Shown here in pieces: positions 1-51,698 of a DNA stretch of 51,698 nt. Position 1 is the stretch's first letter; each line of letters opens with the position of its first letter. Both the position numbers and the translations under genes were made by a program. This DNA is from Bryobacterales bacterium (GTDB lineage Bacteria > Acidobacteriota > Terriglobia > Bryobacterales > Bryobacteraceae), in contig PLOR01000028.1 in the NCBI GenBank assembly GCA_003142185.1, forward strand, positions 1 through 51,698. Reading direction: 5' to 3'. The notes under the pieces are model-generated. The model saw only the letters and a program-made list of their open reading frames with translations. It was not told where the DNA came from and searched no databases.

Positions 1-55
1 TTTTGCGCCGGAAAGTAGCTAGGTCTTCGACCGGCAGATTCGGTTCGATCGAAAC

Positions 56-86
56 GACCGCTCCCTTCGGTCGCGGCTCCGTTGCG
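56..86 (+). repeat. Repeat family C, copy 1
   Basis: A roughly 30-base unit beginning GACCGCTCCC and ending GGTCGCGGCTCC plus a short tail. Near-identical units occur at 18801, 20375, 27884, 27929 and 34428, always between or at the ends of genes. It lies just downstream of the membrane protein gene that ends at 95. The first 94 bases of the window hold nothing else recognisable. Confidence 0.7.
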
Positions 87-94
87 CACAGCCC

Positions 95-1570
95 CTAGGG
101 CACCGCGTAGAACCGGAACTCGTGCTTCGGGTCTTGGAAGCGCAACAACGCGGGAGCCGGGTGCGATGCCAGCCAGCGCCGGCCGGCGGGGTCGGCGGAC
201 AGGAAATCGTATGCCGTCGCTTCCAGCCACAGCGGCTGGCCGCGCTGCCGCGCAGCGATCAGGTTCTGTTCCAACCGGTCGAGATCCATTTTGTCGAATC
301 CGATCCATGCGGCCTGCTGGTTGAAGTAGCTGATGGTCCACAGGTCCGGGTGGAAAGTGTGAAACGCGATCGGCGTGCCCGGCGGCCAGTGCTCGTGCTG
401 CGCGAGCGCAAAACGCAGCGGCGCGTTGTTCTCCACGCGCGATTGCGGGTAAATCGCAAAGACCAGGTTCCACAGAAACAGCACACCGCAGACCATCCAA
501 GGAAAAAGGCGATCCACCCTGGTGCGCCTCACCGCGCAGCACGCGCCGATCACCAGCGGCGCCAGGTAGAACAACCGGTAGAATGTGTTCTGCGGCATCC
601 AGACAAACAGGAACGCCGCATATACGCCCACCCACAGCAACAGGTCCCTTGGTGGCACGCGGAACCGAAGCGGGCCGCCGCGCCTCCAGCCCACCGCCAA
701 TCCCACCACGCAGGCAACCACGGCTACTGCGCCGATGATGGTGAATGGCTCCGCGGCCGCCTGGTTGAGTCTGCCGCCGAAAAAAAGGCGCAGCGTGCCA
801 TCGAGCGTCAGCCACAAGTCGCGCACCGGCTGCCAGGAAAACGAGGCATCCGGCGAGTGCGCCATCACCCAGCCGGCCAGGCCGGCGGCGCGGAACTGTC
901 CACACACCACCCGGTAAGCCAAGATGTAAGCGATGCCGGCCGGCCCCAGCGAGCATGCCGCGTAGGACAGACGTTGCTTCGGTTCTTTCAGCCGCAATAA
1001 GGCTATCGGCAGAAAGAGAAACGCCAGTTCGTGGAACAGCATCGCCGCCGCGTGCGTGACGGCCGCCAAAACCAAGCTACGCCTGGTTTCGAGCAAATCG
1101 TTCGCGCACAATAAAAGAAAGATCGCGGGTATGTACGCATCCGCGTCGGTCGAAAACTTCCACCACGCACCTGCAAAAGCGAAAGCCAGCGCGCCGGCAA
1201 TGGCGCCCTCCATCCGGATGGCCCTGCGACGTAGCGCGCGGTAGACGAGCGCCACGCTGGCCCCGGCCAGCAGGCTGTTGACGAACTGCATGAGGAACAG
1301 CGCGCGCGTTTTGAGCCCGATCAGCAGCGCCGCATGGTACAGCCACACGTAGGCTGCGGTATAGAGCAGATGATTCGGGTGCAGTGTCTCTCGGAGCGGG
1401 AGCTGTTTTTCCACGTTGATGGCAAACGCCACCCCGTCCCAGTAATAATTCCGCGTGGGCAGCAACAGGTAAACGGCGAGCGGGAGCGCCAGCCACAGCC
1501 GGCTCAATCCACCATTTCGAAAATACGCGAACCCGCCTTTACGCGCGTCGTGATTTCCAGGCGCCGCCAC
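95..1570 (-). CDS. Polytopic membrane protein, GT-C glycosyltransferase-like
   Basis: A 491-residue integral membrane protein with about ten hydrophobic segments. After the first segment (about 26-38) comes a short loop with the acidic motif YYWDGVAFA (Asp45). This is where GT-C enzymes such as the GT39/ArnT group place their catalytic aspartate, in the first outward-facing loop. The C-terminal ~90 residues look soluble. By analogy it would transfer a sugar from a lipid-linked donor outside the membrane, but neither donor nor acceptor can be read from the sequence. It starts at GTG, three bases after the ribA stop, so it is probably translationally coupled to ribA although the functions look unrelated. 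GT-C fold: moderately sure; exact activity: unknown. Confidence 0.6.
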   Translation of the reverse strand: MAAPGNHDARKGGFAYFRNGGLSRLWLALPLAVYLLLPTRNYYWDGVAFAINVEKQLPLRETLHPNHLLYTAAYVWLYHAALLIGLKTRALFLMQFVNSLLAGASVALVYRALRRRAIRMEGAIAGALAFAFAGAWWKFSTDADAYIPAIFLLLCANDLLETRRSLVLAAVTHAAAMLFHELAFLFLPIALLRLKEPKQRLSYAACSLGPAGIAYILAYRVVCGQFRAAGLAGWVMAHSPDASFSWQPVRDLWLTLDGTLRLFFGGRLNQAAAEPFTIIGAVAVVACVVGLAVGWRRGGPLRFRVPPRDLLLWVGVYAAFLFVWMPQNTFYRLFYLAPLVIGACCAVRRTRVDRLFPWMVCGVLFLWNLVFAIYPQSRVENNAPLRFALAQHEHWPPGTPIAFHTFHPDLWTISYFNQQAAWIGFDKMDLDRLEQNLIAARQRGQPLWLEATAYDFLSADPAGRRWLASHPAPALLRFQDPKHEFRFYAVP

Positions 1571-1573
1571 TGC

Positions 1574-2200
1574 CTACAGGCCTTCCAACAGGTGCCCCAT
1601 CTTTTCTTTCTTGGTGCGGAGATACGCTTCGCGCGTGTCGATCACGTGAGCCAGGCACGGCACCCGCTCTATCACGCGCACGCCGGCGCTTTCGACGGCC
1701 TCGACCTTCTCCGGGTTATTGGAGAGCAGGCGGATTCGCCGCAGGTCGAAGTAGCGCAGAATCGCTCCCGGCAACGCGTAACTGCGCAGGTCGGAATCGA
1801 AGCCTAATTGCTCGTTGGCCTCCACGGTGTCGGCGCCCCGATCCTGCAACTCATAGGCCCGCAGCTTGTTGAGCAGGCCAATCCCGCGTCCTTCCTGGCG
1901 CTCATAGATCAGCAGGCCGCGGCCCTCGTGTGCGATGCTCTCGAGGGCAATCTCCAGTTGCGCCCGGCAATCGCAACGCAAGCTGTGGAAAACGTCGCCG
2001 GTCAGGCATTGGGAATGGATGCGAACCAGCGGAGGCTCGCCAGCCAGATCCCCCATTTTCAAGGCGACGGCTTCCTCTCGCCCGCCATCCGCCGGCTCGC
2101 GGTCGCCGCCCCGAAAGCCGTAGATGCGGAACGCGCCAAATTCGGTGGGAAAGTCCGCTTCGGCCACTTTTTCGAGCGGCGCCGCGGAGTGACTGTTCAT
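1574..2200 (-). CDS. ribA: GTP cyclohydrolase II (riboflavin synthesis)
   Basis: Opens the imidazole ring of GTP to give 2,5-diamino-6-ribosylamino-4(3H)-pyrimidinone phosphate, the first step of riboflavin synthesis. The 208 residues match stand-alone RibA length; there is no DHBP synthase (RibB) domain. Zinc ligands are visible as Cys65, Cys76 and Cys78 in HSQCLTGD...LRCDC, followed by the nucleotide-binding and catalytic RQEGRGIGL and the ELQDRGADTVEAN motif. The ATG lies about 30 bases from a palindromic -10 element shared with the divergent kinase gene. No other rib gene is nearby, so this is an isolated pathway member. Confidence 0.95.
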   Translation of the reverse strand: MNSHSAAPLEKVAEADFPTEFGAFRIYGFRGGDREPADGGREEAVALKMGDLAGEPPLVRIHSQCLTGDVFHSLRCDCRAQLEIALESIAHEGRGLLIYERQEGRGIGLLNKLRAYELQDRGADTVEANEQLGFDSDLRSYALPGAILRYFDLRRIRLLSNNPEKVEAVESAGVRVIERVPCLAHVIDTREAYLRTKKEKMGHLLEGL

Positions 2201-2207
2201 GATCTGT

Positions 2208-2239
2208 TTGGGGAACCCTTACTCCTTCCATTATAATGG
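2208..2239. promoter_or_regulatory. Divergent promoter with palindromic -10
   Basis: The perfect palindrome CCATTATAATGG (2228-2239) puts a consensus TATAAT on both strands between ribA and the histidine kinase. On the plus strand TATAAT is at 2232-2237, with a weak TTGGGG at 2208-2213 as a possible -35. The kinase ATG at 2253 is only 15 bases downstream, so its transcript would be almost leaderless. On the minus strand an AAGGAG follows, but it lies about 20 bases from the ribA ATG. Confidence 0.45.
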
Positions 2240-2252
2240 CTTCCGACACTAA

Positions 2253-3578
2253 ATGCTGCAAGGCTACCTGGTTTCGCTGCTGGTCAAGCTGGCCACCATG
2301 GCTGCCATCGCGAGCATTCTGGCGCGATCCAACCGCTTTAAAGCCATGTTGATGCGGGAAAACCGCACACTCGGCCAGCGGCTGGAACTGGCGATCTGGC
2401 TGAGTGTCGTGTTCGGCGCCAGCGTGGCCACCCGCGTGGCCGGTCACGACACGTACAACGGCGCGGACCTAGGTCTGGAGGGCGCTTTCATCGCAGGGAT
2501 ACTGGGTGGCTACGTCACCGGCCTGGTTTCCGGAGTGCTCATCTCGCTGCCCGCACTTTTTCCCGGCGAACTGCTCACCTTGCCGCTGCTGGCCGGCGTC
2601 GGCGTGCTGGGCGGTCTGGTGCGCGACCTGGCGCCGGATCCGGAGGAAATCTGGCGCTTCTCACCCTACTTCGATCTCAACATCTGGCGCTTCTTCAAAG
2701 AGAGCCGCAATTATCAGCGCACCGCATTTCATCTGCTCCTGTTCGCCGCTATTCTAGTGGCGGAGTTTCTGCGCCAGATCCTCGCCCAATCCAACCTGGG
2801 CCGGGAAGCCATGACCAGCGTCTTTCGCCTCTACCCGCCCGGCATTGACCATCCGCTGACCTGGGTGGCGCTCTATCTCACGACGGTTTTCGCCGTCACC
2901 ATTCCGCTGAAGATCTGGAACAACACCCGCAACGAAAAGAAGCTCGAGGAGCAGCAGCGCCTGCTGGTGGAAGCGCGCCTGGCCGCCCTCACCAGCCAGA
3001 TCAATCCCCACTTCCTGTTCAACACCCTCAACTCCGTCTCTTCGCTGATCCGCACCGATCCCAACCAGGCGCGGGTGATGGTGGTGAAGCTTTCCAAAGT
3101 GCTGCGGCGCCTGCTGCGCAAACACGAAAACTTCAGCACCCTGCGCGAGGAGCTGAGCTTCATCGAAGACTACCTGGCGATTGAGGTGGTGCGTTTCGGT
3201 GACAAGCTACGCTTTGAAAAGGACGTGGCCGAGGACACGCTCGACATGCTGGTCCCCAGCATGCTGTTGCAGCCGCTGGTGGAGAACTCCATCAAGCATG
3301 GGATCGGCGGCAAGGTGGAAGGCGGCACCATCCGCATCCGTACCAGCCGCGGCGGATCGCGGCTGCACCTGCTGGTGGAGGACGACGGCGTGGGTATCCC
3401 GGAAGAAAAGCTGGCCACCGTGCTCGACCACGGCATCGGTGTCAGCAACGTGCACGAACGGCTGAAAGTGCTGTTCGGCAACGACTACCGCATGTGGATC
3501 GAAAGCCAGCCGGGACAGGGCACCCGCGTACAGCTTGAGGTGCCCGAACTCGAAACCAACCTGGCGGCAGTTTCATGA
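2253..3578 (+). CDS. LytS/YpdA-type sensor histidine kinase
   Basis: A 441-residue membrane sensor kinase. Residues 1-210 hold several hydrophobic segments, including the glycine-rich stretch around LGLEGAFIAGILGG (about 73-86) typical of the 5TM_5TMR_LYT sensor domain. A short coiled linker leads to the His_kinase domain with the phospho-acceptor His253 in SQINPHFLFNTLNS. The HATPase domain shows the N box (LLQPLVENSIKHG) and G box (VEDDGVGIP). Kinases of this family normally partner a LytTR-type response regulator encoded next door; none is present. The next gene is a methyltransferase. The input signal is unknown. Confidence 0.9.
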   Translation: MLQGYLVSLLVKLATMAAIASILARSNRFKAMLMRENRTLGQRLELAIWLSVVFGASVATRVAGHDTYNGADLGLEGAFIAGILGGYVTGLVSGVLISLPALFPGELLTLPLLAGVGVLGGLVRDLAPDPEEIWRFSPYFDLNIWRFFKESRNYQRTAFHLLLFAAILVAEFLRQILAQSNLGREAMTSVFRLYPPGIDHPLTWVALYLTTVFAVTIPLKIWNNTRNEKKLEEQQRLLVEARLAALTSQINPHFLFNTLNSVSSLIRTDPNQARVMVVKLSKVLRRLLRKHENFSTLREELSFIEDYLAIEVVRFGDKLRFEKDVAEDTLDMLVPSMLLQPLVENSIKHGIGGKVEGGTIRIRTSRGGSRLHLLVEDDGVGIPEEKLATVLDHGIGVSNVHERLKVLFGNDYRMWIESQPGQGTRVQLEVPELETNLAAVS

Positions 3579-3597
3579 ATCGAATGAGGAGAACCTT

Positions 3598-4284
3598 TTG
3601 CCCAGACTTGAAGAACTGGTAACCCAGTGGCCCGCCGGCGCGTTGCCGATGACGCTGGCCGAGCGGACCAGCCGCGTCTACGATCATCTCGCGGCGGTCT
3701 ATCCCCTTTCCACCATGCTGTTCCACTCGCGCGCCCATCGCCGCGCGCTGGCCCGCTCCGGAGTGCGCGACGGCATGAACGTGCTGGAAGCCGCCACCGG
3801 CAGCGGCGAAATGTTCCGCCGCCTGGTGAAGGTGAATCCGTCCGGCGCCACCATCGGCTTCGATTTGTCGCCCAACATGGCTGCCCGCACCGGGCGCCAG
3901 GCGCGGCGCCGTTTCCCCGCCGCCCGAACTCTGTGCCAGGCAGTGGACGCGCGCCAGATGCCTTTCCGCAACGAGACCTTCGATGCGGCGTTTTGCTGCT
4001 ATCTGCTCGAACTGCTATCCGGCGACGATATCGCCCGTACCCTCGCCGAGTTTCATCGCGTGCTGCGGCCCGGCTGCCGGCTGACCCTGGTGCTGATCGG
4101 CCAGAATACCGCCATCTTCAACTCCGTCTATAAAGTGGCAGGCCGGCTCGCCCCCGCTTTCTGGGGCCGCCAGGTGGAGCGCCGGGTTCCCGAACTCATC
4201 GAGTCCGCGCAGTTTCGCTTGCTCGAAGATCACTTCGTCCGGCAGATTTACTATCCGTCTCGCGTGCTGGTCGCGCAAAAATGA
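3598..4284 (+). CDS. SAM-dependent methyltransferase, class I
   Basis: A 228-residue class I methyltransferase of the UbiE/Methyltransf_11 kind. SAM-binding motif I is seen as VLEAATGSGEMFRRL, followed by the acidic residue in GFDLSPNM and the post-II region FDAAFCCYLLELL. The start chosen is TTG at 3598 because AGGAG (3587-3591) sits six bases upstream. An ATG at 3535 would overlap the kinase gene by 44 bases and add a tail unlike the family. The substrate is not evident. The 19-base gap to the kinase suggests co-transcription. Confidence 0.8.
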   Translation: MPRLEELVTQWPAGALPMTLAERTSRVYDHLAAVYPLSTMLFHSRAHRRALARSGVRDGMNVLEAATGSGEMFRRLVKVNPSGATIGFDLSPNMAARTGRQARRRFPAARTLCQAVDARQMPFRNETFDAAFCCYLLELLSGDDIARTLAEFHRVLRPGCRLTLVLIGQNTAIFNSVYKVAGRLAPAFWGRQVERRVPELIESAQFRLLEDHFVRQIYYPSRVLVAQK

Positions 4285-4325
4285 TCCCGAGTACGATGGT
4301 CTGTCCTACCTGAGGTGATGAACAT

Positions 4326-4703
4326 ATGGAACGAGTGACCGGCATCGGTGGTTTGTTCTTCCGCGCGCGGGATCCCGCAGCGCTTGCCCAGTGGTACCGG
4401 GATCATCTCGGCGTAACCATGGTGCCCTCCAATTATGAAGAACCGCCGTGGCAGCAGCAGGCCGGCCCCACTGCGTTCGCTCCGTTTCCGGAGACTACCG
4501 ACTATTTTGGCGACAGCGGCAAAGCCTGGATGGTCAATTTCCGCGTTGCCAGCCTGGATGCGATGATGGCCCAACTGCGCGCGGCTGGCATCGCAGTCGA
4601 ACTGGACGCGCAGATCTATCCCAATGGCCGCTTCGCCCGTCTGTACGACCCTGAAGGCAACCCCATCGAGTTGTGGGAACCCGCCGGCCGCAACGCACCA
4701 TAA
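4326..4703 (+). CDS. VOC (glyoxalase/bleomycin-resistance) family protein
   Basis: A 125-residue single-domain vicinal oxygen chelate protein. The first beta-alpha-beta half (FFRARDPAALAQWYRDHLG) and the second half ending in RLYDPEGNPIELWEP are typical, with the final Glu in the usual metal-ligand position. Such proteins serve as lyases, dioxygenases or drug-binding proteins, and the substrate cannot be told here. A strong ribosome site GAGGTGAT lies five bases before the ATG, so it is translated independently of the methyltransferase 41 bases upstream. Not to be confused with the methylmalonyl-CoA epimerase at 44209, a different member of the same fold. Confidence 0.8.
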   Translation: MERVTGIGGLFFRARDPAALAQWYRDHLGVTMVPSNYEEPPWQQQAGPTAFAPFPETTDYFGDSGKAWMVNFRVASLDAMMAQLRAAGIAVELDAQIYPNGRFARLYDPEGNPIELWEPAGRNAP

Positions 4704-4705
4704 GC

Positions 4706-4754
4706 GCGCGGCGCAGCCTGTCAAGGCTCAGCAGGCTGGACTGCCCGCGCCACG
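4706..4754. repeat. Repeat family D, copy 1
   Basis: Ends in GGACTGCCCGCGCCACG, shared with the right end of the large copy at 48255-48388. It lies between the convergent VOC and recJ genes, and its right part encodes the last residues of RecJ (GAGSPAC). Confidence 0.6.
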
Positions 4755-6488
4755 CTCAGCCGGCCGGGCGTCCTGCAAAATCGCGGCCCAGCCGGGATAG
4801 CCGCGCGAGGCCGAGTAGGCATCCTCTTCCAGTTTGAACGCGACATCAAGCCGCGTGCCCGGGGCGAATTCGGCGGCGCGTTCGGCGAAATTCCAGGCCT
4901 TCAGCGTAAGGCTGCGGCCGTTCTGGCGCACCGCAATCCGCAGGTGCTTTTCCTTCATCACCACCGGCGCCGCCGCCACTTCGACGGCGCGCGCGGCGAA
5001 TAGCGGTGGCTGATTGCCGTGGCCGAACGGCGCCAGGGCGAAGACATCCTCAACCGCGGCTTCGGTGATTTCGCCCAGATTGACGACGGCGTCAATCTCC
5101 ACCCGCGGCACGAAATCCTCCGGACTCAGCCGGGCGGCGGCATAGGCGTTGAATCGCTCGCGGAACTCATCCACGCGAGCTGGTTCCAGCGTCACGCCGG
5201 CTGCGTATTTGTGGCCGCCAAAACGCGCGAATAGGTCGGACATCGATTCCAGCGCTTCCAGCAGATGAAACGCCGGAATGCTGCGGCCGGAGCCCTGCGC
5301 CGTGCCATCTTCTTCATTGCGTCCGAGCACGAACACCGGCCTGTGCAGCCGCTCCACCAGCCGGCTGGCGACGATGCCGAGCACGCCGCGGTGCCAGTCC
5401 TCCGCGTAGTAAACCAGCGCCGCGGCTGGCTCCTCCACCGGCAATTGCTCGCAGGCGTCGCGAATGGCGTCCTCCACCTGCCGGCGCTCGGTGTTTCGAT
5501 TGTGAAGCTGTTGAGCCAGCTCGCGCGCGCGCGCCGGATCGGCCGTTAAAAACAGTTCGATGACGCTCTCCGCGGTATCCATGCGGCCGGCGGCATTGAT
5601 GCGCGGCGCAAGTTGAAAGGCTACCTGGCGCGCGCTGGGCGCCACGCCGCGGCTGAAACCGGCCACCTCCAGCAGCGCTCGCAGGCCGGGGTTGCGCGCA
5701 TCCCCCAGGCCGCTCAGCCCGTGTTTCACCATCACGCGGTTCTCGCCGGTGAGCGGCACCACGTCGGCCACAGTGGCAATCGCCACTAATTTCAGCAGCG
5801 ATTCGGATACGCGCGCCAGCCGTTCCGCGGGCCAGCCGGACCGGAGCAGTAAAGCCTGCGCCAGCTTGAAGGCTACGCCAGCGCCGCAGAGGTCTTTGTT
5901 TGGATACGGGCAATCCCGGCGGTTGGGATTGATCACCGCCAGCGCCGGCGGCAGCTCGGCTTCCGGCAAATGATGGTCGGTGACGATTACCGCGATGCCC
6001 AGCTCCGCGGCCCGCACCACGACTTCCGCCGCGCGGATGCCGGTATCCACGCTCACGATCAGCTTCACCCCGCGCGTGGCCGCAACCTCCACCACTTCCG
6101 AGCGCATGCCATAGCCATCTTTCAGGCGGTGCGGCACATGATAGAACGCGCTGCCACCGGCGAGTCGAATCGCCGTCATCAGCAAAACGACCGCCGTGGT
6201 GCCGTCCACGTCGTAATCGCCGTAGATGAGGATTCGTTCGCCGGCCGCGATGGCGGCGCGCAGGCGTTCGACCGCGGGCTCCATGTCGCGTAGTCCGAAC
6301 GGATCATGCAGATCGCCGAGTGAAGGGTGTAGAAAGCAGCGGGCCGCCTCCGCGTCGGTGAATCCGCGCGCCGCGAGCACCTTGGCGGCCAGCGAGCCGA
6401 CACCCAGCGCTGTGCCCAAAGCTGCCGCGCGGCCGGGTTCGGGAGCGGGGAACAGCCAGCGGGCGGTTGCGGGCGGAGGCGTCAGCAT
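4728..6488 (-). CDS. recJ: Single-stranded-DNA exonuclease RecJ
   Basis: A 5'-3' single-strand exonuclease used in recombination and mismatch or base-excision repair. The 586 residues fit the RecJ core (DHH, DHHA1 and OB domains). Visible motifs are DYDVDGTTA (Asp91, 93, 95), VSVDTGI, the DHH signature at 171-173 in VTDHHLPE, NAAGRMDTA, and GGHKYAAG of the DHHA1 domain; all metal and catalytic residues appear intact. The start is the ATG at 6488: the frame stays open to 6524, but that stretch is repeat sequence and lacks a ribosome site. The last seven residues are encoded by a family D repeat, so the natural C-terminus may have been replaced. Confidence 0.95.
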   Translation of the reverse strand: MLTPPPATARWLFPAPEPGRAAALGTALGVGSLAAKVLAARGFTDAEAARCFLHPSLGDLHDPFGLRDMEPAVERLRAAIAAGERILIYGDYDVDGTTAVVLLMTAIRLAGGSAFYHVPHRLKDGYGMRSEVVEVAATRGVKLIVSVDTGIRAAEVVVRAAELGIAVIVTDHHLPEAELPPALAVINPNRRDCPYPNKDLCGAGVAFKLAQALLLRSGWPAERLARVSESLLKLVAIATVADVVPLTGENRVMVKHGLSGLGDARNPGLRALLEVAGFSRGVAPSARQVAFQLAPRINAAGRMDTAESVIELFLTADPARARELAQQLHNRNTERRQVEDAIRDACEQLPVEEPAAALVYYAEDWHRGVLGIVASRLVERLHRPVFVLGRNEEDGTAQGSGRSIPAFHLLEALESMSDLFARFGGHKYAAGVTLEPARVDEFRERFNAYAAARLSPEDFVPRVEIDAVVNLGEITEAAVEDVFALAPFGHGNQPPLFAARAVEVAAAPVVMKEKHLRIAVRQNGRSLTLKAWNFAERAAEFAPGTRLDVAFKLEEDAYSASRGYPGWAAILQDARPAERGAGSPAC

Positions 6489-6508
6489 TGATTCCAGGCC
6501 GGGACGAT

Positions 6509-6556
6509 CGAAATGCGCCCGCAAGCGGGCGTTGGCAAGCTAAAGCATGCCCTACC
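6509..6556. repeat. Composite repeat: family A unit plus GCCCGC hairpin
   Basis: On the minus strand this reads GGTAGGGCATGCTTTAGC then TTGCCAACGCCCGCTTGC and GGGCGCATTTC. It joins a family A palindrome to the hairpin GCCCGC-TT-GCGGGC. The same hairpin, with the same junction (GCCAACGCCCGCTTGCGGGC), follows a family B unit at 23299-23338. It fills the gap between recJ and the gene at 6569. Confidence 0.65.
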
Positions 6557-6568
6557 AAATCCAGGCCG

Positions 6569-7054
6569 TCAGTTCTTCGAAAAATAGCCGGGAAGCGAGT
6601 CGGGCTCGTCGTCTTCGGGAGTCCGGGACATGATTTCGTCTTCGATGCCGCCAAACTCGTCGTACCAGTCCGGCTGCAGTTCGTACACGTAGAGGCGCGA
6701 GTCGTGATCGAACGCCAGTTCCAGGGAACAGGTCAAGCCGGTGAAGACGCGCAGTTCATGCAGGCGCGATTCGTACTCGCGGCGCTCCTCCCGGCTCAGA
6801 TCGCAATCGTCGAGCTGGGCTTCCAGCTCTTCGATGTCGGAAGACTCAAACTCGGCCGAGGCGAAGAGGATCAGCTTGGCGCCGCACTTCTGCGCGACGT
6901 CGAGAAACGCCTGGAAGTCGGGATGCTTTTCGGTGTCCCAGAGCACCAGCCCCAGCCCTTCCAGGCCGCCCGGCCGGTTGTGAAAGACGGCGAAACCGGC
7001 TGAGTCGAGATACTCCAAAATTTCGCGCTTGAGCGTATCGAGATTTAAATCCAC
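6569..7054 (-). CDS. Unknown 161-residue acidic protein downstream of BMC operon
   Basis: No family recognised. It is an acidic soluble protein with a predicted alpha/beta N-terminal half (residues 1-75; patterns such as FAVFHNRPGG and GLGLVLWDT), a charged helical middle (about 70-100) and an aromatic, acidic C-terminus (YELQPDWYDEFGG). There is no signal peptide, membrane segment or cysteine cluster. GTG start at 7054, with GAGG nine bases upstream. It begins 11 bases after the second stop codon of the aldehyde dehydrogenase frame, so it is probably on the BMC transcript, but nothing ties it to microcompartments beyond position. Confidence 0.7.
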   Translation of the reverse strand: MDLNLDTLKREILEYLDSAGFAVFHNRPGGLEGLGLVLWDTEKHPDFQAFLDVAQKCGAKLILFASAEFESSDIEELEAQLDDCDLSREERREYESRLHELRVFTGLTCSLELAFDHDSRLYVYELQPDWYDEFGGIEDEIMSRTPEDDEPDSLPGYFSKN

Positions 7055-7065
7055 TTGGGTTCGCC

Positions 7066-7275
7066 TCAGGCCTGAACCAACACCAGAATATCAGAGGGAC
7101 TGGCCAGGTCGCGGGCGGACGGCGTAACAATCGTCCTAGGCCCGATGAATATCTTGCGTTTCTCCTTGATGGCGTCGCGCACGTCGGCTTCGCACACAAA
7201 ACCCACCGGTGCGGGCGTAGGCGCGGGCTGTGATGGCGCCGGCGGTGGCGCGTGCTCCGGCGCGGGCGCGGTCAG
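7066..7275 (-). other. In-frame 69-codon continuation of the aldehyde dehydrogenase beyond UGA
   Basis: Directly after the UGA that ends the aldehyde dehydrogenase (7276-7278) the same frame stays open for 69 codons to a second UGA at 7066. The first ~24 residues continue the Pro/Ala-rich linker style of the upstream C-terminus. They are followed by a compact segment beginning VGFVCEADVRDAIKE and containing KIFIGPRTIVTPSARDLA. About three quarters of third codon positions are G or C, as in real genes here. There is no ATG; a GTG at 7206 could start a 46-residue peptide. The likely readings are a recent nonsense mutation, a base error, or regulated readthrough (the UGA is followed by C, a leaky context). 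Confidence 0.6.
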
Positions 7276-8919
7276 TCAGGTGTAGCCGCTACTGGAATCG
7301 CCGCCGCGGCGCGCCAGGAAGCGGTCCACCACGCTCGATGCCACGTTCGGCGCCACCGAGGAAGTCACCGCGGGCGCCGGCGGAGCGCACGACGCGTTAC
7401 AGGAGGGACCGCCCGCGGCCGGCGCCGCAACCGCCGCGCCGCGCGATGCCAGATAGCGTTCCACCGCCGCCACCACGGCGCTGCGGTCGATTCCGATGGG
7501 TGCGTCCGCGGCCGATGGGCCGTTCGGCGCCAGGTTGATATCCATGGGCATCTCGAAGGCCTCTTCCGGCTTGCGAATTACGTACGCCAGACGCTTGACG
7601 TTGATCAGGTGCAGCGGACCCACGTTGTCGGATGTGATGTTGCCCGCGATGGCGCCGCAGCCGAGGGTCATGCCGGGTAACAGGTTGGTGGTGATGCCGG
7701 TGGAACCCTGCGGCGCGGGCGTGTTCACCAGCACCCGCATGGCCGGCATGCGCGAACCGTACTCGCGGGTGCGCGCGTCGTCGCGCGAGTAAATCACCGC
7801 CGTGTGGCCTAGTCCGCCGAACTTCAGCAGCGCGTAACAGGTATCGAGCGCCGCCGCAAAATCGGCAAGCCAGATCAGCGCCAGCACCGGCGACAGCTTT
7901 TCCATCGAAAGCGGGTGCTGTTTGCCCACCCCTTCCACTTCGGCGCAAATGATGGAAGTATCCGGCGGCACTTCGAAACCCGCCATGCGCGCCAATTTGG
8001 TTGGCGCCTGGCCCACGCACTGAGGGTTAATGCTGAAGTTGGGCATCACCAGCAGCTTGCCCAGCGCTTCCTTTTGGGCGTCGGTGGCGATGTACGCCTT
8101 CTTCGCCTTGAGCAACGCCAGAATACGGTCGCGCAGCGAGCGTTCGGCCACTAGCGCCTGCTCGCTCGAACACACCGTGCCATAGTCGAAGCTCTTGCCG
8201 GCGACGATTTTGGGGATGGCATCTTCCAGGTCGGCCGAAGTGTCCACCAGCACCGGCACGTTGCCCGGCCCTCCGCCGAATGCCGGCTTGCCGCTCGAAT
8301 AGGCGGCCTTCACCATGCCCGGTCCGCCGGTGGCCAGGATAACGCCGGTGCGCTCATGCCGCATCAACGCGGTGGTGCCTTCGAGAGTGGCCGTGTCGAT
8401 GCACTGAATGATGTCCTCGGGCGCGCCTGCCTCGACCGCCGCCTGGTATAGGATGCCGGCCGCGGCGCAGCTGCATTTGTGGGCACGCGGGTGCGGGCTG
8501 ATGACGATCGCGTTGCCCGCCTTGAGCGAAATCAGAATCTTGTAGAACGCCGTCGAAGTGGGGTTGGTGGTGGGCAGAATCGCCGCTACCACGCCTACCG
8601 GAACGCCGAACTCGACGATCTTCTCTTCCGGCAGTTCGCGCAGCAGGCCCATCGTTTTCACGCCCCGCATGCGTCGCGGCAGCCAGTCGCAGTTCAGCAG
8701 GTTCTTGATGTACTTGTCTTGGGCGTTGCCGTAGCCGGTTTCTTCAACCGCCATTTCAGCCAGCCGGCGGGCGTTCGCGCGCGCGGCCGCCGCCGCCGCT
8801 TCGACAATCGCATCCACCTGTTGCTGGGTATAGCTCCGGTATTTGAGGGAGGCCTGATAGGCCTTGTCGACCTTGGAGCGGACCTCCTGAATGGACAGGA
8901 GATCTTTATCGGCAAGCAT
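7276..8919 (-). CDS. BMC-associated CoA-acylating aldehyde dehydrogenase (PduP/EutE type)
   Basis: Oxidises an aldehyde with NAD+ and CoA to an acyl-CoA inside a bacterial microcompartment. The 547 residues include the fold motifs ILPTTNPTSTAFYK, TGGPGMVKAAYSSG and GGGPGNVPV, with catalytic Cys250 in DYGTVCSSEQ. After the catalytic domain (to about 470) lie two amphipathic helices joined by a Pro/Ala/Ser linker, at about 477-494 (DRSAVVAAVERYLASRG) and 523-538 (VASSVVDRFLARRG). These look like encapsulation peptides that target cargo to shells. The ATG is six bases after the shell gene stop. Aldehyde specificity (acetyl versus propionyl) is open, and no diol dehydratase or ammonia lyase is nearby. 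The frame continues past the stop (see 7066-7275). Confidence 0.9.
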   Translation of the reverse strand: MLADKDLLSIQEVRSKVDKAYQASLKYRSYTQQQVDAIVEAAAAAARANARRLAEMAVEETGYGNAQDKYIKNLLNCDWLPRRMRGVKTMGLLRELPEEKIVEFGVPVGVVAAILPTTNPTSTAFYKILISLKAGNAIVISPHPRAHKCSCAAAGILYQAAVEAGAPEDIIQCIDTATLEGTTALMRHERTGVILATGGPGMVKAAYSSGKPAFGGGPGNVPVLVDTSADLEDAIPKIVAGKSFDYGTVCSSEQALVAERSLRDRILALLKAKKAYIATDAQKEALGKLLVMPNFSINPQCVGQAPTKLARMAGFEVPPDTSIICAEVEGVGKQHPLSMEKLSPVLALIWLADFAAALDTCYALLKFGGLGHTAVIYSRDDARTREYGSRMPAMRVLVNTPAPQGSTGITTNLLPGMTLGCGAIAGNITSDNVGPLHLINVKRLAYVIRKPEEAFEMPMDINLAPNGPSAADAPIGIDRSAVVAAVERYLASRGAAVAAPAAGGPSCNASCAPPAPAVTSSVAPNVASSVVDRFLARRGGDSSSGYT

Positions 8920-8925
8920 GGCCCG

Positions 8926-9207
8926 CTACTTTTTCAGGCCGCTGGTGGGCAGGGCCTTTTCCACTTCCTCGTGCGGGTTGGGAATGACGTGAACGCTGAC
9001 CAGTTCGCCGACGCGCCGGGCTGCCGCGGCGCCCGCATCGGTGGCCGCTTTGACCGCGCCCACGTCGCCGCGCACGGTGACCATCACCAGACCGGCGCCC
9101 ACGAATTCCTTGCCGGTCAGCACCACATTGGCCGTCTTGACCATGGCATCGGCAGCTTCAATGGCGGGGACCAGCCCCTTGGTTTCGATCATGCCGAGTG
9201 CTTCCAT
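8926..9207 (-). CDS. BMC-H hexameric microcompartment shell protein
   Basis: A 93-residue single BMC-domain protein of the PduA/EutM/CsoS1 type, which assembles as hexamers that tile the shell facets. The N-terminal signature [21 protein letters not shown] and the pore-loop region [10 protein letters not shown] are clear, with helix [14 protein letters not shown] after the pore. The start is the ATG at 9207, five bases after a near-perfect GGAGG (9212-9216). A TTG at 9219 is in frame but would overlap that ribosome site. Only one shell gene is present. A closed shell also needs pentameric BMC-P vertices and usually BMC-T trimers, so the remaining shell genes must lie elsewhere if a compartment forms. 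Confidence 0.93.
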
Positions 9208-9274
9208 TACATCCTCCAAACGAGTGTGAACTCACTAACCTAACACACTTTCGGGACCAGCAGGCTCAGTGGTG

Positions 9275-9295
9275 GGGCATGCTTTTAGCTTGCCC
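9275..9295. repeat. Repeat family A, copy 2
   Basis: The imperfect palindrome GGGCATGCTTTTAGCTTGCC plus C sits in the 166-base divergent space between the BMC operon and the MCE gene. Related copies are at 6534, 19748 and, degenerate, at 29529 and 34397. Confidence 0.6.
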
Positions 9296-9373
9296 TTCCA
9301 TTTCTATGTCCATTCTCCTCCCACCCCCAGTCCGCGCCCGATTGCCATCCCCTCGCGGTACAATCCCAGGTGA

Positions 9374-10378
9374 ATGTCATATACCCGCGGCATCGGTTGG
9401 GCGAAGTTCCGCGTTGCCACGGTGACCGTGTCCGCCCTGGCGATTCTCTCCGTGCTGCTGCTGCTGCTGAGCGGAGGGACCTTGTTCCAGCCGAGGGTTA
9501 CCGTGTACCTTTACGTGCCCGACGCCACCGGCCTGGACACCGGTGCGGACGTGCGCGTGGATGGCATCGACGTGGGCACGACGGCGAGCATCGGGCTGTC
9601 CAGCTCTGCCGTCCCGGACCGGGCGGTGCGCCTGGTTCTGAGCATCCGGCGCGGCCTCCTGTCCACCATCGCCAGCGATTCGACCGCGGAATTGACCGCC
9701 GACAACCTGGTCGGCGATCAGTTTGTCGACATCACCAGCGGGATCGCGTCGACCCACATCCCGGCCGGCGGCGAGATCCGCTACAAAGGCGGGCCGAGTC
9801 TGATGAAGAGCCTGGACCTGGCGCAGTTCGAGGAGCAGTTGCGCATCGTGGATGCCACCCTTCGAGACATGGAGGCCGGCCGCGGCCCAGTCGGCAAATT
9901 CGTCCAAGGGGACAAGATGTACGCCGACGTGGTGCGGCGCATGGCGGTGCTGCAAAATGACCTGCGCGCGGCGGCAAAGACCACCGGCGCCGTAGGCAGC
10001 TTGCTCTACACGGATCGCCTTTACCGGCAGATTGACGATCCGCTGCTGCGCCTGGATTCCACGCTCGCCCGTCTCCAGTCCAGCCCATGGCTGCGCGACA
10101 CCGGCCAATATCAGCAGTTCGTCGATGCGGCACGCAGCTTGCGCAAATCCGTGGCGGACGCGCGCGCCGGCCAGCTTTTCCAGTCTGACGACCTGTACGC
10201 GGATTTCGCCCGCCGCCTGGCGGCCCTGGCGCGCACCGTGGATGACTTTAACGCCGGCCCCCAATTCACCTCATCCCAGTTTTATGACAACCTCACCGGC
10301 ATGTCGCGCGAAATGGGCGCCTGGGCGCACGACCTCCGCGAGAATCCCAGGAAGTACCTGGGAATGAAAATATTCTGA
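9374..10378 (+). CDS. MCE-domain (MlaD-like) lipid-transport protein
   Basis: A 334-residue protein with one N-terminal membrane anchor (about 13-35) and a periplasmic MlaD/MCE domain (about 38-130; motifs VYLYVPDATGLDTGADVRVDG and LTADNLVGDQFVDI). A long helical C-terminal region follows, ending in the motif NPRKYLGMKIF common at MCE-protein ends. MCE proteins form hexameric rings that carry lipids between membranes and are usually fed by an ABC permease and ATPase. Those genes are not adjacent here. A TACAAT at 9359-9364 lies only nine bases before the ATG, so transcription may start almost at the start codon. Confidence 0.85.
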   Translation: MSYTRGIGWAKFRVATVTVSALAILSVLLLLLSGGTLFQPRVTVYLYVPDATGLDTGADVRVDGIDVGTTASIGLSSSAVPDRAVRLVLSIRRGLLSTIASDSTAELTADNLVGDQFVDITSGIASTHIPAGGEIRYKGGPSLMKSLDLAQFEEQLRIVDATLRDMEAGRGPVGKFVQGDKMYADVVRRMAVLQNDLRAAAKTTGAVGSLLYTDRLYRQIDDPLLRLDSTLARLQSSPWLRDTGQYQQFVDAARSLRKSVADARAGQLFQSDDLYADFARRLAALARTVDDFNAGPQFTSSQFYDNLTGMSREMGAWAHDLRENPRKYLGMKIF

Positions 10379-10396
10379 CTCGTTTTCTTGGTAGCG

Positions 10397-10509
10397 CCGG
10401 CGGTCTTGCCGCCGGTTCTTGTATCTTGTGCGCGCTTAACCGCGGCCACTGTTCGGGACACGCCGCAAGACCGCTTCTCAAAAAAGGCACCGGCGGCATA
10501 GACCGCCGG
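10397..10509. repeat. Repeat family E, two hairpins between convergent genes
   Basis: Two copies of the hairpin arms CCGGCGG and CCGCCGG, at 10397-10415 and 10490-10509, lie about 75 bases apart between the convergent MCE and carbamoyltransferase genes. They may help end transcription from both sides. No U-run typical of an intrinsic terminator follows. Confidence 0.5.
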
Positions 10510-10529
10510 CGCTGCGGCTGCGAGCAGCG

Positions 10530-12103
10530 CTACTTCTGCAAAAAGAAATTGCCCACGAACATGGCATCGATGCCGGAGGAGTAGAAGCTACGCACGGCGT
10601 CGCGCGGGTCGGAAACCAGCGGCTCGCCAAACAGGTTGAACGACGTATTGTAGAGCACCGGCAGCCCGGTGGATTCGCCGGCGGCGTGCAGCAGCTTCCA
10701 GTAAAGCGGGTTCTCGCGCGCGTCCACCGTATGCACGCGCACCAGGTCGCCGGCCAGGATGGCAGCGGCGAATTTCTCGGCGTACTCCGGCCGGACGCGG
10801 CCCACCGTTGCGAGGTACCGCGCATTCGGCCCCACTTCGAAATACTGGCCGGCCAGCTCGACCGGCACGGAGGCCGCGAACTTGCGCACCGGCTCACGGT
10901 GCTTGATGAACGTGTTCAGGTTTTCGGTGGAATAAGGATCGAGAGGCGAAGCCAGAATACTGCGGTTGCCCAGCGCGCGCGCGCCGAATTCCATCCGCCC
11001 GTGCATCCAGGCGACAATCCTGTGATCGTTCAATTGAGCCACCGCAGCCGCGATCAGTTCTTCGGTGGTCAGCAGGTAGTGAAAGTTCAGCTTGCAGTTC
11101 TCGAGCACCTGCTTGGTTTCGGCGGCGCTGTAGCTGGGGCCCAAAGAGAGCGTGTCGAGGCGCACGCGCTTTTCTTGCCGGAACAGGTGGTGCCAGGTTT
11201 CCAGGGCCGCTCCGATGGCAGTGCCCGCGTTGCCCGCCACCGGCTGCACGAAAACATTTTCGAAGCCGGACCGGTTTTCAAGCGCCGAAACCAACAGCGC
11301 GTTGAATCCCAGGCCGCCCGCCAGGCACAGGTTGCGCCCGTGGCCAGCCAGCCGCATCACCGCCGTCTCGGCCGCCTGCTGCACGCCGGCCGCGATGGGC
11401 GCGCGCAGCGCTTCCGGGATGGGCGCGCCGTCTTCGAGGCCCAGCGCCGCATAGAACCGGTGCCCGAAGCCGCCCGAATGCGGACGCTCCGTGCTGAAGA
11501 AAGCGCGGTCCACGTGCAGGCCGGCTTCATCCGCCTTGAGAATTTCCAGGAACAGATCGCGGAAGCGCTCGTCGCCGTGCACGGAAAGCCACTGCACTTT
11601 GTGCTCATCCACGTTGGCTTCAAAGCCCAGCAGCTCGGTGACGCGGCTGTAGACGTCGCATAGCGAATCGGGCGAGTAATGTTCCTGCTCGATGGTCATG
11701 CTGGCGCCATGGCCGGCCCATCGCGAGCCGCAGCGAAAATCGCCGCCGCGATCGAGCGTCAGCACGGTCGCCTCGTCGAAAGGAGAAGCGAAGTAAGCCG
11801 AAGCCGCGTGCGCCAGGTGGTGCTCCACCAGCGTGATGCGGCTGGCCGGAAACTGGGCGCGCAGCCGCAGGTAAAAATCCTTCTCCGGCACCGGCCGCGC
11901 CACGGCTACCGCGTCCACCTGCTCGGGCCTGGCGCCCGCTAGTTCCAGGCACATCGCGATGGCGCGCTCCGGCAGCGGATCGCGTCCACCCCAATGCATG
12001 CGGCGCCGCAGCAGTTTCGATTCTTCCACGGCGGCGGCCAGTTCGCCGTCTTTCAAAATGGCGGCGGCCGCATCGCCCAATACGCCGCCGATTCCCAGGA
12101 TGA

Positions 12104-12107
<4 letters not shown>
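10530..12107 (-). CDS. Carbamoyltransferase, NodU/CmcH/TobZ family
   Basis: Family members transfer a carbamoyl group from carbamoyl phosphate, via carbamoyl-adenylate, to hydroxyls of sugars or antibiotics. The N-terminal Kae1-like domain has the metal-binding [17 protein letters not shown] and LTLDRGGDF. The C-terminal domain ends with [14 protein letters not shown], typical of the family; length 525. Oddly, the first motif reads [12 protein letters not shown] where relatives have a His-Asp pair (GxxxxHDxSA), so the His appears to be Gly. It starts at GTG overlapping the glnS stop (GTGA), so it is tightly coupled to two tRNA synthetase genes, an unexpected context. Acceptor unknown. Confidence 0.85.
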
Positions 12108-13827
<1,720 letters not shown>

Positions 13828-13831
<4 letters not shown>

Positions 13832-15270
13832 ATCGTTTTCAACTTTTCCAAAGCCTGCCCGATTCGTTCCAGGCAGGTCTCGCGCCCCAGCGCTTCCAGG
13901 GTACCGAACAACGGCGGAGCGTTCTTGCGCCCGCACACCGCTACGCGCACGGGCTGAAACATCTGGCCGGCCTTGATGCCCAGTTCCACGGACGCCGCGC
14001 GCAGCGCCTGCTCCAGCGGGTCATGGCGGAATTCGGCCGTGGCCAGCACCGCGGCGCCCTTCTCGAGCGCGCGAGCAGCCATTGCCGCGTCGCCTTTCTG
14101 CGGAATCAACTCGGCGGCATCGTAAGGCGCCAACTGCTTTGCGAAAAAGAAATCGCCGACCGTGGTGACTTCGCTCAGCAGGCGTATTCGCTCCTGAATC
14201 AGCGGCGTGATGAGAGCCATTTTCGCCGGGCTGACTTCGAAGCCGGCGCGCGTGACAAACGGCGTCAGCGCCTCGGCAAGCGCGCCCGGGCCCATGCCGC
14301 GAATGGTCTCCGCGTTCAGCCAGACGGCCTTCGGGTCGAAGGGATCGGCTTCGCTGAAGTTGACCACGGCGTTGCTGCGGTTGATGCCTTCGAGCGTGAA
14401 GGCCAGCGTCAGCTCGACAAGGGGCATTCGTTCGCGATCATTCTTCGGCGACCAGCCCAGCAGGCACAGGAAATTGAGGAATGCGTGCGGCAGGAAGCCA
14501 GCATCGCGGTAAGTGGTGACGCTGACTACCGGCCCGTGCTTGCGCTTGGAGAGCTTGGCGCCATCCGGAGCCACCAGCAGCGGCAGGTGCGCGAAACGCG
14601 GCGGCTCCACGCCGGCGGCTTCGAAAATCTGAATGTGCTTGAAGGTGTTGGTGATGTGGTCCTGGCCGCGAATGATGTCGCTGATGCGCAAGTCGGCGTC
14701 GTCTGCGCAGGAGGCCAGGTGATACGTCGGCATGCCGTCGCTGCGGAGCAGAGCGAAATCTTCGATATCGGCGGTGGATTTGGATTGCTCGCCGAAGACA
14801 CCATCTTCGAAATGAATCACTCGCCCGCTCTCGCGCGGCACGCGGAAGCGCAGCGCGAACGGTTCGCCCGACGCCGCCCGCCGGTCGCTTTCCGCGCGCG
14901 AAAGCTCGCGCATGCCGGGCGGAAACAGCCAAGTCCCGTGCTCGCCCGAACGTTCCGTATCCGCCGCGCCGGCCGGTGTGAAGTCGCGATACGCCAGGTC
15001 TTTGGCGAAAATCGCCTGCGCCATTTCGCGGTGTAGCGCGAGGCGCTCCGACTGCCGGTATTCCTCGTCCCAACCTAGCCCCAGCCAGCGCAGCCCGTCG
15101 AAAATGGAGTTGAGCGAGGCTTCGGTATTGCGCCCCACGTCGGTATCGTCCACGCGCAGAATCATCGTTCCGCGGTGGTGGCGGGCAAAAAGCCAATTGA
15201 AAATGAACGTGCGCGCGCTGCCCACATGCAAAAACCCGGTGGGAGAGGGCGCAAACCTGACCCTCAGCAT
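13828..15270 (-). CDS. gltX: Glutamyl-tRNA synthetase
   Basis: Charges tRNA-Glu. The 480 residues carry [16 protein letters not shown] (HIGH motif variant), [16 protein letters not shown] and the KLSKRKHG loop, then the helical anticodon-binding half. The start is the ATG at 15270; the open frame reaches 15291 but without a ribosome site. TATACT on the minus strand (15287-15282) lies 11 bases before this ATG and may be a -10 giving a leaderless message. First gene of the gltX-glnS-carbamoyltransferase operon. Confidence 0.96.
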
Positions 15271-15358
15271 TTGGAAAGCCCAGTATAACAAGGGGCGCGG
15301 AAGAGGACGGACGTGGAGCGGGGACGTCCCGGTGCGCTATGCTCAAGATGAGGACCCG

Positions 15359-15667
15359 ATGTATTTGCCCTCAGCCGACAGTAAGCAACAGGTCAACGCC
15401 GCAGTCTCGGAGGTAGTCAACTTGTTGGCGCCGGACGTGGTGCAAATTCGGTACGACATCGGTCGGGATTGGAGTGGCGACTGGGCCATATTCTTCCGGG
15501 TCCTGCTGTCGGATGAAGCCAGCAGGATGCGGCTTCGCGAGGTGACAACGCAGGTCGTCCGGCGCCTGGCCGAGCGTTTGGACTTCCCCTCCATGGGTCT
15601 CTTCGCTTACCACAATTTCAGGAGTGTGTCCGAACAGGCCGATCTTCGGGAAGCGGCCTGGGCGTAG
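15359..15667 (+). CDS. HEPN-module partner protein A, copy 1 (unknown family)
   Basis: A 102-residue soluble protein with no recognised domain. Its central pattern DIGRDWSGDWAIFFRVLLSD and its C-terminal helix with YHNFRSVSEQADLRE match the product at 26954-27274 (G.DW.G..A.FF.V.L.D and a Y..F...SE.A..R tail). It lacks the GSxAxG and DxD motifs of a minimal nucleotidyltransferase, the usual HEPN partner. GAGGA lies about four bases before the ATG. Its stop and the ATG of the HEPN gene are separated by exactly three bases (TAG-ACG-ATG), as in the other copy. Inference: antitoxin-like or regulatory partner of the HEPN protein. Confidence 0.7.
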   Translation: MYLPSADSKQQVNAAVSEVVNLLAPDVVQIRYDIGRDWSGDWAIFFRVLLSDEASRMRLREVTTQVVRRLAERLDFPSMGLFAYHNFRSVSEQADLREAAWA

Positions 15668-15670
15668 ACG

Positions 15671-16144
15671 ATGCCATTTGCCGACGACCTGCTGGAGCAG
15701 GCGTATGATCTCGCGCAAAAGGAACCGGCAAACCCAAAGCAGGCCAGCCTCCGGCGCGCCGTATCCACGGCATACTACGCTCTCTTTCACCTTTTGATAG
15801 ATGAAGCCGTCAGTAAATGGGCGGTGGAACGGCACCGCAGCATCCTCGCCAGGACTTTCGAACACAGCAAGATGAAGGGAATCTGCGACGACGTACTGAA
15901 AACCGTCAAGAGCGGTGGCAGTGTTTTGCCCGAGTTGAATACCGTCGCGCACAATTTCATTCAGCTTCAAGAGCATCGGCACACGGCGGACTACGACAAC
16001 TCAAAGCAGTGGTCGCGCACCGATGTTCTCAACGTGCTGACCCTCGCAACGGATGCCTTTACTGAATGGCGAGCGATCAGCGCGCAGGATGCAGCGCAGG
16101 ACTTTCTGCTGCAATTATTCCTGCCGAAATTGCCCAAGCAGTAG
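15671..16144 (+). CDS. HEPN-domain protein B, copy 1 (candidate toxin)
   Basis: A 157-residue helical protein of the HEPN superfamily. It shows the first-helix signature RRAVSTAYYALFHLLIDEA (about 29-47) and the later EHRHTADYD (about 101), typical of HEPN proteins with an R..ADY ending. The strict RX4-6H RNase motif is not obvious, so nuclease activity is uncertain. Many HEPN proteins are toxins or RNases in toxin-antitoxin, abortive-infection and CRISPR systems. It is coupled to gene A three bases upstream and followed by a BrnA-like gene 50 bases downstream. The copy at 26380-26950 shares a near-identical first helix. Confidence 0.75.
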   Translation: MPFADDLLEQAYDLAQKEPANPKQASLRRAVSTAYYALFHLLIDEAVSKWAVERHRSILARTFEHSKMKGICDDVLKTVKSGGSVLPELNTVAHNFIQLQEHRHTADYDNSKQWSRTDVLNVLTLATDAFTEWRAISAQDAAQDFLLQLFLPKLPKQ

Positions 16145-16194
16145 CGCCGGATGTATCGCAATCATTCTCGTGGTCCACACAAGCGAGGAACAAA

Positions 16195-16527
16195 ATGGTG
16201 AAGAGGAAATCCGTATCATCTCGGCAAGAAAAGCGAGTCCTCGCGAGCGCGCTCTATACCACGCCTATCAGTGAAAAGCAGCGCCGGGAGTTGAAGCGGC
16301 TCGCCGCTCGCCCCGATTCGCAGATCGACTTTTCCGATGCGCCGGAACGGCAACCGCGGGCGTCCGACGTCCAGGTCGGCCGCTTCTATAGACCAATCAA
16401 GCAGTTGGTGAGCCTGCGCGTGGATGCCGACGTCCTCCACTGGTTTCGAGGGCGAGGCAAGAAATACCAGACGTATATGAACGAAGTCCTGCGGCGCGAA
16501 ATGCAGACGAACGAGCGGGGCCGGTAG
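16195..16527 (+). CDS. BrnA-like antitoxin without BrnT
   Basis: A 110-residue basic protein. The C-terminal ~75 residues resemble BrnA antitoxins: the IDFSDAPE motif (about 43-50), then the ribbon-helix-helix part QLVSLRVDADVLHWFRGRGKKYQTYMNEVLRR. In the usual arrangement the BrnT toxin gene comes directly before brnA; here the preceding gene is the HEPN protein and no BrnT is seen. A GAGGA site lies six bases before the ATG. It may be an orphan DNA-binding repressor, or it may have been recruited to the HEPN module. RHH identity: fairly sure; partner: inference. Confidence 0.7.
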   Translation: MVKRKSVSSRQEKRVLASALYTTPISEKQRRELKRLAARPDSQIDFSDAPERQPRASDVQVGRFYRPIKQLVSLRVDADVLHWFRGRGKKYQTYMNEVLRREMQTNERGR

Positions 16528-16539
16528 CGACGGCGCGTT

Positions 16540-16935
16540 TCACTTGCACTTGCACCACGGGCACCCTTTCGCCTCCCATAATTGAGCGGTCTTGTACAAG
16601 CCATTGAGGAACAGGCATAGCTCGCCCGTCTTGAACTCGGAGAAATGAAATGTGAAAGACTGCTGAGCTTTGCCAGCGCAATATACGACTACTCGATGGC
16701 GAATTGTTGGGTCCAAGGTAGCGACCTTCACGCTTCCCTTGAGCGGCCAAGGGACCGCTTGCTGGTTATCGATCCGTAACGAGAGTTTTTCGGAATCGCA
16801 AAACAAACCCGGCGCGCTTGCTTGAATCGGCCGCTCGTCCGCAGGCGCAATGCAGACTGATCCTGTTCCGGGCTCAGCCGGAAAGGCCGAATTCGCGAGA
16901 GCCGCGATCAAGAAAATAAACCCTACGATCCGCAT
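16540..16935 (-). CDS. Secreted protein of unknown function
   Basis: A 131-residue protein with a clear signal peptide (MRIVGFIFLIAALANSAFPA, about 1-20) and a beta-rich mature part. Cysteines at the N-terminal side (SVCIAP, LFCDS) and a C-terminal CPWCKCK cluster could form disulfides or bind metal. No family recognised. GGAGAG lies about seven bases before the ATG. It faces the BrnA-like gene convergently, with a 12-base gap. Confidence 0.65.
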   Translation of the reverse strand: MRIVGFIFLIAALANSAFPAEPGTGSVCIAPADERPIQASAPGLFCDSEKLSLRIDNQQAVPWPLKGSVKVATLDPTIRHRVVVYCAGKAQQSFTFHFSEFKTGELCLFLNGLYKTAQLWEAKGCPWCKCK

Positions 16936-16977
16936 GTAAATCTCTCCCGGAGAATTACCGGGGTCACGAAACCCGTC

Positions 16978-17343
16978 TCACTCCAGCGCCAATCCTGATT
17001 CTTTCAGCGCGCGCCAGCCGCCATCGAGCGAGATGGCATTCGTGTAGCCCATCTTCTGCAAATTGTCTGCTGCCAGCGCGGAGCGGAATCCGCCGCCGCA
17101 ATACAGCACCAGGGTCGCGGCGTGGTCCGGCACACGCGTTTCGATGTCGCGCTCAATGATACCTTTGCTCAAGTGAATCGCTCCCGCCACGTGACCGGCG
17201 GCCCACTCACTCTCTTCGCGCGTATCTATCAGGACGTGCGGCTCGGCGGAAGCGCGCAGCTTGCGGTAGGCGTCGATATCGATCTCTTTCACGCGCGATT
17301 TGGCGTCATTGACTAACTTCAGGAAACCTTCGCTGTGTTTCAT
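16978..17343 (-). CDS. Rhodanese-domain protein
   Basis: A 121-residue single rhodanese domain. Active-site loop CGGGFRSA with Cys82 as the persulfide-carrying residue, preceded by [21 protein letters not shown], the conserved CH2-like start. Such proteins carry sulfane sulfur to acceptors such as thiosulfate, cyanide or thiol proteins. GAGAGG sits about seven bases before the ATG. It stands alone between a secreted protein and the repeat-rich gap before murA. Confidence 0.88.
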
Positions 17344-17389
17344 GGATCGCGCCTCTCTTTAATCACCGTCGGAAGCCGGCTAAGAAACA

Positions 17390-17496
17390 GTTGGCAGGCG
17401 AAAGCGCCTGCCCCACTTTGCTGCCCGAGGATAGGCAAGGTGGGGCAGGCGCTTTCGCCTGCCAACCTGTCCGAGGCGGATTTCGCCTGCCAACCT
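17390..17496. repeat. Repeat family B cluster, inverted pair plus a partial unit
   Basis: Two full units of about 27 bases with core GGCAGGCG-CTTT-CGCCTGCC lie in opposite orientations at 17390-17416 and 17440-17466, followed by a partial unit to 17496. This is the paired, inverted layout typical of bacterial REP/BIME elements. Each unit is itself a perfect eight-base hairpin. They lie upstream of the rhodanese gene and directly behind murA. Confidence 0.75.
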
Positions 17497-17523
17497 GCGC
17501 GCCTCTGATTTCTTCACAGCCTC

Positions 17524-18780
<1,257 letters not shown>

Positions 18781-18800
18781 GCAATCTCTCTTGGTACACC

Positions 18801-18831
18801 GACCGCTCCCTATGGTCGCGGCTCCGATGCG
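18801..18831. repeat. Repeat family C, copy 2
   Basis: The unit GACCGCTCCCTATGGTCGCG plus GCTCCGATGCG lies in the 58-base gap between murQ and murA, so it is transcribed if both genes share a message. Confidence 0.7.
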
Positions 18832-18838
18832 CTATCTT

Positions 18839-19729
18839 TCATTCGGCTAACGCTGCTGAGACCCGCCCGCCGGCTTCCGCCAGCAGCCGCTCGGCCTCGT
18901 TACGCGCGCAACCTTTCCGGCTCATCACGATGGCCACGGCAACCCGGCCGCCGCTCGCCTCCAGTAACTCGGCGGCACGCTCCGGGCTCACCTCGGCAGC
19001 CGCGGCGATAATCCGCCGCGCCCGGTCGGCCAGCTTGCTGTTCTTCGGCTGCACATTCACCATCAGGTTGCCGTAAACGTAGCCCAGCCGGATGCACACC
19101 GCCGTGGAGAGCATGTTGAGGACCAACTTCTGCGCCGTTCCCGACTTCAGACGCGTCGAACCGGCAATCACTTCCGGCCCCACCAGAGGCGTGATGGCGA
19201 TAGCGGCCGCGCCCGCCAGTTCCGAATCGGAGGTGCAACTGACGCCCACCGTCAACGCGGACAGCCGCCGCGCTTCCGCGATGGCGCCCAGTACATAAGG
19301 CGTGCGGCCACTGGCGGCCAGGCCCACCAGGACATCGCGCGCGGTGAATCCGCTCTTGGTCAAATCGCGCGCGCCGGTGGCCGGATCGTCTTCGCTGGTT
19401 TCGGTCGCGCGGCTTAAAGCCGCTTCCCCGCCGGCGATAATGCCGGTAATGAGCTCCGGCGGCGCGCCGAAGGTGGGCGGAATCTCCGCCGCGTCCAACA
19501 CGCCCAGCCGCCCGCTGGTTCCGGCGCCGATATAAAACAGCCGGCCGCCGCGCGCCATCGCGTCCGCAATGGCGTCGACCGCGCGCGCAATCGCCGGGAT
19601 CACGCGTTCCACCGCTTCCGCCACTTTCGCGTCTTCGCGGTTGATGATCCGCAGGGCTGCTTCCGTGCTGACGGTATCGATGGCCGCCGAGGCCGGGTTG
19701 GGTTGTTCGGTGAGAAGGTGGTCCAGCAT
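18839..19729 (-). CDS. murQ: N-acetylmuramic acid 6-phosphate etherase
   Basis: Cleaves the lactyl ether of MurNAc-6-phosphate to GlcNAc-6-phosphate and D-lactate during cell-wall recycling. The 296 residues form one SIS domain: FYIGAGTSGRLGVLDAAEIPPTFG binds the sugar phosphate, with SGRTPY and RLKSGTAQKLVLNM as further family motifs. The start is the ATG at 19729; the frame is open to 19753, but that part lies in a family A repeat and has no ribosome site. It is coded upstream of murA on the same strand. No PTS transporter or AnmK is nearby. Confidence 0.95.
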   Translation of the reverse strand: MLDHLLTEQPNPASAAIDTVSTEAALRIINREDAKVAEAVERVIPAIARAVDAIADAMARGGRLFYIGAGTSGRLGVLDAAEIPPTFGAPPELITGIIAGGEAALSRATETSEDDPATGARDLTKSGFTARDVLVGLAASGRTPYVLGAIAEARRLSALTVGVSCTSDSELAGAAAIAITPLVGPEVIAGSTRLKSGTAQKLVLNMLSTAVCIRLGYVYGNLMVNVQPKNSKLADRARRIIAAAAEVSPERAAELLEASGGRVAVAIVMSRKGCARNEAERLLAEAGGRVSAALAE

Positions 19730-19747
19730 GACTTGTGAAGCAAGCAC

Positions 19748-19769
19748 GGGCAAGCTAAAGCGTGCCCTA
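19748..19769. repeat. Repeat family A, copy 3
   Basis: GGGCAAGCTAAAGCGTGCCC is a near-perfect palindrome just upstream of murQ and before the divergent gene at 19806. Confidence 0.6.
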
Positions 19770-19805
19770 CCAACACCAGCCTAGCACCGCGCTATAGTCG
19801 GAACA

Positions 19806-20411
19806 GTGCGTTACCTCCTGAGCGGCCACCTCCCGGAAGCCTCTTCCATCCTGCTGGTGGAGAGCGGCTCGCGCGGCATTCTGGAAAAGGTGATCGCCGG
19901 GTTGCGCCGCTCCTGGGGCGCCCAAGTTCCCATCGACCTGGTCTCGTGTTTTGCCAACCTGCCGTTCGGCCTGGATGCCCGCACCACCCGCGTATTCCGC
20001 GTTTCCGACTATCGCGGCCGGCAGCGGCGCGCGGAACTCTACCGCGAACTGCGCGCGCGGAATTACCCGGTGATGGGCATCGTCTGCTCCGAAGAGCCGC
20101 TCATGATGAAGTGGAAATGGGCGCTCGCGCTGCGCGTGCCGGCCAAGGTATTCATCATCAATGAAAACGCGGACTACTTCTGGCTGGACCGCAAGCACCT
20201 GAAGACCATCCGCCAGTTTGCGGTCTCCCGCGCCGGTCTGGCCGGCTCCGGCGCCGTGCGCACGCTGATCCGCGTGTTTTCGTTTCCGTTTGCGTTATGC
20301 TATTTGCTGCTCTATGCGGCGGTTGTGCACGCCCGGCGGGCTCTGCGCATGCGCTTCCGGCGCGTCAGCCCTGTCGGAGCCGCGACCAGAGGGAGCGGTA
20401 CGCCAGCATAA
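19806..20411 (+). CDS. Unknown protein with C-terminal membrane segment
   Basis: A 201-residue protein starting with GTG. Residues 1-150 look alpha/beta and soluble (SILLVESGSRGILEKVIAGL, PVMGIVCSEEPLMMKWK), perhaps distantly glycosyltransferase-like. Residues about 157-177 form one hydrophobic helix followed by a basic tail. No family recognised. TATAGT at 19793-19798 lies seven bases before the GTG, pointing to a leaderless message. The last ~12 residues (VGAATRGSGTPA) are encoded by a family C repeat, so the native stop may have been lost when the repeat arrived. Confidence 0.65.
   Translation: MRYLLSGHLPEASSILLVESGSRGILEKVIAGLRRSWGAQVPIDLVSCFANLPFGLDARTTRVFRVSDYRGRQRRAELYRELRARNYPVMGIVCSEEPLMMKWKWALALRVPAKVFIINENADYFWLDRKHLKTIRQFAVSRAGLAGSGAVRTLIRVFSFPFALCYLLLYAAVVHARRALRMRFRRVSPVGAATRGSGTPA
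20375..20400. repeat. Repeat family C, copy 3 (inside a reading frame)
   Basis: Reverse-orientation unit CGGAGCCGCGACCAGAGGGA plus GCGGTA. It encodes the C-terminal tail of the preceding gene. Confidence 0.65.
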
Positions 20412-20461
20412 GGTACGACATCACACAGTCGGAGACCTAGTTTTGGGAGACAAGTCGAATC

Positions 20462-21433
20462 ATGAAAGCCATTCAAGTTAACGAGGCCGGTGGTCCGGAA
20501 AAACTGGAGCTGGTGGATGTTCCCGTTCCGCGGCCCGCCGCCAACCAGGCGCTGGTGCGCATCGCCGCCAGCGGCGTCAACTTTATCGATGTCTACTTTC
20601 GCACCGGACTGTACAAGGCCGATTTCCCGATGATCCCCGGCTCGGAGGCCGCCGGCACAGTCGAGGCGGTGGGCTCCGAAGTCACCGAGGTCGCACCCGG
20701 CGACCGCGTAGCGTATGCCATGGCCCGCGGCTCTTATGCCGAATACGCCGCCGTGCCCGCGGCGCAACTGGTCAAGATCCCGGATCATGTGGACCTGGCA
20801 ACCGCCGCCGCGGCCATGCTGCAAGGCATGACCGCCCATTACCTCACGCACTCCACTTTTCCGTTGAAGAGCGGCGACACCTGCCTGGTGCACGCGGCGG
20901 CCGGCGGCGCCGGCGGACTCATCGTCCAAATGGCGAAGATGCTCGGCGCGCGCGTTTTCGGCACTGTATCCACCGAGGAGAAAGCGCGCGTCGCCCGCGA
21001 AAACGGCTGCGACGAAACCATCCTCTATACCCAGCAGGATTTCGCGGCCGAGGTCAAGCGCCTCACCGCCGGCCGCGGCGTGGACGTGGTCTACGATTCG
21101 GTGGCCCGGACCACTTTCGAGCAAAGCCTCAACTCGCTGCGCCCGCGCGGCTTGCTGGCGCTGTTCGGCCAATCGAGCGGACCGATTCCGCCCTTCGATC
21201 CCGCCATCCTCGGCGCCAAGGGCTCGCTCTTCCTCACCCGGCCCGGGCTGCCATATTACCTGGCGACCCGCGACGAGCTGCTCTGGCGCGCCGGCGACGT
21301 GCTCGGCTGGATTGCAGCCGGCAAGCTGCGCCTGCGCATCGGCGGCGCCTATCCCCTCGCCAACGCGGCCCAGGCTCACCGCGACCTGGAAGGCCGCGGC
21401 ACCACCGGCAAGCTCGTTCTCACCGTGCCGTGA
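20462..21433 (+). CDS. NADPH:quinone oxidoreductase (zinc-free MDR family)
   Basis: A 323-residue medium-chain dehydrogenase/reductase of the quinone oxidoreductase branch. N-terminal GroES-like domain (about 1-120; IPGSEAAGTVEAVGSEV) without the zinc-binding Cys/His set of alcohol dehydrogenases. Rossmann part with VHAAAGGAGGLIVQMAK (about 140-156) and VVYDSVARTTF. It probably reduces quinones or alpha,beta-unsaturated carbonyls with NADPH. GGGAGA lies about 12 bases before the ATG. The histidine kinase begins seven bases after its stop, so they are likely co-transcribed. Confidence 0.92.
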   Translation: MKAIQVNEAGGPEKLELVDVPVPRPAANQALVRIAASGVNFIDVYFRTGLYKADFPMIPGSEAAGTVEAVGSEVTEVAPGDRVAYAMARGSYAEYAAVPAAQLVKIPDHVDLATAAAAMLQGMTAHYLTHSTFPLKSGDTCLVHAAAGGAGGLIVQMAKMLGARVFGTVSTEEKARVARENGCDETILYTQQDFAAEVKRLTAGRGVDVVYDSVARTTFEQSLNSLRPRGLLALFGQSSGPIPPFDPAILGAKGSLFLTRPGLPYYLATRDELLWRAGDVLGWIAAGKLRLRIGGAYPLANAAQAHRDLEGRGTTGKLVLTVP

Positions 21434-21440
21434 CACATCC

Positions 21441-23255
21441 ATGAACCTGAAGGCCCGGCTGACGCTATCGTTTGTTCTGCTGGCCGTTCTGCTGGCTGGC
21501 ACCATCTCGTGCGTCGATCTCGCCGGCGAGATCAACGAGCAATTTGCCGCCACGCTGGAGCGCGCCGAGAACCTGCGCACGCTGGCCTCCGATCTGGTGG
21601 GTCTTTCCTTGAATCGCCAGCTTTCCAAGCCGCTGGGCGAGGCCGTGCGCGATCGCGAGGTTTCGACCGTGTTGCGCGACACCATGCTGGCTTCGCACGC
21701 TATCGTCGAAATCGCCGTGCTTAGCCCCGAAAACGAAATTCTCGCCGATTCCATTCCCGACGAGATCGGCAAATTTCTGCTCCCCTACGACGATTTCCGC
21801 CCCGTGGTCACGGACAATGGCTGGTACGGCAAATGGCGCGTGTTGCGGGCGAAGAAATACTACCAATTGCAGCAGCCTTTGGGGCCGCGAAACGGTCCGC
21901 CGATTCTGTTTGTGCGCGTGGTGGTGGCCCCGGCGCTGATCAAGGCCTCGATTCTGCCGCGGCTCGAGGAGAACGCCAGCGTCGCCTTGTTTTCCGTGCT
22001 CGGCGCCGCACTGGTCACCATGTTGGTTTCGGCGGTCGCCTTCCGCCCCTTGAGCCGCCTGCGCCGGCAAATCGAGTCGATGACCAGCGGCGAGAATCCG
22101 TCCGAGGCCGCTGCCGATGCGAAAGCCGCCACCGACGACCTTTCCGTCATCTCTTCCCGCGTCGCCCAACTCGGCCTCCAGTTGCGCGGCGCGCAGTTCG
22201 ACGTTTCCGACCTGCGTGGCAATCTCGGCCGGCTGCTGCGCGACCTGGAAGACGCGGTCTTCCTCTTCAATCGCGAAGGCAGGCTGGTCTTCGCTTCCGG
22301 CACGATGAAGTTCATCGGTCTCGATGCCGCCGCGCTCACCGGCAAGACCATCGCCGGCGTCTTCCCGCCCGAGACCCTGTTGGGGCAGGTGATCGCGCAG
22401 GCCGCCGCCGCCGGCCTGGCGATCGGCAGGCGCCGGGTTGCGGCCGGTCCTGGCGCCGCATCCTCCGCCATCCCCTCCGCGTTGCTTTCGGTGGATCCGC
22501 TGACCGCCCCCGGCGGGGGCCCCTCGGGCGTGCTCATCCGCCTGCACGACCCGGAAGCCCAGCGCAAACTCGGCCGCCAGTTGCAGACCGCCGACCGGCT
22601 GGCCGCTCTCAGCCGCGTCTCGGGCGGCGTGGCCCACGAAGTGAAGAACCCGCTCAATGCGATTCTGCTGCACGTGGAGGTGGCGCGCGCCAAGCTCGCC
22701 CATGGCGACACCGCGCTCGAGCCGCAGATGGACATCATATCGAGCGAAATCCTACGCCTCGACCGCGTCGTAAAGACCTTCCTCGATTTCACCCGGCCGG
22801 TGGAGTTGAATCTGGCCAACGTGCCGCTCGACGAATTCGTCCGCGACCTGGTCGATCTGGCCCGTCCGCAAGCCGACGCCTCACGAATCCGCGTGGTGGA
22901 CGAGCGGAAGGCCGAGGGCGTCGAGGTGCGCATCGACCGCGACCTGCTGAAACAAGCCGTGCTCAACATCGTCGTCAACGCGATCGAGGCCATGCCCGCC
23001 GGCGGCGAATTACGCCTGGAATCCTCGGCCTCCGGCGACACCGCCGAAATCCGCGTGTCCGATACCGGACCGGGCATCCCGCCCGATCTGCGGGATAAGA
23101 TTTTCCGCCTCTACTTCACCACCAAGCAGAAAGGCTCCGGCATCGGCCTGGCGATGGCTTTCCGGATCGTGCAGCTCCACGATGGTACAATCGATTTCAC
23201 CAGCGAACCCGGCAAAGGCACGGCGTTTTTCATCCGCCTGCCCATCGCGGCCTGA
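21441..23255 (+). CDS. Membrane sensor histidine kinase with PAS domain
   Basis: A 604-residue kinase. First membrane helix at 7-27, periplasmic sensor to about 170, second helix about 178-200, HAMP-like linker, PAS domain (about 270-345; LVFASGTMKFIGLDAAALTG). The HisKA domain has phospho-acceptor His399 in GGVAHEVKNPLNAILLH. The HATPase domain has N box VLNIVVNAIEAMP, G1 VSDTGPGIP and the FTTKQKGSGIGLAM lid. This is the NtrB/AtoS-like arrangement that usually works with a sigma54 response regulator, but no regulator gene is adjacent. Start ATG at 21441; an earlier in-frame start lies inside the oxidoreductase gene. Confidence 0.92.
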   Translation: MNLKARLTLSFVLLAVLLAGTISCVDLAGEINEQFAATLERAENLRTLASDLVGLSLNRQLSKPLGEAVRDREVSTVLRDTMLASHAIVEIAVLSPENEILADSIPDEIGKFLLPYDDFRPVVTDNGWYGKWRVLRAKKYYQLQQPLGPRNGPPILFVRVVVAPALIKASILPRLEENASVALFSVLGAALVTMLVSAVAFRPLSRLRRQIESMTSGENPSEAAADAKAATDDLSVISSRVAQLGLQLRGAQFDVSDLRGNLGRLLRDLEDAVFLFNREGRLVFASGTMKFIGLDAAALTGKTIAGVFPPETLLGQVIAQAAAAGLAIGRRRVAAGPGAASSAIPSALLSVDPLTAPGGGPSGVLIRLHDPEAQRKLGRQLQTADRLAALSRVSGGVAHEVKNPLNAILLHVEVARAKLAHGDTALEPQMDIISSEILRLDRVVKTFLDFTRPVELNLANVPLDEFVRDLVDLARPQADASRIRVVDERKAEGVEVRIDRDLLKQAVLNIVVNAIEAMPAGGELRLESSASGDTAEIRVSDTGPGIPPDLRDKIFRLYFTTKQKGSGIGLAMAFRIVQLHDGTIDFTSEPGKGTAFFIRLPIAA

Positions 23256-23270
23256 GTGCTGGTGTTCGCA

Positions 23271-23972
23271 ATGATAGCGACGCATCCGAGCCCACGAGGT
23301 GGGGCAGGTTTCAACCTGCCAACGCCCGCTTGCGGGCGCGTTTCTTCGCACCTTCTCGGGCATTCCATTCGCGGCGCGAAATTCACCCTGGTCCTGGCGC
23401 TGGCGTTCTTGCTGGCCGGTTGCCTTCTGCAGGGTAAGAAGCCAGTGGCGCAGACCACGCCGGCGGCTCCTGCGCCCGCCGCCAAATCGGCTGCTCCGTC
23501 CCAGCCGCTTTCGGTTCGTCAAACTCAGGTCGAACTGCCCCCGCCGCAGCTGGTCCCGGATGAAGCGTTGGCTGCGGGCGAGGTATCCCAGGATACGTCT
23601 GAGCCGGCTGCTGCGCCGCGCCCCGTGCGGCGCAGCCCGGCAACTCCTGCCAGCAGCCCGGCTCACCCCGAGGCTCCCGTGCCCCCTGCCGCCACCGAAG
23701 AGCCGGCGCGCGCTCCCATTCAGCAAGTGCTCTCCGCCGATGAAAGCAAACGCCTGCAGGATTCCGCCGCCGAACACAAACACGAAATCCGCCGGCTGGT
23801 GGATCAAGCGCGTCTCCGCCGCTTGAACGGCCACGAGCTCAGCGTCGTCGCACGCATCGAGGGCATGGTCAAGCTCTCCGACGACGCCGGAGCCAAGGGC
23901 GATATGCGCGAAGCCGATGCGCTGGCCGAACGCGCCCTGGTGCTCGCCAAGGATCTCGACAGTGAACGCTAA
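23271..23972 (+). CDS. Putative lipoprotein, N-terminus overlapped by a repeat
   Basis: A ~233-residue protein with an export signal ending in a lipobox, FTLVLALAFLLAGC, so it is likely a lipoprotein anchored at that Cys. A long Pro/Ala/Glu-rich linker follows (about 55-150) and then a helical C-terminal domain with heptad-like character (QVLSADESKRLQDSAAEHK, LAERALVLAKDL). No family recognised. The in-frame starts (GTG 23256, ATG 23271) lie before or within the family B repeat at 23299-23323. The ~35 residues before the signal are therefore repeat-derived, and the true start may be a rare codon nearer the signal. It abuts the kinase gene. Confidence 0.6.
   Translation: MIATHPSPRGGAGFNLPTPACGRVSSHLLGHSIRGAKFTLVLALAFLLAGCLLQGKKPVAQTTPAAPAPAAKSAAPSQPLSVRQTQVELPPPQLVPDEALAAGEVSQDTSEPAAAPRPVRRSPATPASSPAHPEAPVPPAATEEPARAPIQQVLSADESKRLQDSAAEHKHEIRRLVDQARLRRLNGHELSVVARIEGMVKLSDDAGAKGDMREADALAERALVLAKDLDSER
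23299..23338. repeat. Repeat family B unit plus GCCCGC hairpin
   Basis: GTGGGGCAGGTTTCAACCTG plus CCAAC is followed by the hairpin GCCCGC-TT-GCGGGC, the same composite junction seen at 6509-6556. It falls inside the 5' part of the lipoprotein frame. Confidence 0.65.
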
Positions 23973-25131
23973 AGAGGTGGGGCAGGCGCTTACGCCTGCC
24001 AACCCTAACTCATCTGGCGCCACGGTTGGCAGGCGAAAGCGCCTGCCCCACCCAGCTAGCGAGTTCCACGCCCGCCGCCAACGGCTGGCCGGCGCTCTGG
24101 CCGCGCGCGAAGCCGGTGCCCTGTTGGTCTGGGCCGCTCCCAATGTGCGCTATCTTTCCGGCTTCACCGGTGACAACGCCGCCCTGCTCCTGCTCCCCGG
24201 CAAGGCGGTTCTCTTCACCGATCCGCGTTACGCCATCCAGGCCGCGCAGCAAGTCTCCTGCCGGGTGAAGATTTGCAAAGGCCCGCTCGTCGATGGCGTA
24301 GCCGCTGCCGTGCGCAGTCTGGGCGCCGTGCGCATCGGCTACGATCCGGCCCGCATGACCTGCGCGGTGTTCCAGGCGCTCCAATCCCGGTTGCCGATGA
24401 AGGCCTCGCTCGACCCGCTCCCTGCCATGGTGGAAGAGCTGCGCATGATCAAGTCGGCGGCCGAACTCGATCTGATCCGCCGCTCCGTCGAACTCAACTC
24501 GCGCGCCTTCGAGCTCGCCTTGGCCCGAGTGCTCCCCGGCATGACCGAGCGCGACCTGGCGGCGGAGATCGAATACCGCATGCGCCGTCTGGGCGCCGAA
24601 AAGCCCAGCTTTGAAACCATCGTCGCCGGCGGACGCCGTTCCGCCCTTCCCCACGCCCAGCCCACCGCCGCGCCGCTGCGCCATGGCGACCTGGTGGTAG
24701 TGGATATGGGCGCGTTTTGCGATGGCTATGCCAGCGACATGACGCGCATGTTGTTTCTCGGCACCCCCGGCGCCCGCGTCAAACGCGTCTACCGCGCCGT
24801 GCTCGAAGCGCAACTGGCCGGCATTGATGCCGTGCGCGCCGGCGTGGCCGCTTTCCAGGTGGACGCCGCCGCCCGCCGCGTGCTCCGCGCTTACGGCTAC
24901 GACCGCGCCTTCGTCCATTCCACCGGCCACGGCCTGGGCCTCGAGATCCACGAACCCCCGCGCCTCGGTAAGCGCGACAAGACCATCCTCCAGCCTGGCA
25001 TGGCCATCACCATCGAGCCCGGCGTCTATCTGGAAGACTTCGGCGGCATCCGCATCGAAGACACTGTGGAAGTGACCGCAACCGGCTGCAAGATTCTCAC
25101 GCCCACATCCAAAGAGCTGCGCGTGATTTGA
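23962..25131 (+). CDS. M24 family Xaa-Pro aminopeptidase
   Basis: A ~389-residue creatinase/aminopeptidase P-type metallopeptidase. The N-terminal creatinase domain starts at about residue 30 (FHARRQRLAGALAAREAG). The C-terminal pita-bread domain carries the five metal ligands: two Asp in VVDMGAFCDGYASDMTR, His in STGHGLGLEIHE, and Glu in TIEPGVY and RIEDT. It removes N-terminal residues preceding proline. Start: GTG 23962 is preceded by AAGGA eight bases upstream and overlaps the lipoprotein stop; GTG 23977 is the alternative. Either way the first ~25 residues are encoded by two inverted family B repeats, an unusual extension. Confidence 0.9.
   Translation: MNAKEVGQALTPANPNSSGATVGRRKRLPHPASEFHARRQRLAGALAAREAGALLVWAAPNVRYLSGFTGDNAALLLLPGKAVLFTDPRYAIQAAQQVSCRVKICKGPLVDGVAAAVRSLGAVRIGYDPARMTCAVFQALQSRLPMKASLDPLPAMVEELRMIKSAAELDLIRRSVELNSRAFELALARVLPGMTERDLAAEIEYRMRRLGAEKPSFETIVAGGRRSALPHAQPTAAPLRHGDLVVVDMGAFCDGYASDMTRMLFLGTPGARVKRVYRAVLEAQLAGIDAVRAGVAAFQVDAAARRVLRAYGYDRAFVHSTGHGLGLEIHEPPRLGKRDKTILQPGMAITIEPGVYLEDFGGIRIEDTVEVTATGCKILTPTSKELRVI
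23977..24051. repeat. Repeat family B, inverted pair inside the M24 gene start
   Basis: Two units (23977-24003 and 24025-24051) face each other across 21 bases. Both are read through in frame as the N-terminal residues of the peptidase. Confidence 0.75.
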
Positions 25132-25227
25132 GATCGCCGCGGGGGAGGGAGCGCCGCAGCCCAGGCCCAGTTTCCCCTTATTTACCATTCGGCGTTTTGG
25201 CCTAATGCGGTTGGGTGGGCGAGCCGG

Positions 25228-25246
25228 GTATAACTCGGGTTATACT
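25228..25246. promoter_or_regulatory. Operator palindrome and -10 of the MazEF-like operon
   Basis: Perfect inverted repeat GTATAAC-TCGG-GTTATAC at 25228-25245. Its right arm overlaps TATACT (25241-25246), a good -10 six bases before the antitoxin ATG. This is the layout expected for autorepression by the ribbon-helix-helix antitoxin. Confidence 0.65.
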
Positions 25247-25252
25247 GGGGGC

Positions 25253-25489
25253 ATGAAGACTGCGATCTCGGTACCCGACGGTCTTTTCCATCTGGCGGAA
25301 ACCGCTGCCCGCAGCCTCGGGATCTCCAGAAGTCAGTTGTACGCCACGGCGGTTGCGGAGTTTCTGAGCCGGCGGCAAGAGGACGCAGTCACCCAGCGCC
25401 TGGATGAAGTGTATTCGCGCCGGCCCGCGAAGTTGGACGCCGCATTGCATCGCGCCCAACTGAGATCCCTCGAAAAGGATTCGTGGTAG
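25253..25489 (+). CDS. Ribbon-helix-helix antitoxin (MazE-position)
   Basis: A 78-residue protein with an N-terminal ribbon-helix-helix pattern: TAISVPDGLFHLAETAARSL, then GISRSQLYATAVAEFLSRR. Unlike E. coli MazE (AbrB fold) it is of the CopG/MetJ-like class often paired with MazF in other phyla. The C-terminal ~30 residues would bind and neutralise the toxin. The perfect palindrome at 25228-25245 just upstream is its likely binding site. It overlaps the toxin start by a few bases. Confidence 0.85.
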   Translation: MKTAISVPDGLFHLAETAARSLGISRSQLYATAVAEFLSRRQEDAVTQRLDEVYSRRPAKLDAALHRAQLRSLEKDSW

Positions 25490-25839
25490 AGATGGACGAG
25501 ATTCAACGGGGAGAGATCTGGTGGGCCGATCTCCCCGAACCTCGCCGCTCCGAACCTGGATTTCGGCGGCCGGTGCTGGTGGTCCAGGCGGATTCTTTCA
25601 ACCGCAGCCGGATTCAAACGGCAATCGTCGCCGTAGTCACCGGCAGCTTGGAACTCGCCGGTCTACCTGGTAATGTCCTCTTGCCCGCGCGCTCCTCGGG
25701 CCTCCCCCGGGACTCGGTGGTGAATGTGTCGCAACTTCTCACCCTCGATCGTAGCTTCCTGACCGAACACGCCGGCTCGCTGACGCCTCGCCTGCAAGCC
25801 TCAGTCGACGAAGGAATGCGCCTCGTTCTGCAACTCTAG
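25483..25839 (+). CDS. mazF: MazF-like endoribonuclease toxin
   Basis: A 118-residue PemK/MazF-fold toxin that cuts mRNA at short motifs when free of its antitoxin. Typical features are QRGEIWWADLPEPRRSEPG near the N-terminus, FRRPVLVVQAD (with the Arg-Pro of the active-site region), NRSRIQTAIVAVVT, and GLPRDSVVNVSQLLTLD with the conserved Ser/Gln. GTG at 25483 overlaps the antitoxin stop; an ATG at 25492 is nearly as likely. It forms a complete two-gene toxin-antitoxin operon with the gene before it. Confidence 0.9.
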   Translation: MVEMDEIQRGEIWWADLPEPRRSEPGFRRPVLVVQADSFNRSRIQTAIVAVVTGSLELAGLPGNVLLPARSSGLPRDSVVNVSQLLTLDRSFLTEHAGSLTPRLQASVDEGMRLVLQL

Positions 25840-25948
25840 CCCGGCGAGGTTTTCAGGCACTCGCCGAGATTGCGACGAGCCAGCCAAGTGGACGTCGGGC
25901 ACGGGAAATCAAGACCATCGGCTAGTCCCTATCGAAGGCGCCTCTGAG

Positions 25949-26266
25949 TTATGCGACAGCTTGCAGCCCGTTTTTTGAGACCAGCGAAAGCAGCTTCAGC
26001 GAAGCCCCTTGCGGCCGTTTTTCACCGCGCTCCCATTGGCTCACCGGGCCGGTAGTCACATTGAGATAGCGCGCAAAAACAGCCTGGCTGGCGCCTTCCC
26101 GCAGACGGAGTGCGCGGATTTCGTTCGGTTTCAGCGCGCGCACCGGGGTAAGGCACAGCCCATCGAACTCCCGCATGGTCCGCTTGTCCAGGATGCCCGC
26201 GCCATGCAGCCCCTCGGCGGTCTCATGGACTGACGCCATCAAGGAACTACGGTATTGCTTGCGCAT
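25949..26266 (-). CDS. NadS/HigA-like XRE-family antitoxin
   Basis: A 105-residue protein with an N-terminal arm (REFDGLCLTPVRALKPNEIR) and a helix-turn-helix of the XRE class, ALRLREGASQAVFARYLNV then GPVSQWERGEKRP. The arm-plus-HTH layout is that of NadS-type antitoxins, which normally follow a RelE/HigB-like toxin gene. No such toxin is present upstream; instead the HEPN remnant and a tiny frame precede it. GGAGG lies nine bases before the ATG. It may act on the HEPN module or be an orphan regulator. Confidence 0.78.
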   Translation of the reverse strand: MRKQYRSSLMASVHETAEGLHGAGILDKRTMREFDGLCLTPVRALKPNEIRALRLREGASQAVFARYLNVTTGPVSQWERGEKRPQGASLKLLSLVSKNGLQAVA

Positions 26267-26281
26267 CGCACATCACCTCCG

Positions 26282-26380
26282 TCAACGTTCCCGACCCAAC
26301 CGCCCACGCGATGCGGGGGAGAAGTCGTCGCAGATCAGGCTGGCCCCGTCCCTGCTTTCCCATCGTCCACGTTTGCCCAT
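26282..26380 (-). CDS. Possible 32-residue coupled peptide
   Basis: A short frame whose ATG overlaps the HEPN stop (ATGA on the minus strand) and which ends just before the ribosome site of the NadS-like gene. Sequence begins MGKRGRWESRDGASLICDDF. No family and no ribosome site of its own. It is listed because its coupling on both sides is suggestive; it may be chance or the remnant of a toxin gene. Confidence 0.2.
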   Translation of the reverse strand: MGKRGRWESRDGASLICDDFSPASRGRLGRER

Positions 26381-26950
26381 CACTCTTCCCTAGAGGACTT
26401 CGAATTGTCCGCCAATGTGGGCCGCTTCTCTGGGCGGGGCCTTTCGCTCTGCTTACGTTCCTTGCTCGGAAGCATGGAGACCAAATAAGCCTGCGCGGCG
26501 GCTTCTTCTCGGATGATGTTCCAGCTTTTGAATGCGTCGGCGATGCCATCGATGTGAAGCAGCACTTCCGTCAAATCCCATTTCTCGGGCGGTGTTGTAG
26601 TCCGCTTCGTTGCGATGATATTGCGCCTGTCCAAAGGTGTTCGTTACGATGCGAAGATTGTGGGCGAGAGTCCTCTCCGGTCCTTCGGGCGGCTTCTCGT
26701 CGAAGTACTTGTTTAGCTCAGTGCTTTTCTTGTCGGCGGCTTGCTTCATCGGGCCGTGATCGAATACCCGTCCCAGGGTGGCCCGTAATTCAGGCCGCTG
26801 CCAGTTCGCGGTAGCTTCGGAAATCAGTAGATGAAACAGGGCATAATACGCCGTGGAAACGGCCCGGCGCAAACTCGCCTGGTGAGGCTGGTCGGGGTGG
26901 AGGTTGGCGAGTTCCTGAGCCAGCTCAAGCAATTCATCGGCGTAGGCCAT
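26380..26950 (-). pseudogene. HEPN-domain protein B, copy 2, frameshifted
   Basis: Second copy of the HEPN protein. The first 120 codons (from ATG 26950) align with copy 1: ADELLELAQELA, QASLRRAVSTAYYALFHLLI, and YHRNEADYNT against EHRHTADYD. Near 26590 the match jumps to another frame, where PPEKWDLTEVLLHIDGIADA aligns with copy 1 SKQWSRTDVLNVLTLATDA and runs to 26380. One extra base, or two missing, in the ACCGCCCGAG stretch explains this. It may be a decayed toxin, a sequencing error, or a programmed frameshift. It starts three bases after the partner gene stop (TGA-TCG-ATG). Confidence 0.7.
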
Positions 26951-26953
26951 CGA

Positions 26954-27274
26954 TCACGCCGACCGTCTGGCCCGCTCCGACTGCGTTAGAAAGTCGAAAT
27001 AGGGGAGAACTCCCCATTCTTCGAGAGGCTGCACTTGCTGGACGATGGATTGCGAAATCTGTCTGGTGAGGGGGAGAAGTTGGGCGCGCGGTATTCCGTC
27101 GGCGAGAACGACTTGAAAGAAGACTGCCGATTCTCCGTTCCAATCGTTGCCGAGCGTTGGCGTCACGGAAACGACCTGTGGCTGCAAGGTGCCAGCCGCT
27201 TGAGCGACGGCCGCAAGGAATTGCGGTTGTTGTGCGAATGCCTTCGCGAGGTACACGAAGCCATTATCCCGCAT
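26954..27274 (-). CDS. HEPN-module partner protein A, copy 2
   Basis: A 106-residue protein from ATG 27274 (a GTG at 27310 overlapping the kdsC stop is an alternative). It shares with copy 1 the pattern LGNDWNGESAVFFQVVLAD, the following helix rich in Arg/Leu/Thr/Gln, and a YFDFLTQSERARR tail. No known domain and no nucleotidyltransferase motifs. The frame looks intact although its HEPN partner is broken, as expected if the partner is toxic and this one protective. It directly follows kdsC on the same strand. Confidence 0.65.
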   Translation of the reverse strand: MRDNGFVYLAKAFAQQPQFLAAVAQAAGTLQPQVVSVTPTLGNDWNGESAVFFQVVLADGIPRAQLLPLTRQISQSIVQQVQPLEEWGVLPYFDFLTQSERARRSA

Positions 27275-27306
27275 CTCGCGGAAATCTGCCCGGGCTGCCG
27301 CCCTCT

Positions 27307-27861
27307 TCACCCCACCTCGTAATGCTCCAGAATCTCCTGCCACTTTCCCTGCGCTTTCAGCAGCAGTTCCACCACTTCGCGTACGGCCCCTTCGCCGCCT
27401 GGGGCTTGGGTAATGTGATGAGCCGCCCGCTTCACTTCCGCGCGGGCGTTGGCCGTGGCGATGGCCAGGCCCACCCGGCGCATGATCACGATATCGGTGA
27501 AATCGTCGCCGATGTAAGCCACCTGGCTCGAATCGATTTTGGCGTCGGCCAGAATCTCCTGCAAAATCGGAATCTTCTCGATGTGGCCCTGATAGACGTA
27601 GGCCATCTTGCACTGCCGCGCGCGCTCTTCGGTGGCCGGCGACAGCCGCCCGCTGATCACGCCCGTCTTGATGCCCTTCCAGTTCAGCCACTGCAAACCG
27701 ATTCCATCCTGTGAATCGAACCCCTTGGTTTCGACCATCTTCCCTTCGGGGTTGGGCACGTTGTAGAGCCTGCCGTTGGTGAGGACGCCATCCACGTCCA
27801 TCAGCAGCAACTGGATTTTGCCGGCCAGCGCCAGCACCTCTTCGGGATTAGAGCTTGTCAT
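27307..27861 (-). CDS. kdsC: 3-deoxy-D-manno-octulosonate 8-phosphate phosphatase (KdsC-type HAD)
   Basis: A HAD-family C0-type phosphatase that removes phosphate from Kdo-8-P on the way to lipid A core. The 184 residues have nucleophile Asp22 and acid Asp24 in LLLMDVDGVLTNG, Thr/Ser motif II in GVISGR, and YIGDDFTDIVIMRRVGLAIA for motifs III/IV, exactly the KdsC spacing. It implies a Gram-negative-type outer membrane. Other kds genes are not in the window. It precedes the HEPN partner gene by 32 bases or overlaps it, depending on that gene's start. Confidence 0.92.
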   Translation of the reverse strand: MTSSNPEEVLALAGKIQLLLMDVDGVLTNGRLYNVPNPEGKMVETKGFDSQDGIGLQWLNWKGIKTGVISGRLSPATEERARQCKMAYVYQGHIEKIPILQEILADAKIDSSQVAYIGDDFTDIVIMRRVGLAIATANARAEVKRAAHHITQAPGGEGAVREVVELLLKAQGKWQEILEHYEVG

Positions 27862-27883
27862 GAAGCGAAGGTCCCAGTGGCCA

Positions 27884-27953
27884 GACCGCTCCCTCTGGTC
27901 GCGGCTCCGATAGCATCCGAACTCATTAGGAGCCGCGACCGAAGGGAGCGGTT
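27884..27953. repeat. Repeat family C, inverted pair
   Basis: Units at 27884-27913 and 27929-27953 are inverted copies of each other around a 15-base loop, giving a long stem between gnd and kdsC on the same strand. It could attenuate or end transcription, or stabilise message ends. Confidence 0.7.
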
Positions 27954-27973
27954 GCTCGGCCTATTTTCTGATC

Positions 27974-29431
27974 TTAGACATTGTACGTTCCGGCCGAAAC
28001 CGATCCGCCCTTGCCGGTCCAGTTGGTGTGGAAGAATTGCCCGCGCGGACGGTCGACCCGCTCGTAGGTGTGCGCGCCGAAATAGTCGCGCAGCGCTTGC
28101 AGCAGGTTGGCGGGCAGCCGTTCGCTGCGGTAGCCGTCGTAGAAGGATAGCGCCGTACTGAAGGCCGGCACCGGCACGCCTGCCGCCACGGCCTGCGCCA
28201 CCACGCGGCGCCACGGCCCCTGACACCGATCGATCACGCCGTGGAAATAGTCGTCCAGCAAAAGGTTGCTCAGTTTGGGATTGCGGTCGAAGGCTTCCTT
28301 GATCTTGCTCAGAAACGCAGAGCGGATGATGCACCCGGCGCGCCACACCAGCGCAATGCCGCCGTAATTCAAATCCCACTTATATTGCTTGGCCGCTTCC
28401 GCCAGCAGCATGAAGCCCTGCGCGTAGGAAACCAGCTTGGAGGCCAGCAGCGCCTGGCGCACGTCCTCGACGAACGCCTTCTTATCGCCGCTGAATTGGA
28501 ACGGCGGCCCGCTCAGGATCTTCGACGCCGCTACGCGGTCTTCTTTCATCGCGCTCAGGCAGCGCGCGAACACCGCCTCGCCGATCAGCGTCACCGGAAT
28601 GCCCAGCTCGAGCGAACTGTCGCTGGTCCACTTGCCGGTGCCCTTTTGCCCGGCCGTGTCGAGGATCTTATCCACCACATAATCCCCGTCTTCATTCTTG
28701 TAAGCCAGAATGTCGCGGGTGATTTCGATCAGGTAGCTGTCCAGCTCGCCTTTGTTCCACTCGTTGAATACCGCGTGCATCTCTTCGTTGCTCAGTCCCA
28801 GGCCCTGTTTCATGATCTGGTAGGCCTCGCAGATGAGCTGCATGTCGCCGTACTCGATGCCGTTGTGCACCATCTTGACGAAATGGCCGGCGCCGTCGCT
28901 GCCCATCCAGTCGCAGCAGGGCTCGCCCTCCGGCGTCTTGGCACACATGGCCTGGAAGATGCCCTTCACCAGCGGCCACGCTTTTGGGCTGCCGCCGGGC
29001 ATCATGGAGGGGCCGAAGCGCGCGCCTTCCTCGCCGCCCGAAACGCCGGTGCCGACGAACAGCATGCCTTTGCTCTCCAGGTAGCTGGTGCGGCGGATGG
29101 TGTCGGGGAAATGCGAGTTGCCGCCATCGATGATCAGGTCGCCGGGCTCCAGGTAGGGCAGCAGGGCTTCGATGAAGTCGTCCACCGCCTTGCCCGCCTT
29201 CACCATCAGCATGATCTTGCGCGGCCGCTTCAGCAGGCCTGCCAGTTCCTCGATCGAATGGGCTCCGATGATGGTCTGGCGCCCTTTGGCCGCGTCGTTC
29301 AGAAACTCATCGACCTTGGACACCGTGCGGTTGTACGCCACCACGGTGTAGCCATGATCGTTCATATTCATAATCAGGTTCTGGCCCATCACGGCCAGAC
29401 CGATGAGGGCAATGTCGCCGGTTGGTTGCAT
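27974..29431 (-). CDS. gnd: 6-phosphogluconate dehydrogenase (decarboxylating)
   Basis: Oxidises 6-phosphogluconate to ribulose-5-phosphate with CO2 release, giving NADPH. The ~485 residues match the long (dimeric E. coli-type) form. NADP-binding IALIGLAVMGQNL at the N-terminus, GTGVSGGEEGARFGPSMMPGG, catalytic Lys in FVKMVHNGIEYGDMQL, and the C-terminal tail THTYERVDR-type region (HTYERVDRPRGQFFHTNW). The start is the ATG at 29431 by family fit; the frame runs on to a GTG at 29485. An AAGGAG at about 29470 suggests the N-terminus could be longer than assumed. Confidence 0.95.
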   Translation of the reverse strand: MQPTGDIALIGLAVMGQNLIMNMNDHGYTVVAYNRTVSKVDEFLNDAAKGRQTIIGAHSIEELAGLLKRPRKIMLMVKAGKAVDDFIEALLPYLEPGDLIIDGGNSHFPDTIRRTSYLESKGMLFVGTGVSGGEEGARFGPSMMPGGSPKAWPLVKGIFQAMCAKTPEGEPCCDWMGSDGAGHFVKMVHNGIEYGDMQLICEAYQIMKQGLGLSNEEMHAVFNEWNKGELDSYLIEITRDILAYKNEDGDYVVDKILDTAGQKGTGKWTSDSSLELGIPVTLIGEAVFARCLSAMKEDRVAASKILSGPPFQFSGDKKAFVEDVRQALLASKLVSYAQGFMLLAEAAKQYKWDLNYGGIALVWRAGCIIRSAFLSKIKEAFDRNPKLSNLLLDDYFHGVIDRCQGPWRRVVAQAVAAGVPVPAFSTALSFYDGYRSERLPANLLQALRDYFGAHTYERVDRPRGQFFHTNWTGKGGSVSAGTYNV

Positions 29432-29528
29432 AGAATTCGACTCGTAGAAGGAGGTTAAACTCAGGTGAAACTCCTTATATAACACGCGGCGCCGCCACGA
29501 TAGCTCAGCGAGGCTAAAGTAATGTTAC

Positions 29529-29548
29529 AGCAAAGCTAAAGCGTGTCG
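29529..29548. repeat. Degenerate family A repeat
   Basis: GCAAAGCTAAAGCGTGTCGC resembles the family A palindrome with decayed arms. It sits in the ~160-base gap between gnd and the large glycosyltransferase. Confidence 0.35.
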
Positions 29549-29590
29549 CTAATACGTTCGTCGGTGGGCCATGGCTGGCTCGCGTCAACC

Positions 29591-32500
29591 CTATGGCTGG
29601 ACGATCAGCGCATCCACGTCGATGTAGCTTGCAGTAGCTGCGGGGCTGTGGCGGCCCGTCGCGCGGATCGCCAACTCGTGGCGTCCGGGCGCGAAGCAGC
29701 AGAAGGATACGCGGTTCTGCCACTCGATCCGCGGCGCGTACAGATCGACCAAACCGTGCGTGACGCCATCGATCGAGATCTCCGCGATGCCGCGGTTCCA
29801 GGCCTTGGTGTAGACATAGGTCAGCGAACAGCCATCGAAGGCGAATCCGGCTTCCGCGCCCGGCTCGAGCGTGTAGGTGAGAGTGCCGGACCAAGCGCCG
29901 CCGCTCGATCTTTCGTCCTGGGTCCAGTCGCCACGAAAACGGATGAGCGGGTCGAAGTCGTCGTACGTCCCGGCCCGGCACGTTTCCAGCGGCCGCCTGG
30001 CCATGCGTTCCCAGAGCGCGGCTTCGCTCAGGGACTCGCAAGCGGGGTCCAGCGCGGCCAGCGAGTAATCGCCGAACGCGCGCTCTTTGACGGTGCAATA
30101 CGTGAGCAATTGCCAAAGAGCGGCGGGCTGCAGGCGCTTGCCGGGCGTCTCGTGGGTGACGAAATACCGGATGCACCGCTTACGCATCAGGCCGACCATG
30201 CCGGACAGACTGCGGGTGGAGGAGATGGAGAGATCGAGCGGCAACTCGTGCCAATGATACTCGTGGGCATCGCCCGCCAGGTCGGCGATGTTGTTATCCG
30301 CGGTCAGTAGGACCGCGCTCGCCGGGTACCGGCTGGCGGCGTAGCGCGCGACTTCGCGGAACGTCGCCACTTCGTCCACCGCGCGCGGGGCGCGCATCCA
30401 CTCGAACGGCCGGTCCAGGTAAAGCCCCTTCTCAGACCAGGACGACGAAGGCAGAAACCAAACGCCCAGTGCGGCGGCGCAGGCGAACAGGGCGATGGCG
30501 CCGCGGTAGAGCCGCGCATGATGGTCGCGTGTCCAGGCCAGCACGGCGGCCATAGCGGCAATCCACAGCGGCAGAGACGCATAAAGGTAGCGGGCATTGG
30601 GCTGCGCCCGCAGCACCAACACCGAGGACACCAGCGCCACCACGGCAGCGCTCCAGGCGGCCCGGCTGCGCGCCGCCCAGACGCCGGCCAGAACCAGCGG
30701 GACCAGCAGCAGATATTGAAAACCGAAAGAGCCGTCCTGCCCTTCGTAGTAGCGGTGCGTGTGAAAGGTGAGGTCGAAAAGCGTGCGAAGCTGCATCGGC
30801 GTGTGAAAACGGGTTTCGGCGATGATGGCCGGCGGCGGCGCTATTGAGCGGGGAAAGAGCTGGCCCAGATAGGGAAAAAACGGATCGCCGGTCTTCCACC
30901 ATGCGATGAAATAGGGAGGTAGTGCCGCCAGAGCAGCGAACGCAATCGCCAGCCAGCCGGCGCCGGCGGGGCGACGTTGGCGGCGCGCTTCCCAGACGAA
31001 GAACGGCAGCGCCGCTGCGACGAAGGCGCTTGCGCCGAATTTGGTGGAGAGCGCCGAACCAGCCAGGGTCGCGGCCGCCAACAGGAACCGCGGATTGCCG
31101 CTTTCGGCGTAGCGCCACAGCGCCACCATCATTCCCAGCACCAAAGCGGCCAGCAGGTTTTCGATGAATAACGAACCGGTTACCAGTTCGACGAGTGGCG
31201 TCGCGGCGAATAGCGCCACCAGCAGCCAGGCCGCCGGGCGGCCAAGCCAGCGGCGAACGGCGCCATAGAGCAGGCCTTCGATCGCCAGCAGCCATGCCAG
31301 ATTGAGCAGCCGCGCCGCCATCTCGCCGCCCAACAGGTAGACGATCATAAACCCGAGGTCGGCGCCCATCGGCATCACCGACCAAAGGATGCGAGCGGGC
31401 TGGATGGTAAACGCGTGGTGCGCGGCGATGTTGGCGGGGATGGCCAGGTGCATCGCCAGGGCATCGGCGCCGGTTTCCGGTTTCAGCGTCGCCAGCCAAT
31501 GCATGCCCAGGATGAAGAGCAGAAACGCCAATGCGAAACGTTCCGCCGCACCGCCGCGTGCCGCCGTCCGGAGTGTCGCGGCCATCCCGCGGCCTCTGCG
31601 CAGCACGCCGCGCCAGCCGAACGCCACCGGCGCCGCGAGCGCCACCAGCCATACCGCCGGATACTGTACCGGCAAGCGCGCCGTGAGATACATCGCGAAA
31701 ACAAATACCGAGCCGCCGAGCAGCGTGGCCAGAAGCTGTGTTTCGATCCCTTCTTCGCGCGGCCGCAGCAGCGCGCAGCCCAGGGCGCACGCCGAGACCA
31801 GAAACAAAGCCGGCGCCAGCACAGCCAACGGACCGGCGGCCACTGCGCTCAACACCAGGCCGCCCGCCACCACCAGCGGCACGAACAGCCACGGCAGAAA
31901 AATTAGCACCGGCAATCCAAGCAACAGCCACACCGCGGTATAGCGCGCCAGGTGCTCCAGACCCAGCGGTTGCCAGATCTCCTGCGCGAACAAGTCGCCG
32001 CTCGAGAAGCCGTAAATCTCCAAACCCACCAGCGCCGCCGCCAGTGCGGCCAGCAGCCAGCCCAGCCACGGGCGCCACTTGGGCTGGCCGGCGCCCGAGT
32101 TTTCGACCTGTCCGCGCCGGAAGATGAAGCCGCGCAGCACTACGAAATTTCCGAAAAACAAAATCGTCTCGACGATCAGCTTGGCGGGCACGGCGCCGAT
32201 CCCCAGCCAGGCGATCAGCGCGCGAATCCCCGCGTAGGATGCCGCGCCGCTTACGAGCAGCAGCGCCAGGTATTTCGGCAACACTTGCCGGTGGCTCCGC
32301 TCGCTGTGAAAAACCGGCCGCCGCACGGCTCCATACTGAAACACCGCCGCCAGCGCGCGGCCGAGCGCCTGCGAGCCCAGTATGTGGCCGGTCGCGCCAT
32401 AGGCGAAAAAGAAAATCAGGTTGTCGAGCGCCGCCGTGATCAGGGATACCGAAGCGAACCGCAGCAGCACGAAGTAAATCTTCATCGAATCGACGACCGG

Positions 32501-33145
32501 GCTGAAATGCGACTGCGGATTCCCGGCTTGGTAAATGGTGCGGATCGGTTGCTCCACGATGCGCACACCCGCACGGTGGGCGGCGATCAGCATTTCCAGT
32601 TCGAACTCGTAGCCGTTGGCTTTGATGGCGGGCAGTTGGGCGGCCAGCGCCGCCGGCACGCCGCGCAGGCCGGTTTGCGTGTCGGCCAGCTTGCTTCCGA
32701 TGGCGGCGCGCAGCACGCTGCGCGTTAAGAGGTTGCCGAAACGGCTGCGCCACGGGACCTCGCCCGAAAAGGTCCGCGCGCCCAAAACCAGTGCGTCCGG
32801 CTCCGCCATCAGAATGTCCGCGATGCGCACGATGTCCGCGGCGTCGTGCTGGCCATCGGCATCCGCCGTCACCACGCCCGTCATTCCGGGAAACGTAGCC
32901 AGCGCGTACCGTATGCCGCTTTTGAGCGCCGCGCCCTTGCCTTGGTTGGCCGCGTGCCGAACCAGGTGGACACCGGGCAGCGCGGCGGCCTGCGCGAACC
33001 AATCCCCGTACGCGGCGCCGCTGCCGTCGTCGACCAGGACGATCGCGGGAACCGCCCGCGCAACCAGCGCCCGCACCAGATAGAGCAGTTGGGCGCCGGG
33101 ACGGTATGCCGGTATGATCGCCGCGTAAGCAATACCGTCCGTCAT
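29591..33145 (-). CDS. GT2 - GtrA - GT-C three-part membrane glycosyltransferase
   Basis: An 1184-residue fusion. Residues 1-235 are a GT2 (dolichyl-phosphate mannose synthase-like) domain with VLVDDGSG (39-42) and TADADGQHD (95-101). Residues about 240-360 form four hydrophobic helices like GtrA, a flippase for lipid-linked sugars. Residues about 370-930 are a GT-C-like region with a dozen or more helices. The last ~240 residues are soluble and beta-rich. Plausibly one protein makes a polyprenyl-phosphate sugar, flips it and transfers it outside. Start ATG 33145; the open frame reaches 33262 without a ribosome site. No neighbouring polysaccharide genes. Confidence 0.82.
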   Translation of the reverse strand: MTDGIAYAAIIPAYRPGAQLLYLVRALVARAVPAIVLVDDGSGAAYGDWFAQAAALPGVHLVRHAANQGKGAALKSGIRYALATFPGMTGVVTADADGQHDAADIVRIADILMAEPDALVLGARTFSGEVPWRSRFGNLLTRSVLRAAIGSKLADTQTGLRGVPAALAAQLPAIKANGYEFELEMLIAAHRAGVRIVEQPIRTIYQAGNPQSHFSPVVDSMKIYFVLLRFASVSLITAALDNLIFFFAYGATGHILGSQALGRALAAVFQYGAVRRPVFHSERSHRQVLPKYLALLLVSGAASYAGIRALIAWLGIGAVPAKLIVETILFFGNFVVLRGFIFRRGQVENSGAGQPKWRPWLGWLLAALAAALVGLEIYGFSSGDLFAQEIWQPLGLEHLARYTAVWLLLGLPVLIFLPWLFVPLVVAGGLVLSAVAAGPLAVLAPALFLVSACALGCALLRPREEGIETQLLATLLGGSVFVFAMYLTARLPVQYPAVWLVALAAPVAFGWRGVLRRGRGMAATLRTAARGGAAERFALAFLLFILGMHWLATLKPETGADALAMHLAIPANIAAHHAFTIQPARILWSVMPMGADLGFMIVYLLGGEMAARLLNLAWLLAIEGLLYGAVRRWLGRPAAWLLVALFAATPLVELVTGSLFIENLLAALVLGMMVALWRYAESGNPRFLLAAATLAGSALSTKFGASAFVAAALPFFVWEARRQRRPAGAGWLAIAFAALAALPPYFIAWWKTGDPFFPYLGQLFPRSIAPPPAIIAETRFHTPMQLRTLFDLTFHTHRYYEGQDGSFGFQYLLLVPLVLAGVWAARSRAAWSAAVVALVSSVLVLRAQPNARYLYASLPLWIAAMAAVLAWTRDHHARLYRGAIALFACAAALGVWFLPSSSWSEKGLYLDRPFEWMRAPRAVDEVATFREVARYAASRYPASAVLLTADNNIADLAGDAHEYHWHELPLDLSISSTRSLSGMVGLMRKRCIRYFVTHETPGKRLQPAALWQLLTYCTVKERAFGDYSLAALDPACESLSEAALWERMARRPLETCRAGTYDDFDPLIRFRGDWTQDERSSGGAWSGTLTYTLEPGAEAGFAFDGCSLTYVYTKAWNRGIAEISIDGVTHGLVDLYAPRIEWQNRVSFCCFAPGRHELAIRATGRHSPAATASYIDVDALIVQP

Positions 33146-33324
33146 GTCGTGCGCGGGACCGCCGTCATAGGCGCCGGAGTGGCTTTCCCTATTAGAACAT
33201 TCGAGCGTTCCCGCTCGGCGAACTGGCCCTCCCAAAATCGAGCCCGCGGTAAAACGAGTCACGGATGGGAACTGTTACAAGCGGTGAGCGGCATTCGCCG
33301 CGCCGATCAAGTAACCTGGAAGGC

Positions 33325-33870
33325 ATGGCGACTGAGGAGACGGTGACATTGGGCGGGGGCTGTTTCTGGTGCGTGGAGGCCGTGTATCAAGAGATGGAGG
33401 GAGTGATCGCGGTCGAGTCCGGTTACATGGGCGGGCGCCTCGCCAACCCAACCTACCAACAGGTCTGCTCGGGGGCGACCGGCCACGTGGAAGTCGTCCA
33501 GGTGAAGTTCGATCCCGCGATTTCCAGCTTCCTCGAGATACTCGAAGTTTTCTTCGCGACTCACGATCCCACTTCGCTCGACCGCCAGGGCGACGACGTT
33601 GGCGTCCAGTACCGGTCCGTCATTTTCTATCATGGCGACGTGCAGCGCCATGCGGCGGAGCAAGCCATTCGAGAGTTGAACACCGAGCAGATCTGGCCCG
33701 CGCCCATTGTCACCGAAGTGCGCGCGGCTGAAACCTTCTACCGTGCCGAGGACTACCATCGGGATTATTTCCGCAACCACTCGAGCCAACCTTACTGCGC
33801 GTACGTCGTCGCGCCCAAGGTGCGTAAGTTCCGCGAGAAATTCGCGGCCAAATTGCGGAAAGAGGCGTGA
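33325..33870 (+). CDS. msrA: Peptide methionine sulfoxide reductase A
   Basis: Repairs oxidised methionine (S-sulfoxide) in proteins. The 181 residues have the catalytic Cys13 in GGGCFWCVEA, followed by SGYMGG and TGHVEVVQVKFDP, and DDVGVQYRSVIFY. No MsrB domain is fused. Start ATG at 33325, shortly after GGAAGG; an upstream in-frame start lacks a ribosome site. Directly followed by the phosphodiesterase gene with a seven-base gap, so likely co-transcribed. Confidence 0.96.
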   Translation: MATEETVTLGGGCFWCVEAVYQEMEGVIAVESGYMGGRLANPTYQQVCSGATGHVEVVQVKFDPAISSFLEILEVFFATHDPTSLDRQGDDVGVQYRSVIFYHGDVQRHAAEQAIRELNTEQIWPAPIVTEVRAAETFYRAEDYHRDYFRNHSSQPYCAYVVAPKVRKFREKFAAKLRKEA

Positions 33871-33877
33871 AGCGGAA

Positions 33878-34393
33878 ATGCGTTTGGCGATTCTCTCCGA
33901 CATTCACGACAACGTGTGGAAGCTCGCGGGGGCGCTCGATCGCGCGCGCGGCGCGGATGCCATGATCTGCTGCGGCGACCTGTGTTCGCCCTTCATCGTG
34001 CACCAGTTGGGCCGCGGATTCGCCGGCCCCATCCACGTCATCTTCGGCAATAACGACGGCGACCTGTTCCGCATCACTGCCAACGCCGCCCAATATCCGC
34101 ATATCAAGATTCATGGCGAGATGCTGCGCGGGGAATTTGCGGCCAAACGGATCGCCGCCAACCATTACGACAACATCGCGCGCGCAATCGCCGCCTCGGG
34201 CGAATACGACGTTGTCTGCTATGGCCACAACCATGTCTATGACGTAAGCCGCGTGGGCCGCACACTCGCCATCAACCCCGGCGCCATCATGGGCGCGACC
34301 TTCGCCGCCGATGGCAGCCGCACCGACGTACCCTCCACGTTCGTCATCTACGATACGGAAAGCGACACCGCGCAACGGTTCGAAGTTGCTTAG
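33878..34393 (+). CDS. YfcE/MJ0936-type metallophosphoesterase
   Basis: A 171-residue calcineurin-like phosphodiesterase. Metal-binding motifs are ILSDIHDN (Asp/His), CCGDLCS, FGNNDGD and CYGHNHVYD, all intact. Family members hydrolyse phosphodiesters such as cyclic nucleotides or RNA-derived substrates; the substrate here is unknown. ATG seven bases after the msrA stop with GCGGA upstream. Confidence 0.9.
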   Translation: MRLAILSDIHDNVWKLAGALDRARGADAMICCGDLCSPFIVHQLGRGFAGPIHVIFGNNDGDLFRITANAAQYPHIKIHGEMLRGEFAAKRIAANHYDNIARAIAASGEYDVVCYGHNHVYDVSRVGRTLAINPGAIMGATFAADGSRTDVPSTFVIYDTESDTAQRFEVA

Positions 34394-34396
34394 GTA

Positions 34397-34452
34397 GGGC
34401 ATGCTCCTAAATGTCGCGCCTCCGAACGGAGCCGCGACCATAGGGAGCGGTC
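34397..34452. repeat. Degenerate family A unit followed by family C, copy 6
   Basis: GGGCATGCTCCTAAATGTCG resembles a decayed family A palindrome. It is followed at 34428-34452 by the reverse unit GGAGCCGCGACCATAGGGAG plus CGGTC. Lies between the phosphoesterase and thioesterase genes. Confidence 0.6.
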
Positions 34453-34521
34453 CTTTCGATAGAACCGAATCTGCCAGTCGAAGACCCGGCTTGCCCTTGG
34501 GGCGAGCGATACTGATAGGGG

Positions 34522-34944
34522 ATGAGCGAGACTTTGCCGGCGTTCGAGATGGCCGTGCCGGTTGAGCCCGGCGATATCGACGTGCTGGGCCACGTCAACA
34601 ACGTGACCTATTTGCGCTGGGTGCAGGACGTGGCGGTGGCCCATTGGACGGCCTTTGCGCCGGCCGCCGACCAGGCGAAACTGGTCTGGGTCGTGCTGCG
34701 GCACGAGATCGATTACAAGCACCCGGCGCGCCTGGGCGACCAGGTCATCGCGCGCACCTGGGTGGGTCTCGCAACGCGCGTCCGCTTTGAACGCCATACC
34801 GAATTGCTGCGCGCCGCGGACCGCGCGCTACTGGCGAAGGCACTGACTCTGTGGTGCCCCCTCGATCGGTCCACCGGCAAGCCGGCCAGCGTCAGCGCGG
34901 AAGTGCGGGCGCGGTTTTCACTGCCGGCGCCGGGCGCCGCTTGA
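34522..34944 (+). CDS. 4HBT-family acyl-CoA thioesterase
   Basis: A 140-residue hotdog-fold protein of the 4-hydroxybenzoyl-CoA thioesterase/YbgC group. The active-site strand reads EPGDIDVLGHVNNVTYLRWVQD, where Asp, the GHVNN turn and Tyr are typical, then IDYKHPARLGD. It hydrolyses short or aromatic acyl-CoAs; the exact substrate is open. It stands alone after a repeat and faces the symporter gene convergently. Confidence 0.88.
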   Translation: MSETLPAFEMAVPVEPGDIDVLGHVNNVTYLRWVQDVAVAHWTAFAPAADQAKLVWVVLRHEIDYKHPARLGDQVIARTWVGLATRVRFERHTELLRAADRALLAKALTLWCPLDRSTGKPASVSAEVRARFSLPAPGAA

Positions 34945-34971
34945 CACAGGTTCTCCTGTCTTCTGACCTAC

Positions 34972-36789
34972 CTAGCCGCGGAAATACAGGTACGAGCAGA
35001 GGATGCAGATGAGCACCAGGGCGGACGCGGCGACTTCTTTCCAGCCCCAGCCGGCGCGCGTGTGGGCCTTGTCTTCGGCCGTCGCGGTGGCGAACGTGAG
35101 GCTCTGAATCCGGCCATACTCCGGCTGCGCGGTCAGGTGGCTCACCACCACCATCACCACCGCCGAGACGATCGTGATCAACACGCTGAAGTACTGAAAG
35201 TAGATGTTGTTGACGATCCAGAGAAACGATCCTTCGGCGTAGCCGCCCTTCAACCCGGCCAGACCGAGCGTGACCGGCGTATCCACGCACATGCGGAAGA
35301 TGCCCAGCGCGAAGCCGGCCACCATGGCCCAGAATGCGCCCTCCGCGTTGAGGCGTTTGAAAAAGACGCCGAAGAAGAAGACCACGAAGATGGGCGGCGC
35401 CAGGTAGCCTTGCACCGATTGCAAATAAGTGTAAAGCCCCTGCGCGCCCTTGATGACCGGGATCCAGGCCAGCGCGATCAGCACCATGCCAACGGTGGCG
35501 ATGCGGCCCATGCGCACAATCTGGTGCTGCGAGGCGGCCGGATTCCACTTTTCGTACAGATCGACGGTGAACAGCGTGGAGCAGGCGTTGAACACGCCGG
35601 CGAGCGACCCCATGAGTGCCGAGAGCAGACCGGCTACCACGATGCCGCGCAGGCCAGGCGGCAGCAAGTACTCGACCAGCATGGGGAATGAGCCTTGCGC
35701 GACCGACGGAATGGCGTGGCCATCGGGACCGATCATCGGCGCCAGTTCGGGAATCTTGCCGCTCTTGGCCAGTGCGTAACATACCAGGCCGGGAACGATG
35801 AACAGGTAGACCGGCGCCAGCTTGAGGAACGCGGCGAAGATGCTGCCGCGGCGGGCGGTGGTTTCGTCGGGCGCGCCCAGTGCGCGCTGCACGATATATT
35901 GATCCGTGCACCAGTACCACATGCCGATGATGGGCGCGCAGAACAGCATGCCGAGCCACGGGAAGTTGTCGTTGAAATACCACGCTTGCTTGACGATGTG
36001 GCCGGCGCTCTTGACGATCACGGGCGCCCAGGTGCCGGTCTGGCCGGCCGGAATCAGCGGCTTCCAGAGATTGAACATGTCGGAGCCGCATATGTGGCGA
36101 AGCTCGCTCCAGCCACCCAGCTTGACCACGCCGTAGATCGTGAGCAGAGCCGAGCCGCAGATGAGGACCACCACCTGCACCGCGTCGTTATAGGCCACCG
36201 CGCGCATGCCGCCGAGCACGGTGTAAAGGCCGGTGAGCACGATCACCAGCACGGAGCCGATCCAGAAGCTGTCGATATCCAGGCCCGCGATGTTGACTCG
36301 CACCTCGGGAAAGAGCGTGCTGAAGACCACGCCTCCGGCGAAGATGCCTACTGCGATCTTGGAGACGATGAAGGTGACGATGGAGACGATCGAGAGCACG
36401 TAACGCGACTTGACGCTGAAGCGGCGCTCGAGGAACTCCGGCATGGTGAAAACCTTCGACCGCATGTAGAACGGCACGAAGACCCATCCCAGCAGGAGCA
36501 GGCACCAGGCGTGCAACTCATAGTGCGCCATGGCGACGCCGCTGGTGGCGCCGGAGCCGGCCAGACCCACCACATGTTCCGATCCGATGTTGGACGCAAA
36601 AATCGAAGCGCCAATCACCCACCAGCCGAGATTGCGTCCGGCCAGGAAGTAATCGGTTGCGGAGTCCTTTGCTTTGCGCACCACCCAGGTGGCCACGCCA
36701 AGCAGAATGCTGAAGTAGAGCGCTATCACCAGCCAGTCGATTGCGGTGAGCCGAGTGCTGGTGACGGCGAACGCGAGGTGAGGAGTCAT
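34972..36789 (-). CDS. Sodium:solute symporter (SSS/SGLT family)
   Basis: A 605-residue LeuT-fold transporter with about 14 membrane helices. Family motifs are ATDYFLAGRNLGWWVIGASIF, the SGLT-like SNIGSEHVVGLAGSGA and the conserved tail region. The N-terminus and NIGSEH point to the sugar-transporting SGLT branch. An ideal ribosome site AGGAGG lies eight bases before the ATG. It is divergent from a secreted xylanase across a 97-base space, so import of xylose or related sugars released by the enzyme is a reasonable inference, not shown by sequence. Confidence 0.9.
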   Translation of the reverse strand: MTPHLAFAVTSTRLTAIDWLVIALYFSILLGVATWVVRKAKDSATDYFLAGRNLGWWVIGASIFASNIGSEHVVGLAGSGATSGVAMAHYELHAWCLLLLGWVFVPFYMRSKVFTMPEFLERRFSVKSRYVLSIVSIVTFIVSKIAVGIFAGGVVFSTLFPEVRVNIAGLDIDSFWIGSVLVIVLTGLYTVLGGMRAVAYNDAVQVVVLICGSALLTIYGVVKLGGWSELRHICGSDMFNLWKPLIPAGQTGTWAPVIVKSAGHIVKQAWYFNDNFPWLGMLFCAPIIGMWYWCTDQYIVQRALGAPDETTARRGSIFAAFLKLAPVYLFIVPGLVCYALAKSGKIPELAPMIGPDGHAIPSVAQGSFPMLVEYLLPPGLRGIVVAGLLSALMGSLAGVFNACSTLFTVDLYEKWNPAASQHQIVRMGRIATVGMVLIALAWIPVIKGAQGLYTYLQSVQGYLAPPIFVVFFFGVFFKRLNAEGAFWAMVAGFALGIFRMCVDTPVTLGLAGLKGGYAEGSFLWIVNNIYFQYFSVLITIVSAVVMVVVSHLTAQPEYGRIQSLTFATATAEDKAHTRAGWGWKEVAASALVLICILCSYLYFRG

Positions 36790-36886
36790 GAATTATCCTC
36801 CTGATAGATTAAACCAATTCGGAGACGAAACGGGCCGATGCTGGCGCGGCGGGGCGGCGGTTGTCATAAAATGGTCTCGGACCAGT

Positions 36887-38743
36887 ATGAGGAATACCAC
36901 GGGAAAACGAAACGAGCTACGGAAGCTGGCCGCCTGGATGGCGGTCTTGCTGGCGGGGGCCGCGCCGCTGGCCGGGCAGACGACGCTACGGCAGGCAGCG
37001 GCAGCGCGCGGGATTCCTTTCGGCGCCGCGGCATCGGCGGACGAGTACGGCCCGCCCGATCTGCTAAAGAATACCAACTACGCCAATTTGCTCTCCACCC
37101 AATACGACATGCTGGAGCCGGGCAACGCCATGAAGTGGGACGTGACGCAGCCGGCGCTAAACACGTATAACTTCCAACCGGGCGACGAGCTGGTGGCGTT
37201 CGCCCAGGCCAACGGGATGCGCGTGCGGGGCCACAATCTCTGCTGGCACACGCAGTTCCCGTCGTGGTTGCAGCCTTATGCCAGCAGCTCCACGACGACT
37301 CCGGCCGATATGGCGACGCTCCTCCAGAACCATATCACCACCGAGGTGACGCATTTCGCGGGGAAGGTATTCGCGTGGGACGTGGTGAACGAAGCCTTCA
37401 CCGATACAACGCCATCCGTCCTGGGGGATTCCATCTGGTATGACCAGCCCGGCATCGGGCCGAGCGGCACCGGGTATATCGAGCAGGCGTTCCGTTGGGC
37501 GCACGCAGCCGATCCCAACGCGCTGCTGTTTTATAACGACTACAGCATCGAAGGGCCGGGCGCCAAGTTCAACGCCGTTTTAGCCATGGTGACGGATTTC
37601 GTGAACCGTGGTGTGCCTATCAACGGCGTCGGCTTCGAAATGCACCTCGAGCTCAACGGCTATCCGAATTTCTATCCAAGCCCCGCTGGCCTGGCGCAGA
37701 ACATGCAAGCGCTGGCGGCGCTCGGCATCCAGGTGCACATCTCGGAAATGGACGTGCGGCTGCCGGTCAATTCGAGCGGGCTCGCGACGGCGGCGGAATT
37801 GCAGCAACAGGCGCAGATTTACCAGGATGTGATGACGGTGTGCTTGCAGCAGCCCAACTGCACGGCGTTTCAAGTCTGGGGCGTCTCCTATAACGATTCG
37901 TGGATCCCCAGTTTCTTCTCCGGGTATGGCGCGGCGCTGCCGTTCGATTTCAACTATCAGCCTACCCCGGCGTTTTCGTCGCTGATGACCGCCCTGACGA
38001 CGGCCACGCCGGCGCCGGTGCTGAAAACGACTCAAGTGGTGAATGCCGCTGGCTATCAAGGCGGAGCGGTGTCGCCAGGAGAAATCGTGACGATTTTCGC
38101 CGCCGGTTACGGTTTCGGACCGGCCAGCCTGGTGAACTACCAGTTGGACTCGAGCGGCAAGTTCTCGACCAACCTGGGCGGTGTCGAGGTGCTGTTCGAC
38201 GGTGTGCCGGCGCCGCTGGTGTATGCCGAGGCCGGGCAAGTGAGCGCGGTTGTGCCATTTGAGGTCGCGGGCGAACAGCAGACTGCGATCCAGTATCGGT
38301 ACAACCCGGGCGGCGGAACGGTGGTCTCGAACACGGTGACGATGCCGGTGGCCGCGGCCGTGCCGGCGATTTTCTCCCTTGCCGAGACCGGCAGCGGGCC
38401 GGGCGCCATTGAGAACCAGGATTACTCGATTAACGGCGCGTCCAATCCGGCTGCGTCCGGGACCGAAATCCAGATTTTCGGCACCGGTGGCGGCTCGGTT
38501 GCCGACGCTATCGATGGCGCTCTGGCGCCAGGTGCGGGGAGTCTGGTCACCCAGCCGGTCACCGCAACCATCGGCGGAGTGAACGCGCAAGTCGATTATG
38601 CCGGGCCGGCGCCGGGCCTGGTGAATGGCGCGATCCAGGTGAATCTGACGGTTCCGTCCGGACTAACGCCGGGCCCACAGCCGGTAGTGATCACGATAGG
38701 AACCGCGCAAACTCAGGCCGGCATCACGGTCGCGGTGAAGTAG
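36887..38743 (+). CDS. Secreted GH10 endo-1,4-beta-xylanase with Solibacter-type C-terminal domain
   Basis: A 618-residue secreted enzyme that cuts the beta-1,4-xylan backbone. Signal peptide about 1-29 (LAAWMAVLLAGAAPLAG). The GH10 barrel spans about 35-380 with acid/base Glu169 in WDVVNEAFTD and nucleophile Glu287 in HISEMDVRLP. Residues about 385-618 look like the TIGR03437 domain: VVNAAGYQGGAVSPGEIVTI, PAPLVYAEAGQVSAVVPFEV and QVDYAGPAPGLVNGAIQVNL. That domain is widespread on exported acidobacterial proteins and of unknown role. Start ATG 36887 preceded by TAAAAT. Divergent from the symporter. Confidence 0.93.
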   Translation: MRNTTGKRNELRKLAAWMAVLLAGAAPLAGQTTLRQAAAARGIPFGAAASADEYGPPDLLKNTNYANLLSTQYDMLEPGNAMKWDVTQPALNTYNFQPGDELVAFAQANGMRVRGHNLCWHTQFPSWLQPYASSSTTTPADMATLLQNHITTEVTHFAGKVFAWDVVNEAFTDTTPSVLGDSIWYDQPGIGPSGTGYIEQAFRWAHAADPNALLFYNDYSIEGPGAKFNAVLAMVTDFVNRGVPINGVGFEMHLELNGYPNFYPSPAGLAQNMQALAALGIQVHISEMDVRLPVNSSGLATAAELQQQAQIYQDVMTVCLQQPNCTAFQVWGVSYNDSWIPSFFSGYGAALPFDFNYQPTPAFSSLMTALTTATPAPVLKTTQVVNAAGYQGGAVSPGEIVTIFAAGYGFGPASLVNYQLDSSGKFSTNLGGVEVLFDGVPAPLVYAEAGQVSAVVPFEVAGEQQTAIQYRYNPGGGTVVSNTVTMPVAAAVPAIFSLAETGSGPGAIENQDYSINGASNPAASGTEIQIFGTGGGSVADAIDGALAPGAGSLVTQPVTATIGGVNAQVDYAGPAPGLVNGAIQVNLTVPSGLTPGPQPVVITIGTAQTQAGITVAVK

Positions 38744-38749
38744 GGCTCC

Positions 38750-38815
38750 GTGGCGCGCGCAGTCCTGCGTGCAGGGTCGAGAGTCATCTCGACCTTTCCT
38801 GGCGCCGGGGAAAGC
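38750..38815. repeat. Repeat family D, copy 2
   Basis: Starts GTGGCGCGCGC and contains the perfect hairpin GGTCGAGA-GTCA-TCTCGACC at 38775-38794, equivalent to the hairpin at 48280-48299 with the outermost base pair changed on both sides. Lies just behind the xylanase stop. Confidence 0.65.
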
Positions 38816-38858
38816 GGATGCACCGACCGGGCCGAGGCGGTCGAGGCGCTTGAAGCTT

Positions 38859-39335
38859 ATGCCAGCAGAGACGAAGAAGCCCTGGGAAACCCAGAGAGAG
38901 TTTTCGTTCTTCGGATACGGTTTCCAGTTGGTGCTTGCTTACTTTGGGACCCTGATTGGTTTCTTTGTAGTCGCCATTGCTCTGGGGCCTCGCGCGGACA
39001 GCCCGGTCTGGCAGATTCTGTATTACCCCGTCGTTCTGCTGCTGGCCGTCGGACTGGCGCTGGCCGTCTCTCGCTTGGCGCCTACGTCCACCATTGAGGG
39101 GCGTTGGGTCTGGGTGGCGCCGATTGGGCTGGTGACCCTCGCTGTCGTCTGGGACCTGATAGGGGGACACGCTTCTGAGGCGAGGCAGGTATTCTACTTC
39201 GGGAACGAGGGCGGAGATGCAGGATTGGTCCTTTACCTTTTCACGCTACCAGCCTGGGGCTGCTGCTGGTACTCAGCAGCGATGTTTTGGCGGCGCAGAC
39301 AGCGAGAAAGAAAAGGCCTGCTACCGGACGAATGA
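38859..39335 (+). CDS. Small four-helix membrane protein of unknown function
   Basis: A 158-residue protein with about four hydrophobic segments (about 17-42, 51-70, 84-100, 121-144) and a basic C-terminus (WRRRQRERKG). No family recognised. The start ATG at 38859 has no strong ribosome site; the frame is open further upstream through the family D repeat, so the N-terminus is uncertain. It may be co-transcribed with the xylanase, but nothing links the functions. Confidence 0.6.
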   Translation: MPAETKKPWETQREFSFFGYGFQLVLAYFGTLIGFFVVAIALGPRADSPVWQILYYPVVLLLAVGLALAVSRLAPTSTIEGRWVWVAPIGLVTLAVVWDLIGGHASEARQVFYFGNEGGDAGLVLYLFTLPAWGCCWYSAAMFWRRRQRERKGLLPDE

Positions 39336-39369
39336 CGCCGGGTGCGCCATGATTTAGGCCGCGTTGCGC

Positions 39370-40011
39370 CTACTTCCTCAGAATCTTGTCGACCGCTTTG
39401 GCCAGCGCGGAGAACTCGGCGCGGGCCGGGGAATCGGGCGCGTATTCGGCCACGGTCAAGCCTTGCGACACCGCCTCCGCCACCACTACGCGCTGGCCGA
39501 TGGCGGGCAGCACTTTTTTCCCCATCCCGCTCAGCGATGAAGCCAGTCCTCGGCTGAGGTTGGTAGACATCAGCACCTTCGACGGCACGAAACGGATGCG
39601 CGGTTTTTTCGAGCGGCGTTCGGCGCGCGCTTTGAGCGCCAGCGATAGAGCTTCCTTGAGAGCGAACAGATCGAGCGGGGACGGGCCGCAGGGAAGCAGC
39701 ATCAGATCGGCGGCCAGCGCCGCCTGATAAGCCACCTCCGGCATGCCCGGCGGCGTATCGATGAGAACGATATCGGTGTCTTCGTCAGCTTTGCGCGCGC
39801 GTGCACGCAGCGTGCTGGGGACAGCCACCTTCTCGACGGACCGTGACAGCATGCCGTCGCCCTGCTCGGCCCAGGCCACCATGCTGTGCTGCGGGTCGGC
39901 ATCGAGGACAGTGACGCTGCGGCCCATGGCGGCGAACTCCGCCGCCAGATTGCCGACAATCGTGGACTTACCCACTCCACCTTTGCGTCCAGCCACGGCG
40001 ATGATAGCCAT
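39370..40011 (-). CDS. ParA/MinD-family ATPase without ParB
   Basis: A 213-residue deviant Walker-A ATPase: KGGVGKST at about 10-17, Walker A' VTVLDADPQHS, and switch region VLIDTPPGMP. This short form without an N-terminal HTH resembles chromosomal or plasmid ParA types Ib and orphan ParA-like proteins that position cellular cargo such as carboxysomes or chemotaxis clusters. No ParB or centromere-like repeats are adjacent. A link to the microcompartment locus 30 kb away is conceivable only. Confidence 0.85.
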   Translation of the reverse strand: MAIIAVAGRKGGVGKSTIVGNLAAEFAAMGRSVTVLDADPQHSMVAWAEQGDGMLSRSVEKVAVPSTLRARARKADEDTDIVLIDTPPGMPEVAYQAALAADLMLLPCGPSPLDLFALKEALSLALKARAERRSKKPRIRFVPSKVLMSTNLSRGLASSLSGMGKKVLPAIGQRVVVAEAVSQGLTVAEYAPDSPARAEFSALAKAVDKILRK

Positions 40012-40347
40012 AGAGGTCCATCATAGGACAAGATGGCCAAGACAGTACACCCACCTCGGCTATTCATGAGATTTTGCCTTCGCGGGCGTCACTAACGAAC
40101 CAGCGGGAGTGCGCGTGCTGACAATTTCGTCATCGTGTGAAAATCTACCTGGCGAAACTAACTCGTGGCGGACCCGGAAAACGTTAACAAGTCCTTACAC
40201 TCCATCAGTATTTACGATTTCGATTCAAGATCCCCGCATCTTTTTATCGCCAATTGACCGCTTTTCAGGGATAATAAAGCAGAACAGTTTATCAGCACTC
40301 CTGCAACAGCCCAAACGACTCCCGCTGAGGGTTATTGAGGTTATGCA
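40012..40347. other. 336-base gene-free leader of the methylmalonyl-CoA block
   Basis: No credible gene. It is visibly more AT-rich than its surroundings, especially 40140-40300, as expected for the promoter region of a long operon. It contains GATAAT at about 40269 and TTGACC at about 40252, but their spacing (10 bases) is wrong for a sigma70 pair, so no promoter is assigned. A GAGG lies about eight bases before the ATG at 40348. No riboswitch fold was identified. Confidence 0.5.
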
Positions 40348-41856
40348 ATGACGAAGGTTATAGATATCACTGAACTTATACTTAGGGACGGCCATCAGAG
40401 CCTGCTGGCTACGCGGATGGCGATGGAAGACATGATTCCGGCCTGCGAGGACATAGATAAGGCGGGCTTTTGGTCGGCTGAATGTTGGGGCGGCGCCACG
40501 TTCGACGCCTGCATCCGTTTTCTCAACGAAGATCCGTGGGAGCGGCTGCGCACCTTCCGCAAGCTGATGCCCAACACGCGGTTGCAGATGCTGCTGCGCG
40601 GGCAGAACCTGCTCGGCTACCGGCACTACGAAGACACGGTGGTGGATCGCTTCGTGGAGAAGGCGGCGGCGAACGGGATGGACGTGTTCCGCGTGTTCGA
40701 TGCGTTGAACGACATCCGCAACATCCGGCGCGCGGTGGCGGCGGTGCAGCGCGCCGGCAAACACGCGCAGGGCACCATCTGTTACACGGTCAGTCCGCTG
40801 CACACCATCACCGGCTTCGTCGAGATGGCGGAGCGGCTGCTGGAGTTGGGCTGCGATTCGATCTGCATCAAGGACATGGCCGCGCTGCTGAAACCGCAAC
40901 CGGCGTACGATCTGGTGAAGGCCATCAAGCAGGCCTGCGGCGAAGAAACGCGCGTACACGTGCACGTGCATGCCACCACCGGAGTCACCATGGTGAGCCT
41001 GATGAAGGCCATCGAGGCGGGAGCGGACTGCGTGGATACCTCGATCAGCTCGCTCAGCCTGGGCCCGGGCCACAATCCCACCGAAAGCCTGATGGAGATG
41101 CTGGAAGGCACGCCCTATTCGACCCGCGTGGATAAGAAGCGGCTGCTGGCGATCAAGCGGCATTTCGACAAGATCCGCCCGCGCTACAAGGAATTCCTTT
41201 CCAACATCACCGGCGTGGACACGGAGATCTTCGACAGCCAGATTCCCGGCGGCATGATTTCCAACCTGGAAAGCCAGCTCAAGCAGCAGAAGGCGGGCGA
41301 CCGCATGAAAGAAGTGCTGGAGGAAGTGCCGCGGGTGCGCGAGGACGCCGGTTTCCCGCCGCTGGTGACGCCATCCAGCCAGATCATCGGCACGCAAGCG
41401 GTTTTCAACGTGATGATGGGCCGGTACAAAGTAATGACCGGCGAGTTCGCCGACCTGATGCTGGGCTACTACGGCGAAACGCTGGGCCGGCGCAACCGCC
41501 ACGTGGTGGAGATGGCCAACAAACAGACCAACAAGCAGCCCATCGACACCCGCCCAGCGGATCTGCTGAAGCCCGAATGGCAGGAATTGCGGTCGGCGGC
41601 GCTGGCGGTGGATGGCTGCAACGGGTCGGACGAAGACGTGCTCACTTACGCGATGTTTCCGGGTGTCGCGCCGAAGTTCTTCCCCGCGCGCGCGAAAGGC
41701 CCCAAGAACCTGGGCAAGGATCCGTCCTCGGCGCCGGCGCCAGCGCCGGCTCCGGCTCCAGCGGCGGAAAACGGGAAGGGCCCGGTAACTACCACCATCA
41801 CCTATGACGTGAAGCTGAACGGCCACACCCACAAAGTGACGGTATCGCCGGCGTAA
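40348..41856 (+). CDS. Transcarboxylase 5S subunit (pyruvate/oxaloacetate carboxyltransferase)
   Basis: Transfers a carboxyl group between oxaloacetate/pyruvate and the biotin carrier. The 502 residues form an HMGL-like TIM barrel with metal ligands Asp14 (LRDGHQS), His206 and His208 (VHVHVHATTG) and the carbamylated Lys175 (CIKDMA). All are offset by nine from the positions known for Propionibacterium 5S. A Pro/Ala linker near 470 leads to a short tail, ITYDVKLNGHTHKVTV. This looks like the first strands of a biotinyl domain, as if the carrier had once been fused here. First gene of the block. The alternative role as an OadA/PycB-type decarboxylase subunit is less likely without membrane subunits. 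Confidence 0.93.
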   Translation: MTKVIDITELILRDGHQSLLATRMAMEDMIPACEDIDKAGFWSAECWGGATFDACIRFLNEDPWERLRTFRKLMPNTRLQMLLRGQNLLGYRHYEDTVVDRFVEKAAANGMDVFRVFDALNDIRNIRRAVAAVQRAGKHAQGTICYTVSPLHTITGFVEMAERLLELGCDSICIKDMAALLKPQPAYDLVKAIKQACGEETRVHVHVHATTGVTMVSLMKAIEAGADCVDTSISSLSLGPGHNPTESLMEMLEGTPYSTRVDKKRLLAIKRHFDKIRPRYKEFLSNITGVDTEIFDSQIPGGMISNLESQLKQQKAGDRMKEVLEEVPRVREDAGFPPLVTPSSQIIGTQAVFNVMMGRYKVMTGEFADLMLGYYGETLGRRNRHVVEMANKQTNKQPIDTRPADLLKPEWQELRSAALAVDGCNGSDEDVLTYAMFPGVAPKFFPARAKGPKNLGKDPSSAPAPAPAPAPAAENGKGPVTTTITYDVKLNGHTHKVTVSPA

Positions 41857-41909
41857 AAAGGCGTCGATAAATCGGAATCGATGAAGTCAAGATCACGAGA
41901 GCTCGAAAT

Positions 41910-43463
41910 ATGACCACCACGGCAATGCAAGAGAAGATCGAAGAGTTGAAGCGGCGTCGCGAAACGGTAATGCTGGGCGGCGGGGCGGACAAGCTGGAAA
42001 AGCAACGCCAGTCGGGGAAGCTGACCGCGCGCGAACGCATCGACGCGCTGGTCGATCCGGCCAGCTTCGAAGAGAACGGTCTGTTCGCCGAGCACCGCGC
42101 CACCATGTTCGGCATGGAAGGCAAGAGCTTGCCGGCCGATGGCGTGGTAACTGGCGCGGCGTCGGTGGGCGGGCGCCTGATCCACCTGGCCAGCCAGGAC
42201 TTCACGGTGATGGGCGGCGCGGCCGGCGAGGTGCATTCCATCAAGGTCGCCGAAGTCATGCAGATGGCGCTGAAGACCGGCTCGCCGTTTGTGTTCATCA
42301 ACGATTCCGGCGGCGCGCGCGTGCAGGAAGGCATCGACTCGCTTTCCGGCTACGGCAAGGTGTTCTACGCCAACGTGATGCTTTCGGGCGCGGTGCCCCA
42401 GGTTTCGCTGATCTGCGGACCGTGCGCGGGCGGCGCGGCGTACAGCCCGGCGCTCACCGATTTCATCATCCAGACCCGCCAGGCGCAGATGTTCATCACC
42501 GGACCTTCGGTGATCAAGCAGGTAACCGGCGAGGTCGTCACCGCCGAGCAACTGGGCGGCGCGGAAGCGCACATGGTGAATTCGGGCGTGATCCACTTCA
42601 TCGCGGAAAACGACCGGCACGCGGTGGCGCTGTGCCAGAAGCTGCTCAGCTTCCTGCCCAACAACAATATGGAGGATCCGCCGCAGGTGCAGGGCGACGC
42701 CGACGTGGATCCCAACCCGGCGCTCGAAGACATGGTGCCCGTGGATGGCAAAAAAGGGTACGACGTTCGCACCGTGATTCTGAAGGTGGTGGACTTCGGC
42801 GATTTCCTGGAAGTGCAGTCCGGTTTCGCGCAGAACATCGTGATCGGCTTCGCGCGGGTGAATGGCCGCACGGTGGGAGTGATCGCCAACCAGCCGGCGG
42901 TGATGGCGGGCGCGCTGGATATCAACGCATCGAGCAAGGCTTCGCGGTTCATTCGCTTCTGCAACGCGTTCAATATCTCGCTGCTGACTTTCGTCGACGT
43001 GCCGGGCTTCCTGCCGGGCGTGCAGCAGGAGCACGGCGGCATCATCCGACACGGCGCCAAAATGCTCTTCGCATATTCGGCGGCCACGGTTCCCAAGATC
43101 ACGGTGATCCTGCGCAAGTGTTACGGCGGCGCCTACCTGGCGATGTGCGGCAAGGACCTGGGCGCGGACCGCGTATTCGCCTGGCCCACCGCGGAAGTGG
43201 CCGTGATGGGCGCGGAAGGCGCGGCGGAGATCGTGTTCCGCAAGGAAATTCAGGAAGCCGAGGACAAGGCCGCGCGGCGCAAGGAGCTGATCGCGCGTTA
43301 CCGCGAGGCGTTTTCCAATCCTTACGTGGCCGCCGGGCGCCGCCTGGTGGACGCAGTGATTGAGCCGGCGCTGACTCGCCGCCACGTGGCGCGTGCGCTC
43401 GAATATCTGGGCACCAAGCGCGAGCTGCGCCCGCCCAAGAAGCACGGCTTGATGCCGCTGTAG
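41910..43463 (+). CDS. Transcarboxylase 12S subunit (methylmalonyl-/propionyl-CoA carboxyltransferase)
   Basis: Moves the carboxyl group between biotin and propionyl-CoA to make (S)-methylmalonyl-CoA. The 517 residues form two crotonase-fold halves. The N-terminal half has KLTARERIDALVD, INDSGGARVQEG and the oxyanion glycines in CGPCAGGAAYSPA. The C-terminal half has FVDVPGFLPGVQQEHGG, KCYGGAYLAM and AVMGAEGAAEIVF. Length and motifs equal 12S and PccB/MmdA. Context (5S plus a separate carrier, no biotin carboxylase, no sodium-pump membrane subunit) favours transcarboxylase. Confidence 0.94.
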   Translation: MTTTAMQEKIEELKRRRETVMLGGGADKLEKQRQSGKLTARERIDALVDPASFEENGLFAEHRATMFGMEGKSLPADGVVTGAASVGGRLIHLASQDFTVMGGAAGEVHSIKVAEVMQMALKTGSPFVFINDSGGARVQEGIDSLSGYGKVFYANVMLSGAVPQVSLICGPCAGGAAYSPALTDFIIQTRQAQMFITGPSVIKQVTGEVVTAEQLGGAEAHMVNSGVIHFIAENDRHAVALCQKLLSFLPNNNMEDPPQVQGDADVDPNPALEDMVPVDGKKGYDVRTVILKVVDFGDFLEVQSGFAQNIVIGFARVNGRTVGVIANQPAVMAGALDINASSKASRFIRFCNAFNISLLTFVDVPGFLPGVQQEHGGIIRHGAKMLFAYSAATVPKITVILRKCYGGAYLAMCGKDLGADRVFAWPTAEVAVMGAEGAAEIVFRKEIQEAEDKAARRKELIARYREAFSNPYVAAGRRLVDAVIEPALTRRHVARALEYLGTKRELRPPKKHGLMPL

Positions 43464-43476
43464 CGCGAGGCCGAAG

Positions 43477-43812
43477 ATGACCACCGAGATACAAACGACT
43501 GAACTCGAAGCTCTGATCCGCGATATCCGCGCGCAACTGGCCGCGCTGGCGGAGCGCGTGGCGCACCTCGAAGCCCCGGCCGCGCCGGCTGTGGCCGCGG
43601 CGCCCACGGAAATTGCCAAGGAAGAGCCCACCGAAGCGGCGGAAGCGCCGGCCGCGCCGGAGATCGGCGAAGAGGAACTGCTGGCCATTTCCGCCGCGCT
43701 GGCCGCCTATTTCGGAGTGCGGGTGCACGTGCGGCAGATCCGCCTCATCAGCTCGTCGGCCTGGGCCCAACAGGGACGCGTGTCGATCCAGGCCTCGCAC
43801 AGACTTTTCTAA
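43477..43812 (+). CDS. Small accessory subunit of the carboxyltransferase (unnamed)
   Basis: A 111-residue protein between the 12S and biotin-carrier genes. Residues 1-33 are a likely coiled helix (LEALIRDIRAQLAALAERV), 34-62 an Ala/Pro/Glu linker, and 64-111 a compact end (EEELLAISAALAAYFGVR, RVSIQASHRL). The C-terminal part recalls the ends of OadG-type gamma or epsilon subunits that tether carboxylase parts, but there is no membrane helix. Position suggests a scaffold joining 12S to the carrier. ATG 13 bases after the 12S stop. Confidence 0.65.
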   Translation: MTTEIQTTELEALIRDIRAQLAALAERVAHLEAPAAPAVAAAPTEIAKEEPTEAAEAPAAPEIGEEELLAISAALAAYFGVRVHVRQIRLISSSAWAQQGRVSIQASHRLF

Positions 43813-43825
43813 TCAGGACTTACCC

Positions 43826-44209
43826 GTGAAGCTAACCATTAAGATCGATCAGAAGACTTACGAAGTGGACGTGGACGCCGCCGAGCCGGAGGCTCCCAGC
43901 CAGGCGCCGCGCGGGTACGTGATGGAATCCGCGCCGGTGCGCGTTCCAGCCGCTCCGATGGCGGCGCCGCCCGGGCCATCGGGCTCGGTGAACGAGGAAA
44001 AAGTGTGCCGCAGCCCGGTTTCCGGCAATGTGGTGCGGGTGATGGCGCACGCGGGTCAGAGCATCCAGGTGGGCGACGTTCTGCTGGTGCTCGAGGCCAT
44101 GAAGATGGAAACGAATATCACCGCTCCGGTATCCGGCAAGCTGGCCGCCGTCAAAGTCAACGCCGGCGAAAGCGTGCAGTCCGGGCAGGTGGTTGTGGAG
44201 TTCGAATAA
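43826..44209 (+). CDS. Biotin carboxyl carrier subunit (1.3S)
   Basis: A 127-residue biotinyl carrier. Biotin is attached at Lys93 in LVLEAMKMETNITAP; the hammerhead domain spans about 58-127 after a Pro/Ala hinge (34-54). The first strands (KLTIKIDQKTYEVDV) are typical of Propionibacterium-like 1.3S. Starts with GTG, nine bases after AGGA. Its stop overlaps the epimerase start by one base (TAATG). Confidence 0.94.
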   Translation: MKLTIKIDQKTYEVDVDAAEPEAPSQAPRGYVMESAPVRVPAAPMAAPPGPSGSVNEEKVCRSPVSGNVVRVMAHAGQSIQVGDVLLVLEAMKMETNITAPVSGKLAAVKVNAGESVQSGQVVVEFE

Positions 44210-44676
44210 TGAGTGATGAACTGAAACAAATACCCGGTTTTCTGTTTTTCGACCACGTAGCGGTTTCGGTACGTCCCGGCGAGCTGGAAGCGCACGTCGC
44301 GGCGTACCGGGCGCTCGGTTTCTGTGAAGTGCACCGCGAGGACGTGCTCGGCTCCGACCAGGTTCGCGAGGTCCTGCTGCAAGTGGGCGACGGTCCCAAC
44401 CTGGTGCAATTGCTGGAGCCATTGACGCCGGAATCGCCGGTCGCGAAGCAGATCGAAAAGAACGGCGGCCGCGGCGGCCTCGCACACGTGGCGCTGCGCG
44501 TATCCGGCATTCAGAAGGCCTTCGACTATCTGAAGGAAAAGGGATTCAAGATCATCGACAAAGCGCCGCGCAAAGGCTCGCGCGGCACCACGGTGTTCTT
44601 CATCCATCCCAAGACCACCGAAACCGCGGCGTTCGGCTACTTGATCGAGGTGGTCGAGGAGGGCAGCCATGCCTGA
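44209..44676 (+). CDS. mce: Methylmalonyl-CoA epimerase
   Basis: Interconverts the (S) and (R) forms of methylmalonyl-CoA. The 155-residue VOC-fold protein has the metal-ligand His in FFDHVAVSV, the Gln/Glu strand NLVQLLEPL, His in RGGLAHVALRV, and the C-terminal Glu strand LIEVVEE. The match to methylmalonyl-CoA epimerases, rather than other VOC proteins, is supported by its place between the carrier and mutase genes. The start overlaps the carrier stop; its own stop overlaps mutA by eight bases. Confidence 0.9.
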   Translation: MSDELKQIPGFLFFDHVAVSVRPGELEAHVAAYRALGFCEVHREDVLGSDQVREVLLQVGDGPNLVQLLEPLTPESPVAKQIEKNGGRGGLAHVALRVSGIQKAFDYLKEKGFKIIDKAPRKGSRGTTVFFIHPKTTETAAFGYLIEVVEEGSHA

Positions 44677-46108
44677 GGATCTGCCCGGCGCCGAGATTCT
44701 AAACCTGGGCCAGGATTTTCCGCCGGTTCCCACCGCCGTCTGGGAGGCGGCCATCGCGAAGGACCTGAAGGGCGCCGACTACGCGAAGAAGCTGGTGTGG
44801 CGCACCGACGAGGGGCTGGCGGTGCGGCCTTATTATCGCGCCGAGAACCTGGCCGGTCTCGAGGCGCAAACCCAAACCTCGCCGGGGCAGTTCCCCTTTG
44901 CGCGCGGCAGCGGCAAGCCGTGGGAGGCCGCCGACGCTGTGCCCACCGGCGCCAATGTGATTCGCGCCGATGAACTGGGGGAGGCCGGCGGCAACGCCGT
45001 GCAGCAATTGGGCTACGCGCTGGCCGCGGGCGTCGAGCGGCTGACCGCGCTGGCCGCAACGGGCACGGTGGATGAAGCCGCGCGGTCGATCGAATTCGTT
45101 TTCTCCGTCGGATCGACTTATTTCCTGGAGATCGCCAAGCTGCGCGCCGCGCGGCTGATTTGGGCGCAAGCGGTAGCGGCATTTGGGCCGACCGACCCGC
45201 AATGCGCGCTGGCCCGTATCCATGCGCGCACCACGCGCCTGGACAAGAGCGTGTATGACCACTACACCAACCTGCTCCGCGTGACCACCGAAGCGCTGGC
45301 GGCCGCGGTTGGCGGCTGTGACCGGTTGACGGTCGAGCCGTTCGGTTTCGATCAGCACCTGGCGGTGAACATCGGGCGCATTCTGCGCCATGAAGCGCAC
45401 GTGGACGCGGTGGCCGATCCGGCGGGCGGCTCCTATTACGTCGAAGCGCTGACCGATTCGCTGGCCCGCGCAGCGTGGAAGCTCTTCCAGCAGGTGGAAG
45501 CCGCCGGCGGTTACAGCCAGGCGGTGGAATCGGGCGCCATCGCCAAAGCTTTGGCGGAAAGCCGCGCCAAGCTTCAGAAGGCCGTGGCATCGCGCTACCG
45601 CACGCTGGTGGGCGTCAACAATTTTCCGGATCTGAAGGAAAAATCGGCGGAGGCAACGGCGCCCCCGGCCGAAAGCGGCGCGGCATTTCCCGCCTTTCGC
45701 CTGGCGGAAGCTTTCGAAACAATCCGCCGCCGCACCGAGCGCCACGCCGCCAAGACGGGCCGCGTTCCGACAGTGCTGCTGCTCATGCGCGGCGACCTTA
45801 AAATGCGCATGGCGCGCGCCAATTTCAGCCTCAACTTTTTCGGCTGCGCCGGCTTTGACGTCGTCGAGGCGGAAGAGTATGCGAGCGCCGGTGCGGATCT
45901 GATCGTGCTGTGCAGCTCCGACGCGGAATACCTGGCGCTGGCGCAGGAAGTCTGCCCGGCCGCCGGAGTGCCGGTGATTGTGGCGGGCAATCCGAAGGAG
46001 CAGATCGACGCGCTGAAGGCCGCCGGCGTGGCGGGCTTCATTCACGTACAAAGCGACGCCGTCCAAACCCTCAGCGAGTGGCAAAAGCGGCTGGGGATGG
46101 AGGAGTAA
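44669..46108 (+). CDS. mutA: Methylmalonyl-CoA mutase small (non-catalytic) subunit
   Basis: A 479-residue partner of MutB. It has the mutase barrel parts [24 protein letters not shown] and DPAGGSYYVEALTDSLARAAW, and a B12-domain remnant at about 365-479 without the cobalamin-binding DxHxxG. Well-known MutA proteins are above 600 residues. Here the region after FPFARG (about 77) seems to skip straight to a late barrel segment, so roughly 130 residues of barrel are missing. Similar short small subunits exist in other phyla, so this is probably native. ATG overlaps the epimerase end. Confidence 0.88.
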   Translation: MPEDLPGAEILNLGQDFPPVPTAVWEAAIAKDLKGADYAKKLVWRTDEGLAVRPYYRAENLAGLEAQTQTSPGQFPFARGSGKPWEAADAVPTGANVIRADELGEAGGNAVQQLGYALAAGVERLTALAATGTVDEAARSIEFVFSVGSTYFLEIAKLRAARLIWAQAVAAFGPTDPQCALARIHARTTRLDKSVYDHYTNLLRVTTEALAAAVGGCDRLTVEPFGFDQHLAVNIGRILRHEAHVDAVADPAGGSYYVEALTDSLARAAWKLFQQVEAAGGYSQAVESGAIAKALAESRAKLQKAVASRYRTLVGVNNFPDLKEKSAEATAPPAESGAAFPAFRLAEAFETIRRRTERHAAKTGRVPTVLLLMRGDLKMRMARANFSLNFFGCAGFDVVEAEEYASAGADLIVLCSSDAEYLALAQEVCPAAGVPVIVAGNPKEQIDALKAAGVAGFIHVQSDAVQTLSEWQKRLGMEE

Positions 46109-46111
46109 GCG

Positions 46112-48250
46112 ATGAAACCGGATTTTTCGAAAATCGACTACCAGCCGAAACCCGGGGCCGCGGCGCCTGTCACGCCCGGGGATGATTGGACGACGGTGGA
46201 GCGCATCGCGGTGAAGCCCTGGTACACGGCCAGCGACCTTTACGCGATGGAGCACCTCGAGTACGCCGCCGGCGTGCCGCCGTTTCTACGCGGGCCGTAC
46301 TCCACCATGTACGCGCTGCAACCGTGGACCATTCGCCAATATGCGGGCTTCTCCACCGCCGAAGAATCGAACGCGTTTTACCGGCGCAATCTGGCCGCCG
46401 GGCAGAAGGGCCTCTCGGTGGCGTTCGACCTGGCCACCCATCGCGGCTACGATTCCGACAATGACCGCGTGGTGGGTGACGTCGGCAAAGCGGGCGTGGC
46501 GATCGATAGCGTCGAAGACATGAAGATTCTCTTCGATCAGATCCCGCTCGGCCAGATGTCGGTATCGATGACCATGAATGGCGCCGTGCTGCCGGTGCTG
46601 GCGTTCTACATCGTGGCGGCCGAAGAGCAGGGCGTGAAGCCGGAACAACTGACCGGGACCATTCAGAACGACATTCTGAAAGAGTTCATGGTCCGCAACA
46701 CGTACATCTACCCGCCGGCGCCTTCGATGCGGATCATCGGTGACATCTTCCGCTACTCGGCGGAGCGGATGCCGAAGTACAACTGCATTTCGATCAGCGG
46801 TTACCACATGCAGGAAGCCGGCGCGACGGCCGACATCGAGCTCGGCTACACGCTGGCCGATGGCGTGGAATACGTGCGCACGGGCATCGCCGCCGGTTTG
46901 GATATCGACGCTTTCGCGCCGCGGCTGAGCTTCTTCTGGGGCATCGGCATGAACCACTTCATGGAGATCGCCAAACTGCGCGCGGCGCGCGTGCTGTGGG
47001 CCAAGCTGATTCACGGGTTCAATCCCAAGAATCCCAAGTCGATGGCGCTGCGCACGCATTCGCAGACTTCCGGCTGGAGTCTCACCGCGCAGGACGCCTT
47101 CAACAACGTGGCGCGCACGGCCGTGGAAGCGCTGGCCGCGGTGCTGGGGCATACCCAATCGCTGCACACCAACGCACTCGACGAAGCCATCGCGCTGCCG
47201 ACGGACTTTTCCGCGCGCATCGCGCGCAACACGCAAATCTACCTGCAACTGGAAACCGGCATCACGCGCGCGGTGGATCCCTGGGCCGGCAGCTATTACG
47301 TGGAGAGCCTCACCCACGAGCTGATGCACAAGGCGTGGCATCATATTCAGGAAGTCGAAAGCCTGGGCGGCATGGCCAAGGCGATCGAAACCGGCATCCC
47401 CAAGATGCGGATTGAAGAAGCGGCCGCGCGCCGCCAGGCTTACATCGATTCCGGCCGTGAGATCATCGTGGGCGTGAACCGGTACCAGACCGGCAGCGAG
47501 GAGCACCTCGACACGCGCGAAGTGGATAACGGCGCCGTGCGCGATTCGCAACTACGCCGCCTGGCGCAAGTGCGCGCGGCGCGCGACGGCCGCGCGGTGG
47601 AAGAAACTCTGGCGGCCTTGACCGCGAGCGCCGCGACGGGCGAAGGGAACCTGCTCGATCTCGCCGTCCAGGCGGCGCGCGCCCGCGCCACGCTGGGCGA
47701 GATTTCCGCGGCGCTCGAAAAAGTGTTCGGCCGCTACCAGGCCGTCAACCGCACCATCTCGGGCGTTTATTCCTCGGAGAGCCAGGCCGATCCCGAATTC
47801 CAGAAAGCGCGCAAGCTGGCGGACGAATTCGGCAAAGCCGAAGGGCGGCGGCCGCGCATCCTGATCGCCAAGATGGGCCAGGACGGCCACGACCGCGGTG
47901 CCAAAGTCATCGCCACCGCTTTCGCCGATCTCGGCTTCGACGTCGACGTGGGGCCGCTGTTCCAGACGCCGCTCGAAGCGGCGCGCATGGCGGTGGAGAA
48001 CGACGTGCACGTGCTCGGCGTATCGAGCCTGGCCGGCGGCCACAAAACACTCGTCCCGGAAGTGATCGCCGAGCTGCGCAAATTCGGCCGCGACGACATC
48101 CTGGTTTACGTGGGCGGCGTGATTCCGCCGCAGGATTACGATTTCCTGTTCCAGGCGGGCGTGGCCGGCGTGTTCGGCCCTGGCACCGTGATCCCTGTGT
48201 GCGCGCAGAAAATCCTTCATGCGCTGATGGGTACGGTTCGTGCGGCGTAG
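46112..48250 (+). CDS. mutB: Methylmalonyl-CoA mutase large (catalytic) subunit
   Basis: Adenosylcobalamin-dependent rearrangement of (R)-methylmalonyl-CoA to succinyl-CoA. The 712 residues have the barrel entrance [20 protein letters not shown] and the C-terminal B12 domain with axial His593 in [16 protein letters not shown]. Radical-controlling Tyr and His residues lie within well-conserved stretches. It begins three bases after mutA. A 155-base gap holding a large hairpin repeat separates it from its GTPase chaperone gene. Function depends on B12; no cobalamin genes or cobalamin riboswitch are in the window. Confidence 0.97.
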
Positions 48251-48254
48251 TCGC

Positions 48255-48388
48255 GTGGCGCGGGCTGTCAAGCCTGCTGTGTCGAGAGTCGTCTCGACAT
48301 TTCTTCTCTTTGAGCCACCTGAGACTCGGCCCGGGCCAAGAAACGTCGCCACGACTGGCGACGCTGCAGGCAGGACTGCCCGCGCCAC
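48255..48388. repeat. Repeat family D, copy 3: 134-base multi-hairpin element
   Basis: Bounded by an 11-base perfect inverted repeat, GTGGCGCGGGC (48255-48265) and GCCCGCGCCAC (48378-48388). Inside are two perfect eight-base-stem hairpins with four-base loops: TGTCGAGA-GTCG-TCTCGACA (48280-48299) and CGTCGCCA-CGAC-TGGCGACG (48344-48363). It sits between mutB and meaB on the operon's sense strand. Confidence 0.75.
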
Positions 48389-48405
48389 GGTGCACAGTCA
48401 GACTC

Positions 48406-49422
48406 ATGCCGGCTAGCTCGCTCCATCACCGGCGTAGGCTGCCGCTCGAACGCTACACGGAGGGCATTCTGCGCGGCGACCGCGTCATTCTCGCGCGCGC
48501 CATCACGGTGGTGGAAAGCGATCTCCCAGCCGATGGCGAACTGGCGGCGCGGATGCTCGATGCGATTCTGCCCGCCACCGGCAAATCGCGGCGCGTCGGC
48601 ATCACCGGCGTGCCGGGCGTTGGCAAGAGCACCTTCATCGACGCTCTCGGCATGCATCTGATCCGCCAGCGCGGCGAGCGCGTGGCCGTCCTCAGCGTCG
48701 ATCCATCCAGCCCCATTTCGGGCGGCAGCATCCTCGGCGACAAGACCCGCATGGAGCGACTCAGCGTGGAGGAGCGCGCCTTCATCCGGCCCTCGCCCGC
48801 GCGCGGGCATTTGGGCGGCGTGGCGCGGCGCACGCGCGAAACCATACTGTTGTGCGAGGCCGCCGGCTTCGAAAACGTGCTGGTGGAAACCGTGGGAGTG
48901 GGCCAATCGGAAACCGCGGTCCGTTCGATGACGGATTTCTTTCTGCTGCTGATGCTGGCCGGCGCCGGCGACGAATTGCAGGGCATCAAGCGCGGCATCA
49001 TCGAGATGATCGACGGCATGGTGATCAACAAAGCCGATGGCGACAACAAGCGGAAGGCCGAACGCGCGCGCGTGGAATATGCGAGCGCGCTGCACCTGTT
49101 CCCCGCCTCGGCCGATGGCTGGACGCCGCGCGTGCTCACCTGTTCGGCCCTCCACGGCGAGGGCGTGGCCGAAAGCTGGGACATGGTGCTCGATCACCGC
49201 CGGCAAATGGAAGCCTCCGGCCACCTGGCTGCGCGGCGCAGCGGGCAGGCGCTCGAATGGATGCGCGAGCTGGTCGGAATTGCGCTCGAAGATTCTTTCC
49301 GCGGCCACCAGGCCGTGGCGGCAAGGCTGCCGGGCCTGGAAGAGGCGGTGAGCCGTGGCCAGGTGACGCCGTTCGCCGCCAGCCGCGAGTTACTACAAAT
49401 TTATCGTTCGCAGGAGAAATAA
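48406..49422 (+). CDS. meaB: MeaB/ArgK GTPase, methylmalonyl-CoA mutase chaperone
   Basis: A G3E-family P-loop GTPase that gates cofactor loading and protects or reactivates methylmalonyl-CoA mutase. The 338 residues have Walker A GVPGVGKST (about 69), VLSVDPSSPISGGSILGDKTRM, VETVGVGQSE (switch/Walker B) and NKADGD (NKxD). The start is the ATG at 48406, just after the family D repeat; no strong ribosome site precedes it. Neighbouring mutA/mutB confirm the role. Confidence 0.95.
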   Translation: MPASSLHHRRRLPLERYTEGILRGDRVILARAITVVESDLPADGELAARMLDAILPATGKSRRVGITGVPGVGKSTFIDALGMHLIRQRGERVAVLSVDPSSPISGGSILGDKTRMERLSVEERAFIRPSPARGHLGGVARRTRETILLCEAAGFENVLVETVGVGQSETAVRSMTDFFLLLMLAGAGDELQGIKRGIIEMIDGMVINKADGDNKRKAERARVEYASALHLFPASADGWTPRVLTCSALHGEGVAESWDMVLDHRRQMEASGHLAARRSGQALEWMRELVGIALEDSFRGHQAVAARLPGLEEAVSRGQVTPFAASRELLQIYRSQEK

Positions 49423-49427
49423 TCCGA

Positions 49428-50927
49428 ATGTCATTTTCATTTCCCAAACTGACGGCGGAAGAGGCCGCCAGCCACATCCGACACGGTCAGACGGTAGGTT
49501 TCAGCGGCTTCACGCCGGCCGGCGCGCCCAAGGCGATTCCGCTGGCCGTTTCCAAGCGCGCCAAAGTGGAACACGAGTCGGGCCGCGAGTTTCAGATCGG
49601 CGTGCTGACCGGCGCTTCCACGGGACCTTCGCTCGATGGCGCGCTGGCCGAGGCTGCCGCCATCAGTTTCCGCACGCCGTATCAATCGAATGCCGCGCTG
49701 CGCTCGTCGATCAACAAGGGCGAAACGCGCTTCGTCGATATGCACCTTTCGATGCTGCCGCAGATTGTGCGCTACGGCTTCCTGGGGCCGGTGGACTGGG
49801 CGGTGGTGGAAGCCTGCGACCTGACATCGGGCGGCGGCATCGTGCTCAGCACATCGGTGGGAGCGGCGCCGACGTTTGTGGGGCGCGCCGGGAAAATCCT
49901 GATCGAGCTCAACCGGCGGCATCCGCCATCGCTGCTCGGCATGCACGATATCTACGAGCCGGCGGACCCGCCGCATCGCCACGAGATTCCCATCTACCAC
50001 GCCTCGGACCGCATCGGCTCGCCGCTGATCACCGTCGATCCATCGAAAATCGTCGGCGTGGTCGAAACCGATCTCGATGACGAATGCGCTCCGTTCAGCC
50101 CGCCCACGCCGGCGACGGAAAAAATCGGCCAGAACGTGGCCGAATTCCTGGTGGCGGAAATGCGCGCGGGCCGCATTCCCAAGAGCTTTCTGCCGCTGCA
50201 ATCGGGCGTGGGCGATGTCGCCAACAGCGTGCTGGGCGCGCTCGGGCGTTTGCCCGAAATCCCCGCCTTCGAAATGTACACCGAGGTATTGCAGGATTCG
50301 GTGGTTGATCTGCTCGAAAGCGGACGCTGCCGCTTCGCTTCGACTTGCTCGCTCACGCTCAGCCCGCCGGCCATGCGCCGCATCGTCGAGCAACTCAATC
50401 TGTTCCGCTCCAAGATCCTGATGCGCCCGCAGGAGATTTCGAATAACCCGGAGGTGGTGCGGCGCCTGGGCATCATCTCGATGAACACGGCGATTGAGGT
50501 GGACGTGTTCGGCAACGTCAACTCCACGCACGTGCTAGGCAAGCAGATGATGAACGGGATCGGCGGCTCAGGCGATTTCACGCGCAACGCGTACCTGTCG
50601 ATCTTCAGTTGCGCCTCCACCGCCAAGGGCGGCAAAATCTCCACCATCGTTCCCCTGGTGACGCACGTCGATCACAGCGAGCATTCCGTGCAGGTGGTGA
50701 TCACCGAGCAGGGCGTGGCCGATCTGCGCGGCCAGGACCCGCACGGCCGCGCCCGCATCATCATTGAGAATTGCGCGCATCCGAGCTTCCGCCCGCAACT
50801 GCTCGAATACATCGAAATCGTCAAGCACGGCCACACCCCGCAATCCCTGAGCCGCGCCTTCGCCATGCACCGCCAGTTCATCAGAACCGGAGATATGGGC
50901 GGGATCAAGTGGGAGGATTGGGCGTAA
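49428..50927 (+). CDS. Acyl-CoA:carboxylate CoA-transferase (propionyl-CoA:succinate type)
   Basis: Exchanges CoA between acyl-CoA and a free acid. A 499-residue class I CoA-transferase of the Ach1/ScpC/succinate-CoA transferase group: GFSGFTPAGAPKAIPL near the N-terminus, LLPLQSGVGDVANSV-type motif, and the strand IEVDVFGNVNSTHVLG whose Glu is the expected thioester-forming residue, followed by GIGGSGDFTRNA. Acetate, propionate and succinate variants cannot be told apart by eye. The place after mutA-mutB-meaB favours succinate/propionate exchange, closing the Wood-Werkman cycle. AGGAG about 11 bases before the ATG. Confidence 0.9.
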   Translation: MSFSFPKLTAEEAASHIRHGQTVGFSGFTPAGAPKAIPLAVSKRAKVEHESGREFQIGVLTGASTGPSLDGALAEAAAISFRTPYQSNAALRSSINKGETRFVDMHLSMLPQIVRYGFLGPVDWAVVEACDLTSGGGIVLSTSVGAAPTFVGRAGKILIELNRRHPPSLLGMHDIYEPADPPHRHEIPIYHASDRIGSPLITVDPSKIVGVVETDLDDECAPFSPPTPATEKIGQNVAEFLVAEMRAGRIPKSFLPLQSGVGDVANSVLGALGRLPEIPAFEMYTEVLQDSVVDLLESGRCRFASTCSLTLSPPAMRRIVEQLNLFRSKILMRPQEISNNPEVVRRLGIISMNTAIEVDVFGNVNSTHVLGKQMMNGIGGSGDFTRNAYLSIFSCASTAKGGKISTIVPLVTHVDHSEHSVQVVITEQGVADLRGQDPHGRARIIIENCAHPSFRPQLLEYIEIVKHGHTPQSLSRAFAMHRQFIRTGDMGGIKWEDWA

Positions 50928-50962
50928 GATCGGAGCGAAGCCCGATTTGCGGACCCACACAT

Positions 50963-51541
50963 CTAACGGGCCATCGGACCGGTCAGGATGTTGTAAGCCT
51001 CCTGAACCCTCTCGAAACATTCTTCGGCCGACTTGTCCCCATGATTCAAATCGGGGTGATACCGGCGCGCGAGCTCCTGGTAGGCGTTCAGGATCTCGTC
51101 CGCCGAAGCCGTTTTCCGAAGACCGAGCGTCTCGAAATACTCAGCGTAGAGTGATGGCGCGGCAACTGGACCCACCCTTTTCCGGTCCCTCCAGCAGTTA
51201 CGGAGGCCCGGCAGGTAGAAGAACAGATTGACCGTCGCAATGGCCAGGGATGGAACAACGAGCACCAGGGCCATACTGAGATCGCCGTCGGCGTCGGCAG
51301 GGTGTATGGCTCCCCAGATCCAAGCCCAGATAAAGCCCAAGGGGAGGAAAAGGAATGCGGCCACGTTGAGTAGCGCGCCTACGGCACTGCCGGCCAATTC
51401 CAGGATAATTCCCGCCGCCAATGCCAGCGCGAAAACGCGGTTGGACGTGGCCTGGCCGCTGGTCAGGAGTAAATAGATCACCAAGCCATTTACGACAATG
51501 ACCCAGAGTAAGCGGCTATTGTTCCGCTGCAGCGAGCCCAT
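50963..51541 (-). CDS. Membrane protein with C-terminal J domain
   Basis: A 192-residue protein with about four membrane helices (about 11-27, 36-52, 57-78, 90-112) and a C-terminal J domain (about 133-190). The J domain has the essential HPD at 162-164 in ARRYHPDLNHGDKSAEE. The J domain would recruit and stimulate DnaK at the membrane; no zinc-finger or substrate-binding DnaJ parts are present. The start is ATG 51541 with GAGGTG about six bases upstream; an in-frame ATG at 51568 is also possible. Convergent with the CoA-transferase gene. Confidence 0.82.
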   Translation of the reverse strand: MGSLQRNNSRLLWVIVVNGLVIYLLLTSGQATSNRVFALALAAGIILELAGSAVGALLNVAAFLFLPLGFIWAWIWGAIHPADADGDLSMALVLVVPSLAIATVNLFFYLPGLRNCWRDRKRVGPVAAPSLYAEYFETLGLRKTASADEILNAYQELARRYHPDLNHGDKSAEECFERVQEAYNILTGPMAR

Positions 51542-51638
51542 CAATGCACCTCGGGAGACCGGAGACATTACCAACTTACCCCATTACCAGGAGCGTCGGC
51601 ACCGCCGGGTGGTGTCTGAAAAGTGCAGGTTACATGAA

Positions 51639-51684
51639 GGGGGAGAAAAGGGGAGAAAAGGGGGACAGAGAAAAGGGGGACAGG
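51639..51684 (+). repeat. G-rich direct repeats at window end
   Basis: Four imperfect tandem units of the form GAAAAGGGG(G)A followed by GA or CAG, in a 120-base non-coding stretch. The units are too short and have no spacers, so it is not a CRISPR array. Tracts of this kind often mark REP-associated transposase surroundings, but no such gene is inside the window. Confidence 0.5.
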
Positions 51685-51698
51685 AAGCCGTGAAACAA

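Follow-up and report, generated by a model that had tools for sequence, protein, structure and literature searches.

A UGA-CTG site conserved across twelve genera precedes a selected tail domain in a microcompartment aldehyde dehydrogenase of Bryobacterales and suggests stop-codon readthrough

The stretch of DNA that was analysed as a whole, here called the window, comprises positions 1 to 51,698 (51,698 nucleotides) of contig PLOR01000028.1 of a Bryobacterales bacterium (GCA_003142185.1), and holds on its minus strand a gene for an acylating aldehyde dehydrogenase that is divided by an in-frame UGA. Translation of 8919..7066 (−) gives 547 sense codons, a TGA at 7278-7276, a further 69 sense codons and a terminal stop at 7068-7066, which confirms the in-frame UGA and the 69-codon open tail reported in the initial annotation, and the two segments singled out there, VCEADVRDAIKE and GPRTIVTPSARDLA, are present in the translated tail. 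The features of the locus, in the coordinates of the window, are the following:

8926..9219, minus strand: gene of a BMC-H shell protein (PF00936, E 1.2e-27), directly upstream of the dehydrogenase
7276..8919, minus strand: acylating aldehyde dehydrogenase (PF00171, E 6e-29), short form of 547 residues, ending at the UGA
7444..7485, minus strand: first C-terminal helix (residues 479-492), encapsulation-peptide-like by appearance, from a low-confidence model (pLDDT <50)
7312..7353, minus strand: second C-terminal helix (residues 523-536), encapsulation-peptide-like by appearance, from a low-confidence model (pLDDT <50)
7276..7278, minus strand: codon 548, an in-frame UGA that 25 genomes retain
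7273..7275, minus strand: CTG codon next to the UGA, identical in 25 of 25 UGA genes
7207..7275, minus strand: Pro/Ala-rich linker of the extension, predicted to be disordered (translation and structure prediction)
7066..7206, minus strand: tail domain of 46 residues and stop, similar to the N-terminal segments of EutT and EutQ and predicted to fold (pN/pS, hhalign and AlphaFold2)
6569..7054, minus strand: next gene, encoding 161 residues from a GTG start 11 bases past the stop of the tail, with no match in Pfam or NCBIfam

Among NCBIfam models, those of AdhE and acetaldehyde dehydrogenase rank best for the dehydrogenase, each below its own cut-off. The gene of the 161-residue protein starts 6 to 37 bases past the stop of the tail in 20 of the 25 UGA genomes (a motif search that missed the other five), with GTG as the start codon in 19 of these 20, so that the interval before that gene is filled by the tail. 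The C-terminal linkers of the window (7276-7485) and of the homologues repeatedly show Cys-X-Cys-like motifs (SCGCS, SCNASC), which precede the second helix in UGA genes and frequently follow it in sense homologues.

The distribution of the interrupted gene was established with a query in which the UGA was read as W, run against the genome itself and 150 relatives, and then against 237 genomes of the family. The enzyme is present at E <= 1e-150 in 132 of these 237 genomes, and 24 of the 132 give a full-length match with exactly one TGA before the tail; a 25th UGA genome is G087, whose gene is disrupted by Ns and by a shift of frame, with the half bearing the UGA and the tail present. The second stop in the matches of G062, G287, G288 and G290 is the terminal one, while the dehydrogenase of G152 has an extra in-frame TAA near its N-terminus (about codon 30, locus L040), i.e., a further error or a broken copy. 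The rest of the 132 show no TGA in the matched stretch, some of these matches ending before the tail. The tail is fused without a stop in the 23 non-UGA genomes whose C-termini were read (22 of the family, and G108 of the same order). The initial annotation had proposed homologues that also keep the UGA as the sign of readthrough, and the absence of any homologue with the tail as its refutation; there are 25 genomes of the former kind, and the tail is carried by these and by the 23 read without the UGA. In the named collection, the record titles of the relatives are Bryobacterales, Bryobacteraceae, Candidatus Solibacter and Acidobacteria, plus two distant matches.

All 25 UGA genes have TGACTG at the site; the C noted early on after the UGA is correct, and the full context is UGA followed by CTG. 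Among the 24 UGA genes that could be aligned (G087 left out), 24 columns consist of Leu throughout, and the CTG behind the UGA is the one among them that is codon-invariant; for all residues with several codons, codon invariance is found in 4 of 220 invariant columns. With one gene per genus (12 genera), 1 of 28 Leu columns is codon-invariant, again the CTG behind the UGA, as compared with 17 of 246 columns overall, and leaving out G152 makes a second Leu column codon-invariant (2 of 29). The residues before the UGA are also constrained, with G, S or T in 25 of 25 genes, Y or F in 23 of 25 and G in 22 of 25. TGA is the only internal stop at the site, in contrast to the ends of these genes, where TGA is found in 14, TAA in seven and TAG in four. 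A stop context presumed to be leaky in this organism, UGA-CUG, is conserved in all UGA genes.

The phylogeny of the catalytic part (52 sequences) places the UGA genes in one clade of 30 leaves with a support of 1.0, made up of the 25 UGA genes together with G037, G065, G247, G292 and G232. The UGA genes span 12 genera, with pairwise identities down to 72% (first 490 alignment columns, 24 UGA genes), and this depth refutes the very recent nonsense change initially suggested. In-frame stops in bacterial genes have been judged short-lived, orthologous stops occurring mostly between sequences that are nearly identical (no mismatch over 30 bases in 71% of pairs), according to the portion of Belinky et al. 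2021 (PMC7918605) consulted; the present case is similar in that the stop lies inside a gene under purifying selection, and is set apart from those stops by the 12 genera that share it. As for the remaining members of the clade, the second helix and the UGA are deleted in G037 and the frame runs into the tail, G152 of the same genus retaining both; G065 has a TAG at the site and the tail is gone, so the tail is not essential everywhere; and G247, G292 and G232 were left unscored, their contigs ending short of the site. The outgroups, in which the tail is fused, suggest that the fused state is ancestral and that the change went from fused to UGA.

Similar inserts, RQTTKRDGLPHA and RQTTRNGGLPHG, lie past the second C-terminal helix at L059 and L017 (G063 and G065), which suggests that a mobile or intergenic repeat was inserted close to the site in two genomes, G065 being the one without the tail.

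The tail domain is under purifying selection, with pN/pS values of 0.12 to 0.34 in 13 pairs of UGA genes, contradicting the recent loss of the tail that had been envisaged. Constraint is weaker in the linker behind the UGA (0.31 to 2.07, from a small number of sites) and stronger in the catalytic part (0.07 to 0.24, 12 pairs). For the tail domain, pooling yields 0.25 across the 25 UGA genes and 0.30 across 22 of the 23 sense genes, the remaining one being without a motif match, and the tail of G001, of the same genus as the window, has a pN/pS of 0.19 against that of G000.

AlphaFold2 models of the long form (seven sequences) have a modest mean pLDDT of 63, with 74-86 by blocks in the tail and below 50 in the stretch 400-567, which includes the two C-terminal helices and the linker; the tail modelled alone reaches 91. 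By hhalign, the tail matches the N-terminal segment of EutT of E. coli K-12 with a probability of 80% (32% identity over 37 columns, with a TPSAR motif in common) and that of EutQ with a probability of 42%, and the genes of both proteins belong to a microcompartment operon in E. coli. These segments are N-terminal in EutT and EutQ, whereas the module described here is C-terminal on a dehydrogenase, with no other part of EutT or EutQ. In appearance, the tail is closer to a small folded module of the EutT/EutQ kind than to a classical encapsulation peptide. No Pfam family reaches its cut-off with the tail domain. Further copies in the same genome were absent from a single-sequence search, and a profile search gave one doubtful place (E 0.98). 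Among solved structures, no convincing relative of the tail was found by sequence, and by fold the best matches (Foldseek, E 0.86; VIA-align, Z 4.5, rmsd 2.1, 42 aligned) correspond to a common small arrangement, a missing match being no proof of a new fold.

A UGA followed by a selected sequence could also be decoded as selenocysteine, by SelB and tRNA-Sec acting through a SECIS hairpin just downstream, in which case the long form would be a new selenoprotein. Among the rivals this is the least unlikely. Nearly all UGA genomes own the Sec machinery: selA is above the cut-off in 25 of 33 genomes searched and selB in 29 of 32; of 26 genomes searched for selD, 24 have a match, and in 20 of these SelD contains an in-frame UGA. 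Both selB and selD are present in every UGA genome searched except G001, selD having been sought in 20 of the 25. The absence of selA is weak evidence, several hits lying at contig ends and G031, G152, G244 and G246 having selB and selD yet no selA match, and that of tRNA-Sec is weak per genome, with only 92 candidates scored in most. Moreover, a hairpin of 5-6 bp with a G-rich loop is found at the position of a SECIS, 15-30 bases past the UGA, in five genomes (G060, G073, G152, G244 and G246; L014, L015, L040, L042 and L043), with one compensatory pair (A-U replacing G-C in G060). Finally, G037, with no selA, selB or selD match, is the single member of the clade to have kept the tail but lost the UGA.

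However, taken one gene at a time, the hairpin of the five genomes does not outperform synonymous shuffles, and across the 25 dehydrogenase genes the lowest p for a SECIS-like hairpin against such shuffles is 0.073, with a combined p of 0.31. SelD uses Sec in this family and so serves as an internal positive control: in the same test, 18 UGA-bearing SelD genes give p values of 0.003-0.013 each and three Cys-bearing ones 0.10-0.15 (the SelD genes of G053, G294 and G031 were not extracted by the motif). It is this contrast with SelD that matters, combined p-values being overstated owing to the kinship of the sequences. The published SECIS rule, as taken from an excerpt of PMC13188914 that also describes some genuine elements as breaking it, is satisfied by a hairpin in 13 of the 25 dehydrogenase genes (10.9 expected), as opposed to 18 of 18 SelD genes (3.9 expected), and nine of the 25 have no hairpin that qualifies. 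G001 retains both the UGA-CTG and the tail, yet it gives no match to selA, selB or selD and no tRNA-Sec was found, the best place being a tRNA-Ser; its assembly is 91% complete, and the Sec genes may be missing from it. In the 23 sense homologues read, Cys never replaces the UGA within the flanking motif, their linkers aligning poorly. A test of folding energy over the 36 bases that follow the CTG yields no signal (combined p 0.97), and an Rfam scan of the window a single match at chance level. There is no SECIS signal across the clade, and selenocysteine is disfavoured and must be regarded as unlikely.

Two features of the selenocysteine trait itself emerge from these searches. G001 and G037 have no selA, selB or selD matches while most of their relatives use selenocysteine, apparently reflecting recent losses of the trait. 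As to SelD (loci L075, L078 and L097), it is a Sec protein in most of these genomes, but G065, G021 and G087 have Cys and also lack the SECIS hairpin.

The tail might instead be made as a separate small protein, through reinitiation at the CUG behind the stop or from an internal start, as could be thought from the invariance of the CTG and from an anti-Shine-Dalgarno pairing before it that, in most UGA genes, is stronger than in 80% or more of background windows. A selected start codon would nevertheless be expected to be ATG, GTG or TTG in some lineage, but CTG is present in 25 of 25; the pairing is at background level in G000, G021, G087 and G060; 8 of 25 genes lack the GTG at the tail-domain boundary; and the tail is fused in the relatives outside the clade. 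No start or ribosome-binding site for the tail is conserved across the 25 UGA genes, and a separate product seems improbable.

Slightly less plausible is a scenario where the UGA put an end to the use of the tail, which would be a leftover, the short form alone being made. The TAG of the tail-less G065 would fit such a history, as would the G001 lineage, which accounts for two of three tail-domain replacements in the comparison with its sister; a pN/pS of 0.12-0.34 in the tail domain and an invariant CTG across 12 genera are unexpected for a leftover. As for an assembly error, or a UGA read as a sense codon throughout these genomes, most of which are draft or metagenome assemblies, it is practically discounted by the identical TGACTG in 25 assemblies, which also refutes the sequencing error considered initially, and by the use of TGA as the terminal stop in 14 of 25 of the same genes and as a Sec codon in SelD.

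The best explanation, and in our judgement a probable one, is that this is a conserved programmed stop-codon readthrough gene. It draws on the conserved UGA-CUG, its restriction to one clade, the selection on the tail, the lack of a clade-wide SECIS signal and the lack of a conserved start site, with the caveat that the genomes are mostly drafts and that the UGA gene of G152 has another in-frame stop. Most ribosomes would stop at the UGA and release the 547-residue dehydrogenase, while some would decode it with a near-cognate tRNA, probably that of Trp, aided by the fixed UGA-CUG context, adding a Pro/Ala linker, predicted to be disordered, followed by the small folded module of the EutT/EutQ kind. 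Fused relatives carry the module on every subunit, and one lineage would have set a leaky stop before it, leaving it on a fraction only; a limited number of extended subunits in a many-copy assembly could then act as adaptor or organiser. We infer readthrough itself, its rate and the inserted residue from comparison of the genes.

UGA followed by CU suffices for efficient readthrough in fungi and mammals, in the portion of PMC4207609 seen, and UGA is the leakiest stop of E. coli, taking mostly Trp, in the section of PMC11126739 used here. The UGA-CU context is established in eukaryotes, whereas the same section of the E. coli study credits different downstream features, namely high G and low T. 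Near-cognate decoding, by Trp above all, would be the simplest proposal by analogy. A dedicated suppressor tRNA was sought and rejected, none of the 42 tRNA places that the tRNA model finds in the genome of the window reading a stop codon (tRNA-Sec being counted separately), and its one tRNA-Trp is ordinary-looking, with a 5-bp anticodon stem. A hairpin acting as a readthrough stimulator was likewise set aside for lack of clade-wide support in these tests, although G060, G073, G152, G244 and G246 and, separately, the genus of G059 have hairpins of their own.

We further infer that the tail helps in assembly or docking within the microcompartment. On balance, we lean towards a broader view, namely that programmed UGA-CUG readthrough equips a limited and perhaps condition-dependent fraction of an organelle enzyme with a module for assembly or docking, as a bacterial counterpart of peroxisomal readthrough, and derives from an ancestor with the module on every copy. 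The peroxisomal cases of fungi and animals, as far as they are described in the parts of PMC4207609 consulted, have in common with the present one a UGA followed by CU, a metabolic dehydrogenase, an organelle-linked extension and long conservation. They differ in that this gene is bacterial, the organelle protein-shelled and the CUG fixed, with readthrough proposed here from sequence comparison; in that the peroxisomal signal has three residues, as opposed to a folded 46-residue module behind a linker; and in that the helix-bearing short form may here already be encapsulated.

A second parallel is the programmed -1 frameshifting of csoS2 in alpha-carboxysomes, where, in the passages of PMC5009743 and PMC10484944 drawn upon, recoding likewise gives a microcompartment protein two alternative C-termini at a fixed ratio and the C-terminus decides shell contact. 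There, frameshifting occurs at about 50% and concerns a scaffold protein, whereas an in-frame UGA in a catabolic enzyme would be read through here. Bacterial selenoproteins such as SelD of the same genomes share an in-frame UGA with conserved sequence behind it, but the dehydrogenase has no clade-wide SECIS signal and its UGA is kept in a genome in which no Sec genes were found.

A literature search restricted to open-licence papers yielded, among the matches listed, no report of the gene or of readthrough in a microcompartment enzyme, and within that literature deeply conserved readthrough in bacterial cellular genes outside selenoproteins is hardly documented. If the proposal is true, recoding would control the number of microcompartment-enzyme subunits equipped with the module, much like frameshifting in the case of the carboxysome scaffold, and bacteria and eukaryotes would both employ the UGA-CU context for their organelles. 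With 25 natural replicates, a fused-state outgroup and a six-base context that does not vary, the case lends itself to direct tests of efficiency, decoding tRNA and function.

The compartment resembles the ACI type of Acidobacteria, in which, according to the part of PMC8217296 available, the aldehyde dehydrogenase lies on a satellite locus. In this 119-contig draft, the dehydrogenase is on contig C81, i.e., at a satellite locus apart from contig C110, which has a class II aldolase (PF00596), a BMC-H and two PF03319 (BMC-P) genes. A BMC-P triplet and a hydroxyacid dehydrogenase would also be expected of the ACI type; two BMC-P genes were seen, in the surroundings of the aldolase on C110. Contig C68 carries a double BMC domain and a protein with PF01512, PF13375 and PF10531, which we take to be PduS-like. 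At 40348-50927 of the window, about 31 kb from the dehydrogenase, translations judged by eye resemble a carboxyltransferase, a methylmalonyl-CoA mutase and a CoA-transferase, pointing to propionate metabolism.
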